From assembly GCA_025435555.1 (NCBI GenBank), contig JAIWWG010000122.1:1-64000 (forward strand): a stretch of 64,000 bases of DNA. Reading direction: 5' to 3'. This DNA comes from Chytriomyces cf. hyalinus JEL632 (lineage: Eukaryota; Chytridiomycota; Chytridiomycetes; Chytridiales; Chytriomycetaceae). This document shows positions 1 through 64,000 of the stretch, piece after piece; the stretch's first letter is position 1, and each line of letters begins with the position of its first letter. A program made the translations under genes and the position numbers. Under the pieces are notes generated by a model. That model saw nothing but the letters and a program-made list of their open reading frames with translations, did not search any database and had not been told where the DNA came from.

Positions 1-1
1 C

Positions 2-691
2 GTACGTAATGCTTTCGTTCAAGCCAAGCTGGATGACGAAGTCTACATGAGGCAACCTCCTGGATTTGAAGAGTACCCTTTTGGTAAAGATGTACCAACC
101 GTTCTAAAGCTTCTACGGGCATTGTACGGTACAAAGCAAGCTGCTAGAGCGTGGAACAAGACGTTTAGCAGTTCATTGAAAGATCTCGGTTTCAAGCCAA
201 GTGTCTTCGACCCATGTATTTTCACACGTGGGAAACTAACGGATAAGGATTTCATCATGTTAATCTTAATCGTGGACGATTTTCTGTGTGGTATTGCCAG
301 GAGCAACAAGTCTCTCTGGGCCAAGTTCGTTAAGGAGTTATCTGCCAAATTTGAAATCAAGGATTTAGGTGTAGTGGAACGTTTCGTCGGTATGCAAGTC
401 ATGAGGGACGAGTCTCGGATCTATCTATCACAGAAGCCATCTCTGGGTGAGATGCTAACTCATTTTGGCATGACGGAAGCTACTACAAGGGAAACGCCAA
501 TGGTAGGCACTCCAGTAGCACCTTCAGATGACAACGACACCACAACACAACCTTACAGGAGTCTCATTGGATGTCTCTTGTACCCTACTCAATGGACAAG
601 ACCAGACCTAGCCTTTGCTGTCGGTAGTCTTAGTAGATTCAATAATAAGCCAAGTGATGTTCACTGGAAGCACGCTACTCTGATGGAATAG
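2..691 (+). pseudogene. Ty1/copia retrotransposon pol fragment (reverse transcriptase, start of RNase H)
   Basis: The frame is open from the window edge, so the 5' part of the polyprotein lies outside. The product matches the copia-type reverse transcriptase: QAKLDDEVYMRQPPGF, LYGTKQAARAWN, then LILIVDDFL, where the V-D-D motif holds the catalytic aspartates, and KDLGVVERFVGMQV. The start of the linker to RNase H (RSLIGCLLYPTQWTRPDLAFAV) is present. The frame stops at 691, where RNase H should continue. A short downstream stretch (about 695-750) reads TDIHLSFHTVQNVEV, which resembles the last segment of copia RNase H (the KHIDIRxHFVR region). About 100 residues of RNase H therefore appear deleted. 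The LTR at 752 follows directly, consistent with this being the 3' end of one defective element. Confidence 0.9.
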
Positions 692-751
692 GGCCATTCA
701 CGTAGCAGCCCATCAAACTGACATTCATTTGTCTTTTCATACTGTCCAAAA

Positions 752-947
752 TGTTGAAGTCCCCGGCTGAGAGCCACCGCCCATGAGATTGTTGGGCGGC
801 ACTTGGGTGGTTCATGAGATTGTTTTATTGTCGTTCATTAGCCACCGGTTTTTCTTATTACATTTCTATCGGACTTTATTTTAAGTATTTATTTAACACG
901 GCATGTTCGGACGAATAAAGAATACTCTTTCACAAAAACTCAATACA
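752..947 (+). repeat. 3' LTR of the copia element
   Basis: The segment starts TGTTGAAGTCCCC and ends CTCAATACA, close to the TG...CA ends of LTRs. It is homologous over its whole length to an inverted copy at 26634-26820, which has perfect TG...CA ends and a 5-bp target duplication. Both copies share the core ATGAGATTG, CACTTGGGTGGTTCATGAGATT and GGCAT-TTCGGACGAATAAA. F-box/LRR-derived sequence resumes immediately after 947, so the element sits inside an F-box/LRR gene and has removed or displaced its 3' part. Confidence 0.8.
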
Positions 948-1480
948 AAAGTGCGCAAAACCGAACCAGAGAGCATATGGCGTCTCAGGTTCAGGGATGT
1001 ACTTGGGAGAGGACCAGCCAAACAGAAATTTCTGGGACTGCCATTGGCACGGCCAGGGAAGCTTGCAAACAAGAAAGCCTCGTTGATTGCCGTAAGGGTG
1101 TTGATTGGGAACGCATTCAAAGTGTTCACAGGATAATTCTCAAATGAGCCAGCTTGATGTGATTTGAACGCGAGTTCTAGCATGTTTGACAAGAATTCCT
1201 CCCAAAGGATGCTGGTGAAACGAGACAGAAGACTTCCACCCATTCGCGGACGCATCCAATGTGAACGAGGCCAATTAGATTCGTGAACGGACGGGCGGTC
1301 AACAGGTTGTTGAGCGCGGCAAATTCGTCGGTACTTTGCGACCTTGAACGGGCCCAGTTGCAGAAAGATGGGCACCAGCAGTTCAAATTTTTAAATGTGT
1401 TTTTTGTTCTGTTCAAAGGATTTGGGAAAGCAGCACGTGGCACTGGCGTTCCCATGACACGAGAAAACGACAAGAACGCG
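948..1480 (-). pseudogene. F-box/LRR gene, N-terminal fragment cut off by the copia element
   Basis: Reading the minus strand, the F-box core VPIFLQLGPFKVAKYRRI lies near 1340-1395. It is followed, in shifted frames, by the family linker LLTARPFTNLIGLVHIG, EVFCLVSPASFG and NALNAFPINTLTAINE. At least two frameshifts separate these pieces and the usual start (M-x-LPFE) is not intact. Homology stops at the LTR end at 947, shortly after the first LRR would begin (AGPLPS). It aligns best with the locus at 26-28 kb (same linker NALNAIPINLLTATSE). This is a dead fragment; its missing 3' part is not seen elsewhere in the window. Confidence 0.75.
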
Positions 1481-1789
1481 ACAAAGGATCAATGATATCG
1501 GACAGGCTGCTTTATTGCAGTATCATTAACGTCGAAATTGCGCGCATGGAATTAGTGCTCTGGATGTGCGCGATCCGACAAGGCACAATCGTGAGCGCAA
1601 ATGAGAAGGAAAGATTGAGAGATCCGGATCCATACTTCGCAAATTCAGCTCATTCAGATGTATTTACAAGACCGATGCACGTTCGGACACACTTAAAATT
1701 CAAAACTGTTTCTGCTGACTGCCCAACGCGACTTAAAAGGGTGCGCGGATTATTAACCCAAACCCATCTTCAGATACCCTTTATTCAGA
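1481..1789. other. Intergenic, no gene seen
   Basis: No conserved frame was found on either strand. The right end (about 1770-1790, TTTATTCAGACTacacactat) resembles the 3' flank of another array member at about 15640-15665, so it is probably the ancestral downstream flank of the F-box/LRR gene that follows. Confidence 0.5.
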
Positions 1790-3908
1790 CTACACACTAT
1801 CGTTCGATCGCAGGGCCTTCCAACGAAATGGAATCACCGGCTCATCCGCTGAGTGCTCTCGAAAACGTTGCGGCAAATCCCCTTCAAAACAGTTCCCGCT
1901 TAGATCCAACAGCTCCAACGCACCGCAATTATCAAAACTTCGAGAATCAACCCGTTGAGTTGGTTGTTGCTCAAATCCAATGTCTTGATGTATAGGCTGT
2001 TTCTAAACGACCACCACGGCAGTGCACCTTCAAAGCGGTTGTTGCTCAGATTCAAGTTTTCAAAAGATACATGACATGACATGAATTCATCAATGGGGCC
2101 GGACAACTGATTGTGGCTGAGGTTCACATTGTGTATGCAGCTCCGATTTCGCGTGTCTACTTGCAGGTGACCCGAGAATTGATTGTGATCCAGGTTCAGA
2201 GTGACTAAAAAGTGCCGATGCACAATGCTTTCTGGGATGGAACCAGACAATTGATTGTGGCTGAGGTCCAGCACGCGCAAATGGGTTAAAGGTTGCATGC
2301 CTTGGTGCAACTGACCAACAAGGTTGTTGTTGTTCAAATGAATACTGACGATACCGTGTGGCATGAAAACGCCAGGAGGAATCTCGCCAGTGAGCTGGTT
2401 GTGGCTGAGATTCAAAGTGCTCAGATGCTTTAGCCTTCCAATCGACTCTGGAATTTCATCACAGAAGTGATTGTGACTGAGATCTAAACCACCGAGAGAA
2501 GTCAAAAGTCCAATTTCCTTTGGCAAATGACCGCTCAGTCTGTTGTGTTGCAGCGAGAGATCACGGAGATACGCAAGCGAACAGATGGAATCCGGAAACG
2601 GGCCAGAGATTTGATTGCAGGAAAGACGCAAGCTCCACAAACGTGACAACTCGGCAATTTCCGCTGGTAGCGGACCAGTGAGATTATTTTTTTGGAGAAA
2701 CAGGTACCGGAGGCCTGTCAGTGATGTGATGTAGTTTGGAAGTCTCCCAGAGAGCTGGTTATCCGAAAGATCCAGATATGACAGAAGCAGCGAAGCATTG
2801 CCTTCTTGCACTGGATTCGACGCGACATTCAGTGAACTGAGATCAATCGATGCTGATGGAAACAGTGAGTTATTCCAGGATCAAAGTCATCATATGTGGC
2901 TTCCATACCGACATCTTTGACACTCGCGTCGTAAGTTGGTGGACTCTCACAGAGAATCAAGTTGCTTCCGAAATTCGCACTGTCAAGCAATGGCAGTCGG
3001 AAAATCGATTCAGGTACAGGACCGGAAAATCGATTCAGTTGGCACATCAGTGTCGTCAGTTGCATGCATCGACCAAGAGATTTCGGTATTGGCCCGTCCA
3101 GACCGTTTCTATACAATGACAACTCTTGCAGCTTGCTCATCCCCCCAAACATATCTGGCAGCGAACCAGAAAGCTTATTGTTCTGCAGATTCAACTTGAC
3201 CAAGTTCACCAAGTTTCCCAAACTTTCAGGAATGCAGCCAGTCACCTTGGTATTGGAAATGTCCAACACCTCCAGGTTGACCAAGTTCCCAAAACTTTCA
3301 GGAATGCAGCCAGTCAGCTTGGTTTTGGAAATGTCCAACACCTCCAGGTTGACCAAGTTCCCAAAACTGTCGGGTATCGCGCCGTCAAGAAGCGTGTCAC
3401 TCAGATCCAGTATCTTCAAGTGAACGAGATTTCCCAATTCCGACGGAAGAGGGCCAGTCACGCAATTTCCCTTCAAGTTCACATTCTTTGTGAGTTTCGT
3501 CATGTTACCGAGAGCGCGTGGAAGCGGGCCAGACAAGATGTGGCCTTTCAAGAATTCAAACAGGGACACTTCGTTGATTGTCTTGAGGGGGTTGATTGGA
3601 AGAACTTTCAGACTGCTGACGGGATACTTTTTGAATTTTCCAACTCTACGCCCAGTATTGATTGCATCGTCAACGTGGTTCTGCGCTATTGTCAAGAAGG
3701 CGTCCCCAAAGGTTTCAGGCGCAACGAAACAGAAGACTTCCACTCCTCCTTTGGTGTGTCCAATATGTGCGAGCCCAATCAGATTCGAGAATTGATGCAA
3801 TTTCAATACGTTGTTGAAGGAGCGGCAGACTCGTCGATACTTTGCGATCTTGAACGGATCGAGCTGCTGAAAGATCTGCAGCACGACTTCGAAGGGTAAG
3901 TTGTCCAT
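1790..3908 (-). pseudogene. F-box/LRR protein gene, two or three frameshifts
   Basis: The gene starts MDNLPFEVVLQIFQQLDPF at 3908, a textbook F-box that would bind Skp1 in an SCF ubiquitin ligase. The linker FSNLIGLAHIGH...EVFCFVAPETFG follows, then LRR block 1 with plant-type repeats (LxGxIPxSFGNLVNLEVLDIS, present in two near-identical tandem copies at about 3220-3370). A frameshift near 2830-2880 lies in the non-LRR island. LRR block 2 continues in another frame (2811-1905) with about ten repeats. The conserved tail (GNCFEGDLPQRF then PVIPFRW) is in a third frame and ends at a stop near 1790. Repaired length would be about 690 residues. The substrate is unknown. It may be a recent pseudogene or a functional gene with sequencing indels. 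Confidence 0.8.
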
Positions 3909-4103
3909 CTTTTGGTATATTTTTTACAGTTTATATTTATTGGACTTGGCAAAATGTTGGAGCTGTGCCTGCCCACCGAAACACAAACTCCGACTGTTTA
4001 CAAACCACCGCCAGTTTCTAACGCTGTTTCAGTTGCCAGTCCCTTTAAGGTACCATCGAATACTCGGGCTATTTATTTACTTTGCGCCAGATGCGAAAGC
4101 GAC

Positions 4104-6287
4104 TCAGCTTGCCTTCTGCCCATTTTCAGGAACTTTTTCTTCGCCTGTGCAACCACTAACATTTGTTTCCCTTCTCCCAACGAAAAGACACAGCCTGTGT
4201 GTCTGTCGACTGCATTCGAAACCGTTCTGGCATATCCCACTCAGATCCAACATCGCCAACTCGCTGCAACTAGCAATAGACGTGGGAATTAACCCACTGA
4301 AATGGTTCTTGCTCAAATCCAGCGACTTGATTTGTCTCATGCGTTTGAACTCCCGGGGAAGAGTGCCGTTGAAGCAATTGTTGCTCAGATTCAGGCTTTC
4401 GACAGACTTATTCCACATTATCGACGGATGAATAGGGCCTGATATCTGATTGTAGCTAAGGTTCATAGTTTGTAGGGAACATAGCTGCTTCGCACGCATT
4501 GACAGGAGGCCAGAGATCAATCCAGTCAATTGATTGTGGCTGAGGGCTAAGTTGTTCAGGACATTCGAATCACCGACATCCGGATGTGAGGAATCCACAA
4601 GGCTGTTGTTGTTTAAGATTATATCGGTGACTGCTGAAAGCATACCGATGCTGACTGGAATTTCGCCAGACAGCTGGTTGTGACTGAGATCCAGCTTCTG
4701 CAAAGCACGAAGGCTTCTTATTGATTCTGGAATTTCGCCGCAGAAGCGATTGTGACTGAGGTTGAGGATCTCAAGAGAGGTCAAAAGTCCGATGCCTGTC
4801 GGCAGCTGACCGGTTAGCTCAGTATGCAGCAATTTTAGAGACGTGAGATTCACAAGCGTGGTGAGAGACTTTGGAATACTGCCAACGAAAGAGTTCCGGC
4901 TGAGATGCAACTCTTCCAACGCGACAAGATCGGATATGGAGTCAGGGATCACGCCAGAGAATTGGTTTCTGGGCAGGAACAGAGTCCGTAAATTTGACAA
5001 CTCCCCAATGTCAGTTGGTAGCGGACCTTCGAGATTATTGTCATCCAGTTCGAGTGTTTCCAGGTTTTGCAGCGCAGTGATGGAGGTTGGAAGTCTCCCG
5101 GAGAGTCGATTGTGTGAAAGATTCAGCAAAGGCATAGATTGCGAAACTCCATCCTTTGCACGCGCAAGCCTGCTTTCTTCGATTTGATTTGATGCGGCAT
5201 TCAGTGATTCGAAATCAAGCGAAGCCGATGGAAATGGAGAAAATGTGGCAGTGGCATGAACAGTTGAAGTCAGTGACGCGTCTTCCATTCCGATGAGTTG
5301 TGCACCAACATTGCAAGTTGGCGAACTGTCCCAGATTACAAAGTTTCCTTCAAAATAAAATCTATGAAGCAACGGTAGTTGGAATATCGATCCAGGAATA
5401 CAACCCGAAAATAAGTTCTGTTCGCAATCCAGAGTCATCAGTTGCGCGCATTGACCAATGGATTCTGGTATAGGCCCTTACAATTGGTTGTAGCATAAAC
5501 ACAGATTTCGCAGTTTGGTCATCCCTCCAAACATATCTGGCAGCTGGCCCGAAAGATTGTTGCGCCACAGATTCAAATCGACCAACTGGACCGAATTCTC
5601 AAAACTCGCAGGAATGGAGCCTGTCAGCCTGGTGCGAGAAATATTCAAGAACTCCAGGTTGACCAAGTTCCCAAAACTATCGGGTATTGATTCATCAAGA
5701 AACCCGCCAGCAAGATTCAGATTCCTCAAATTGACGAGATTGGCCAAGTCCGACAGGATTGGGCCGGTCATGTCATTGCCAAATAAATTCAAATCCGTCA
5801 GTTTCGTCAGTTCGCCAAAACTGCGCGGAATGGGGCCAGACAGCGTGTGGCCTTTCAAGTCCAGCGACGTCAATTGAGTAAGGCTGCCGATTGCGCTAGG
5901 CAGCGGACCAGCCAACCGACGCGGTTTACTCGGGGAATGAAATACACACGGAAGGGGCTTCCAAAAATGGAAGCCTCGGTGGTTGCTGTGTGAGGGTTGA
6001 TTGGAACCGCAGTCAGAGTGTTTGCAGGAAATACCTCGACCTCTACGGCACCGAATGAACTCTGCACGTTTGCCAAATAACTCCTCCCCAAAACCTGCTG
6101 GCGTAACGAGGCAGAACATGTCCCGCTTGGTCCCCCGTGTGTGCATTGAAGGTGAGCCCAATATGAACGGGTCAACACATTGTCAAAGGCACGGCAGACT
6201 CGCCGATACTTTGCGACCTTGAACGGGTTCCAGCTGCAGAAAGATTTTGAGCAGGACTTCGTTGCAGATGCAGTGACCTCGGTTCAT
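4104..6287 (-). pseudogene. F-box/LRR protein gene with frameshifted F-box and in-frame stop
   Basis: A start near 6287 leads into EVLLKIFLQLEP, the F-box first half. A frameshift breaks the helix that normally reads FKVAKYRRVCRAF. The linker (DMFCLVTPAGFGEELF) and LRR block 1 are in the 5478-6161 frame, which ends at a TAA exactly where paralogs read NxLEGPIP. The same frame resumes at once (GPIPESIGQCAQLMTLDCEQN), so this is a single nonsense change. The island (GMEDAS...SASLDFESLNAASNQ) and LRR block 2 continue to about 4200. A last frameshift puts the C-terminal tail (DMPERFRMQ, FRWEKG) out of frame. Architecture and length match the intact member at 23380-25284. Confidence 0.8.
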
Positions 6288-6464
6288 TTGGAAGCACAGA
6301 TAATTAAATATTGGATGAAAAAATGTAGAACATGGTCAACTCAGTGGACTTGGCACAGCATTCGGACGTTCAAAAGAGAGAATGGCAGTTGGACGCGTAT
6401 CCATTGTTCATACGCGGAAGTTCTTAAATTCAACTGTTTTTATTGGAGAAGAGATACAAACGTT

Positions 6465-9036
<2,572 letters not shown>

Positions 9037-9307
9037 TCTTGGGGTTATTCGATTGTGGGAAGGTAACGAGTGTTTTCTATCTTTTTTATTGTATCCACGT
9101 TTGCTGAATAGATTTCAAATGCAAAATGAGTGCCAGGAAAGACGGATCGGAACAGCCATTCCCGGATCTATAAACACTATCCCTTGGATTAGCTCCACCT
9201 GCGGAATTGCCGAACGCGTGACGAGAAATTGTCGTCACCTCTGCTGGAGTCATACAACTCAAGAAAACATTTTATTTAGCCATCCCACCACCAGCTATAT
9301 CCGACGA
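9037..9307. promoter_or_regulatory. Upstream region of katG
   Basis: This 271-bp stretch lies between the katG start (9036) and the tail of an LRR fragment (9308), and must hold the katG promoter. It contains no conserved frame. No specific binding site could be recognised with confidence. Confidence 0.3.
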
Positions 9308-9570
9308 CTAAGATTCGCTATTAACCATCTGCCAACGCAACTGAACCACTGATTTTTCTGCCGACTGAGTTTGAAAACGTTCCGGCAAGTCCCCTTCAAA
9401 ACAATTTCCACTCAGATCAAGCTGCCCCAAATGACGACACCGATTAAGACTCTCAGGAATCAACCCACTGAGCTGATTGTTGCTCAGATCGAGCGTCTTG
9501 ATTCGTTTGTCCATGTCTTCGAACGTCTCTGTGAAAGCTTCGAGTCACATGAAGTTGTTGCGGTTAGTTA
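9308..9570 (-). pseudogene. F-box/LRR gene, C-terminal fragment
   Basis: Minus-strand reading gives the last two LRRs (MDKRIKTLDLSNNQLSGLIP, HLGQLDLSGNCFEGDLPERF) followed by the family tail VVQLRWQ. Upstream, a degraded repeat (NRNNF) leads straight into retroelement sequence at about 9556. The N-terminal part of an F-box/LRR gene in the same orientation lies 3.4 kb away at 12958-13471. The two may be the ends of one gene split by the retroelement block between them, with about 450 residues lost. Confidence 0.75.
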
Positions 9571-9839
9571 GTGCTGGCATTTTTGTTGATTTCAAATGTT
9601 TTTTCTCGAAGTTTCTCTATTTCTTATTTCGGTATTTAAGCGAGAGGTCTTTGGGTGCACACGTTACCGCATTTAACCAGTAAAGTGTGCAGGTATGATT
9701 CCCCTTCCTCTTGAATAAACCGACCGCATTTAACCAGTAACGTGTGCAGATAGTTACTACGAAAACTTACCAGATTAAGAGTCTGACTCTCGCGTGATTG
9801 ATAGCTACGAGTCTACGATACAAATTGATCAACATCGAA
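9556..9839 (+). repeat. Candidate LTR/leader of a copia element, with a 27-bp direct repeat
   Basis: The region between the LRR fragment and the gag start has a TATA-like TATTTAAG near 9632. A 27-bp unit, ACCGCATTTAACCAGTAA followed by A or C and GTGTGCAG, occurs twice, at 9666-9692 and 9723-9749. Position and composition suggest promoter or untranslated leader of the element whose gag begins at 9840. Exact LTR ends and the primer-binding site were not resolved. Confidence 0.45.
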
Positions 9840-10738
9840 ATGGCAAACAAAGACACCAACAGTTACCTCAAAAAGCTTCTGGATGAGCGTGACACTACCA
9901 TTGGTCTGAACAACTACAACCACTTGGCTAAGTGGGACTACAAGCTTCGTTGCAAGGTCATGGATGATGAAGTGGATGGCAACAATATGATACTCATCCT
10001 CGATGGTACGATGGCCAGACCTGCTCCAGGTTCCAATGCTGAGATTATCAAGTCCTGGGAGATAAAGGATCGAAAGGTCAGAAGGATTCTGCTTGGCAGA
10101 GTTGATGAAACACTGTACCATATCACTACCGGTGCTGGAGTTGCTACAGCTCACGAAATGTACAAGGCTATTCAGTCGTGCTATCCTTGCTGTTGTTGGT
10201 GGTGAAGACCTAGACAATCTGTTGGTCCAAATGAAGTCCTACAAGCAAACAAGTGATGAGACAGGATGGACTTCCAAGCTGGAAGATTATCTACGCATCA
10301 AGCAAGATAAGATTGGGTTCTACAATGCAGCAGCAAGAATGGCTGGTAGTACAGAACTCGATGAGAAGGCCCAGATTCGTGATTTGGTCAAGGGTCTCGA
10401 AAACGGTATATGGCTGATGTTCAAGTCAACCTGGGATCCTGTACCACCTGGAAAAACGTTAGCAAACTTCTTGGAAGAAGTACGACTGATAAACACAAAC
10501 CGAATGGGAAGCCAGACTTCGTATGCAAGGTTCAATCTACTCTGACTAGAAAGGGCGACAAGCATGGGCATGAATCTGAGGAGAAAAGTCACAACAAGTC
10601 CAAGGGATTGAAAGGCAAATGGGATTGTGATTCAAGACAAACCAGTGACAAGAGAAAGACTGGAAACGGCCCAAGAGAAAATCGAGCCGATGATGGTAGC
10701 ACCAGAGACCTGTCAAACGTCTGTTGTCATCACTGTGG
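9840..10738 (+). pseudogene. Copia-type gag fragment, frameshifted
   Basis: The frame opens MANKDTNSYLKKLLDE and continues with features of copia Gag (UBN2-like): LNNYNHLAKWDYKLRCKVM, WEIKDRKVRRILLGRVDETL, then after a shift near 10175 VGGEDLDNLLVQMKSYKQ, DYLRIKQDKIGFYNAAARM and WDPVPPGKTLANFLEEVRL. A second shift leads to a basic stretch and the start of a zinc knuckle (NVCCHHCG) at about 10720. The knuckle is cut at the 21-bp repeat at 10739. It may belong to the same family as the pol fragment at the left edge; no pol follows here. Confidence 0.7.
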
Positions 10739-10759
10739 TGTCGGTACAAATGGTGGTGG
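10739..10759 (+). repeat. 21-bp direct repeat, copy 1
   Basis: TGTCGGTACAAATGGTGGTGG, repeated exactly at 11640-11660. The pair brackets the gag-like insert of about 880 bp. It is too long for an ordinary retrotransposon target duplication and could reflect template switching or homology-driven insertion. Confidence 0.7.
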
Positions 10760-11629
10760 GGGCATAGTCCCTGTTGTCCTGTGGTATGACCTCCAGGACG
10801 CCGGCGTTTGAACTTCACCGACAACATGGCATCTATTTCTGGCGTGTAGCCTTTGTAGATGATGTAGTGGCGTTTACGTAGCTCGTGCCAGGCCATCCTG
10901 TCGATTGGGAACTTCCCCTGTGTAGCCGTCCAGCAACGGTCCCATTCAGACACCATGTCGATGCTATTTTGAGAGTTGGACTGGAGGAACAGCTTGTTGA
11001 GCATTGCACCGAAGTGGTTGCACTGGGCAATGGTCACCGACGAGTCGACTGGGTCAATGGACTCCTTGAGCAGTGAAACCCATTGACTGTGGGCTCTCTC
11101 CATCGATTCAAATCGTTTCATCAGAGGGTCAAGAGCCTGGCGTCGAAGGGAGAACATTTTAGTGTTGAGGTCCATCTCATGCCTCTGAGAGTCAAGACTA
11201 AACTTAGCTCGATCATAGGCTGTCTGTGCAACCTGGGCTGCTCTACGAAGTTCCTGAAGGGCCTCAGCATCGATAGGAGCTTCGACAGCTTCGTCCTCAG
11301 CAGTAGTAGCAGCCTGCAGGGCACCCTGACTGCCAGCCAGCAAGACTTCGTGGCATTCCCTGGCAACTCGTTCAGCAGCCGTGACAAGTCCTCAGTTGCT
11401 CCGTCTCGAAGTTGAGGAAGGTCTGGCCTTGAGTTGGACGGTCTGTGAGGGGGTTGAAGCAGCATCTGGCATCGGTACGATCAGGTTCCTCAACGTAGAT
11501 GATTCCAAAGTAGCCGTAGTCACGACCAGCTCTGAGGAGGAGGTTCCTCTTGAACTCAGCAAAGTCAGCAGCGCTTGCCAACGCCGGTAGAGGTCTCAGG
11601 CTCGTCGATTCAGATCGTTTGGAGTACAT
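10760..11629 (-). pseudogene. Gag-like reading frame of a second retroelement
   Basis: On the minus strand a start at 11629 gives MYSKRSESTSLRPLPALASA, then ADFAEFKRNLLLRAGRDYGYFG. After one or two frameshifts near 11350-11400 comes a helical segment (RRAAQVAQTAYDRAKFSLDS, RFESMERAHSQWVSLLKESI) and EWDRCWTATQGKFPIDRMAW. The N-terminal half and the helix-rich composition resemble Gag proteins of fungal LTR retrotransposons, but no zinc knuckle, protease or polymerase follows. It is inserted antisense into the zinc-knuckle region of the copia gag. Confidence 0.55.
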
Positions 11630-11639
11630 AGTGTAGTTG

Positions 11640-11660
11640 TGTCGGTACAAATGGTGGTGG
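11640..11660 (+). repeat. 21-bp direct repeat, copy 2
   Basis: Exact second copy of the 21-mer at 10739. It ends the gag-like insert, 11 bp upstream of the insert's minus-strand start codon at 11629. Confidence 0.7.
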
Positions 11661-12957
11661 CACGCTGTACGAGGGTTTGTGACTTGAGGACTAGGTGCTA
11701 CAATGAATTTTTTCACGGTAGAAATTATAAAGAACCGAGATGGAAATCCCCCAAACGTCCCCAAGGACTAGTTGGGCCTTTACCAATCCAAAAAGTTACG
11801 ATTTGAATAAGAAACTATCCAACCAACGTCCAAAGTGCATATGACTGTATCCTTGGACCTCTGACGGGGACTCTCCCACCTGGGTAGGGAGCCATGGGTC
11901 CAAGTAACGGTGTACAGGTAAGCAGCGCTGCCTGCTGTCCATGTACGTTTCAGTGTGTCAGTTTGACTGTGGTGTACTAACTTTGAACTTTGCTTATGCA
12001 AGATCTGGGTCCTCAAGTGGCGCCTATCCAGGCTCAAACCTTCGTTTCAACTACACAAGCTATGTACTGGTGTGTTTCTGCCGAATGCTTGGTGTTGCAG
12101 GTAGTTTGGCTTAGTACTGTTGGTATTCTCTAGAGTGATAGAGTCTGGCACCTTATGACTACTTGGTGAGGGTGTCATGTGATGGTGTGTTATTGTGGTG
12201 GATCGTTTAAGGTCCCAACTTTGTGCAAATAAAGCTTTATTGGGGTCTTGGCAAGATGCCTCACAACTTCTCATCCAGTGACCATAAATAGCCGTGGATG
12301 GCACGTGGGTGCTCGTAGGACTTGGCAGATGTGCCAGAGACCTGTGTGTGTGATCGACGGTGTGTTACCATCCCCGTGGCTTGTCTATATTTACACAAAG
12401 TCATGTGTATTTCACATCTTTGTTATGTATGGGGTCTGCAGGTGCTCAAACACCTGTTTCCCACATCTTCATGCATTCCAGAGATTTTGAGCTCTCCTTT
12501 ATGTTGAGTACATGAGGAGACCGCTGGTCCACCTTGACCAGGATCTGCAATACATTTCCAAACACAATGTGACGTGGCTTGTTATTACATGAGTTCGGTG
12601 GTAACACCTCAGATCTATGTGCAAATGCAAAGTAATTTTGCCATCCACTCAGGAATGTCACGATAGAACCAATTGTGTTCAAGACTGACTGGCAGACAGG
12701 TCACCTGACCAGACGTTTGACGACGCATTTTTCAGTTGTGGTTTGTGACTTGATGGGTGATGATACCGCTGGAAATATTGAATGTGTGAACCTGGTAATC
12801 CGATTCGCTCCCCTTCTCCCAAAGAAACAGGATAGCTGGCTTCTTTCCGGCAATCAACGTCCAGCGTGCAAGCCGGTTCATGAATGATGTTGAAGTTCAA
12901 TTTCCAAGATAGTCGCGGCCAGCGTGTAATTTGACGTGGCTTATATTTGAGTGAAGA
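11661..12957. other. Retroelement-derived non-coding stretch
   Basis: No conserved protein frame was found in about 1.3 kb. A 13-mer, GTTTGTGACTTGA, occurs at 11675 and again at 12741, near the two ends. This could mark remnants of LTRs flanking a leader region of the gag-like element on the minus strand. The stretch separates retroelement relics from an F-box fragment that is truncated at about 12958. Confidence 0.35.
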
Positions 12958-13471
12958 ATTCAATTCCGCAAGTACGTGTGGCGTTGAAGAATGGGGGCAG
13001 AAAACTTATAGTCTTTCAACTCCAGGGATGTCAGTTGCTTCAGGCAGCCGATAGTGCTTGGCAGTGGACCAACAAAGCAGAATGGTTTAATCCGACAATT
13101 GACTTCTGAAGGGAAACATTCCAAAAGGGAATTGGCATTACTTGGTGTGAGATGAAGAACTGGGAAATCATCCGGAGTTTGCAAGGGAGACTTGTGAGAT
13201 CGATAGTGCTCTAAGACTTTTGTCTGGATTTGATCCAAGAAATCCTTTCCAAACGATGCAGGTGTAACAAAGCAGAAGACATCTTCAATTGCTCACTTCA
13301 TTGTTTGGGGGGAAGTGTCCAATGTGAACCAGGCCAATCAGTTGCGAAAAGGGAGGACCAGTGAGCAGGCTGTTGAAGGAGCGGCAGACTCACCAGTACT
13401 GTCCACTTGAATGGATCCAGCTGCAGAAAGATTTGGAGCCTGATATTGAAGGGCAGGTTGAGCAGATGCAT
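12958..13471 (-). pseudogene. F-box/LRR gene, N-terminal fragment
   Basis: The start MHLLNLPFNIRLQIFLQLDPF at 13471 is an intact F-box first half. A frameshift follows, and the linker appears in other frames (FATDWPGSHW for the usual LIGLVHIGH; SLLECFPSEVN). LRR 1 (VGPLPSTIGCLKQLTSLELK) is the last recognisable part before homology ends at about 12970. It most resembles the loci at 23.4-25.3 kb and 28-30 kb. It is a truncated relic facing the retroelement block. Confidence 0.7.
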
Positions 13472-13539
13472 GTGTCTTTTTGTTTTTTGTTTTCAAGAGA
13501 AAATTTTACCTGCTAGAACCCATTTTGGGAATCTTTTTA

Positions 13540-13688
13540 GGGGAAATTACATAAATAGGCCCAATTTCGAAAATAAATACAGAAATAGGCCGAGTATGAA
13601 ACTATTTACAGAAACAGGCCAACACGCAAATTAATTACACAAATAGGCCAACGCGCAAACTATTTACAAAAATAGGCTGAGGCACATG
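13540..13688 (+). repeat. MULE terminal inverted repeat, left
   Basis: Left inverted repeat. It differs from the reverse complement of 15489-15637 at only a few bases. It contains the sub-repeats TACATAAATAGGCC, TACAGAAATAGGCC, TACAGAAACAGGCC, TACACAAATAGGCC and TACAAAAATAGGCT, likely transposase binding sites. Confidence 0.9.
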
Positions 13689-13720
13689 AATTTGAATAAA
13701 TTGTCTTTATTACTTTCAAA

Positions 13721-15491
13721 CTAACGCTGTTCAATTGTCACCCCTGGTTGATTGCGCGCATAACAAGTTCCCTGATTATGACCTCCCTCGTTGCATATAG
13801 AGCAGTGAATTGGTGATTTTTCAGGCTGTAAATCCGAACAATTTCAGATCCTAATTTTTCGAGGCTGTCCACGCAGGTTTTGCACAAGTGGTGGTTTGAT
13901 TGGAATTGGCTCCAGGTCAGTGGTGGAAATATGGTGCACAACACCTCTGTACAGCAATTTCAGCTCACTTGTCAAATATTGAGGGCAGATGTATGAAAGA
14001 ACATTTTCTTGCTTATTTCAAATGGCAGCCATGGCATGCGAACAAGGGAATAAATATTGCTGAAACTTGCCGTAACTGCACATTTTGGAGTCCAAAGAAA
14101 CCATGAATTCAAGGCTGTTTTGAGTCACAACCAAAAACTCAACTTCTGAAGTAGGGAAAACTGTCATCTGAATGCTTAAATTTCGATTTTCATCCAGCTC
14201 CTTTTGGCGCACTACTGGAAGTTGCCCAGCCAGTTGATTGTAGTGGGTCCAACGTTGCAGAAAAACGTCTGCAATTTTGCGGGGAATTCCAACAATGATC
14301 CCAAAGTGGCTTTCATCACGGATCTCATTGATCCAGGAATTAAAGCACTCGGCAATATTTGATGTTACATGCCCGAAATTTGGAACGCGTAAATGAGACG
14401 TAGTCCAAGCCGGCAGTGGCAATCTTGTCAAAAAATTGTGACCTTCATTTGATTCCAGACGGATCTCCTCCATACTATGTGCAAAGACAGATTGTTTAGT
14501 AGTTTTGGCTGCTTTCCATAACTTCTCTTTAAGATTGATAACATTGCTTGGTCTTCAGGTTCTTTTCCAGGTGCTTCACACAATAGAAATGGCTGCTGTA
14601 CATAAGGATCTGAGCCACTGCCTCATAGATCCCCTTTTCTCTGTCTGAAAGGACCAACAATGGGCAATTTGCATTGTTCATTGCAGGAATTTCCTTGAGC
14701 ATGGTTTTGACAAACCAAATCCAATGTTCAGTGTTTTCAGTCAGCACAAGTCCAAAGGCTATTGGCACCACTTGTCCATTTCCATCTAAAGCTGTAGCGC
14801 CCAGTAAAGTAAAACCCCTTTATATTCATTCTTCATGTGACACGCATCAAATGCCACTATTGGCAGGCAATGCACAAATGCGTTTTGCAAGACATTGAGG
14901 CTTGTAAAACACCGAAAAAATCTCCCGTCTCGATTTTCAGAACAAACTTTGCTTCCTGGCATCAAGGCATCCACTTGATTTAGAAATGGCTTGCTCTTGG
15001 CAAAAGATTCACTTGCTTCGCCAAACATTTGATTAGCAGCTAGCTTTTTGCTACGGTAGCTCTTCATGTAGCTCGCTTCTAATCCCTTTTCTCGCCGCAA
15101 AATGTTGCGTAACATTGCAGGTGTCACTTTTGCATCATCATTCAGATTCCTTGATAATAGCAGCCAAGACTGATTGAGGCACCTTGATTTGTCTGTTCAG
15201 ATACGCGTCGCAGACATGCTCAAGCTCCCATTGTGACACATGAATTTTTCCATCTGCACGCTTGTTGCAAGAGATTTCGAATCCTGGGCATTTGGAAGGA
15301 CAATGGATGTGGTACTTGACTTTGTTGGAAGACTTGGTTCGAAATGGCCAGTAGTTGTCCATACAGAGCTGCTTAATCGCTGCCCGTGTGGCGGGGATAT
15401 CATCAAACACGCTTTCAGAATTCATATCTTTATTACGGGGGGGAGGCGTTGGATCTTTTTGGCCACGCGTTGGCCTATTTTTGGAATTCAC
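13721..15491 (-). pseudogene. MULE transposase, DDE residues present but frame broken
   Basis: Reading the minus strand in pieces gives: an N-terminal domain (MDNYWPFRTKSSNKVKYHIH, CPGFEISCNKR) resembling the MuDR DNA-binding finger; the first catalytic Asp in PIVAFDACHMKNEYKG; the second in LVLSDREKGIYEAV, followed by FYCVKHLEKNLK; the catalytic Glu in NIAECFNSWINEIR; a SWIM finger (CSYG...FPCSHAMAAI); and a C-terminal zinc knuckle (CSICNEGGHNQGTC). Single-base shifts occur near 15135, 14800 and 14530, and two in-frame TGA codons lie after AMAAI and after RKIRI. About 580 residues if repaired. Probably non-autonomous now unless the lesions are sequencing errors. Confidence 0.88.
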
Positions 15492-15637
15492 GCGCCTCAG
15501 CCTATTTTTGTAAATAGTTTGCGCGTTGGCCTATTTGTGTAATTAATTTGCGCGTCGGCCTGTTTCAGTAAATAGTTTCATACTCGGCCTATTTCTGTAA
15601 TTATTTTCGAAATCGGGCCTATTTATGTCATTTCCCC
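15489..15637 (-). repeat. MULE terminal inverted repeat, right
   Basis: Right inverted repeat, mirror of 13540-13688, followed directly by the target duplication ATCTTTTTA. Confidence 0.9.
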
Positions 15638-15643
15638 ATCTTT

Positions 15644-16880
15644 TTATTCAGACTCCTCACTATCAGCGCGAGCGCTATTCAACAACTGATATTTGCTTTC
15701 ACCCTCCCAACGAAATGGAATCACAGGCTTGTCCCCCGACTGCGATCGAAAATATTTCGGCAGATCCCCTTCAAAATCCTTTCGACTCAGATCCAGCAGT
15801 TTCAACCTCCTACAATGAGCAAGACTCCTGAGAACTGATCCTTCAAATTGGTTGTTGCTCAAATCCAGCGTTTTGATTTGTTTCATGAACGAAGCGCGGG
15901 GCAGAGTAACATTGAAGCAGTTGTTGCTCAGATTCAAGCATTCAATGTATCCATCAGAGAAAATCGATGGAAAAATGGGGCCGCATAGTTGATTATGGCT
16001 GAGGTTCAAATTTTTCAAATGCGCCATGTCTTCCATGTTCCTCTGCCGGTCACCAAAGAGGCTCGAGTGCATGGTTGGAACGCACTCCGGTTCTTCCCGC
16101 GTTGTGGGACCCAGCCACGGCCCATTGCGACCCAATTTTAGTATGTCCGCGCGCTTCAACATGCTTGTTGGTACGGAACCTGTCAACTGATTGTGGCTGA
16201 GGTCCAACGTCGTCATCATGGTTAGAGCTCCGATATCTGAATGCAACTGAACCTATCAGCCTGTTGTTGTTCAATTGAAGCTTGGATATGTTCGAAAGCA
16301 TGAAAATTTCAAGCTGAATCTTGCCACTGGGCTGGTTGTGACTGAGATCCAACGTCCGCAAATTTCCCAGGTTACCAATTGACTTTGGAATATCACCACG
16401 GATCGCGTTCTGACTGGGGTCCAGAATCTCGAGGGAAGATAGAAGTCCAAGTTCCTTTGGCAACTGACCGCTGAGCTCGTTGCATTGCATCAATAGATGA
16501 GTGAGATCGCATGCCAACTGAAATTGGAGAGTTGTCAAATTTGAAGAGCTTGTCGCTCAGAATCAACCAATTCTCAAGCGAAATCCCAGACTCCATTTTT
16601 GGTCTTGTGGCGTTGGAAGGACTTGACTTGAGCTATAACTTGTTCGTTGGCAGGATTCCAGATTCAATTTTCTCGCTAGCGCACCGTCGAGGTTATTTTG
16701 ACAAAAGTGAAGGTCCGCAAGGTTTCTGAGCAGTGTGATGTAGTGTGGAAATTTCCCAGAAAGCCGATTGTAAGAAAGATCCAGCTTTGTCAGAAAGGGT
16801 GAAACTCCACTCTGTGTGCCCGCAAAACTGTATCCTTTGAGTTACTTGACGCGACATTTAATGACTGGCGATCAAGTCAC
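15644..16880 (-). pseudogene. LRR half of an F-box/LRR gene with an internal inversion
   Basis: The minus strand encodes the start of LRR block 2 (KLDLSYNRLSGKFPHYIT, near 16780). This is interrupted at about 16680, where the sequence is inverted, and resumes at about 16510 with LTHLLMQCNELSGQLP and LSSLEILDPSQNAIRGDIP. One further frameshift occurs near 16230. The last repeats (MKQIKTLDLSNNQFEGSVL, LKLLDLSRKDFEGDLP) and the tail KPVIPFRWEGE end at 15644. Restoring the inverted segment would recreate the repeat order seen in paralogs. The N-terminal half of the locus is too degraded to follow beyond about 16900. Confidence 0.8.
16511..16680 (+). other. Inverted LRR segment inside a minus-strand LRR gene
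   Basis: On the plus strand this reads MPTEIGELSNLKSLSLRINQ, FSSEIPDSIFGLVALEGLDL and LFVGRIPDSIFSLA, about two and a half LRRs. Everything on both sides is LRR on the minus strand. In the paralog at 23380-25284 the equivalent repeats (GPLPTEIGRLTKLETL ... RIPNSISSLVNLTHLF) lie exactly in the gap between the two flanks. The simplest reading is an inversion of about 170 bp in place. Confidence 0.85.
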
Positions 16881-16949
16881 CTTGCTGAACTTCAAGTCCA
16901 GCACTTTAAGTCGAACCATGCTGGCTGGATTGCCACAGGGTGAGCAGAT

Positions 16950-17425
16950 TTCGCGGAAGAACTGACACAGTCACGTGATGCATGCCATCCATTGTATGTG
17001 GCAGCGGACCGACAAATCCAAAACGTTTTTCTGCCACGCTTTTTGACCGAAGGATACCTTGAGAGCATGGCAAGTTCGTTTTTAGGAGAGGATGCGCCGG
17101 AATGTGTGCTTTAACGTGGCAGCCGGAAACGATTGAACATGATTTGCGAGAAAGCCATGGCCGGCACTCGAGCGCACCGTAGCGTGGACTCGCGTAAAGA
17201 ATTCGTTGCGACAGGCCCGCGTGCTGGCGAAGCAGAACATATCGACTGAGCCAAGAAGGGTGGACTGGAGCAACAGCATGCGAAAAGAAAGCGCTCGTCG
17301 TCGAGTCGTTGAGGGAGCGATATACAAGCGGTACTTGACAGTTTCGAACGGGTGCAGCAGGTGAAATTTTGCGCTTGGAGTTTGTTGGGAATCTGCATCA
17401 TATTCATGGGTCCCAAATTTAATAA
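16950..17425 (-). pseudogene. Degraded F-box gene, second F-box subfamily (N-terminal part)
   Basis: The minus strand reads MMQIPNKLQAQNF, then in shifted frames HLLHPFETVKYR and the family linker replaced by RRALSFRMLLLQST. The F-box is of a second type (IPNKLQAQIFHLLHPFETVKYR) shared with 22530-23005 and the plus-strand relic at 25459. The stretch to the left (16860-17090) has weak LRR-like remnants. About 17095-17400 is nearly identical to 22735-22970, part of a local duplication. Confidence 0.6.
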
Positions 17426-17472
17426 AATGTGGTCCTGTATATTTATCAGTGCGGTCAGTTTCGCGATTGCGA

Positions 17473-17725
17473 TGGATTCATAGTTGACGTTGTAAGTGGA
17501 CTTGATATCATTGGCAGATTGTGCGCGCGCAAGTTCCAAACTCTTCAGCTTTGATCTCGCGTGGCACAGTTGTGACAAATACGTGATTTCAATTCCACGC
17601 TGAGCCGGAGATAAAACCGCTTCGATGGCGCGTGAAATGTCCGTTTTATTTACTCCGAATTCTGACTGTGTTTGAAAAAGATTGTTGAAAAGATTTGAAC
17701 CAGATTGCGACAGTGCCGAGCCCAT
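17473..17725 (-). CDS. Small conserved frame of unknown function, copy 1
   Basis: From ATG at 17725 the frame reads MGSALSQSGSNLFNNLFQTQ, SEFGVNKTDISRAIEAVL, SPAQRGIEITYLSQLCHARS and KLKSLELARAQSANDIKSTY. The same 80-odd residues occur at 23051-23319 with one substitution (Ile to Val in RAIEAVL). It looks helical and matches no family I recognise. In this copy the frame runs on without a stop into the degraded F-box. It lies just downstream of an F-box/LRR stop and inside the duplicated block, so near-identity may reflect recent duplication, not selection. Confidence 0.35.
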
Positions 17726-17785
17726 TTTCCCGAAACTCTTTATTCTCAGACCTCGCACAAGAAGTACCAAGCCATACACGGACGT

Positions 17786-20025
17786 TTACCACCTCTCCCA
17801 GCGGAACGGGATCACAGACTTGTTCCACCGCGTTCGAAAATGATCCGGCAGATCCCCTTCAAAATGATTTCCGCTCAGATCCAGCAGTTCCAAGGGCCAA
17901 TGACATTCAAGACTCTCGGGAATCAACCCGCTAAACTGGTTGCTGCTCAAGTCAAGCATCGTGATGCGTTTCATGCTTCTAAACATGGACGCAGGAAGGG
18001 GGCCTGATAACTGATTGTGGCTCAGGTTTAAACTTTCGATATCCTCTAAATCTTGCGTTGGCAGGTGGCCAGAGAATTGATTGTGGTCGAGGAGCAAGGT
18101 TACCATTCGCTCCAAAGCTTCCAACTTCGGGAGCGGACCCGACAGTTGATTATGGCTCAGGTTTAGCGATGTCAAACCCCGCGGAAAAATGGTGTTCTGC
18201 AAAGAACCAGTCAATTGATTGTGGCTGGCGTCGAACCATGTTAACCGGATTAAACTTCCAAGATTTTGATGCAAGGGACCAACGAGGTTGTTGTTGTTTA
18301 GTTGAAGCATGGAGAGATTGGATAGAATGAAAATAGGTGGAATTTCGCCAGAGAGCTGGTTATGACTGAGATTCAATCTCCTCAAATGAACGAGGTTTCC
18401 TATTGACTTTGGAATTTCACCAGAGAAGCAGTTGTGGCTGAGACTCAACCACTGTAAAAGCGTAAAGTTTCCAAACGACTCTGGAATTTCACCGCATATC
18501 TGGTTGTGACTGAGGTCCAAACTTTCGATGGAAGTAAGCAGTCCAATTTCGGTCGGCAAGGGACCGCTGAGCTTGTTGTGTTCCAGCAACAGATGAGTGA
18601 GATTCACAAGTGACGCAACTGAATTTGGAATTCTGCCAACAATCAAGTTATGGTCAAGATTCAGCGATTTTAACGCAACAAGACCCGATATGGACTCAGG
18701 AATTTCGCCAGAGATTTGGTTGTGGTCAAGTGTCAGGTTCTCCAATTTTGTTAACCTTCCGATTTCAGTTGGTAGTGGGCCTTTGAGCTTACTGTCACTC
18801 AACGTAAGCACTTGCAGGTTTATAAGTGCGGTGATGAAGAGTGGAATCCCTCCCGAGAGTTCATTTTGAGAAAGATTCAGGAAGAGCGCAGGTCCATCTG
18901 TTGCACCGGCTAAACTGTCCCATTTGAGTTGATTCGAACTGATGGTTGTTCCAGATTCACGATCACAGTCACGATTAACGCCACTTGCCAGCTGTGTGGT
19001 TTCCATTCGGACTGGCTGCGCGCTGACATTGCAAATTGACGAACTTTCCCAGGTTAGATAGTTGCTTTCCAGTCCCAAGTTTCGAAGCAATGGCAGTCGA
19101 AGAATCGATTCGTGGACAGAACCCTTGAACTTATTCCATTCGCCCCAAAATGTTGTCAACTGCATGCATTGACCAATGGATGTCGGTATTGGCCCTTCCA
19201 TATTGCAGTGACGTACATCCAAAGCTTGCAGCTTGGTCATCCCTCCAAACGCATCCGGCAACCCTGAAAGTTGGTTATTCCGTAGATTCAACTCGACCAA
19301 GTTGACCAAGTTCCCAATACTCGCAGGGATGAAGCCAGTCAGCCCGGCACTACAAATATCCAGCACCTCCAAGTTGGCAAGGTTTCCAATGCTTTCAGGT
19401 ATCGTTTCGTCAAGGAGCGTGCCTGCGAGATTCAGAATCCTCAAGTTGACAAGATTGCACAGTTCCGCTAGAACAGGGCCAGTCATATGATTGCCCTTCA
19501 AATTCAGATTCGTTAACATTGCTAGATCACCCAAACTGCGAGGGATGGGGCCAGACAACTTGTGGTTTTTCAACTCCAGGGATTTCAGTTGCTTCAGGAA
19601 GCCGATTGTCTTGGCAATGGACCAGCCAAGAAAATGGATTCACTCTCGCGATTGACCTCCGAAGGCAAATATTCCAACAGGGAAGTCGTGTTACTTGGCT
19701 TGAGAGGACGTAATTTGAAATCATTCGGAGTTTTCAAGGGAGGCTTGTGATGTGGAGAGTACTTGAACGCTTCTGCCAGGACTCGTCTCAAGTAGTCCTT
19801 CCCAAACGACGCAGGCGTAACGAAACAGAAAACTTCTGCAAGCTCGCTCGAAATTGGATTGGGGAGGTGTCCAATGTGAATCAGGCCAATCAGATGCGAG
19901 AACGGAGGACCAGTCAACAGGTTGTTGAAGGAGCGGCAGACATGCCGGTACTGAGCAATATTGAACGGTCCCAGCTGCAGAAAGACTTCGAGCAGGATAT
20001 CGAAGGGTAGGTCCAGCAGATACAT
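17786..20025 (-). pseudogene. F-box/LRR protein gene, full length but for one frameshift
   Basis: Starts MYLLDLPFDILLEVFLQLGPF at 20025. The linker (FSHLIGLIHIGH, EVFCFVTPASFGKDYLRRVL) follows. One base is missing near 19595 relative to the sister copy, at CCAAG-ACAATCGG, where the sister reads CCAAGCACTATCGG. After it come LRR block 1, the island (PVRMETTQLASGVNRDCDRE), and LRR block 2 with about 13 repeats ending in ITMLDLSSNQFSGLIP. The C-terminal tail is SGNHFEGDLPDHFRT, then SVIPFRWERW. Repaired length about 738 residues. It is the closest relative of 23380-25284 but keeps about six more LRRs in block 2. Whether it is functional depends on whether the single missing base is real. Confidence 0.85.
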
Positions 20026-20384
20026 GTGTCTTAGTGTTTACGTTTTACTTTTATGAAATTGGACATGTTTCAAGGGGGAAAACTTGACCGAAAAAATCCC
20101 TTCGCCCCAAATCGAATGCATCCAATTGGGTAATTGTGACAGCTTTTAGTGAATAATGCATCATTGATGAGAAGCAACCGATCCTCCGCAATCCACTTTC
20201 TTTCGTCATCGCCTCCTAAGAGTAAAGGGGCCTTCCCATCTCTTAAACGCACTTGCACGTTCATGATGAATGCGTACGATAGAAAATAAATGAATTAAAT
20301 TACTGGTAAATTTGTCCAAAGTTGCAGTAGCCTCATCCAACGCATCGATAGAGGCAAGCTTCCACAATGTATTTCATTTATGAT
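20026..20384. other. Intergenic, no gene seen
   Basis: Upstream flank of the F-box/LRR gene at 17786-20025. Only short non-conserved frames are visible. AT-rich at 20280-20310. Confidence 0.4.
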
Positions 20385-20530
20385 TCAGTTTCGTGAAGGA
20401 GGACCTGTCAGTACGTTTGCTGAAGGCAATGGCAGACTCGTCAGGTACTTTGCGATCTTGAACAGGTCCAGCTGAAGAATGATTCGCAGCAAGACTTCGA
20501 AGGGCATGTCATGTGTCGTTGAACACAGGA
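20385..20530 (-). pseudogene. F-box relic
   Basis: Minus-strand reading HDMPFEVLLRIILQLDLFKI followed by AKY is a clear F-box core of the main subfamily. The frame is then lost (SLPLPSANVLTGPPS retains a trace of SFNNVLTGPPFS). No linker or LRR follows in frame; degraded LRR sequence lies on the other side, from 20640. Confidence 0.65.
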
Positions 20531-20639
20531 GATGTTCAAGTGCCGCGACTTGACACCAGTCCCCATGCACGAGGGAACCAAGCCAGTCTTCAAAGCGAAC
20601 ATCCACGAAAGGAGATCAGCATTTCCGTGAACTCCCAAT

Positions 20640-22500
20640 TTGTGTCAGGTTTATTATGTCACCCTAGAATCATCGGCTTGGTTCCGCCAACTGCGTTCGA
20701 AATCGTTCCGGCAAAATCCCCTTCAAAAAATGGTTTCAAATCCAACAGTTCCCACGTGCTGCACTCGCGCGAAACAACCCCGTGTAATCGATTGTTGCTC
20801 AAATCGGACCGTCTTCAAATTTAGTACGTTCTGCAATGACCCGCCGGGTGGAGCACCGCTGAAGCTGTTGTCGCTGAGATTCACGCTTTCAATCATCTAC
20901 GAGAGAATATGGATGCAGATATGGGGCCCGACAACTGATTGTGGCTGAAATTCAATTACTTCATATGAAGCAAGTCTCCCGTCTCCGCTGACAGGTGGCC
21001 ATGAGAATTGATTGTGGTCCAGGTGTGGGGTTTCAATTCAAGATCGGAACGCTGAGTGAGGAAATTATCGCACCGATCGTTGTGGAATTCATAACTGACG
21101 CTGTGACTCTTTCCGTTGTTGGAGTGATCAACAGCAGCAAAGGCCGATTACACTTTTTGATTCTGAAGGACATCACTGTATTTTTCCTTGCGTTGCCTCA
21201 GCTGCGCTTCATTGCAGAAACTCAGGTCCTGCCGAAACCGGAATCTCTAAAACATACAAAATATAAGAACGTATGCTTGCAGTTTTGATGGTGATAAAAT
21301 TTAGACCAACCGTCTCGCACGCGCTGAGTCGTCCACTTTCTTTAAGTTTGCTGAAGATTGCGCGGGTAAATAGTTTCGAAAACCGGCGCCGTCAAGAGCG
21401 TTTCCACCCAAATCCAGCAACGTTGGCTGGTTGCAATTTGGGAGGATCTTGTAAACAGACCCGATAAATCTGTTGTTACGTAAATCAAGCTCGTGGATGC
21501 TTCGCAAGTTTCCTAACGCTTGAGGAAGAGTCCCGGTGAAGAAATTGTGACTGGCGTTGAATTATAGGACACTCATTATCTCCAAAAGGACCGGAGAACC
21601 AATTGTTGCTGAGATTCAAATGATGGATTTTCGGATGTACAATCTCTCTTGGCAACTGTCAGTGATGGTGCAGACTGAGCTCAGAAAACGTCAGACGCTA
21701 TGACTCAGATCCATAAAGTACCCTGCGCATTTTGCAGTTGACTCAGGAATGGTGCCACTAACGAACTGTGGCTCCAATTTCATCGTTATCCCGCAATATT
21801 GAAGCTGAGCGGGATTGGTTCTGATCTCCCATGCGTCTTAATGCTCCAATGTCTGCTGGTACTGAGCATTCCAGTGCGTGATGATCCCGATGGATAATTG
21901 CGAGGTTCGTCAGCATATTAATACAGCTGGGAACTCTTCCAGTGAGTCCATTGCGAGCAAGTGACACCAGCGGTCCTCATATCCAGTGATCAAGGTTACA
22001 AGCATCCCTTCAGCTGATTCGAAGAAAATGTAAAGGAATGCAGGTACTGAATTCCAGCCATATATGTGAAGGGGAGGTCTAGAGATACGATTCGAATTGA
22101 GATGAATTTGGATCGGCGCCTGGCCGAATAACAACACGTCTGATTTGGTGCATCATTGTCCGAGCGTCTGTAGCGCATCAATCGGATTGTTCTCATTGCA
22201 GTGGAAATTCGCAAGCAGAGGTTATCGGTAAAGAGATTCGGGAACTGAGTCAGAGAATTTGTTTTTGCTAGAGTTGAGGTTGTAAGCATTTTCCAATGCA
22301 TTCCGGCAGGCTTTCCTCACCTGTTCTCATGCGTTCATGCACGCTTTGAATTCGATCAAGTGGACTAACATCCGCAAACTGGTGGGGATCGATCCTGTGA
22401 GCATGCTTCGCCGCAAGTTCAACTTCTTTAACTTGACGAGGTTTCCAAGGACGGAGACGACAGATCCAGTCAGGTTTTTAAACTCCAAGTTCAGCACTGT
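20640..22500 (-). pseudogene. Heavily degraded LRR gene body
   Basis: Scattered LRR traces lie on the minus strand: SIHELDLRNNRFIGSVYKIL at 21507, MSLARNGLTGRVPSCINMLT at 21967, and several isolated LDLSHNQ-like stretches between 20900 and 21050. There is no long frame and many stops. Near 20690-20760 the sequence resembles the family C-terminal tail. It is older than the other relics in the array and probably the body of the gene whose second-type F-box lies at 22530-23005. Confidence 0.5.
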
Positions 22501-22529
22501 AAATTAAACCATGTCGCATATTCTGGTTG

Positions 22530-23005
22530 GAATGCTTTGCGGAAGTGCCAACACAGCCAGGTGACGCATGCCATCCATTGTATCTGGCAGCGGGCCCACA
22601 GATCGAATCGCTTTTCTGCCACGAGTTATGTTCTTTCTGCCACGATTTCTGATCGAAGGATGCTTTGCAAGCATTGCGACTTTGTTGTGTGGATTCGCCA
22701 AAATGGTTTAACGTGTGGCAACCGGAAACGATTGAACATGATTTGCGAGAAAGTGATGGCCGGCACTCGAGCGCACCGTAGCGTGGACTCGCGTAAAGAA
22801 TTCGTTGCGACAGGCCCGCGTGCTGGCGAAACAGAACAAATCGACTGAGCCGAGTGGTGGACAGGAGCAACAGCCTGCGAAAAGAAAGCGCTCGTCGTCG
22901 AGTCGTTGAGGGAGCGATATACAAGCGGTACTTGACAGTTTCGAACGGGTGCAGCAAGTGAAAGATTTGCGCTTGGAGTTTGTTGGGAATCTGCAGCATT
23001 TTCAT
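22530..23005 (-). pseudogene. Degraded F-box gene, second subfamily, copy 2
   Basis: Starts MKMLQIPNKLQAQIFHLLHP at 23005, an intact F-box core (FETVKYR) of the second type. Frame changes follow (RRALSFRRLLLLSTTRLSRF). Nearly identical to 17095-17425, including the linker region GLSQRILYASPRYGALECRP. LRR sequence does not follow in frame. Part of the duplicated block. Confidence 0.6.
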
Positions 23006-23050
23006 GTATGCCAAATTTAATAAAATGTATTTATGAGTGCGGCCACTGGT

Positions 23051-23319
23051 TAGTTTCGCGATTGCGATGGATTCATGTTGACGTTGTAAGTGGACTTGAT
23101 ATCATTGGCAGATTGTGCGCGCGCAAGTTCCAAACTCTTCAGCTTTGATCTCGCGTGGCACAGTTGTGACAAATACGTGATTTCAATTCCACGCTGAGCC
23201 GGAGATAAAACCGCTTCGACAGCGCGTGAAATGTCCGTTTTATTTACTCCGAATTCTGACTGTGTTTGAAAAAGATTGTTGAACAGATTTGAACCAGATT
23301 GCGACAGTGCCGAGCCCAT
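23051..23319 (-). CDS. Small conserved frame of unknown function, copy 2
   Basis: Second copy of the frame at 17473-17725, differing by one residue over about 80. Here it ends a few codons after STYNVN (…MNPSQSRN). It has the same position relative to the downstream F-box/LRR stop and the second-type F-box. No family assignment and no evidence of expression beyond the preserved frame. Confidence 0.35.
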
Positions 23320-23379
23320 TTTCCCGAAACTCTTTATTCTCAGACCTCGCACAAGAAGTACCAAGCCATACACGGACGT

Positions 23380-25284
23380 TTACCACCTCTCCCAGCGGAA
23401 CGGGATCACAGACTTGTTCCACCGCGGTCGAAAATAATCCGGCAGATCCCCTTCAAAATGATTTCCCCTCAGATCCAGCAGTTTCAAGAACCAATGCCTT
23501 TGAAGACTCTCGGGAAAGAACCCGCTAAACTGGTTGGGACCAACGAGGTTGTTGTTGTTTAGTTGATGCATGGAGAGATTGGATGGCATGAAAATAGGTG
23601 GAATTTCGCCAGAGAGCTGGTTATGACTGAGATCCAATGTCTCCAAATTAAAAATGTTTCCAATTGACTTTGGAATTTCACCGGAGAAGCAGTTGTGACT
23701 GAGACTCAACGATTGTAAACGCGTAAAGTTTTCAAATGATTCTGGAATTTCACCGCATAACTGGTTGTGACTGAGGTCCAAACTTTCGAGGGAAGTAAGC
23801 AGTCCAATATCCGTCGGCAAGGGACCGCTGAGCTTGTTGTGATTGAGAAACAGATGAGTGAGATTCACAAGTGACGAAATTGAATTTGGAATTCTGCCAA
23901 CAATCAAGTTATGGTCAAGATTCAGCGACTTTAACGCAACAAGACCCAATATGGACTCAGGAAATTCGCCAGAGATTTGGTTGTAGCCAAGTGTCAGGGT
24001 CTCCAATTTTGTTAACCTTCCGATTTCAGTTGGTAGTGGGCCTTTGAGCTTACTGTCACTCAACATAAGCTCTTGCAGGTTTGTAAGTGTGGTGATGAAG
24101 TGTGGAATCCCTCCCGAGAGTTCATTTCGAGAAAGATCCAGGAAGAGCGCAGGTCCATCTGTTGCACCGGCTAAACTGTCCCCTTTGAGTTGATTCGAAC
24201 TGCTGGTTGTTCCAGATTCACGATCACAGTCACGATTAACGCCACTTGCCAGCTGTGCGGTTTCCATTCGGACGGGTTGGGCGCCGACACTGCAAGATTG
24301 CGAACTTTCCCAGGTTAGATAGTTGCTTTCCAGTCTCAAGTTTCGAAGCAATGGCAGTCGAAGAATCGATTCGTGGACAGAACCCTTGAAATTATTAGTT
24401 TGGCAGAAAAATGTTGTCAACTGCATGCATTGACCAAGTGACACCGGTATAGACCCAGTAAAACGGTTGTTGTCCAATGACAATGTTTGCAGCTTGTTCA
24501 TCCCTCCGAACGTATCCGGCAACCCTGAAAGTTGGTTATTTTGCAGATTCAACTCGACCAAGTTGACCAAGTTCCCAATACTCGCAGGGATGAAGCCAGT
24601 CAGCCTGGCACGAGAAAGATTCAGCACATCCAAGTTGACAAGGTTTCCAATTGTGTCAGGTATTGTTTCATCCAGAAGCGTGCCTGCGAGATTCAGAATC
24701 CTCAAGTTGACAAGATTGCACAGTTCCGCCAGAACAGGGCCAGTGATATGATTGCCCTTCAAATTCAGATTCGTTAACCTTGTTAGATCACCCAAACTGC
24801 GCGGGATGGGGCCAGACAACTTGTGGTTTTTCAACTCCAGGGATGTCAGTTGCTTCAGGCAGCCGATAGTGCTTGGCAGTGGACCAAACAAGTGAAAGGG
24901 TTCACTCCGACTGACTTGCGACGGCAAACATTCCAACAGGGAACTCTCGTTTCTTGGCTTGAGAAGAAGTACTGGGAACTCATCTGGAGTCATCGAAGTG
25001 CACTTGTGATGTGGAGAGTACTTGAACGCTTCTGCCAGGACTCGTCTCAAGTAGTCCGTCCCAAACGACGCAGGCGTAACGAAACAGAAAACTTCTGCAA
25101 GCACGTCCCAATATGGATTGGGGATGTGTCCAATGTGAATCAGGCCAATCAGATGCGAGAACGGAGGACCAGTCAACAGGTTGTTGAAGGAGCGGCAGAC
25201 ATGCCGGTACTGAGCAATATTGAATGGATTAAGCTGCAGAAAGATGTGAACTTGTACTTCGACGGGCAAATCAAGCAGGTGCAT
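23380..25284 (-). CDS. F-box/LRR protein, only uninterrupted member of the array (634 aa)
   Basis: Likely substrate receptor of an SCF-type ubiquitin ligase. Residues about 1-45 are the F-box (LDLPVEVQVHIFLQLNPF, QYRHVCRSFNNLL). Residues 46-140 are a linker conserved in the family (FSHLIGLIHIGH, EVFCFVTPASFGTDYLRRVL). Residues about 145-345 are LRR block 1 with plant-type repeats (LSGPIPRSLGDLTRLTNLNL). Residues about 345-400 are a non-LRR island rich in Gly/Ser/Asp. Residues about 400-605 are LRR block 2 (LSGPLPTDIGLLTSLESLDL). The tail is SVIPFRWERW. No signal peptide or membrane segment, so it is intracellular. Against its sister at 17786-20025 it lacks about six LRRs in block 2, joined in frame at NNLVGP/NQFSG. 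No introns. Confidence 0.9.
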   Translation of the reverse strand: MHLLDLPVEVQVHIFLQLNPFNIAQYRHVCRSFNNLLTGPPFSHLIGLIHIGHIPNPYWDVLAEVFCFVTPASFGTDYLRRVLAEAFKYSPHHKCTSMTPDEFPVLLLKPRNESSLLECLPSQVSRSEPFHLFGPLPSTIGCLKQLTSLELKNHKLSGPIPRSLGDLTRLTNLNLKGNHITGPVLAELCNLVNLRILNLAGTLLDETIPDTIGNLVNLDVLNLSRARLTGFIPASIGNLVNLVELNLQNNQLSGLPDTFGGMNKLQTLSLDNNRFTGSIPVSLGQCMQLTTFFCQTNNFKGSVHESILRLPLLRNLRLESNYLTWESSQSCSVGAQPVRMETAQLASGVNRDCDRESGTTSSSNQLKGDSLAGATDGPALFLDLSRNELSGGIPHFITTLTNLQELMLSDSKLKGPLPTEIGRLTKLETLTLGYNQISGEFPESILGLVALKSLNLDHNLIVGRIPNSISSLVNLTHLFLNHNKLSGPLPTDIGLLTSLESLDLSHNQLCGEIPESFENFTRLQSLSLSHNCFSGEIPKSIGNIFNLETLDLSHNQLSGEIPPIFMPSNLSMHQLNNNNLVGPNQFSGFFPESLQRHWFLKLLDLRGNHFEGDLPDYFRPRWNKSVIPFRWERW

Positions 25285-25458
25285 GTGTCTCCGTTTTTTC
25301 TTTTTTTATGTTTCACATTTAACGACTGTTTCAACTGGAAAACTTGACCGAAAAAACAAAAAAGTACCGATCAAACACAGTCTAAATTGCACAGGCCGGG
25401 CTCTAATCATGTTGTTGCGTAAATGAAGCTTGTGGACCGCATTTTATTAAATTTGACA

Positions 25459-25779
25459 TGCATGACTGTGCTGCAGCTGCAGACTCCCAACAAACTCCAA
25501 GCGCAAATATTTCACCTGCTGCACCCGTTCGAAGCTGTCAAGTACCGCCGTGTGCGTCTGTCCCTTAACGACTCGCTGTCGAGCGCTTGCCTCGCATGCT
25601 GTTGCACAGTCATCTGTGCCAAATTTAATAAAATGTTGTCTTGTTTCTTTTTGGTCTTGTTTATTTTTGAGTGCGGCCACTTCGCGCGCACGAGTGACTC
25701 AATGCCACGCCTTAAAGATTTGCAGCAGACGCGACGTTTGATTTCAAATTTCCGCCAGACTTTCTTCGTGGCGTTCTAG
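25459..25779 (+). pseudogene. Plus-strand F-box relic, second subfamily
   Basis: The plus strand reads LQLQTPNKLQAQIFHLLHPF then EAVKYRRVRLSLNDSLSSA, an F-box with a better-preserved second helix than the minus-strand copies at 17.4 and 23.0 kb. The frame continues about 60 codons without recognisable linker or LRR. It is one of only two F-box fragments in the array on the plus strand. Confidence 0.55.
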
Positions 25780-26633
25780 TATTCCCTTTACGGAGCAGCT
25801 TTATTTTATTTCGTGCTTGTTATTGCACGATTCAGCTGTTGGTACTTCGGATCTATCCACCAACGCGAGGAAATGTTGCGATCGACTCAACAATGGCACC
25901 AATGAGCCATTTGTGGCCGAGACTGAACGGCGCCCGCAGAATATGGATGCAGATATAGGGCCCGACAACTGATTCTGGCTGAAATTCAATTACTTCATAT
26001 GAAACAGGTTTCTCATCCCCGTTGGCAGGTGACCAGAGAATTGATTGTGGTCCAAATGCAGGGTTCGAATCTGGACCCATTTTCCAAATTTTGGCAGCGG
26101 ACCTGATAGTCGATTGTGATTCAGTCTGAGAGAGGTTAAGGCATCCGGAGAGCGCTTTCAAGCACGGAACCTGTCAACTGATTGTGACTGAGGTCCAACG
26201 TTTGCATCGTTTTCAAAGCTCCGATATCTCCGTGCAATGAACCCATAAGGGACTGGTGATCATGCAAATTCCAGGCGGAATCTCGCCAGTAAGTTGGTTA
26301 TGACTGAGATTCAATATCCACAAACGATGAAGACTTTGCATAGAGTCAGGAATTTGACCGTTGAAGCAGTTGTGGCTGAGGTTCAGAATATCAAGGGAAG
26401 GAAGCAGTCCAATCTCCTTCGGCAAATGGCCGCTAAGCTTGTTGCCTTCCAGTGACAGGACCCGCAAATTTAATAAGCCTCCAATTTCAGCTGGAAGAGG
26501 ACCAACAAGATTATTGGCATCCATGCGAAGGTGTGTGACGTTTATCCGCGATGTGATGTATTTTGAAAGCGTCCCAGAGAGTCCATTGTGAGAAAGATCC
26601 AATCTTTCCAGCACCAGCGCAACTCCATTTTTT

Positions 26634-26820
26634 TGTTGAGTTTTGTTTTGAAGAGAGTAGTGTTTATTCGTCCGAATATGCCGTGTTAAATACTTAAAGT
26701 CCGATGGAAATGTAATAATAAAAATCGGTGGCGAATGAATGACAACAAACAATCTCATGAACCACCCAAGTGCTGCCCGACAATCTCATGAGCGGGACAC
26801 TGACGCTGGGGATTTCAACA
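26634..26820 (-). mobile_element. Solo LTR of a copia-type element
   Basis: 187 bp, reading TGTTGAAATCCCC...CTCAACA on the minus strand, with perfect TG/CA ends. It is homologous to the LTR at 752-947. A 5-bp direct duplication TTTTT flanks it at 26629-26633 and 26821-26825. It lies within the island-coding region of an F-box/LRR gene. A solo LTR results from recombination between the two LTRs of a once complete element. Confidence 0.93.
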
Positions 26821-27320
26821 TTTTTGTGCATGCAAAGTTGTCTCCTTCGATTTGATTCGACGCAATATTCAGTGACAGGTGATCAAGCGACGCTGATGGA
26901 GACGAGAGGTTGCTTCAGTGATACGATCAGAGTCAGGATTAACAACTTGGAATCAGAAAGCGCGTCTTCCGTACCGATGGATTGGGCTCTGCGATTGCAC
27001 GACTGCGGACTATCCGAGATAGTGAAGTTGCTTTCAAAGTTCAACTTCTGAAGCAATGGCAGTGGAAATGGATAGAACCCGAAAACCTGTTATGTTTGCA
27101 CTCCAGTGTCATCAGTTGCATGCATTGACCAATGGATTCTGGTATCGGCCCTTCCAAATGGTTGTGTTCCAAGGATAGCCTTCGCAGCCTTGACATCCCA
27201 CCAAAAATGTCCGGCAACTTGCCCGAAAGCTCGTTTTTCTGCAGACTCAGTTCCAGCAAATTGACCAAGTTTCGAAGACTCGCTGGAATGGAGCCAGTCA
27301 GCCTGGCTTCAGACATATTC

Positions 27321-27546
27321 CATCCTTGGACTTGGGAGGCAGTGAGGTGTCTGGCCCCCTCCCGCGCAGTTTGGGCAAATTGATTCAGTTGACGCTTTTG
27401 GATTTGACGTACACTAAAGTGACGGGCCCAATCCCGCGAGAGTTGGGCAATCTTATCAACTTGAAAAAACTGAGTGTGTGTCGTACACTCCTTGATGGTG
27501 CAATACCTCCCACTTTTGGGAACCTGGTCAACCTGGAAGTGCTGAA
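27321..27546 (+). other. Inverted LRR segment inside a minus-strand F-box/LRR gene
   Basis: Plus-strand reading: LDLGGSEVSGPLPRSLGKLI, LLDLTYTKVTGPIPRELGNL, KKLSVCRTLLDGAIPPTFGN, LVNLEVLN, three complete LRRs. The flanking minus-strand product goes from GPLPSAIGNLTQLI directly to MSEARLTGSIPASLRNL. In every paralog these two pieces are separated by exactly the three repeats found here backwards. The antisense frame across the segment has no stop. Confidence 0.88.
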
Positions 27547-28089
27547 TGAGTTGCGTCAGGTTGCCGATCGCGCTCGGCAGTGGACCAGCAAAACGCAAGT
27601 ATCCGGTGTATACAGATGCCAGGTAAGGGAAGCTTTTAAACAGGGAAGTCTCGCTGGTTGCCGTGAGAAGGTTGATTGGAATGGCATTCAGGGCGTTTAC
27701 GGGATACTTTTCGAATACTCCAGGTCGTGTGCTAATTGAGTTCTGCACGCTTGTCAAGAAGCGCTCGCCAAAAGATGCGGGTGTAACGAAACAGAAGACA
27801 TGACCTTTGCCCCCGCCTTCAAACTGAGTGTGTCTAATATGGACCAGGCTAATCAGATGCGAGAAGGGATGCGCTGTCAATGCAGTGTTGAGAGAGTGGC
27901 AGACTCGCCGGTACTTTGCGACTGTGAATGGGTCCAGCTGCAAAAAGATTTCGAGCAGAATTTCGATGGGTAAGTCGTACATGGCTTCGTTCGATGGCTT
28001 CGTTGGGTTTTTACGACAGTATGCGCAGTTGATTGTGATTTATTTTTACAGTAAGCAATCGTAGAGGCAGCCGCAAAAAGCTTTCAAGC

Positions 28090-29911
28090 TCAGAACCAGT
28101 CAACTGATTGTTGGTGAGCCAGCTGAACTTGATAAATTTTCAATATCTCAATGAAACGGACCGACAAGGCTATTATTGTGCAAATGAAGCGTGCATTGAT
28201 TGGACAGCTTGTAAATACGGGGTGGAATTTCGCCAGAGAGCTCGTTATCACTGAGGTCCAACATCCATGTATGTCTAAGGTTTCCAATCGACTCTGGAAT
28301 TTCACCATAGAAGGAGTTGTGACTGAGATTCAACGTTCCCAATGCTGTAAGGTTCGCGATTGACTCTGGAAGTTCGCCGCACAACTGATTGTGACTGAGG
28401 TTCAGAAATTGGGGAGAATTCAGAAACCCAATTTCCGTCGGCAAGCGACCGCTCAGCTTGTTGTGTTCGAGCGACAGAGTTGTGAGATTCGCAAGTGACG
28501 TGATTGAAATTGGATTCTGCCAACGAGCAAGTTCTGGCCATGTTACAGCGATTTCAACGCGACAAGACCGATATGGACTTGGGAATTTCACCAGAGATTT
28601 GGTTGTTTCCAAGTGACAGAATCTCCAATTTTGCTGACCTTCCGATTTCAGTTGGTAATGGCTCACTGAGCTAATATTCACATAGGATAAGGCGCTGCAG
28701 GTTTGAAAGCGACGTGATGCAAGCCGGAATCCCTCCCGAAAGTTCATTTTGAGAAAGTTTCAGCAAGAGCGGAGGTCCATCAGTTGTGCTGGCAAAACTG
28801 TCTCCTTTGAGTTGATTCGACGCGATATCGTCTGATTGGAGATCCAAAGACGCTGATGCAGAACGAATGGTTGTTCCAGATTCACGATCGGAGGCAACAT
28901 TAACGCTTTTTTCCAGCTGTGCGGTTTCCATTCGGACGGGTTGGGCGCTGACACTCCAAGACGGCGAAATTTCCCAGGTTAGATAGTTGCTTTCCAGTCT
29001 CCAGTAGCGAAGCAATGGCATTCGAAGAATCGATTCATGGATAGAACCGTTCAAATTATTCCTTTTGCCGTCAAATGTTGTCAGTTGCATGCATTGACCG
29101 AGTGAAACTGGAATAGCGCAAGTAAAACGGTTCTCCTCTAATGACAACATTTGCAGTTTGGACATTCCTCCGAACGTATCCGGCAACCCTGAAAGCTCAG
29201 ACTCAACTCGACCAAGTTGACCAAATTCCCAATACTCGCAGGAATTGGGCCACTCAGCCTGCCACCAGACATACTCAGCACCTCCAAGTTGACAAGGTTT
29301 CCAATGCTTTCAGGTATCGTTTCGTCAAGGAGCTTGCCGGCGAGATACAGATTCCTCAAATTGACCAGATTGCACAGTTCCTCCAGAATAGGGCCAGTCA
29401 TACGATTACCCATCAAATTCAGATTCGTCAGTGCTTTCAGATCACCCAAACTGCGAGGAATGGGGCCAGACAACTTGTGGTCTCTCAACTCCAGGGATTT
29501 CAGTTGCTTCAGCGAACCGATTGTGCTACAGCCATGGAAAAATGATTCACTCTCGCGATTGACCTCCGAAGGCAAGCATTCCAACAGGGAAGTCGCGTTA
29601 CTTCGCTTGAGAGGAAGTACTTTGAAATCATTCGGAGTTTTCAAGGGAGACTTGTAAGATTGCTGGACTCGTCTCAAAAAGTCCTTCCTAAACGACGCAG
29701 GTGTGACGAAACAGAAGATATCTGAAAGTTCGTTTTTCAATGCATTGTGGATGTGTCCAAGGTGAACCAGGCCAATCAGTTGTGAAAAAGGAGGACCCGT
29801 GAGCAGGTTGTTGATGGAGCGGTAGGCTCGCCGGTACTGTCCAGTTTTGAACGGGTCGAGACGCAGAAAGACTTTGAGCAGGACTTCGAAGGACAAGTTG
29901 AGCAGATGCAT
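28090..29911 (-). pseudogene. F-box/LRR gene with several frameshifts, truncated 3' end
   Basis: Starts MHLLNLSFEVLLKVFLRLDP at 29911 (F-box). The linker is intact (FSQLIGLVHLGH, DIFCFVTPASFRKDFLRRVQ). LRR block 1 runs to about 29200 and shifts frame at LVELSLSFQ. The rest of block 1 and the island (PVRMETAQLEKSVNVASDRE) are at 28671-29186. A further shift near 28680 leads to block 2 (LSGRLPTEIGFLNSPQFLNL ... LSGEIPPRIY), which ends at a stop near 28148. The usual last repeats and the PFRWE tail are missing. Most similar to 23380-25284. Confidence 0.8.
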
Positions 29912-30080
29912 GCGTCTTTGCTTGGGTTTTTGTTTTTAAGTTTTACTTTTATTAAAGTGGAGTGTGTTTGAAGGGGAAACTTTTCCCCTAAAAACGGATT
30001 CTCTCAAAAAAAAAAAAAAACATTCCAAATCGTGCACTTCGATCAAATGTGACGAGAGAGTCAAGCTGCCAACATATATT

Positions 30081-31295
30081 TCATTTATTCTGAGAATCTT
30101 CCCGAACCACAGAAACCTGCGACGCAACATCACTCCCACTGCCAACAGTCTTCCCACTCAAAATGCTCGCAACATTCGGTCGAAACCAAACAGACGCCGC
30201 CGAGTCATCCGACCCACTACTCACATTCACAACTCCAGCTCCTCTAACGCGGTCCATCGAAATCACGACGCCTTCATCCTGCGAGAATGCGCCGGCGCCA
30301 TAACTTCCAGACCGGGTGAGGTTTTCGCGTCTGGCAATTGCATTGTCGTTCATGTTTCGGAATGTTTCGAGTTCGTGTGCGGGAATTGCGTCTTCAGAGA
30401 CCCATTCTTCTTGAAGCGTGGGGTGGTCTAAATATTGGACAAAGTATAAAACGCGGCCTTCAGGAGTCACACGAGTTTTGATGATGCGTTCAATTACAAT
30501 GGGGCTTGTAACGATGCGGGTTTCGGTTGTGGCGGTGGCTTTACGGTGAAGGATCCAATTGGAAATGTTGAACGGAGGAGTTTGGCCAGCCGCCGTGGTC
30601 GATTGCGCTGCAAGAACAGTTGAATCGAATTTTGGAAGGTTCCAACTGGCTCTCAATGAAATGAGTTCGCTTTCAGTCGGGCTAATTTTCGAGATGGGTG
30701 TTGGAGGGTGTGGTGACGGGGCATTTTCGACACCACGTGAAATTTGCGCGCCAGGGTTTTGGTGGTGATAGGGTTGTGTGAGAAGTGGGTTTGAGGCTGG
30801 GTTGTTTGACTCGGCGTCGAAAGAATCGTTTGATGGCTGGTTGGGGATGGAGCGGCGGCCCAGTTGCGCGTAATTTGAAGCAGATTTCCGACGCTTGCAC
30901 CAGCAAACGACGACAAGCACTAGCAGTGCAACGAATGCAACTGATCCAGATGCAATGCCGGCAATGACTGCAGGTTGAAGCGTGTCTGATTGAGCAGCTT
31001 CGATTGTGTTTGAAGGAACCGTGGATGCAGAGGTGGCTGTGAATGCTTCCAGTGGCAGTGTAGACGGCGGTAGGATACTGGAAGTGCTAGTTAAGGTCCT
31101 TGTTGCGGTTGAAGAAGTGGGTATTCGAGTTGAAGAAGAAGATGAGCCAGCCGACGTCGCAGTTGTTGAGGTAAGAGGGTTCAAGAATCCATTGAAGAGA
31201 CCGCCTGCCGCCGTTGAAGTAGCCGTGACTGCTGGAGGTGGAAAGAAGGGAAAGAGCCTGGTGTTGGGCTGTGGTGCCTGTGTCGATGCGCTCAT
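30081..31295 (-). CDS. Single-pass membrane protein with chromo-like cytoplasmic segment (404 aa)
   Basis: Residues 1-105 are Ser/Thr/Pro/Ala-rich and probably outside the membrane and O-glycosylated. Residues about 108-132 (VIAGIASGSVAFVALLVLVV, then VCWCKRRK) form one membrane helix with a basic stop-transfer. The inner part is long and mostly disordered. It contains IIKTRVTPEGRVLYFVQYLD followed by HPTLQEEWVSEDAIP (about residues 283-316), which resembles the beta-strand core of chromo/chromo-shadow-like folds (x-YFVxYLDxPxxxEEW). No signal peptide is obvious, so topology rests on charge. Uninterrupted frame, no intron. Its start lies 261 bp from the divergent gene at 31557, giving a shared promoter region. 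Function unknown; a surface sensor or wall-associated protein is possible. Confidence 0.75.
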   Translation of the reverse strand: MSASTQAPQPNTRLFPFFPPPAVTATSTAAGGLFNGFLNPLTSTTATSAGSSSSSTRIPTSSTATRTLTSTSSILPPSTLPLEAFTATSASTVPSNTIEAAQSDTLQPAVIAGIASGSVAFVALLVLVVVCWCKRRKSASNYAQLGRRSIPNQPSNDSFDAESNNPASNPLLTQPYHHQNPGAQISRGVENAPSPHPPTPISKISPTESELISLRASWNLPKFDSTVLAAQSTTAAGQTPPFNISNWILHRKATATTETRIVTSPIVIERIIKTRVTPEGRVLYFVQYLDHPTLQEEWVSEDAIPAHELETFRNMNDNAIARRENLTRSGSYGAGAFSQDEGVVISMDRVRGAGVVNVSSGSDDSAASVWFRPNVASILSGKTVGSGSDVASQVSVVREDSQNK

Positions 31296-31556
31296 TTCAG
31301 CGAAGTGTTCAATGATCGATTTCCGCAGAGTTCAACTGCTGATTTTTGTTTTATTTTCTTTCTATTTTGTTTTCTCTTCTATTTTATTTACAGCCTCGGG
31401 GCGCATATTCTCTCTTCTGAAACTGAGGAGTCTGTTATGGTGACCGCTTTCGAGTTTCGAGTTTCACGACAAGTGCTTTTGAGTGAGAGTGAACATGGGT
31501 GCGTTTGAACCTGAGCATTTATTTATCGTTTAATTTATTTACGTTTTAACATCAGC

Positions 31557-33286
31557 ATGAGCGGACTCATCGGTTTCCTGCAACAACCGACATCCACCGC
31601 ATCCGCGCCTCTTGCAGATGGAACTAATCCTCCTCCCGGACGCACGTTTCTCCCGCTTTTAACTGCTTCGACGAACAACGCCATCGTGCCACAGCCCGCC
31701 CAACAAACCCCCACAGCTTCTCTCGGCGAACAGTCCCCAACCTCTTCCGCACCCCCGTCGTCAAACCTCTCCGCTGGATGGATTGCACTCCTGACTCTCG
31801 GCATCACCTTTGCATTTGTCCTCATTCTGTTCCTCATCTTTATTTGCGTTGTTCGCGTGAGGAACAGAAAACGTGCAGCAAAGAGAGATTCTTTGGGCGA
31901 AAGCCTTCTTCCTCTTGGAAGCACATCCTACGAATCAAGCATGATTCCTCTTTCCGAATCTCAAACCGCGAATTCAACAATGTCGAAATCAGTGTCAAGC
32001 TTTGTCATCAAACCAAAAACGGGCACTCTGCCCAAAACACCACCGGTTCCGTCGTCGAAAGGAAATGCGTTCGTGAATCTCGTTGAACAGGCTGTGGCTG
32101 TTGCGAAGCGGGATACAGTGGGTTCAAATGCGAATCGGTTGTTTGGCGGACCTGTGTCGGTGGAGGTGGACAAGTTGAGCGAGCTTGTGTCGAGTGCTGT
32201 AACTGCAAGCAGTGGCGTTGGATCGGTCGCTTTGGCAGATACACCGTATGCGGTTATTGGTGGAGATGAGATCACGTCTTCCAGCGGATCTGGCACATCT
32301 GAAGTCATTGCGGTCGAAAATGGGTCTGCGACATCAACTACGACAACTACGACCATCACAAAAACAAAGACAATCAAGACGACAATGAAGAACGGGGTTG
32401 CAGTGTCTGTAACCGAGGATGTGGATTCAAACACGGCCAGCGCTATTTCAAACAAGAATTTGGCTGGATCCAGTGTGGTTGATATTCCCGTCCATCTCAT
32501 TGCGAAATCCAGGCTCAACCCACAGATTGAGGTGGCTGCTTTCCAAGCAAAGGCGTTACCAGCAACTGGACCCACCCGCACCGCGAATGGGAAATCATGG
32601 ATTGACAATGACCACAACAGAATGTAAATCCTTTGTTTTTTCTTTTTGTTCAAGCTTGGCATTTTTGTTGATCCTTCCAATTACCAGTATCCCGGTCCTG
32701 GCACCCGTTACGGCGCTGACAGACTCAACATCCCCCGAAGAAACGCGCATGTCTTCTTACACGCTGCCGACGACAACAACGCAACACGCGCAACTCGAAT
32801 CCAGTTTACGCGCAAATCTCCCGTCCGTCTCTGAAATCCCGCTTGACTATGCCTCCCTCGAGTCTCCGTTCTCGCAGTCGCGAATTGTCACTTCGAATCC
32901 TCTGCGCAATCCTGGCAGCGAAAACACGCAGTTGGCGCAACACAATTTGCAGTCGTTTGTTTTTATTGCGCTTCGAGGACACTGTGAAGCGGTATGAGGA
33001 TGAGTGTATGTTGCATGCAGGTGATTTGGTGCGCGTTGTCAAATTTACTGGTGATGCGTGGTGTTATGTGGAGGTGTTTGGTGCTGTTCCGTTACAAGTT
33101 GCTGGTGCGATTAAGGTTGTGGCAGCGGACAATGCATCTGGCATGCGGAGCGGATTTGTACCGCTGTTTGTTGTTGAAAGTGTTGGACTTGATACAAATC
33201 TGGGCGGGGATGATCACCCAGACAAGTTGAAAAGGTATTGGAGCTTGCGGCAGCAGAGCGTGCATGAGGATGAACCTGTGGTCTGA
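31557..33286 (+). CDS. Single-pass membrane protein with C-terminal SH3 domain
   Basis: Exon 1 (31557-32623) encodes a Pro/Ser/Thr-rich N-terminus, one membrane helix (about residues 72-98, AGWIALLTLGITFAFVLILF) with a basic flank, and a long low-complexity cytoplasmic part. A 64-nt GT-AG intron (32624-32687) joins exon 2. The C-terminus reads FIALRGHCEA, then after a one-base shift near 32988 YEDECMLHAGDLVRVVKF, DAWCYVEVFG and SGFVPLFVVESV, an SH3 domain. The order ectodomain, helix, SH3 recalls fungal osmosensor or fusion adaptors such as Sho1 and Fus1, but Sho1 has four helices; this is only an analogy. The shift is at GCGGTATGAG and may be a sequencing error. Confidence 0.72.
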
Positions 33287-33531
33287 GTGTGGGTGCGCGT
33301 GGATGCGAATGGATGTTTTATGTCATTCTGCTTTCTTTTCGTATACTTTTCTCTGTGTTTAAGACGGTCAACAAACATATATCTACAACGCATGGACTTG
33401 GGATCTTGTTTCGAAAAGAGGTTCGCTCTGAACACCGGCAAATGGCACTGTAAAATTTATCGAGTGTCCAAATAGATTCGTCAGTGTTCAACTCCATCAA
33501 AAACAACACCCCATCTCATCTCATCCCGCGC

Positions 33532-34284
33532 ATGAGTCTAAACACCAGCACCAACAACCGACCCGCACCCACCAACTCCATACCCTCAACAGCTGCGAGG
33601 AAGCTCTTTGAAGGCCTTCGAACCGACTTCAACACCCTCTCGACCCAACCTCCTCTGCTCATCTTTCAACAACCGCCTCGAACAACCTTCATCACCCGCC
33701 ACATCTACTCAGTCAGCACCAGCAGCAACCAGCATCAACTACCGCATCAACTTCTGGAGCGGATGCATCTTCAGGCGCTCTTGCCCTTTCAGACTCTGCT
33801 GTCGCAGGCCATCGCAATTGCATCGACAAGCGTATTCATTCTTCTTCTGATAATACTATTCATCTGTATATCGCGCATGTGCAATACATGTAAACAACGA
33901 AAGAAATCTGCAAACGCCGTAGATTCCCTTCCCCGCCAACAATACCGTCAACTCCACAACTCCAACAGCAACACAAACATCCCGCGAAACTCAGACTCCT
34001 CTCCTACAAACAAAACGGGCAATCCAGCTCTCGACGCGCTGATTGGGAATACACCCACCTTCCATGAACGTACGCCGGGGAAAAGTTTCATCATTACTCC
34101 GAGGATTGTTGCAGGTGGTTCGACGGTACGTGCGAGTCCGGCTGTAGTTGCGAGTGCTGAGATGGCTACAGTGGAGGAGGTGCAGCCGATTTTGCGAAAG
34201 AAGCAGGATGTGTTGGGGAAGGATGCGCAAGCGTCGATACAGATTTTGGAGGAACATCCGATTAAGGGTGCGCCTCCTTTGTAG
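33532..34284 (+). CDS. Putative single-pass membrane protein (250 aa)
   Basis: From the first ATG (33532) the product has an N-terminus rich in Asn/Thr/Ser/Pro, a helix at about residues 93-114 (AIAIASTSVFILLLIILFIC) followed by CKQRKKS, and a cytoplasmic tail (NPALDALIGNTPTFHERTPG, KSFIITPRIVAGGS). Just before the helix another frame reads PASTTASTSGADASSGALAL, which looks more like the ectodomains of the two neighbours, so a one-base shift near 33800 is likely. It follows the SH3 protein by 245 bp. Composition and layout suggest the three genes at 30-34 kb are distantly related or functionally grouped. No known family recognised. Confidence 0.6.
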   Translation: MSLNTSTNNRPAPTNSIPSTAARKLFEGLRTDFNTLSTQPPLLIFQQPPRTTFITRHIYSVSTSSNQHQLPHQLLERMHLQALLPFQTLLSQAIAIASTSVFILLLIILFICISRMCNTCKQRKKSANAVDSLPRQQYRQLHNSNSNTNIPRNSDSSPTNKTGNPALDALIGNTPTFHERTPGKSFIITPRIVAGGSTVRASPAVVASAEMATVEEVQPILRKKQDVLGKDAQASIQILEEHPIKGAPPL

Positions 34285-34569
34285 GATCGAAGGGGATGGA
34301 TGGGTGTGGGTGCAGTGTGGATTGTGCCTCGCGCCTTTTTTTTGGACAGGGCAAATGAAGGGGCAGGGTTCGAAACCAGCGGGAAACAGCGCCAGCGTGC
34401 ATGGAGAGATTCAGGGATTTAGCGTAGTATTATTTTTATATCTGTACCATGAATCTCTCTCGTTGGTATGAACTGGTGAATAGTCGAAAATATCTGAAAA
34501 CAAAGGCGAACCACCAGACTTAAAGCGAAAAAAAAAAAAAAAAAAAACGAGAAAAAAAAACTGAGAAGC

Positions 34570-35560
34570 ATGCATCTGCTCAACCTGCCCATCGAAGTCC
34601 ATGCGCACATCTTTCTGCAGCTGGACCCATTCAAGACCGCAAAGCACCAGTGTGTCTGCCGCTCCCTCAAAAACGTATTGACAGGCCCTCCCTTCTCGAC
34701 CATGATTGGCCTCGTTCATGTTGGTCACTTCTTCAATGTAGTTACGGGACGCGATACGGATGCCTTCTGTTTTGTTACACCGCCTCTTTTGGGGAAAGCT
34801 TCCAAAGACAAGTCCAAGCAGAAGTGAGCCAAGTCTTCAAAGCAAAACGATTCCATCCTAGTCCCTTGAAAACATCGAGCAATGTTATATGAATCCCTGT
34901 CAAGTCAAGCAACGTGGCTTCTCTTTCGGAATGCTTCCCTTTGGACGTCCATGCCAGCTATGAATCTTTTTGCTTGGCTGGCACCCTGCCAAACGCAATC
35001 GGCAGCCTGAAATAGTTGACATCCCTGGACTTGGAAGGTCATTTGCTGTATGGCCCCATTCCATGCAGTTTGGGCAAACTCATCAAGCTAGCCACTCTCA
35101 ACTTGATGGGCACTCACATGACTGGTCCCATTCTGTCGGAGGAGGCCAATCTCTTCAACTTGAGGAAGCTGAATTTAAGTTGCGTGTGTCTTGACGACAT
35201 GATACCCGTCAGTTTTGGGAATCTGATCCATCTGGAGGTGCTGGATATGTCTGACGCAGGCTGACTGGCTCGATCCCCTGCGAGTTTTCGAAACATGGTC
35301 TACTTGGTGGATTTGCGTCTGCAAAATAACGAGCTTTCCGGAAACGTGCCGGATTTGTTTGGAGGGAATGCCCCAACTGCAAACTGTGAATTTGAGCAAG
35401 AACCGACTGGAAGGACCAATACCAGTCTCAATCGGTCAATGCCTGCAACTTACCAAGCTTGAGTGCAACCGGAATGGATTTTCAGGTGCTATCCCTCCAG
35501 CGATATTCCGACTACCATTGCTTCAGAGTTTGAAATTATGTATATTTGAAGCAGTCTTTT
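34570..35560 (+). pseudogene. Plus-strand F-box/LRR gene, truncated
   Basis: Starts MHLLNLPIEVHAHIFLQLDP (F-box, FKTAKHQCVCRSLKNVLTG) at 34570 on the plus strand, just after a poly-A-rich tract. The linker FSTMIGLVHVGHF and DAFCFVTPPLLGK follows, then a frameshift. LRR block 1 is in the 35016-35264 frame (LDLEGHLLYGPIPCSLGKLI, LTGPILSEEANLFNL-like) and, after another shift, 35359-35520 (LQTVNLSKNRLEGPIPVSIG, FSGAIPPAIFRLPLLQSLKL). Homology stops at about 35525, before the island. It is the only long family member on the plus strand and lies outside the main array, separated by the three membrane-protein genes. Confidence 0.78.
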
Positions 35561-36961
35561 GCGCGGAAACACTTAAATTAATAATTATGCTCGACTATAT
35601 CGCATACTTCGATGCTTCCGATGGAATCAGTGTGCGCGCGGATTGAGTGGTTGCACTCAAAACTTTATTTTTGGAAACGTGGTTTACCAACTTTATTTAA
35701 AAAAGAGATTCAGCGTCAGCCGAGAGCTTTCACCCTCGTTGTCCAGTGGGAGCCGCGAGGAGGCCCTGAATCATGTCCCACCAAAACAGGTATAAGTAAG
35801 ATGAAAGGAAATAAACTAAGGCACTGCGAAAGAAATAAAGGCACTGCAAACAAAACAAACAATAAAGGCACTGCAAAAGAAAAACAACTATTCGTGGCTT
35901 CCAAGAAGCTCCCCCGCCAAGCAACGCTGTCCACCTGCGTGCCAAACCCTCTCCAATTGTTGCGACCCACCGCAGGCCATCACCCGTAACCGACTCGCAC
36001 TCGTGTTCATTCGATTCCTTGGCTCATTGTCCGTCTTTCGATGGGCTCCTGGGTTCATCAAGCTTCAGTCTGGTAGTCCGCACACACAACCGTCGGAACT
36101 CGACCGGGTGAACTTGTTTTTCCAAACCCGTAGACGGCGTCTTGTCACAGCATGGGGGTCTTTTTTCCAGCCTCGTTTAGCGCGTGCGGTGCTGTGTGGA
36201 AGTGAAGACGCCGTCAATGTAGATAGATTGTCGGCCGAGTCCAGTGTGTAAGAGTGTACTAGATGGTGGTGTGTGTGTGCGAGGCCAGACGTGGGCGAGA
36301 ACACCAGGAGCCTAAAGAAAGATGACTTTGAGTACAAGTAAATAAAATAAAACACGGTCAAAGAGAGAATGTACTCCCCATTGCTCAAGCTATCGCGGTC
36401 ACTTGCGGCTGCTTCCTGTTGTCAGCTCGACCCATACACTCGACACGTGGGACCAGCAGCCCCCTGCCGATCCGTGGGACAAACGGTCAAGGCTACGGGA
36501 CAAGCGAGGGAGGCGGCCGGCGACCGGTTGTAGCCGTTTCCAAACTTGCGTAGCGACCACAAGAACACCCGGCCTATTCGCGTGCCATGAGCGTCGTCCT
36601 GCCGAGCCTGCTGCTACAGGCCGGGATTCGATCGCTAGAATGGGGAAGCGGGCGCGAGCTTAGAACTTGGGTGCTTGCAATTGGCCACTTGAGGTGCCGG
36701 GAACGGGAGTGGCTGTCTGCTTCCCATGCTGTGTATCCAACACGATACTGAAAGTATGCGAGAGGGACAGTGGGTGGTTGGGTCGTCTTTTTTTTTGTTT
36801 TTTGTTTTGGGAAAGCCAGCCAATTTATACCCTTTTTTCACTTTTTCTGGGCATTGTCTTCAGGGTTTCGTGAAAATTATTGGCTGTGTAAACAATGACC
36901 TTTTCTGACGCCCGTATCCCGCGAGGACCTGACAGATTTGAGTAGAGACGGATGACGGCGG
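35561..36961. other. Non-coding stretch, no gene recognised
   Basis: About 1.4 kb without a conserved frame on either strand. A 13-mer-like unit AAGGCACTGCRAA is repeated three times between 35818 and 35880. A T-rich run lies at 36786-36806. GC-rich sequence with short open but unrecognisable frames spans 36400-36680. No tRNA-like cloverleaf was found by eye. Confidence 0.4.
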
Positions 36962-37500
36962 TCATTTTGAGCTACTTTGGAGCTGTCTGACGTGTCGGAT
37001 GCGGCGCTGAGCGAGCATCAAAGTCTGTGTTTGACAGGTCCCGCAACTGGTCATTTGCGCTTGGACCAAGAAATCGGGGTTGGGGACCAGTAACACAAAA
37101 AAATGACGCCATCTCCTGCAAGGAAGGAGAATTAAGAAATGTACCCCGCGATACTTAACAGCTTTATTGACATGCAGAAGGAGTAAGGCAGCGATTTGCC
37201 GTGCTGTCTGAAGTGCTCGACAGCCTTTTGGCAGATCCAAAAATTGTTGGCGAACTGGAGATGGGAGGGCACGCGACCCCCCTGGTCCATCTGGCCTGTG
37301 AGAAGTATTGGACCAAGGGGCTGAGGCTGACTCACTGGTCGACGTGCTTCCAAAGTAGGCGTGCATCTGGTTGACAGCCGCTCCATCATAACTGCACTCA
37401 AAGCAGGCCGCTGTACTCCACACACGTGTGTGCCCATGCCGCTGCTGGCATTTTTCACAGGTCCAAGTAATTACTTTGTCTCGGCGACACGGTTGGACAT
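36962..37500 (-). CDS. Putative small zinc-ribbon protein
   Basis: The minus-strand frame reads DKVITWTCEKCQQRHGHTRV, WSTAACFECSYDGAAVNQMH, giving C-x2-C ... C-x2-C spacing typical of a zinc ribbon, followed by a Ser-rich stretch and a less typical C-terminus ending at 36962. The start is unclear: an ATG near 37502 (MSNRVAETK) is one base out of frame with the zinc ribbon, and the alternative is initiation within a preceding exon. No family name can be given. Could be a spurious frame. Confidence 0.35.
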
Positions 37501-37700
37501 GCTCTTGGCTGCATATAGAGAAGTACAGCTGAATTTCAAATAAATATGTATGTATATAGCCGGTATGCCTCTGATAAACCCAACACTGTGACGCGCCGAC
37601 CCATCTTATGTCCTTTCCCCAAAAACGCGATCCATATTTTCCAAGTAGATATTCGTGCTCGGCTAACCAACCCTCAGGTAACGCACTATGCTTTCAATTA
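37501..37700. other. Intergenic between zinc-ribbon frame and MIF4G gene
   Basis: Short AT-rich gap (TAAATATGTATGTATATAG near 37541), probably promoter of the minus-strand frame at 36962-37500 and 3' end of the MIF4G gene. No RNA gene seen. Confidence 0.3.
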
Positions 37701-38834
37701 CATTCGCATCGGCCGAATCCTCTTCAACGTGTCCAGTACTGCCAGTCCCTCTTCCAACTGAGCTAAATATTCCACGACCCTGCAAAGATGCCAATACAGC
37801 TTCTCACCCTCCTTCGCTTCAAGTGGGGAATGGATTTCTTTGATTGTTGATGGTCCCTGAATCGCAAGCGAGGTTGCCATTGCCGTTCACGCGCGTTCAT
37901 CACCTTCAAAAGCGCACAGCGGCTTCCAAAGCAAACATCAGAATCCGCACTCAGCCATTCAATACGATCCATCTGGTTCTTGAACTCGCTGGAATTTTCT
38001 TGCTCAAGCCGCTTTCCAACAATCAAAAGAACTTCGACGACGCAGTCAATTTCAATGTCGCTACGGATATCAAACGTGTCCAGTAAAGTAGAGATACATC
38101 TCCGCATGAGATGGATTGGTATCATGTCCAATTTGAACAACTCGCCAATAAATGCAACTCTCCCGACTATACGACGATTCTGCTTGTCCCATGTTTGTTC
38201 AAAAAACGGGTCCCATTGATGTCTCTGGATCCAGGCCATCCGTTCCTGGCAAATTTCAATAAACAACAACCTTAAACGAATCACCACCAAGTTGCTGAGA
38301 ATTCGCTTTAAACAGCTCGATGCTCAGATAAAGGCAAAGTTATGCGTGCATAGGGTTGGTAAATGCGCTGGTCCGCCGCGTGCCTGAAAATCAAGTAACG
38401 TTAGACAACTGGCAGTTCCCAAAGACGCCGTCAGAAATAGGCCGAAATAGCGTGGGGCCAGAATGCTTAAGTTTTCGGGTGTGATTTTGTTGAGGATACT
38501 TGTCGCCTGTCGGTTTGCAGAATCAACTAAAAGAGTGAGACGTTCCGTCGCAGTTGGGATTAAGCATCATGCGCGGTTTTCATTTGTTCTCAGCTCGCGA
38601 GTTGGGCTCTGTTGAATGGGTTCCACCGTGGAGAGTTTCATCTGACTGGTTTAAATGAGTGCTTGAGGCAGGCAGAGGAGAACAGATTCCAGTTGTTGCT
38701 TGGCGGAGGGCATATTCAGCGCTTTCCTGTGAAGAGATATTACAGATGACGGCATTCGCATCGCATGCTCATATATGTACCATCTGAGCGTCAATGGAGT
38801 CTAGCTGCGCCCACAGTTGTTCAGTCTCGTCCAT
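37701..38834 (-). CDS. Small MIF4G-domain (eIF4G-like) protein
   Basis: Start MDETEQLWAQLDSIDAQM at 38834, a 54-nt intron (38727-38780), then ESAEYALRQATTG. The domain follows in pieces: ATSILNKITPENLSILAPRY (first MIF4G repeat), IELFKANSQQLGG, RLLFIEICQERMAWIQR, RIVGRVAFIGELFKLDMIPI and HLMRRCISTLLD, IECVVEVLLIVGKRL-like, CALLKVMNARERQW, then GPSTIKEIHS. These match the central domain of eIF4G, which binds eIF4A in cap-dependent initiation. At least two one-base shifts (near 37870 and 38265) and one or two unresolved introns remain. There is no eIF4E-binding region or RS-rich N-terminus, so at about 320 residues it would be a MIF4G-only protein, not full eIF4G. Stop assigned near 37701. Confidence 0.72.
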
Positions 38835-39060
38835 TTTTTTTTTCCGTTCCTTTTTTTTTTCACTTTATTTACCATTTCCTTTTTTTTTTTCAGTAGTCAG
38901 ACAGCTGAATGTTGCCCACTCTTTCATCTCTTTTCCTTAATTTTATCGTGCTGGAAATTGATGTAGATCTGCTTCGGTACTATCTCCCCAGTTTATTTCA
39001 TCAAAGACTGGTAATAATTTCCCATACTTGTGACGTGCATTATTTTCCATCACAACAATC
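38835..39060. promoter_or_regulatory. Promoter region of the MIF4G gene
   Basis: Gap between two minus-strand genes. It contains three poly-T/poly-pyrimidine tracts (38834-38900), on the minus strand poly-A runs just upstream of the MIF4G start, a common nucleosome-free feature of fungal promoters. No specific site assigned. Confidence 0.35.
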
Positions 39061-40578
39061 TCATTGCGGCGTTTGATTCGGGTATGAACCAAGAACATTG
39101 ATCATCAGACAGAACGCCTTCATTTCTTTCAGAGCATTCTTGACGTTTTCGTCCTGATAATGTCCCGTGAATTCGATAAAAAAGTTGTAATTCCTGCGTG
39201 AAAAGAGGCGTTGATCAATCTACTGCCGATAAAACGCATGAATGCAGCCACAAACCAGTTCATGGCTCCACTCGGCCTCGAATCAATTTTCGTCAGATTA
39301 ATCTCATACCGCTTCAACACACTCAACGCGTCCACAAGTGACCCGGGTGAACCGATGATCCACAGTGAAATACAACAGTGTCTTGTCATTGCCAGTGGGT
39401 ACGGGATCGCAAGCATCGCCGAGAATAAAGAAACGTGTCGTGTTGGATTTTTTGTCTTCAATGTTGCGTTCGAGAATGTTGAGTGAATATAAATCTGCGC
39501 ATTGTTCGCTGCAGATTGCTGCGGAGAAGGGTTCCTTGGACGCGAGAAGAGCGGCGGTAGAGTTGCTTGAGACTGTGACGCGTTCGATTCCTTTCAAGTT
39601 TTTTTCGTACCATTGCGCAGTTTGGCCGATTGACTGACAGAGATTTGAAAATGGATCAGTGACTTTGCGCAAAAATTTCGAGCTTCGACGAGCATCAATA
39701 GAACCTGGTAATGGCTGTAGACTTTTCGAATCTCAGATTTGCTGTCGCAAGTGCTAAGGAGGCAGTGATGGATCGGCAAATAATCTTCGGCACGAATCTG
39801 CAATGAATACTTGATTAGCACATTCGTCAAGCAACGGAGAGCAGTTTCGCGAAAGCATTCGAAACCTGAACACCGGCAAGCCCACCCTTCTGCCCTTCCA
39901 AAACAGAAACAAACGCATCCAATGTGGCATCCACATTTCCCATCGTAGAATTTTCGATCGGAACAACACCATATGTGACGGTTTTATCTGCAACTGCTTT
40001 AAAAATGTCCATGATGGTGGGCATATCCGTGTATGCAACAGAATCGCCGAAACGCGCTTGTGCGACTTGGGAAGTGTAAGAACCCCTGGGTCCCAAGAAA
40101 CCGACAGTGATTTTACGTTGCAGCGAGATGGAAGCTGACATGATTTCACTGAATGCAATGTGTGAGTGAGCTTGAAGAAAAAAAAAAAAAAAAGTGTAAA
40201 TCGGAAAGTACCGGTAAATAGCCTCAATCGCTGTATCCTTCAACGGTCCCGCGTTCAATTTCTTGACCCTTTCATACACTTTAATCTCGCGTGCAGGTTG
40301 ATGAATGTGTTCCTCTTTCGCTGGTCGCTTTCCATTCGCATTGTGTACATCGGAAGGGTCGGATTCGATGGCTGCGGCGGCTGCAGAACCTTTCGCCAGG
40401 CCAATGTTGATGGAGACTTGTGCCCGTTCGTTCAGCAGGTTGATCTGTTGGCAGATGGGTCAGATGAACATAGAGCTGGGTGATGAGTGCAGTCAGTCAC
40501 CAGCTGGGAGTCGAGCGAGTCGATGCGTTGGCGAAGGAGGGGCAGATGGAGGGGCAGTGACTGCGAGTCGGTGTTCAT
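39061..40578 (-). CDS. pheA: Bifunctional chorismate mutase / prephenate dehydratase (P-protein)
   Basis: Catalyses chorismate to prephenate to phenylpyruvate in phenylalanine synthesis. Exons: 40578-40501, 40444-40212, 40148-39866, 39797-39256 and 39193-39061; introns of 56, 63, 68 and 62 nt. The first two exons encode an AroQ chorismate mutase (LRQRIDSLDSQL, INLLNERAQVSINIGLAK, AREIKVYERVKKLNAGPL, IEAIYREIMSAS). The dehydratase follows: VGFLGPRGSYTSQVAQARFG, YGVVPIENSTMGNVDATLDA, PIHHCLL, and the catalytic-Thr region TTRFFILGD. A C-terminal ACT domain (LSVLKRYEINLTKIDSRPSG, YNFFIEFTGHYQDE) would bind phenylalanine for feedback. About 423 residues. One-base shifts near 39690 and 39370 interrupt an otherwise well-conserved protein. 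The fusion is of bacterial type; most fungi have separate enzymes. Confidence 0.92.
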
Positions 40579-40649
40579 GTTTAGATAAGAATTTTATGGC
40601 GTGACTCATTTGTATTTATTTACGCAAGTTAAAATCGAACGCTTCGAAA

Positions 40650-42759
40650 ATGTCTCTGCGACTGTTTTCATGGAACATCAACGTGAGCCCATCATGATGT
40701 GCCAAAGCACGCGCGATGCTTAAACTGAGACGCAGGGACTCGGCTCGTACCGCCAGTCACTCAAGGCAAAGAGCAACGAGGATCTTGTTGAATCCATCGC
40801 ATCAACGCCAGTGCCGACGATTGTTTGCCTGCAAGAAGTCAAGTGCAGAAGAGACAAGATTGTGCGCGAGGAGCTGACGAAAGTCCAGTCGAGGCGGGCG
40901 TTCCATGCAACAGCGGTGTGATTTGGATTCAAGATTTCGGACAGCGTTTAATTTGCTCATACACCACTTCCTAACTCAAATAATAGTCGCGGTCTGGATA
41001 CTCTGGTGTATCTGTGTTTACACCGATCCTTTTCTCACCCGTCTGGGCTCACGACGGATTTGAAATCGATTCCAAATCACCATTCACGCATCTGCGCATG
41101 GCACTGCAAGCTGTCCTGGACTCTGGTTTCGATGCAAAAGAGCTGCGAGCATTTTCAGACGAAGGACGCGCCGTGTTTTCGGATCATTCGCTGTTTATCC
41201 TCATCAACGCGTATTTTCCGAATGCTTCCCCAGATGAGACTGATCGATTCGAGTACAAGCAGAGGTTGCATTTGTTACTTGATATCTGATCATTGACTGA
41301 TGGGTTTTACAGATTCCAAACCGCCATCAAGATCATCATTCAAACACTCACATACTCGTGCAATCGAAACGTTATTTTAGTTGGGGACTTGAACATTTGC
41401 CATAAACCAATCGATCATTGTGACCCTGCGAATAATGTGCGTGAAAACAAGTTGGATGCCTTTGGTGAAACGGCTTCAAGGAAATGGCTGCACAGTGTAT
41501 TAGACGCTGATGATTCAGACCCGCTGTTGGTGGACTTGTTTCGACATTTTTGGCCGGATCGAACAGGTGCATTCACTTGTTGGAACACTTTGATCGATGC
41601 AAGGTAAATGTCGATTTTAACCTCAACCAATAACTACGTGACTCAACGGCGCTTACAGACGCGCAAATTTCGGAACTCGAATAGACTACATTCTTGTGTC
41701 ACCTGCACTGTTACCATGGTTCGCTTCTTGTGATATCCTGCCTGACGTGTTGGGCAGCGATCACTGTCCTGTTGAAGCGTTGTTTCGCGAAACGCACCCC
41801 GATTCGGGTGTCACTCTTTCGGATGCATTGGGTCTCACTGATTCGAATTTGTCTGTCGAATCCATACCGTATGGATGTGCCGAGCTGTGGGAGGAGGTGG
41901 CCGGAAAAGGGCGGCAAACCAGTTTAAAAAGTTGGATTCGACCTCCAGCTGCAGTATCAACAGCGAATTTTGGAACTGTCATTGCTGTGCATGAAATGGC
42001 AATGCTAAGTGCAGCGGGACAAAAGCGAGGATTCTCTGAGAACGAATCCGAAATTCAGCGCTCTGTGTCAGCCGTTCAGTGTATACCAGCCACGCTCGGA
42101 CGAACTGTTTCGGATGTCGGCAGAGAAGCTAACCAATTTGCGCAGTCTGTTTTGAATGCAGCCAAAAAACAAAAACCCGCCGCAACAATTCCCAGCGATC
42201 TCAACAAAAAAACCGGCACAGCGAAAACGCAGTCTTCGATTGCATCATTTTTCAAAAAACCTGCCGGTGAAGTCAAATTGAACATGGATAATCCCGGCAA
42301 AAGTATACCCGAAACGCGCATCATTTCTGAGGCTGAATTTGCGGAGTTTAGAACCGATCCCTGATGTTCTGACTGAAGGCAAAGAAGATAGTATCTCTGC
42401 TTGGAAGAATCTCATGAAGCGACCTGAAACGCCGAAATGTTACCATCTTGAAGCGGCAAAAGAGTATCGGGTATGTCCTGTTTATATTGTTTATCTAATG
42501 CTCAACTTGTATTTATTAATCATATTATCTCTCGCTTGTTTGACAGGTCAATAAGGCCGGTCCAAACCAGGGTCGATACTTCTATCTGTGTGCTCGACCT
42601 GTTGGTCCATCTGACGCGAAACCGATAAATGTCGAAGACTCCGAGGTTGTGATGGCAGATGGCGCGAGTGTGAGTGAAGGAGTGCAGCTTAAGCGGAGTC
42701 GATCGACAGTGACCGAGTTTCGGTGCAATTATTTCCAGTGGAAGAAGCAGTTGCGGTAG
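40650..42759 (+). CDS. apn2: AP endonuclease 2 (Apn2/APE2 type) with PIP box and GRF zinc finger
   Basis: Nuclease of the exonuclease III/EEP family acting on abasic sites and 3'-blocked ends in base-excision repair. Six exons: 40650-40682, 40736-40915, 40987-41264, 41313-41603, 41659-42470 and 42547-42759, all GT-AG. Active-site motifs: FSWNIN, CLQEVKC (metal-binding Glu), SRSGYSGVSVF, LVGDLNICHKPIDH, GTRIDYILV and LGSDHCPVEAL (catalytic Asp-His). The C-terminal part has a PCNA-interaction motif (QSSIASFFKK) and ends in a GRF zinc finger (CYHLEAAKEYR, GRYFYLCARP, CNYFQWKKQ). About 602 residues, as in other Apn2 proteins. One extra base near 42350 shifts the frame between the PIP box and the GRF finger. 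Confidence 0.93.
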
Positions 42760-42875
42760 CAGTGAATATAATGGCACAATGCTCCGTTTTACAGCAGGAC
42801 AAGGTTTATAAAAGAGCATAGTTTGAACATGCATTGCGTCAATGCCCCGATCTGTCCGTATCCGTGCATTCGTTA

Positions 42876-43909
42876 ATGACAAATCTCCCAATTCAAAATT
42901 CAACCCCAAAAAAGATGGACAAACTTGAGCAACTTCGCAGCCACAATGCCTCCCCAATCATTGGCGTCTCAAGGAACCCGGCAAAGCCTTTAGTTCTCGA
43001 ACTTGACAACACGGGTCTCTCATGGCCCTCCATCGGCACAAAGCAGAGAAAGAACGAGACGGACGCACAGAAACAGGTGAGGCTTACACAGCGCTGATTC
43101 AGTTCGCACACCGTATCCTAAATCGGTTCCTATTTCATCCATCTGCAAGGAACGTATGGACAAGATTGCCGAAGCAGTCAAAGTGATTGTTGAACAGCTG
43201 GGCGAAGACCCTTCCAGGGAAGGCATGCTCAAGACGCCCATGCGCTATGCGAAGGCGTTAATGTTCTTTACGAAAGGATACGAAGAGTCGTTAAAGGACG
43301 TTGTGAATGAGGCAGTGTTTGAGGAGGATGCCGATGAGATGGTGATTGTGAAGGACATTGACGTATTTTCTCTGTGCGAGCATCATTTGGTTCCGTTTAC
43401 TGGAAAGGTATGGAGAAGGTTCTATGGTCTTTTATTCTCTCCTTTTATTTTATTTTATTTTATTTTTATTTTTGGCTGTCCTTTCCCGTTGTTCCATGTG
43501 CGTTAATGCCTCGTGCGATTCCAACTCAACATTTCAACTTATGTAGGTTTCGATTGGATACATTCCAAATGGTCGCGTGATTGGACTTTCGAAGCTGGCG
43601 CGTATCGCAGAAATGTTTAGTCGCAGATTGCAAGTGCAGGAGCGTCTGACGAAGCAAATTGCGGTCGTATTAAACGAGGTTCTGAAGCCTCAAGGAGTTG
43701 CTGTGACAATGGAGGCATCACACATGTGCATGTGCATGCGTGGAGTGCAGAAGCCGGGAAGCAGCACGATTACTAGTTGCATGTTGGGAGAGTTTAGAGA
43801 TAACCCGCGGACTCGTGACGAGTATTTGAAGGTGACTAAACCTTTCCGGTTCTTGTTTTGTACTCCATCTGACTCTTGTTATCGTTATTTCCAGTTGACT
43901 CGTGGATAA
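42876..43909 (+). CDS. fol2: GTP cyclohydrolase I
   Basis: First enzyme of folate/tetrahydropterin synthesis: GTP to dihydroneopterin triphosphate. Exons: from ATG 42876 (or the in-frame ATG 42915) to 43076, 43150-43407, 43547-43831 and 43895-43909. Zinc ligands and active site are visible: [16 protein letters not shown] (Cys and His), [33 protein letters not shown] and [18 protein letters not shown] (second zinc Cys). The last exon encodes only LTRG. 239 residues from 42915, normal length, with all splice junctions in frame and no indels. The long-form start at 42876 adds 13 residues. It follows apn2 by 116 bp on the same strand. Confidence 0.95.
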
Positions 43910-43990
43910 AGCGTGTGGAGTTGAAAATAAGCTCAAATTAAACACACCATTGGACAGTACAACATGCCATTATATTTCCTTTGGGCCTTT

Positions 43991-45768
43991 TTATTTTCTC
44001 GACACTTCAGCCACACAGAGGGGACACGTGCGCTTCCCCTCCCCTCCTTCTTTGACGCTCTTCATCCATCGCGAAATACACTCTTCATGGAAAGCATGGC
44101 TGCATTGGAGCTCGCGAACAATATCTCCGCTTTCGAATTCGCTCATACAGATGATGCAACCTTCGAAAATACTGTGAAGTTGTCCACCGCCAAAAGTCGC
44201 ATTCGAATCAGTCACGTCGACTCTGGATTTGCTCTTTTCGTCAGTACCATCTCCAGCGTCAGCATCCAGCTCTTTTCCGTTCTCCTGAATGTCAATGTCA
44301 TTTTTCTCAAACCGATACACCCGCATCTGATCCCATTCTTCCTGAGCAACACCTTCCCCAGTCGCACGAAACCGCACAGGATCCACTGGAGTCCAAAAAT
44401 CACTCGTTGCCCCGTTTAACATTGCCAACATGTACGGATCCAAGTCCTCAGAACCCCTGGCAGGACGACCTCGAGGTAACATGATTCCATCCACTGCAAA
44501 CGTATCCCGATTTCTCTGCGCTTGCGAATACCAGTTTGCTTCCGACCCTTGTCCCAACTGCGCCAACCGTAATGCTCTGCTGCGGGACTCTGCTCTTTCC
44601 GCATTTGCTACAATCGCGGCCACTCCTGAATTTGTGTACCAATATGGTTGCATCCCATCTTGGTGCACTCTCTGCGTTTCAAGAAGCCCTAATTCTTGAA
44701 GGACGCGGCGCTGCTCTCGTTCCATTTGCAGTGCCTGTACATACCATGCACGCCACCGCGAAAGAATGTACCAAGAAATACCCACCGCCCACAATGCACA
44801 GCACATAAAGAAACAGAACGTGTAAAGATGCGGATTTGTCGGTTGACAAGTACTTGCCGCGAGCCACACGGTCCCAGCCATTAACCATAAAACTATCAGT
44901 ATCCATAAAATGGTTGCAATCGGCCGCATGGAAAATTGAATCACTTTTGCAGCGCGTTTTCTGAACGTTTGCAAGTTGGAAGGATTGTTGTTGTTTTCTT
45001 GGTGCACTACTGCGATCGTTGCAAGCTGTTTATGCGCCCAAATTGTGAGCGGTACGCGAGGAAGATCGATTGCTGTGAGGAGGACCATGTACGCGATCCA
45101 TAGTTGCAGCGTGTTGGATGAGTCTCCGATTCCGTGCACGATTCCGGCGTTTGTTCCGCAGTTGTCTGTGATTCCGCCGAACGAGATGAGAACGATTGGG
45201 GCTACCACGAGAGTGATGATGTACCAAAAGACAAGTATGATGCGCAGTGCTTCTCTATGTTTTTTCTTGTTTGAAATAACTGATGTGTGTGTTTGAGAGT
45301 AGGGAAGGATCCGGGAGCAGTGGGAAGCGATTGGGAGAATGAAGACTGTGTTCGGGGGGGTTGTAATTCTGGCGCGTTTGAAGCTGCCTTTCAATGTGTG
45401 TACTAGGTGAGACTTGTGTATTGCTCCACTGCGGAACGTCGCGCAAATGATTGGCGGATCCCCCAAATGTCAAGATATCATCCAAACGGTCGATTCGCTC
45501 GCTTCTTTGCACCTGAGGATCTTGCCCATGAGTCAAAGGTATTCGCGTGTCGCCTCTCTCAGATTGGCAGCCAGCGTTGGTGGCAGGAAGATTGAAATTC
45601 TGAAGCGTGGCAACACTGGATCTCAGATTATCTGATATCGACCGCGTTGACTCTAATGCCGAAACAATCAAGTCCTGTAGGCGCGACTGCGTTTTCCTCA
45701 CGATGTCTTTGCGGGGTTGTGGACGGATCTTCAGAAGAAGCAGGTGGAGATTCGCTTTTCTCGGCCAT
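43991..45768 (-). CDS. Multi-pass membrane RING-H2 ubiquitin ligase (putative)
   Basis: From MAEKSESPPASS at 45768 the frame shifts twice (near 45700 at GGAAAACG and near 45280 at a run of six A), then is open for more than 400 codons. Hydrophobic segments: IILVFWYIITLVVAPIVLIS, LWIAYMVLLTAIDLPRV, IATILWILIVLWLMAGTVWL, and FCFFMCCALWAVGISWYILS, so about four helices. A cytoplasmic stretch of about 170 residues follows, then a C-terminal RING-H2: CIICMSEFESGDIVRELQCS, HAFHEECISRW, and CPLC after an 11-residue insert. Likely an E3 ligase of an endomembrane; substrate unknown. Resembles plant and fungal RING proteins with four N-terminal helices, but no exact orthologue is claimed. Convergent with fol2 and divergent from the Tul1-like gene. 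Confidence 0.8.
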
Positions 45769-46113
45769 GTTTTTCTCCTTTAAGTTGACAATCCTTCCAT
45801 ACCTGCTGAATTTTTTAAAAATCGGCGCTGTTTCTATGCATTTAAAGTGGTCTTTTATTACTGCCGGTCCGTTTGCATATCTCGCTTGCGCTGGAGCAAA
45901 TATCTTTTCAGCATTCAGTTCAGTATACAACAAATTTCTCTTTACGACCAGCTGAATACGGGTCTTTGCCAAGGGTGGTGGTGCGTCAGCCAACGGGGGT
46001 GTCCGAAAGTAAGTATTCTGCGGTCTTCACCTACTTAGTGGAGGAGAAGATTGTATGACTTGACTGTATATTCGACGCTGATGGAATTTGAAAGTTAAAA
46101 AACTTGAAGTAAA

Positions 46114-48508
46114 ATGTCGTCGAGAGTCGCCGTCCTTGCTCTCACAGCATACCTCCTCATGGTCCGTGCGCATATTCATATCTGTATGCATTGCTCTAAT
46201 GCGCAAGGCTTCAGAATGTTTTCGATGCGTCCGACCGAGGTGGTTTGAAGGAATCAAGTTTCGAAAATCGATCCAAGCTTGGAACACGCCCACACTCGAA
46301 TAGTCAGGCCATGCAATTTGAAGATCCATCAACCGCAAGCGTCGATCTATCTTTTCAGGAAGAGGGTCCGTTCTACTCAAACGCAAGCGGCCTCTATAAA
46401 GGTTGTGCTCCCCCACGCTCGGAGCCCTTCAAACTTACACATCTCAGCCCAGTACATCCCATCGTCCACTACGAGCATCCCTGAGGCATCCGAACTATAC
46501 AATAGAGGCCAGTTTGACTGGGCTTCACCCGGCTCATTCTCGCTGCTTGTCCGAAATCAAGCATCTCCGTCAATCAACTGGACACACGATTCCATTCATA
46601 TTCTCGAAGGCGTTTTGAGAATTAAAGTAACTGCGGGGACGTATCGCGGGCGGTCGGCTGAATATAAATCGCCAATCACGAATCGTCGAATTTTGAGGCC
46701 TGTGAGATCGCGTGTGCTCAGTGTGCCAGTCAATGGATTTTATTTGTTGGATGAAGGGAAGATGGTGCTGTCTGGATTCGTATCGTTGTGAGTGCAATGA
46801 TTTCCTCTCAGCGGTGTCACTGAAGGACTCATCAAAAAAACAATAACAGCAATTCATCCACGCATGAAAATATTGTACGCGCCTTAGCGATAGTTGGAAG
46901 TGGCTCCATGGTTGGAAAAGCGAAAGATCTCGCACTTCAATTGGTGCAAGCCGATATTAATCGACTCACGGACGAAATTGACGATGACCGAAGAATAGAG
47001 TACAAAAGTAGGAGCATTATTCTTCCTTTGGTTTAACTTGAAAACTCATGGAGTCCATGCATGCAGCCAGCTCCAGATCATCGGACGTAAAGTGCATGTT
47101 CAACATTCAAATTCAGATGGCGAGCATCTCTGGTTTCAACAACTCCAAAATCCGACAGTTTGAGCAAGGTATGCAATCGCTTAACGGAAGATAGAAATGT
47201 TGAAATTGACATGATCATGCCAGTTTAGACCTGATTGAAAATGGAGGCGTCTCTTCGTTTTCTCACATACCACCCCAGCCGCAATTCAGTGCAGCCGTCT
47301 TTTCACCCAACTGCCAGTTGATTCTGAAACCCACTCAAGGGAGCCGGAAATCGATTAAAATCGAAAGATACCGCCGAAAAGCGATAAACTACGCGGGATG
47401 GTGTCTCTTTGGTGCATTAGTCGAAGTCACAGCAATGCTGCATCAAATGGCGTACACTGACACGCCCAGTAAACGCGCAAAAGTTTCTTTGAGCATGCTC
47501 AGCGTGATGATATCGGCAGACGCGTATTTATGCCTCGTACATTTTGTGATGGCACAATCATTTGGCGGGGACGTATTTTTAAGCCTCGTGGGTGTTTCTT
47601 TTGGTAAATTCTTGGGATTCGCCATACTGGGTATGCGGTATCTGCTCGATGTATCGCGATCAAGAGGGACTGATGGGAGGGCCTCCGTGGGAATGTTTTA
47701 TTCAAGGACATGCGGGTTTCTTATTTCTGGCGTTTACTTTTTTTACAAGTTTGGGCCGTCTTCGCCGTTTATTATGAACTCGGCGCTGGTGGTGGCGTCT
47801 TCCCTCTGGGTGCCACAAATCTTGAGGTGCGTCATTTTTTGCTCTGTCGAAAACCATTGCTAAAGGAATTTGCCTCCAGCAATATCAAGCGCAATTCGCG
47901 CAATTCGTTGCATCCAAGCTATCTTCTCATGACGTCTGTTTCGCGTCTCATGCTTGGGCTGTATTACCTCGCGTGCCCAAGCAACATTTTGACAATGACG
48001 ATTGCTTTGGATAATCCGAGGTATTGGACCGCAGCTATAGTATCTGCATGGGTTGCTATCCAGATACTTGTGATTCATTTGCAAGATCAATGGGGAACTC
48101 GAGCATTAATTCCAGAAAAGGTGCTTTGAAGTTGCTTCAGTTCTGAGCCCGCTCTAACATTTGCGCGTCTCTGGCACTTCCAGCTGTATCCAAAAAGGTA
48201 CGATTACCACCGCGCAACTCAATTCGAGACGGGATCGAAAACACAAGGAAGCGAATGCGCAATCTGTTGTAGCGAAATCTTTTCAGACAGAACTGCAGGG
48301 AAAGATCGAAATCGCGACGTTGCTCGATACATGGTAACTCCATGCGATCACGTGTTTCACACGGACTGCCTTGAACGGTGGATGGATATTAAACTGGAGG
48401 TTGGGAGAATGTTTTGGTTGCTTCTGAACATGTCGTTGTCAAATGTACTTAACCCTATTTTGTATTATGCAGTGCCCTGTATGCCGTGAATCTCTGCCTC
48501 CACAATGA
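46114..48508 (+). CDS. tul1: Tul1/Dsc1-type transmembrane RING ubiquitin ligase
   Basis: Catalytic subunit of the Golgi/endosome Dsc (Tul1) E3 complex, which ubiquitinates membrane proteins. MSSRVAVLALTAYLLMVRAH at 46114 is a probable signal peptide. The lumenal N-terminal exons are not fully resolved (a frame change lies near 46430-46490). Clear later exons: to 46787, 46850-47007, 47067-47168, 47229-47826, 47880-48120, 48184-48399 and 48473-48508. Lumenal part: NGFYLLDEGKMVLSGFV, VFSPNCQLIL. The membrane region of about seven helices begins NYAGWCLFGALVEVTAMLHQ and contains LWVPQIL...LHPSYLLMTSVSRL. The C-terminal RING-H2: CAICCSEIF, YMVTPCDHVFHTDCLERWMD, IKLE, CPVCRESLPP, with the wording typical of Tul1/Dsc1. 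Confidence 0.92.
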
Positions 48509-48655
48509 ATCGCTTTGAGGCGCTTGATAATTTTCGACACGTCACGTCTGATGACAAATACCCCCAAGGAATAAACCAACGTCAGATATCGACAGTCTCT
48601 GCGTCAGCTTCTTGTTGATTTATTCCCGTGCACATATGAAAAGAAGTCCTTTACA

Positions 48656-49273
48656 TCATAGATACGCCTCCTCGTCCAAACCCGATGACTTGGTCCCCGA
48701 ACCAATCTCCGAAGAAGCTGCAACGCTCGCCAAATACGTTGTCCAGCATAATCCAACCGTATTCATAAGTGCAACCCTCGGTAATCCCGGTGAAACAAAT
48801 CGAAAGCTAATCACATTGACTGCGGGCCAAATGAGACATCCCATTGCAAACACTGTTGGAAACTTTTGCACCATCGAGTCCCATGCGTTTACTGCAGCAC
48901 CGGGGATCGATTTCGTATGCACGTATGCGGCAGAGTAATAGAGGAAGCCTGCCGAGTATGGAGGGACAAAAATGATTTGGTTCGCAACGGCTTTGATCGT
49001 GGCGAGTCGCAGCGTTTTTGCTGGGCCAATCACTTTGTCGAGTATCTGAAAGGCTGAGAGAAAGTACCAGCCGTTGATGCCGAATCCGAACGCTGCCATT
49101 TTGGCGGTGCGTTCAGAGTCCCAGTTGGACAAGGCAACTTCGAGTGAGGGTCGGTCAGACTTGGCGGCAGGAGATGGTATATTGTGGATGTACTGTGTTG
49201 CGATGTCTCCGAACAGGAAGAAGGACCCAGCGAGGGCCGAGGAGGAGAGCAGTTGTGCAGCTGTCAAGCTCAT
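48656..49273 (-). CDS. Mpv17/PMP22-family membrane protein (205 aa)
   Basis: Small membrane protein of the Mpv17/PMP22/Sym1 family, found in mitochondrial inner or peroxisomal membranes, with roles in stress tolerance and possibly metabolite passage. Family signatures: an N-terminal helix followed by GDIATQYI, RTAKMAAFGFGINGWYFLSA, KAVANQIIFVPPYSAGFLYY, and the C-terminal signature CLIWPAVNVISFRFVSPGLP with LMNTVGLCWTTYLA. Length is normal, the frame is intact and there is no intron. The usual family ending WNxxLS is here WTTYLAS. Ends 147 bp from the convergent tul1 stop. Confidence 0.88.
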   Translation of the reverse strand: MSLTAAQLLSSSALAGSFFLFGDIATQYIHNIPSPAAKSDRPSLEVALSNWDSERTAKMAAFGFGINGWYFLSAFQILDKVIGPAKTLRLATIKAVANQIIFVPPYSAGFLYYSAAYVHTKSIPGAAVNAWDSMVQKFPTVFAMGCLIWPAVNVISFRFVSPGLPRVALMNTVGLCWTTYLASVAASSEIGSGTKSSGLDEEAYL

Positions 49274-49473
49274 TTCTGAAGTGTTGACTAATCTGGGTTG
49301 TTTTTTTATCTCTGATTCGAATTCAGGTTTTACTCGTTGACCCCTGGTTACTTCACGGTTGCCCCGTTTCAGTCACAACGGACGGTGAGAAAAAGATGCC
49401 CCTGGACGCTGAAATGTGAGAAAGAAGCTGCATTACATAATGACCAAATAAATACAACAAAAAACAAATCGAA

Positions 49474-50688
49474 ATGGGACACAAAGCAAACAGCGCGTCG
49501 GCAGCTTTCCTGTCCAAGCTGCGGCGTCTGGTCAAAGAAGGCTTCAAGCGGCGCGTTCCGGCAAAGTCCGATGCCAATCCTGACACGGGCAAACGCGGAG
49601 ACAGTGTGAATGCCCCGATTGAGATGATAGAGTCTCCGGATTCAGCTTCAGCTTCATCAAGCGAAAACACAGTTAAACGGTCTTTCGAGGTTAGAAGCTT
49701 GATTCACAGATTTCAGTGGCTCAGTTTCTGGCGTACAGGGAAGTCACGCGTCGGAGACCGACTGCGAAGCTTTGCCACCAACCGACGGCGATACCGACGC
49801 GCATTCGACAAACTCTGATTTTTCTTTTGTTCCCGAGACACCGATTCACACACCAGTCAATGAAGTAAGTCTCACGTTGCGTGGGAGTCATAAACTGTAA
49901 CTGACCGCATTCCAGTCTCCCGCAAAACTCAAACCAAAGATCGTCATCCCCAGAGTGCCCAACACACCAATGACGCCAAGAGCATACCCTCTCATGTTTG
50001 AGAAAGTTGACTCGGAAACTGAAACGGATTCGGATTCGGATGACGACACACCATTATTCTTTTCAGCCAACCGCCCAAATGCCGCCATGCAACGCGCAAC
50101 TTCGGCCACGACTCTTGGGACCCAGAGAACTTACTTGAACGCAAGTACAAATTTTGAAAGCAAGTCCGCCTCTTTGAAACCTTCCGCGTTAAAATATCGC
50201 AACGTGTCAGCACCAAACTCAGCCGAAACTGAACTTAAAAAAAAAATATCGCGACCCGTCAGTTTCGCACCTTCCACCCAATTTCATGAGCAGAAATACC
50301 CACGCTATCGTGCACCACGTCAGATACCGAATAACGCTGACAGAAAACCTTCCTCTGTCGCGTTTAGGCAGCCGGACAAGGGCTACAAGTCTCTCGATCG
50401 CAGTCTCACACCCATTCAGAATGTCTCCAGCACTTTGCGACGCGATCATCTTCAGCACACTTATCACGAAGAAACCATATCGCCCAAAGCGCTGATTTCG
50501 TTTTCAAGTCAGGAGGTTGGTGATGCTGTTTCACATACGTCAGTCTGGTTTATCAATTGCCTCATACACACTTTCAGGTGGAAACCTCGCAAGCACTCCG
50601 AACTGCAGCCGCCGCATCACGAATGCTTCGTGCTCGTGCGCGGGAATGTGAATTGTTGAAAGCGCGAGGTGAACTGCAACAAAGTTGA
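49474..50688 (+). CDS. Unknown, mostly disordered protein
   Basis: Starts MGHKANSASAAFLSKLRRLV with a basic amphipathic N-terminus. The first exon is Ser/Asp-rich; a one-base shift near 49690 is needed to continue into SGSVSGVQGSHASETDCEAL and DFSFVPETPIHTPVNE. An intron (49865-49915) follows, then PKIVIPRVPNTPMTPRAYPL, an acidic run (DSETETDSDSDDDTPLFF), many S/T-P sites, and after a last intron a helical Arg/Ala-rich end (ALRTAAAASRMLRARARECE). About 390 residues. Many proline-directed phosphorylation-like sites, no recognisable domain. Divergent from the Mpv17 gene, sharing a 200-bp promoter region. Confidence 0.65.
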
Positions 50689-50940
50689 AGTGTGATTTCT
50701 TTGCATGACGAGAGTTTTGCGTTTGTGTTCTTTGGAATGAAGGGATTTTGTCGAAGTTGGATCCTCAAACGAGAGTTACGATTTCTCCTCAACCGCGACT
50801 CTCATCTAAAACAACGTTGAAGCGAAGAAAATGCACCAATGCAAGCCAAGTGAGAAGTTGCAGAATTTATTCAAATAAATACCAAAAAATATTTCAGACT
50901 AAAATAAATACCAAAAAAACACCAAAAATAAACGTGTCGT

Positions 50941-53122
50941 TCACAACCGCATCGGCCGCTGCTTGTACATTAACACCCCAGAAGCTTTGGCAGTCTCACG
51001 AGATGCCGGGTTGCGCAGAAGCTTGTGAAGTTTGGGATTGCTGAACAGTGTCGACTGATAAAATCAAGAACAGTGTGAGAAATGCAACAAAATCAAAAGG
51101 TTACGAAAAAACATCAATCATACCGGCATCCACTTGCGTTTGGCTACCGCACGCACATCTGGACCATCGTTGTTCGACCTTTGCGCTGGAGAAGGGCCAC
51201 CGGTTTTGGGAGATTTCTGCGTGATCAAGTTCCCTGGCTTCGAAACAGAGACCTTCTGGACTGGCGAAGAAATGGGGATTTTAATGGCCTGGCTTGGACT
51301 AATCCTCGCGGCGACGGCTTCTGACAAACGCGACGGTGATGAAGCCCCCGCGGCCGCTGAGACCCAGCTAATGAGACCGGGTACTGATTCAGCAGCCACG
51401 GTGACTTGTTCAGGCTGCAGTCTGTGCTTTCTGGCAGGTACGGCCATGTGCCTGGGCCAACGACATAGCGAGGACGGTTTTGTGACCACTGGAGACCGGT
51501 TAATGAGGCCGTTCATGCCAGCAGCCGCTTTGACGTCAGGTTTTGTCGGGATGGTCTTGTGGTTGGGTGTGACTCGTTGGGCAGCGGTGGGTGTGACGGT
51601 TTTCTTTGAGGCACTTGGGGAACTGGCAGTCATGCATTGTCGACTGGGCGCACTGGGCTTAAATGACAGAACTCGGTTGGACTTGGCAGCGGGTGCGGGT
51701 GCAGCAGGTTTGGGGATGGGGATGGCGGTGGGTGATGGAGATGACTTGCTTGTGGTGGTGGATTTGATGGCTTGGGCACTGGCCACCGAAGCTTGGCGAC
51801 TAATGGGATCAACTTCAGCGGCAAGTGCCACTTGAGTGGGTGTGGATTCTTGGGTTGTGGATGGGGGCGTGGCAGATTCGAGACTGGACACTGGAGAAGG
51901 TGGAGAAACGGTGGCAGTTGGACCCCTGGCAGATGGTGGCGTCAACACAACTCGATTGGGATGGATGGTGGGTTTGGCAGCGGAGTTGGCAGTCGGTTTG
52001 GAGGCGGATTTGGGTTTGGCGGCAGCGATTCTTGTGGCGGTCGGTGTGTTGAGCTTGGGGTTGTGTGTGGCGGTGGATGATGGCGATGACAGGGTTGTGG
52101 TGACAGGATGGGCACTGGCGACGGAAGCTTGGTGACTAATGAGATCGGCTTCAGCGGCAAGTGCCAAGTGAGTAGGTGTGGGTTCTTGTGTGATGGATGG
52201 GAGCGTGGCGGATGGGAAGATGGAGACTTGCGACAAAGGTGGAGAAATGGCGGTAGTTGGACCTGTGGCAGATGGAATGTAGTTGATGAGGCCGCATAAT
52301 CCGGCTGCCAATGAGGTGTGGGTCCATGAGCACGCGTAACAGCCTGCATTGCTTGGCTTGGCTCGCATGGCTTGAGCGAGGTTAGTACGATCCCTGACCC
52401 GGAGCAACTGTTTATAAAAGGATACAGATTATCAGTGAACATCATGTGTGTAAAACAAAACAAGTTCCAAAAAAGAATTTAAGCTTACACGTCGAAGGGT
52501 CGCGTTTTCTGCGGTAGCTGCGTCTCGTTCTTGAACCAGAGACTCGATGATCTCAATAATGGAGGATGACATTGCACGTGAAGAATTGGTTTCTTTCGGG
52601 CTCATCATCCATTGCTGGAGATTACCCACAGCGAATCCAACTGTGAAGAGGGCGAAGTAGAGAACAATCTGTTGTTGGACATGTGAGAGAGATTGTTAGA
52701 AAACAAACAGCCAATGTAGATTGCAAAATGAATTGGGACAGATGCGCAGAGTGTGTGTATGAGAATGGGACCGCAGATGAGATGTGGGAGGGAAGGGAAG
52801 GAAGGATGAGATGCCAAGCGGAACGTCAAAACAAAGATGGTGTATAAATCCAGCGCGGTATGAAAAAGATCCCAGTTATTGACTTCACAAAGCTGATGAC
52901 GCGTGAGAGAGAGGGAGATTCCAGCGCACATGCGAGATGGGAGAGAGATTCCTACGCTTCATTACGCGCTGTTTGACAACATCTCAACGATGCGGGAGGC
53001 ATAGGATGGAATGGAGTGTGTGGGTTGAAGAGCGACAGGGGCCTTACCTGGAACATAGTTTCAGACGTACGAATAAATCCCGAAATGAGGGCAAGCATAG
53101 GCAGTGCGGTTTCGTAGATCAT
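50941..53122 (-). CDS. Unknown protein with two hydrophobic segments and Pro/Ser/Thr/Ala-rich tail, tandem copy 1 (550 aa)
   Basis: Exons 53122-53048, 52668-52489, 52407-51124 and 51054-50941; introns 379, 81 and 69 nt. Exon lengths sum exactly to a frame. MIYETALPMLALISGFIRTS and IVLYFALFTVGFAVG are hydrophobic, giving one or two membrane segments, followed by a predicted short coiled coil (SLVQERDAATAENATLRRLL). Exon 3 is long and low in complexity, with a repeated motif (ALAAEADLISHQASVASAHP, ALAAEVDPISRQASVASAQA, VAAESVPGLISWVSAAAGA). The C-terminus is conserved in the sister copy: STLFSNPKLHKLLRNP ... VLMYKQRP. The disordered middle carries S-P/T-P sites and KP-rich basic stretches that could bind microtubules or nucleic acid; this is inference. 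No known family. Confidence 0.75.
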
Positions 53123-53379
53123 TATTTTGTTTTTGTGAGAGAAAAAAAGGCAGCATTCAAACGAATTCGGACATTTAAAATGCTCCCCACGTGTGAACCA
53201 GAATCTTTGAACCATGGCGCCAGCCTCAATTAGCAGCAGCGCGGCACTTTTGGATAGCGAGTGAACTTGTGCGCGCAGAAGATTCGAAAACGGCTCGGCG
53301 TTGATGTGAGAACTCCTCGCCCATCAACGTCCATCCCCGAGTCTGATTCAAACAGCCATCTGATTCGAAGTCTCACAAT

Positions 53380-54255
53380 TCATGAATCAATATGCTGAGG
53401 AGCGATATTCCGACATGCCGTTCGTGCGTTTTCGAATTCTTTGTCCAGCATCGATCGGAAAATTTCGTAATGTCCTTCCTTCTCCAACAGTGCCCGGTGG
53501 GAGCCACATTGGGATGCCCCCACAGAATTCAACGTCCTTTTTTTCATTCATTATTCGGCGAGTGACGGTTCAAGTTTCTCATTGCGTATTCATGGAATCA
53601 AGTCTCATTCATCCGCTTTGAGTTCTTCGGCTATAGTCTCGGCTTCATTGCAAGTGAGTGTTGCAATCGAAGGCAGGGCGAGTTATTGTTGAAAGCTCTG
53701 AAGATGTGCGGATGGGATGGAATCAGCGGATATCCAAAGCCGGTTATACCCACCACAATGCCTTACCGATGTCGATATCCCACGCCACGTCTTGAGGACT
53801 GCAGTTGCTACCGGAACTGATTGTGAGCGAAGCAGTTCCTTGGAGTTGGGTCATTTTATTTTGATTGACCTCAGAAGTCCAAATTTGAGTGTTATAAAGT
53901 GGCGATGACAAATCCTTGCAAATCAGCAACTCTTGCATTGACTGCGAACATCAAATGTAAATCGATTCCTGGGTTTGTCTCTGCGCTTCGGACACGCTTC
54001 GAACCAGGTGCCTGCGATGCTCTCCGTCATTCGTCCAGGACAAACCGAAATTATTGTCGAACATGCCAGACGCGCTCGGAAATTTCGAGTTTGAAGTTGG
54101 CAAATTCCTTGCACCGTTCATTGAATCCAGGAATCGCCACTCGAAGGACCATCGTCTGTTCAACTTAATTCGTAGAATTTCAAAGTCACCAAAACGCGGC
54201 AAAATCGATTGTGCACAAAGGAGCTGCAGATGGCCGCGGAGCTTATCTCAGTGAA
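53380..54255 (-). pseudogene. Possible ABC-transporter C-terminal relic, copy 1
   Basis: The minus-strand frame ending at 53380 reads GSHRALLEKEGHYEIFRSML then DKEFENARTACRNIAPQHID, resembling the end of an ABC nucleotide-binding domain, where VExGSHxxLLxKxGxY follows the H-loop. Upstream (to about 54255) only scattered frames are found and no Walker motifs. A diverged second copy lies at 56680-57330. Probably remnants of a gene duplicated along with its neighbour. Confidence 0.35.
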
Positions 54256-54470
54256 ATCGCCATAGTTGATGTGGGGTTATTTTTTTTTGTATGGAACCTT
54301 GAACTGGAATGGCACCCCGATTCTCCCACCGCCAGCAATAATAACTCGTTGAAGAGACGAAAATACACAAATGCAAAATAAAGGAAGAAGATGCAGAATT
54401 TATTTAAAGCAAATACCAAAAAGTCACAGATAAAATAATACCCAAAAAATAAGAAAGAATACGCGAATAT

Positions 54471-56421
54471 TCACAGCCGGATCGGCCGTTGCTTGTACAT
54501 TAACACCCTGGAAGCCTTGATTTCTTTGCGCGATCCGGGATTCCGTAAGAGCTTGTGTAGTTTGGGGTTGCTCAACAGAGTCGACTGATAATTCAAAAAA
54601 CAGTGTCAGTGTGCAACAAAACCCAAAGTTGTGTACAAAAAACATCAATGTTACCGGCTCCCGCTTTGGCTTCGCCGCTGCCTGCGCATCTAGACTGCAT
54701 TTATTCGGCTTTCGCACTGGAGACGCGCTGCTGGCCCTCGGGGATGTTTGCTTGGCCAAGTGCACTTTGTCCGAAACGGAACCTTTTTGGCCATGACCGA
54801 TGACGGGACTGCGAGTCGCCCCGACCTGGGCTGGACTGAGCTTGATGGCAGCGGTACCAGGCAAGCGCGACGATGAAGACACCGCCGAGGCCGCTGAGAC
54901 CCGGCTAATGAGACTGGGTACTGATTCAGCAGCCACGGCGGCTTCGACAGGCGGTGGACTTGACTTGGTGGCCTGCGCAGCAACGAGTTTCGGCGAACGT
55001 GATGGTGACGATGGACCAGTGGCCGCTGACCGGTTAATGAGGCCGTTTATGCCAGCAGCCACTTTGACGTCCGGGGTGTTCGGGATGGTCTTGCACTTGG
55101 GTGTGACTTGCTTGGTGGTTGCGGGTGTGGTTGTGATCTTTGATGTTGGTGGCGATGGGGCAGTCACGCACTGTCGACCAAGCGGACTGGGCTTTTTGCA
55201 CGGGGTAGAAGCCAACTTTGGCAATCGAGGCACCGTCGACACAACTCGGCTGGGCAGGACTGTGGGTGGGGCTGCGGGTTTGGCAGTGGGTGTAGTTTTG
55301 GAGGAGGGTGTACGTTTGACGGGGGCGATGCTTGCGGCGGTTGGTGTGTTGGGCTTTGGGTTGTGTGTGGCAGTGGTTTTAGCGGTGGGATTGGCGGTGG
55401 GTGACGGAGAAGACTTGGTTGCGGGGGTGGATTCGATGGCGGGATGGGCACTGGGCACCGAAGCTCGGCGACTAATGAGATCAGCTTCGGCGGCAAGTGC
55501 AACCTGTGTTGGGGTGGGTTCTGGGGTGGTGGTGGGCGGTGTGGCAGACGAGTGGCTGGAGTCATGGGGCAATGATAGAGGAACAGCGGTGCATGGACCG
55601 ATAGCAACTGGAAAGCGTGGCAACGCAGTGTAGGTCCATGGGCACGCGTAACAGCCTCTTTTGTTTGGCCTGTCTCGCATGGCTTGTACGAGACCAACGC
55701 GGTCCTTGATCCGGAGCAGCTGTTTATAAAAGGATCCAGGTTATCAGTGAACTTCATGTGTGTAAAACAAAACAAGTTTTAAAAAAGAATTAAAGCTTAC
55801 ACGTCGAAGGGTCGCGTTTTCTGCGGCGGCCGCGTCCCTCTCTTGTACAATAGACTGGATAAGCTCAATAAGGGAGCTTGGCATGGCGTTTGAAGGGTTG
55901 GGGTTGGTTGCCCATTGCTTCAGATTCCCCAGAGCGAAGCCAACTGTGAAGACGGGGAAGTAAGCTATAATCTGTTGTTGGACACGTGCGAGAGATTGTT
56001 AGAAAACAAACAGCCAATGTAGATTGCAAAATGAATTGGGGCAGATGCGCAGTGTGTGTGTATGAGAATGGGACCGCAGATGAGATGTGGGAGGGAAGGG
56101 AAGGAAGGATGAGATGCCAAGCGGAACGTCAAAACAAAGATGGTGTATAAATCCAGCGCGGTGTGAAAAAGATCCCAGTTGTTGACTTCAGCGATGACGC
56201 GTGAGAGAGAGAGAGGTTCCAGCGCACATGCACAAAGAGATGGGAGCGAGATTGCAACACGCGTTGTTCAACATGCGACATCTCAACGACGAGCGCGGGA
56301 GGCATAGGAATGGAGTGTGTGGGTTGAAGAGTGACAGGGGTCTTACCTGGAACAGAGTCTCAGACGTACGGATAAATCCCGAAATGAGGGCAAGCATAGG
56401 CAGTGCAGTTTCGTAGATCAT
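54471..56421 (-). CDS. Unknown protein with two hydrophobic segments and Pro/Ser/Thr/Ala-rich tail, tandem copy 2 (474 aa)
   Basis: Same exon plan as the copy at 50941-53122: exons 56421-56347, 55971-55801, 55719-54655 and 54584-54471; introns 375, 81 and 70 nt, frame exact. MIYETALPMLALISGFIRTS is identical; the second segment is IIAYFPV then FTVGFALG; the coiled coil is IVQERDAAAAENATLRR. The tail is shorter by about 75 residues and has diverged, but keeps ALAAEADLISRRASVPSAHP, AAGINGLINRS and VAAESVPSLISRVSAASA. C-terminus STLLSNPKLHKLLRNPGSRK ... VLMYKQRPIRL. Strong conservation of both termini with a variable middle argues that both copies are real genes. Confidence 0.75.
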
Positions 56422-56679
56422 TATTTTGTTTTGAGAGAGAAAAAAAGGCAGCATTCAAACGAATTCGGACATTTAAAATGCTCCCCACGTGTGAACCAGA
56501 ATCTTTGAACCATGGCGCCAGCCTCAATTAGCAGCAGCGCGGCACTTTGGGATAGTGAGTGAACTTGTGCGCGCAGAAGATTCGAAAACGGCTCGGCGTT
56601 GATGTGAGAACTCCTCGCCCATCAACGTCAATCCCCGAGTCTGATTCAAACAGCCATCTGACTCGACAGTCTCACAACT

Positions 56680-57330
56680 CATGAATCAATATGCTGAGGA
56701 GAGATATTCGGAAATACCGCTCAGTGCCTTTTCGAATTCGTCGTTCACGGGTCAGGCAGCTGAATTTCAAGCATTGCCTCGAAAAAATTCGTGATGTCCG
56801 TCCTTCTCCAATACTGCTCGGTGGGATCCAACTTCGGACGCCTCAAGAGTTCAACGACCCTTTTCGAATATCGATCAATGAGAGATGGTTTGGCTTGTTT
56901 CGCATTGCATATTCATCGATCCAAGTCTGCTGCTTATCCTTCATTGATCCGCTTTCAGTTCCTTAGATATAGCTTTGGCTTCATTGCATCCGACTAAAGC
57001 ACGTATACGCATTGAATTTGGCAGCAAGATGATCTGTTGCTGGCAGTTCTGAAGATGTGCGTGGGAATGCCTGACGGTGGAAGGGATCGAATCAGCAGAT
57101 GGCCAAGACCAGTTTGGCATTCCTTACCCATCCTCATTCAGGACATGACGCCCCGTGTGAGGACTGGCTGCCGGGAGCGATGTTTCTTGACGCCATGCAT
57201 TTTGAGTATGTTGTTTTTTTGCAGTGGTTGACAACCCCCATAATTTTGATTTGGAACTCATCGATTTTGATGACAAACACCCTTGCACACGAAGCCAGTA
57301 ACTCTTGCATTGACTCATTTCAATGAACCA
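56680..57330 (-). pseudogene. Possible ABC-transporter C-terminal relic, copy 2
   Basis: The minus strand reads EASEVGSHRAVLEKDGHHEF near 56790-56850, matching the relic at 53380-53520, then loses frame. Flanking DNA on both sides is homologous to the first copy, so it belongs to the same tandem duplication. Confidence 0.3.
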
Positions 57331-58438
57331 GGCAGGCAGGCAGGCAGGCATCAAGTTCACGCGTGGGCAACTAACTGATGCAAACAATCCCGCAGCGGTT
57401 GTCGCCCGCCGCACACTCTCACTTTCACGTTTGCATACGCAAAAACGAGACGTCAAAATGCGCAGGATTCTCGCTTCAAACATTTGAATTTCTCCCTTTT
57501 ATGTTCCAATGTTTCATTAGAATAAAAATTTCCATGATGCCCAGTCAATAATGAACGCGTGTTTAAATTCAGTCTGGTTTAGTTTATTTTATTTTACATT
57601 CCCACACAAACATCCTGTTCCCACACTCTCACTCTTGTATAGACCCTTGACCCAGTGACCCAGTTGAATACAAAGAACCTTCACGCAAGAAGCAACCGTT
57701 CACTCACCTGTTTGAACCAAGCATTATGCACAGTTACATCCACAATCCCAATGATCCCACAGTCACAAGTTTGTTCAATACACAAGGAAAAATGCCAAAA
57801 TCAAAGAAACAAACAAGAAAGATGCATTTTGGACGTTTCGACTGAGGACTACAAACAAAAAAAAGCAGCATCAAAACCAACAGCTAAAACACAAGAGGTA
57901 TATGCCGTTCTAGTATCTCCAAGCTCTGTTGATGCTTTGCACTCACTGCAGCCACTTTGAACCTTGAACAGCACAAAAATGGTTTCGACGAAGATCTTCT
58001 GCCAACTTGCCACTGCCCGCCAGCTGATAGAACATGTCAGAAATAGAGCAGCTCTGCTTTCACAGGCGAGGCTACTGTCGGAATCATGGAATCTGTCCAA
58101 TCCATGGCAATTTGTGCAAGACCTCTTTCACAATCAGAACGACATCTTTGTCGTTGGGTATTAATTTGTGCTCAAGGTTTTTGTTTAAGGCAGGCAGGCA
58201 TTGATAAATTGGCGGGCAGTCAGAAATGAGCACCTAGGCGCCTGGGTTAAACAAAAAGGCGACGGATATGTCTGTATTTTTATTTTTATTTTTATTTTTG
58301 GATCCAAAACGATGGGACCCGAATGGGAAGGTACTGCTGGGGCAACCACACTTTTCAGCGCGTTTTGTCTTTCCCACAAACGATAATCCTGTCTACCAAA
58401 CAAGAGCAAGTTTAAAATAGTCAATATAAATATCATCT
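57331..58438. other. Non-coding stretch with simple repeats
   Basis: No conserved frame in 1.1 kb. A (CAGG)n tetranucleotide run lies at about 57332-57351 and the same unit recurs briefly at 58188-58200. A (TTTTA)n run lies at 58277-58301. The right end is the 3' flank of the first ligase gene. Confidence 0.45.
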
Positions 58439-60183
58439 TTAATCGTCCCCTTGCTTTGTCACTGTCCTAACTTTCGCATCGCACGGTTTATCCGCATCCA
58501 CCCTTACACCCACATACGACGGAAACCGCGGTACTCCATCCCCAGTAAGCTCTTGAAACCGATACGTAACAATTGCCCCAATAACAGGTGGCTTCTTTCG
58601 TTCCGCATCGCTCAATCCAGTCCCAATCTTGAACTCCTTGCCACTCTGCATTTTACATTTCAGAGACCCCGTCACGTTTGCATTTCGACCTTTCCCAGCC
58701 TCGTATCCAATTACTATAGCCTCGGCGTCGTAAAAGCTTTTTACTTTTAGCAGTGTTGTGCTTCGTTTACCGACATAGAGCGATTTTGGTTGACGCAGCA
58801 TGAGTCCTTCTCCACCTTTGGATTCGACTTGAGCCAGCAAAGTCGTCACAGTGATCTTTGTCCTTGACCTTTTCCTGGGCCAGGATTTTCAAATGCGATG
58901 CTGATGTATTTGACACGAGTTGTTTCAGGTGTTCGATACGGTCTTCGAATGTCTTTTTCGTCAAACTTGGAGAGTCAAAGATTTGAAAGTCCACTTTTTT
59001 CCAGTGCGGTGAATTGATTGTCTGCGTTCATTTGCAGGTTTAGCAACGTGATCGTAAACGTTAGCAATAAATAAATCACATACCTTGACAACAGAAACAG
59101 TTTCACTGAATTTCCCTCTCCCACCAAAAAGCTCTCCATCCAAACTCAAATCTTTCGGCATGGCATCTTTGAACCAATCAGGTGCAGTGAAAATATTCCC
59201 CAGTCTCGAATAAAACTCTTGCTGCTCATGATCCCAAAACGCGCGCACTCCATCCAACTTTTCCGAAACCCACCAACCTGTTGGATCTGTTTTTGACGGA
59301 TCGTATTTCTCTGCGAGTAAAAGCGCCGGTTGTTTTGCTTTGATTTCGTCACGTTTGGCGCGATTCTTGGCTGTGAAACGGTCAGCGGCGGTTGTGTCTT
59401 CGTCATCGTCATTCTTTTTGGATTTGCTGGATGATGGTTTCTTTTTTGGGTTTGTTGTGTCGCTGTCTTCGTCGTCGTCATCGGATGCGGTTCGCTTTTT
59501 TGTGGCGGTTGAACGTTTTTGAGGTGAGGTTGTTGTGTTGCTTCCGAATGGGTTCTTCCACTTGAGCCGTGCATCTTCGTACGCGTCGCCGAGAATCAGT
59601 CGCAAATGTTTGCAACTTCGAGCTGCGTAAAAAAGAATGGTGTGAGTGAAATTAAAGGAGATGAAGAAAGCAAAGAAGAGAAGTATGTAAAGTAGAAAAG
59701 AGAAATAAGGTTTAACATCCGGAATATACGCACCATTGACGGGATGCCGCGAATTCATTTTCCAAGCAATGCATGTGCAGTAATAATGATCGCCCGTCCT
59801 TTTGATCTTATAGCCAAACTCTTCGACGTATTCGCCCTCCTTGAACACTTTCAGCGGTTTTACGCCATTGATGTTTGTGACGTCGTTGACCGTTGCGGAC
59901 TGTGTTGATTCCTCCTCCGAATCAGAGTCGTTGTCTACTACAGGTGTCGAAACCGGCTTGGTTGCTTTCGGCGGTGTTGCTGAGAGCGGTTGGTCATCCG
60001 CTTTAGCTGGTGCTGGTTTTGAGACTGGTGTAGGGACATCAGCTGCCTTCGCGGGATGCGAAAACTCTTGGAGGTGATCCGGGTTTTTCTGCTCCAGCAC
60101 AGGATCAGCAAGTGGGATCACAGATAAAGAACAACACTCACTCTGAAGCACTTGGCTCCGTATCGACAAGGTTGTTTGGGCAT
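58439..60183 (-). CDS. LigE-type ATP-dependent DNA ligase with PBZ and SWIM zinc fingers
   Basis: Seals nicked DNA; small-ligase core like LigE, Chlorella virus and kinetoplast ligases, not Lig1 or Lig4. Exons 60183-60142, 60088-59734, 59622-59084 and 59021-58439; introns 53, 111 and 62 nt. Exons 1-2 join to QPCRYGAKCFR + KNPDHLQEFSHP, a PBZ finger (C-x5-C-x6-H-x5-H) known to bind poly(ADP-ribose). A SWIM finger spans the next junction (YYCTCIAWKMNSRHPVN + ARSCKHL). An acidic/basic linker follows, then ligase motif I SEKLDGVRAFWD (adenylated Lys), SRLGN, motif III LDGELFGGRGKF, motif IV EGLMLRQ, motif V LLKVKS and the OB fold ending TGDGVPRFPSYVGVRVD. One base shift near 58848. About 505 residues. 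Confidence 0.88.
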
Positions 60184-60349
60184 GGGCAGTTTTTCTGGAT
60201 GGAAGTTTGTTGGGTTCAAAGCCCCCCTTTTGTACCGAAATTGCGATTTTTATTTGGGAGTGTTCCAAGGCGGACTTGTTGTTACTCCGGACTTGCAAGC
60301 GATGCAGAGATAATTTATTGCAGTATAGCCATGCTACTCTTTATAGATT
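60184..60349. promoter_or_regulatory. Short gap between the two ligase genes
   Basis: 166 bp separates the stop of the upstream ligase gene (60350) from the start of the PBZ ligase (60183), both on the minus strand. It must hold the 3' end of one and the promoter of the other. No element identified. Confidence 0.3.
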
Positions 60350-63300
60350 CTATTGTACAATGCGGACAGTCGCATCCGAGGCCCTGTCCGCGTCAACACG
60401 TTCCCCCACAAACGATGGGAACCTGGGAATTCCATCGCGCGTCAACTCCTGAAACCGATACGTTACAATCGCTCCGATACTTGGCGGCGCTTCCCTGTCC
60501 AAATCACTTAACCCAGTTCCTATTCGAAACTCTTTCCCACTTTCCATTCTGCACCTCAATGATCCAGTTACTCGCGAATTCTTGCCCCTGCCGCGTTCAT
60601 GCGCAATCACCACCGCCTCAGCATCATAGAAGCTCTTGACTTTGAGCAGTGTCGAGCTGCGTTTTCCCACGTATAAGGAGCCTGGCTTCCGAAGCATCAG
60701 TCCTTCACCGCCTTTTGATTCGATTTGCTTCAGTAGTTTTTCGACATGCTCTTTGCTTTCAACGGGTTCCTGAGGCAAAAGTTTGAGATGTTTGCAGTTG
60801 GATGATGCGACAACTTGTTTCAATTGATCCATTCGCGCCTCGAACGGCAGTTCCGTCATGCTCGGAGAGTCGAAAATGTGATATTCTACTTTCTCCCAGT
60901 CTGGGGAGTTGAGCGTCTGAAAAATGTCGGAATTAAAACCACGTACATCCCCAAAACGAAAGCATCAGGTAAAAGCTCACCTTGACGACAGAAATTGTCT
61001 CAACAAACTTGCCTCGTCCAGCAAACAACTCGCCATCCAAGCTCAAATCCTTAGGCATTGCTTCTTTGAACCAATCGGGTGCAGTAAACAGATTCCCCAA
61101 CCGCGAGAAAAACTGTCCTCGCTCATGATCCCAAAATGTACGAATTCCGTCAAGTTTCTCTGAAACCCAATACCCCGATGGATCCGTTTTTTCCGGGTCA
61201 TATTTGTGTGCAAGTAATAGCGGAGGTTGTTGGGATTTGATTTTGGCCCGATTTTCTCGACCTTTTGAGGTATACATTTCCGCAGATGCGTCCATCATAC
61301 TCTCGGCATCTTCACGTGGGTTTGAAAGATTGGCAGAAGGAATCGAGTCAACATTTTCTGGCTTTGACTGTTTTGCTGCTTTTTTGGCTCGGGCTTTGGG
61401 TGTTTTCGCGTCATCGTTCTGAGGCAAGGAATTGTTTTCCACAGGTGGCACAATCGCAGTATCAGTTTCGGCCATCTGACCTCGGATTGTTTCTGAATCA
61501 AGCTGAAAGGAAGGTTCGTCCGAGATTTCTTCGGAAACCTTGGCGCCTTCAGAATGCTTCGTTTTGACAGATTTCGATCTTTCGGCCCTTTTTGGCTGAA
61601 CAGCAGCATTTTGTTCATCTGCTGCATCAATTGGCCTTGCATCCTCTGTGACATGGATGGCCGATTCCGATATGGAATCAAATTTTGGAGGGGAAAGGTC
61701 AGCAGACATTTCTTTCGATTTCTTATCGCCCTTTGATGTTTTGGCAGATGTCGATTTTTTGGCAGGTTTCTGAGCTTCTTCTGCATCGACTGGACTTGCA
61801 TCATCCGCACCGCGGTCGTCCGATGTCGCGATGGATTCGAGTTTCTGAAGGGACGGTTCAGCAGACGTTTCTTCCGATTCCTTAACGCCTTTGGAATTCT
61901 TTGCTTTGGCAGATTTCGATCTTTTGGCGTTTTTGGGCTGAACATCAATTTTTGGGTCTTCTCCCGCATCAATCGGACTTGCGTCATCTGCACCATGGTC
62001 GGTCGATTTCGCGATGGATTCAAGATTCTCAGTGGAAGGTTCACCACCAGAAATTTCTTCGGATTCCTTGCCCTTTGATGTTTTGGCAGATTTCGACTTT
62101 TTGGTTTCCTTCTTTGGTTGAACAGCAGTATTTTGCCCATCTTTTGCATCCATTGGCGCAGCATCCTCTGCAACATGGCTGTCCGGTTCCGCGATGGATT
62201 CGATTTTTGAGGGGAAGGTTGAGCAGACATTTCTTCCGATTCCTTAACCCCCTTTGATGGTTCGGCAGACTTTGATTTTTTAGCCTGCTTTGGCTGAACA
62301 TCAACTATAAGGTCGCCTTCTGCATCAATCGGCCTTGCATCATCCACACCATGGTCGGCCGATTTCGCGATGGATTCGAGATTCTCAGTGGAAGGTTCAG
62401 CAGACATATCTTCAGATTCCTCAACGCGCTTTGATCTTTTGGCAGTTTTAGATTTTTTGGCCTTCTTTGGCTGAACAGCAACGTCTTCTGCATCAATTGG
62501 ATTTGCATCATCATCAACTTGGTCGTTTGATTTCGCGATTGATTCAAATTTCCGAGGGAATGGTTCAGGAGGTACTTCTTCCGATTCCTTGGTGCCCTTT
62601 GAGGTTTTGGCAGATTTCGACTTTTTGGCCTTCTTTGGCAGAACAGCAACATTTTGCCCATCTTCCACATCAATTGGCTTTGCATCCTCTGCGACATGGC
62701 TGGAAGATTCCGCAATGGATTCGATGTTCTGAAGGGAAGGTTCAGCAGTCATTTCTTCCCATTCCTTGACGCCCTTTGAGGTTTTGGCAGATTTCAATTT
62801 TTTTGCCTTCTTTGGTTTTGGGCCGACTTCCGCATCAATTGGACTTGCATCATCTGCGACACGGTCGGTCGATTTCTCCATGGATTGGAGTTCCTGATGT
62901 GAAGTCCCATCAGACACGTCTTCAGATTCCTCATCAGATTTCTTTGCTTTGGCAATTTTCGATTTTTTAGCCTTCTTTGGCTTGGCAGCGACTTTTGATC
63001 CGTCTTCTTCATCGATTGCTTTTGTTTCATTGCTGTTCTCCACTTTCAGCGCATTTGAAGCTTCAAAGTCAGCTGACGGGTGAACCAAATCGAGGACTGC
63101 TGAAGTTGCGGGCTGCCGTTGCACATTAACCATTTCAGTGGTAGGTGTCGACACGTCTGACGCAGGGTCTCGCGTGTGCGGCCCATAAGTGTGGTCCAAA
63201 TTCAGTTCAGGATAGATCACTTCTTCGGAATATTTTTTCTTTCTACTTTTTGAAGGGCTCTCTGACGGTTTTTTTTTTCGCGCCTGATTTTGAATTCTTT

Positions 63301-64000
63301 GTGGGAACTTCCGCGGGCACGTCATTTTCATGGGACTGCAACAGATCTGACGCATGAAATTCTGATGCCAAAGTCAAAGGTGTTACTGAACCGAGTTCAG
63401 CCGATGTCGCATCCAACAGTTGAGGATCCGATTTTTTGGCGCGAGTTTTGCCAGATTTTTTCGTATCCGCTTTTGGTTCCAGCTTATACAAATCACCTGC
63501 GGTTTCATCCACAGCGTCTGATTGCTTGTATGGGTTTGCCTTTAGCGCATCCGGCAGTTGAGCATCCGCTTTTTTGGCGCGAGTTTTGCGAGATTTTTTC
63601 GAATCCGGTTTCGATTCCAGATCAGAAGGATTTTCCGGGAGTTTATCGCCATCCGAATCGTGTATTTGCTTGTTTAAAGTCGTCTCATGGAAGGTTGATG
63701 AGCCATTTTCTTGCGACTGCAAAATATTCGGCGCATGAGTACCTGTCATATCCGAGGAGGTTGTTGAATCGAATTCGGCTGATTTTGCACGAGGCATTTG
63801 AGGATCCGCTTTTTTGGCACGAGGTTCAGGTGGTTTTATCGAAGCTGGTTTCGATTCCAGATCAGAAGAATCATCCGTGAGCTTATTGATCTCCACAGCG
63901 TTTTCTGATTGTTTGCTGAGGGTAATATCTTTCAGTTTCAAAGACGCGATTGATTCAGCACTCAAATTTCGAGCAGAATCAGCAATCAAGCTGTTTGGAT
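60350..64000 (-). CDS. LigE-type ATP-dependent DNA ligase with long repetitive Lys-rich N-terminal extension (5' end outside window)
   Basis: The C-terminal third is a second small ATP-dependent ligase: SEKLDGIRTFWD (nucleophile Lys), FFSRLGNLFTAPDWFKEA, LDGELFAGRGKF, a 64-nt intron (60917-60980), then EGLMLRKPGS, LLKVKSFYDAEAVVI and the OB fold TRDGIPRFPSFVGERV; stop at 60350. Upstream is an extension of more than 900 residues made of repeats, first three copies of about 50 residues (DLESKPDSKKSRKTRAKKAD-like), then about nine of 55-60 residues (PKKAKKSKSAKTSKG ... ESIAKSxDHVADDAxPIDAE). Frames change near 63260 (a run of ten T) and near 62150. The alternating basic and acidic repeats resemble histone-tail-like DNA-binding linkers. 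Whether it also has a PBZ finger lies beyond the window. Confidence 0.82.
61470..63020 (-). repeat. Coding minisatellite, about nine units of 165-180 bp
   Basis: Each unit encodes KPKKAKKSKSAKTSKG, then ESEEMSAEPS, then LESIAKSTDH, then ADDASPIDAE, with variation. Units keep the reading frame apart from one shift near 62150. Array length is likely polymorphic. Confidence 0.85.

Follow-up and report, generated by a model that had tools for sequence, protein, structure and literature searches.

The chytrid Chytriomyces cf. hyalinus JEL632 possesses a gene for a putative LigE/LigK-type ATP-dependent DNA ligase which is predicted to seal nicks and seems to carry its own reader of poly(ADP-ribose) (PAR), an N-terminal PBZ finger. 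PBZ fingers bind the PAR made at DNA breaks. Together with the domain set of the protein and the PARP and PARG partners encoded in the same genome, direct recruitment of the ligase by PAR is the best reading of this gene, to which we assign, jointly with the nature of the product, a probability of roughly 0.6. The gene is located on contig JAIWWG010000122.1 in a stretch of 64,000 nucleotides that was analysed as a whole (the window), and it belongs to the already described PBZ-LigK/LigE fusions. If the finger binds PAR, one fungal enzyme would couple the break signal to sealing without an adaptor, and the idea is therefore testable with one purified protein.

According to splice modelling of the window the gene lies on the minus strand, and an ATG at 60183 opens a 42-nt first exon (60142-60183) comprising the start codon and the first half of the PBZ finger with C6 (60168-60166) and C12 (60150-60148). 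Intron 1 (60089-60141, 53 nt, GTGAGT...GAGCAG) is situated inside the finger; in a second copy of the gene on another contig of the assembly (C61) it is also 53 nt long, with 2 differences. Exon 2 (59734-60088) consists of the second half of the finger (60047-60088; H19 at 60076-60074 and H25 at 60058-60056), a linker which is disordered in the predicted model of the orthologue P0001 from Chytriomyces hyalinus, and the first half of a SWIM finger (C118 at 59779-59777, C120 at 59773-59771). The SWIM finger is interrupted by intron 2 (59623-59733, 111 nt, 6 differences in the C61 copy) and is completed in exon 3 (59084-59622) by C136 (59614-59612) and H138 (59608-59606), followed by a further linker, ligase motif I with K254 (59260-59258) and motif III. 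Intron 3 (59022-59083, 62 nt) is identical in the C61 copy. Exon 4 (58439-59021) encodes the remaining nucleotidyltransferase domain and the OB domain, and between motifs IIIa and IV it holds a one-base frame shift, located at about 58.85 kb. The open frame past the shift (58439-58888, minus strand like all of these features) contains motif IV (58810-58793), motif V (58753-58736) and the DNA_ligase_OB_2 domain (PF14743, E 4e-29). The message would presumably be spliced as modelled.

Joining exon 1 to exon 2 across the 53-nt intron creates the N-terminus MPKQP-C-RYGAK-C-FRKNPD-H-LQEFS-H, which the initial annotation had recognised as a PBZ finger and which both the splice model and the profile bear out: residues 3-28 of the spliced product match positions 1-26 of the 26 in Pfam PF10283 (zf-CCHH) with 49.8 bits (cut-off 22.7, E 3.3e-13). 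A six-frame, exon-by-exon search of the genome with the same profile did not return this locus at E 0.001, the sole place reported being on contig C174, so the finger is visible only after splicing. The sequence matches the solved APLF fingers 2kqb/2kuo with E 4e-8 for the whole protein and E 9e-14 for the finger alone. In the alignment the APLF positions in contact with PAR, Y381, Y386 and R387 (numbering from PMC6264785), correspond to Y8, F13 and R14, the second being Phe where APLF has Tyr, and these residues suggest that the finger may bind PAR. The contact is not uniformly kept among chytrids. In 16 proteins found by pattern the Y386 place of the first finger is aromatic in 15, with Ile in Physocladia, and the R387 place is Arg in ten and Gln in six (Spizellomyces, Gaertneriomyces, Geranomyces); the zinc ligands and the aromatic residue at the Y381 place were required by the search pattern, and their occurrence in 16/16 is no test. 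For tandem PBZ fingers PMC6264785 cites a binding 1000 times tighter than that of a single finger, and a single finger, as here, may be a weak binder.

The second module is marked by C118, C120, C136 and H138, in agreement with C-x-C-x(n)-C-x-H, the SWIM consensus. SWIM fingers in general contact DNA or a partner, and the present one may contact DNA. The first homologue search listed 120 of 7630 matches, all of which were pattern-scanned, and the C-x-C...C-x-H pattern is found in 113 of these 120 listed homologues. Furthermore, the four residues are invariant in an alignment of 40 hand-picked rows, and "SWIM-type domain" appears in the UniRef names of some relatives. The Pfam SWIM model gave no match in the spliced product at E 0.1. 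Of the three profile searches proposed by the initial annotation, those for PBZ (49.8 bits) and OB_2 (100.8 bits) gave a match and that for SWIM did not.

For the ligase core, the split frames of the window match PF14743 with 100.8 bits (cut-off 28) and PF01068 (DNA_ligase_A_M) with 22.9 bits, below the cut-off of 26.2. Both thresholds are passed by the intact orthologue P0001 (98.9 and 59.7 bits, respectively), and the open C61 protein matches the NCBIfam DNA ligase model NF006592 with 307.6 bits (cut-off 200). The motifs I (KxDGxR), III, IIIa, IV and V are among the invariant columns of the hand-picked 40-row alignment. They lie in a single frame in the C61 copy and in two frames in the window copy, where one frame covers motifs I-IIIa and the other covers motifs IV and V with the OB domain (58888-58439); the "complete LigE-type ligase core" described earlier is thus not what the window reads. 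The solved structures nearest to the core are 4d05 (E 9e-58), 8u6x and 6gdr (TM 0.92 by target length, Foldseek). These bacterial minimal LigE enzymes share core and fold with the chytrid protein but consist of the core only, with chains of 247-297 residues. Neither the N-terminal domain of the Lig1/3/4 type (PF04675) nor zf-PARP was matched in the protein by Pfam. In the AlphaFold model of P0001 the 10-residue means are 78-89 for PBZ, 85-96 for the SWIM region, 86-98 for the ligase and 43-61 for the linkers; the model shows three confidently predicted islands on poorly ordered linkers.

The genome assembly (37.8 Mb, 242 contigs) has OB_2 at four places, two on the contig of the window (C27) and two on C61. 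From about 2 kb onwards, and as far as its end at 52 kb, C61 runs collinear with C27 in the same order, some stretches being present on C27 only. The blocks are mostly 96-98 % identical, 86-95 % in places, and the contigs are read as haplotypes. In the region of about 12.5-31 kb of the window there are several stretches with 75-89 % matches to non-allelic parts of C61, as would be the case for a local tandem gene family. Open copies of the ligase are found on C61 (505 residues) and in C. hyalinus (P0001, 506 residues); identity to P0001 is 92 % for the window protein and 97 % for the C61 core. Between C27 and C61 the ligase coding sequence shows 25 substitutions and a single-base indel. The part ahead of the shift has 8 non-synonymous and 11 synonymous differences (dN/dS 0.20), the part past it, in the window frame, 0 and 6, respectively.

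Contiguous PBZ fingers occur in 17 of the 120 homologues listed, 16 from chytrids and one from a marine transcript (P0108), and the same 17 carry PF10283. Among the matches listed there are 24 chytrid rows; two of them represent a paralogue without PBZ, alone or as part of a fusion, leaving 22 orthologues. The finger is whole in 16 of these 22. In two further orthologues it is broken at the intron site: P0004 has the second half only, and P0005 (Entophlyctis) has a 14-residue V...Q stretch exactly between the halves, as an unspliced intron would read. The finger can be lost from gene models because the intron lies within it, and the earlier remark that it is easily missed in gene prediction is confirmed by these two. 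The models of the remaining four (P0003, P0007, P0014, P0099) begin past the PBZ; the finger may be missing from the annotation only or from the gene itself. The C. hyalinus orthologue has the same exon join as the window gene. The basidiomycete orthologues listed lack a PBZ by pattern scan, hence PAR reading is not essential to a LigE ligase. In many of these PBZ-less proteins (P0008-P0013, P0015, P0016 and others) the core is preceded by two or three SWIM fingers.

PARP genes, which the initial annotation had proposed to look for, are present in the same genome: a profile search gave PARP matches on four contigs (C174, C232, C225, C9) and PARG on C221. The PARPs of C174 and C232, both with WGR, PARP_reg and PARP (ankyrin repeats were tested on C174), form a syntenic pair; as they are only 84 % identical, over 992 columns, they may be homeologues or an old duplication. 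At two loci (L018:1480-3688, minus strand; L019:2558-about 4750, plus strand) a PBZ-like finger lies downstream of a PARP with WGR, PARP_reg and PARP, in the same orientation, and scores on L018 24.0 bits against a Pfam cut-off of 22.7; the finger may here be the C-terminal part of the PARP. PF04675 was found at three loci of the genome (C168, C46, C177), and a zf-PARP match on C175 (32.5 bits) lies below the cut-off of 39.3. The XRCC1_N profile gave no match in this genome, nor in any of 14 control genomes, so that its silence is no sign that XRCC1 is lacking.

In the proposed mechanism a PARP would sense the break and make PAR, and the N-terminal PBZ, in which Y8, F13 and R14 take the places of PAR contact, would grip the chain. 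The SWIM finger and a pair of flexible, charged linkers might then help the small core to reach the nick, which the core, with AMP on K254, would seal; PARG would finally remove the PAR chain. There are precedents in Dictyostelium, where the PBZ of Ku70 is needed for Ku70 enrichment on chromatin after breaks and where ligase III bears a macrodomain (both PMC5087659). Direct PAR recruitment is preferred because of these precedents, the partners in the genome and the island model.

Three other explanations have to be weighed against this reading. The main one is that the PBZ has drifted to another role, such as contact with protein or RNA or a plain zinc knuckle, and that the SWIM finger, the core or a partner brings the ligase to breaks. 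It would account for the Gln at the R387 place in 6/16 chytrid fingers and the Ile at the Y386 place in Physocladia, for the wider conservation of SWIM than of PBZ (113/120 versus 17/120 by pattern among the matches listed) and for the listed basidiomycetes without PBZ. However, the finger studied here has Y, F and R at the three PAR-contact positions, close to APLF, and PAR-linked domains recur on the LigE family; we consider the drifted finger unlikely, if still the strongest of the three competitors.

The two other explanations concern the gene itself. The one-base frame shift in exon 4, together with a neighbouring paralogue on the same contig which is frame-broken too, could mean that the gene in the window is decaying into a pseudogene whose anatomy is little informative. 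But the C61 copy and the C. hyalinus orthologue are open, and the differences from C61 past the shift are 6 synonymous and 0 non-synonymous. Moreover, 7 of 13 long C61 open reading frames with a counterpart in the window, some of which may not be genes, show indels not divisible by three, and 7/13 do so in the reverse comparison, pointing to consensus errors region-wide. Since indels are common between the two contigs, the shift most likely stems from a consensus error, with a young null allele as the alternative, and decay is improbable. Very improbable is a spurious exon 1, with a real protein that begins downstream and lacks a PBZ. Four chytrid gene models begin past this point, but the finger is whole in 16/22 chytrid orthologues, C. 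hyalinus shows the same join, the Entophlyctis protein P0005 has both halves with the intron-like stretch exactly at the junction, and PBZ, SWIM and ligase also occur together in P0108 and P0123, which derive from transcripts of other eukaryotes. As a separate observation, non-triplet indels recur over 15.6-52.7 kb of the window relative to C61, which suggests residual indel errors of the assembly.

The chytrid gene can be placed beside several known systems. PBZ-LigK/LigE fusions are known from bdelloids, some animals and the fungus Mortierella (PMC6264785; PMC10665377), an N-terminal PBZ on LigK/LigE having been described in 2018 and a C-terminal one in Mortierella in 2018 and 2023 (PMC6264785; PMC10665377). 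The suggestion that the architecture may be undescribed in fungi was therefore rejected: these papers report a Mortierella PBZ-LigE, and PF10283 together with ligase domains is already present in 16 public gene models from chytrids. The bdelloid AvLigE-A and -B have the same LigE core (PF01068 and PF14743) with PBZ and a link to the DNA-damage response, but their one or two PBZ fingers are C-terminal among PST-rich repeats (PMC6264785; PMC10665377), whereas the chytrid gene has one N-terminal, intron-split PBZ and a SWIM finger between PBZ and core. MvLigE of Mortierella verticillata is likewise a fungal PBZ-LigE, with the PBZ at the C-terminus, and LigE of Mortierella is induced by X-rays (PMC10665377). 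According to a published statement, Ascomycota other than Eurotiomycetes have almost no PBZ proteins. The words "SWIM", "WGR" and "chytrid" do not occur in the main texts of PMC6264785 and PMC10665377; in the open-licence literature, whose silence is weak evidence, the SWIM finger, the split chytrid PBZ exon and WGR-PARP fusions of LigE were not found in print.

Among animals, an N-terminal PBZ on LigK/LigE is also found in the hemichordate Glandiceps (P0126), but with two fingers. Bacterial SWIM-LigE-WGR(-PARP) proteins share the SWIM finger, the LigE core and the link to the PAR system; they differ in having a C-terminal WGR or a whole PARP where the chytrid protein has an N-terminal PBZ. 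PAR-directed recruitment as proposed here is also the principle of APLF/CHFR and of ligase III-XRCC1. APLF and CHFR are without a ligase, and ligase III, a member of a different ligase family, is recruited through XRCC1.

A second search with P0108 as query listed 120 of 132 matches, of which 103 were new rows (P0121-P0223) and all of these were pattern-scanned; Pfam was run on ten rows, and the others were assigned by precomputed accession. Among the new rows listed SWIM was found by pattern in 96/103 and PBZ in 10/103, the share of PBZ in the non-fungal rows being inflated because the query itself bears a PBZ. The architectures comprise PBZ-BRCT-PBZ-SWIM-LigE in Pelomyxa (P0121), FHA-PBZ-PBZ-SWIM-LigE in P0122 and in Diplonema P0144 (FHA below the cut-off there, 18.3 vs 23.1 bits), PBZ-PBZ-SWIM-LigE in Glandiceps P0126 (44 % identical to P0001, 48 % to P0108), BRCT-LigE-macro in P0223 and LigE with C-terminal PBZs in P0217 and P0221. 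In addition, many rows combine SWIM, LigE and WGR, and those of stated source are bacterial. Pfam finds WGR alone on P0128 and P0141, and WGR with PARP_reg and PARP on P0203, P0209 and P0212. P0258, a row of the third search below, is a LigE with zf-PARP (PF00645, precomputed Pfam), another module of the PAR system.

With P0209 as query a third search gave 557 matches, 120 of them listed, the new rows resting on precomputed Pfam. A single-frame SWIM-LigE-WGR-PARP_reg-PARP is present in 5/120 listed (P0203, P0209, P0212, P0232, P0233); fusions of this kind come from bacterial MAGs of Thermoanaerobaculia (P0232) and Acidobacteria (P0233). A collection of bacterial and archaeal genomes gave 56 loci, which with flanks of up to 4 kb fall into 2 fused, 13 WGR-PARP without ligase and 41 ligase without PARP. 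SWIM, ligase, WGR and PARP lie in one plus-strand frame at L037:3968-6892 (105-kb contig) and at L038:3809-6742 (22-kb contig), both from the groups of P0232/P0233, the L038 contig having the length stated for P0233, and thus not independent of the five fusion proteins. The PARP part keeps HGS, GIYF and DEY, which presumably hold the catalytic H-Y-E residues, in 3/3 aligned fusion proteins. PAR coupling of the chytrid enzyme gains weight because its relatives fuse SWIM-LigE to FHA-PBZ-PBZ, to WGR and to a whole WGR-PARP. PBZ, macro, WGR and whole PARP on one small ligase offer a handle on ADP-ribosylation in bacterial repair.

A tree was built from 48 hand-picked rows and the core columns alone. 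Ten rows of bacterial type are separated from those taken as eukaryotic (support 99/92); without the two with C-terminal PBZ the latter form a group (98/88), as do the chytrids (98/91) and the basidiomycetes (100/99), and the sole ascomycete row is placed away from the other fungi, next to another protein (96/75). An N-terminal PBZ needs three changes on this tree when six rows of uncertain or C-terminal PBZ and the paralogue are left out, and four when the paralogue is included; an earlier quick tree of 72 rows with cruder labels had 9 changes of PBZ state. With a bacterial root the simplest account would be one early gain of the PBZ followed by two losses, one among basidiomycetes and one in the single ascomycete row, on a sample in which a PBZ-bearing query may have left PBZ-less protists under-represented and several deep forks are weak. 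It is tempting, though more speculative than the direct reading of PAR by the chytrid enzyme and probably less than an even bet, to regard SWIM-LigE as an ancient PAR-coupled family, and not a collection of chance fusions, with a reader (PBZ, macro) in eukaryotes, WGR, by which PARPs sense breaks, in bacteria and the writer in a few Acidobacteriota-type bacteria. The chytrid gene might then be a fungal remnant of an early-eukaryote form with N-terminal PBZ which was lost in Dikarya. If this is true, one polypeptide of the bacterial fusion would make the ADP-ribose signal and seal the break.

Upstream of the PBZ ligase, in head-to-tail orientation on the minus strand, a paralogue occupies 60350-64000 and extends past the end of the window, with a LigE core, a long K-rich repeat region and a SWIM finger beyond 64000. 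Its stop is located 166 bp upstream of the ATG of the PBZ ligase. The paralogue is frame-broken at about 62.2 kb in the window contig and forms one stop-free frame of 1179 codons in C61 (L017:3299-7421). Pfam gave no match in this C61 frame, and its LigE core was recognised by Pfam in a separate exon of the window copy. By eye its SWIM finger is interrupted by an intron as well. The pattern scan, which would miss an intron-split finger, found no PBZ in it, and the second half of a finger was not seen by eye in exon 2. A similar copy from C. hyalinus (P0049) groups with the query pair in the 48-row tree (100/97). Between SWIM and core the paralogue contains a degenerate lysine-rich repeat array (window 60350-64000; L017:3299-7421). 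The upstream neighbour of the tandem ligases (L023:1489-2834, minus strand) is SET-domain-like by eye.
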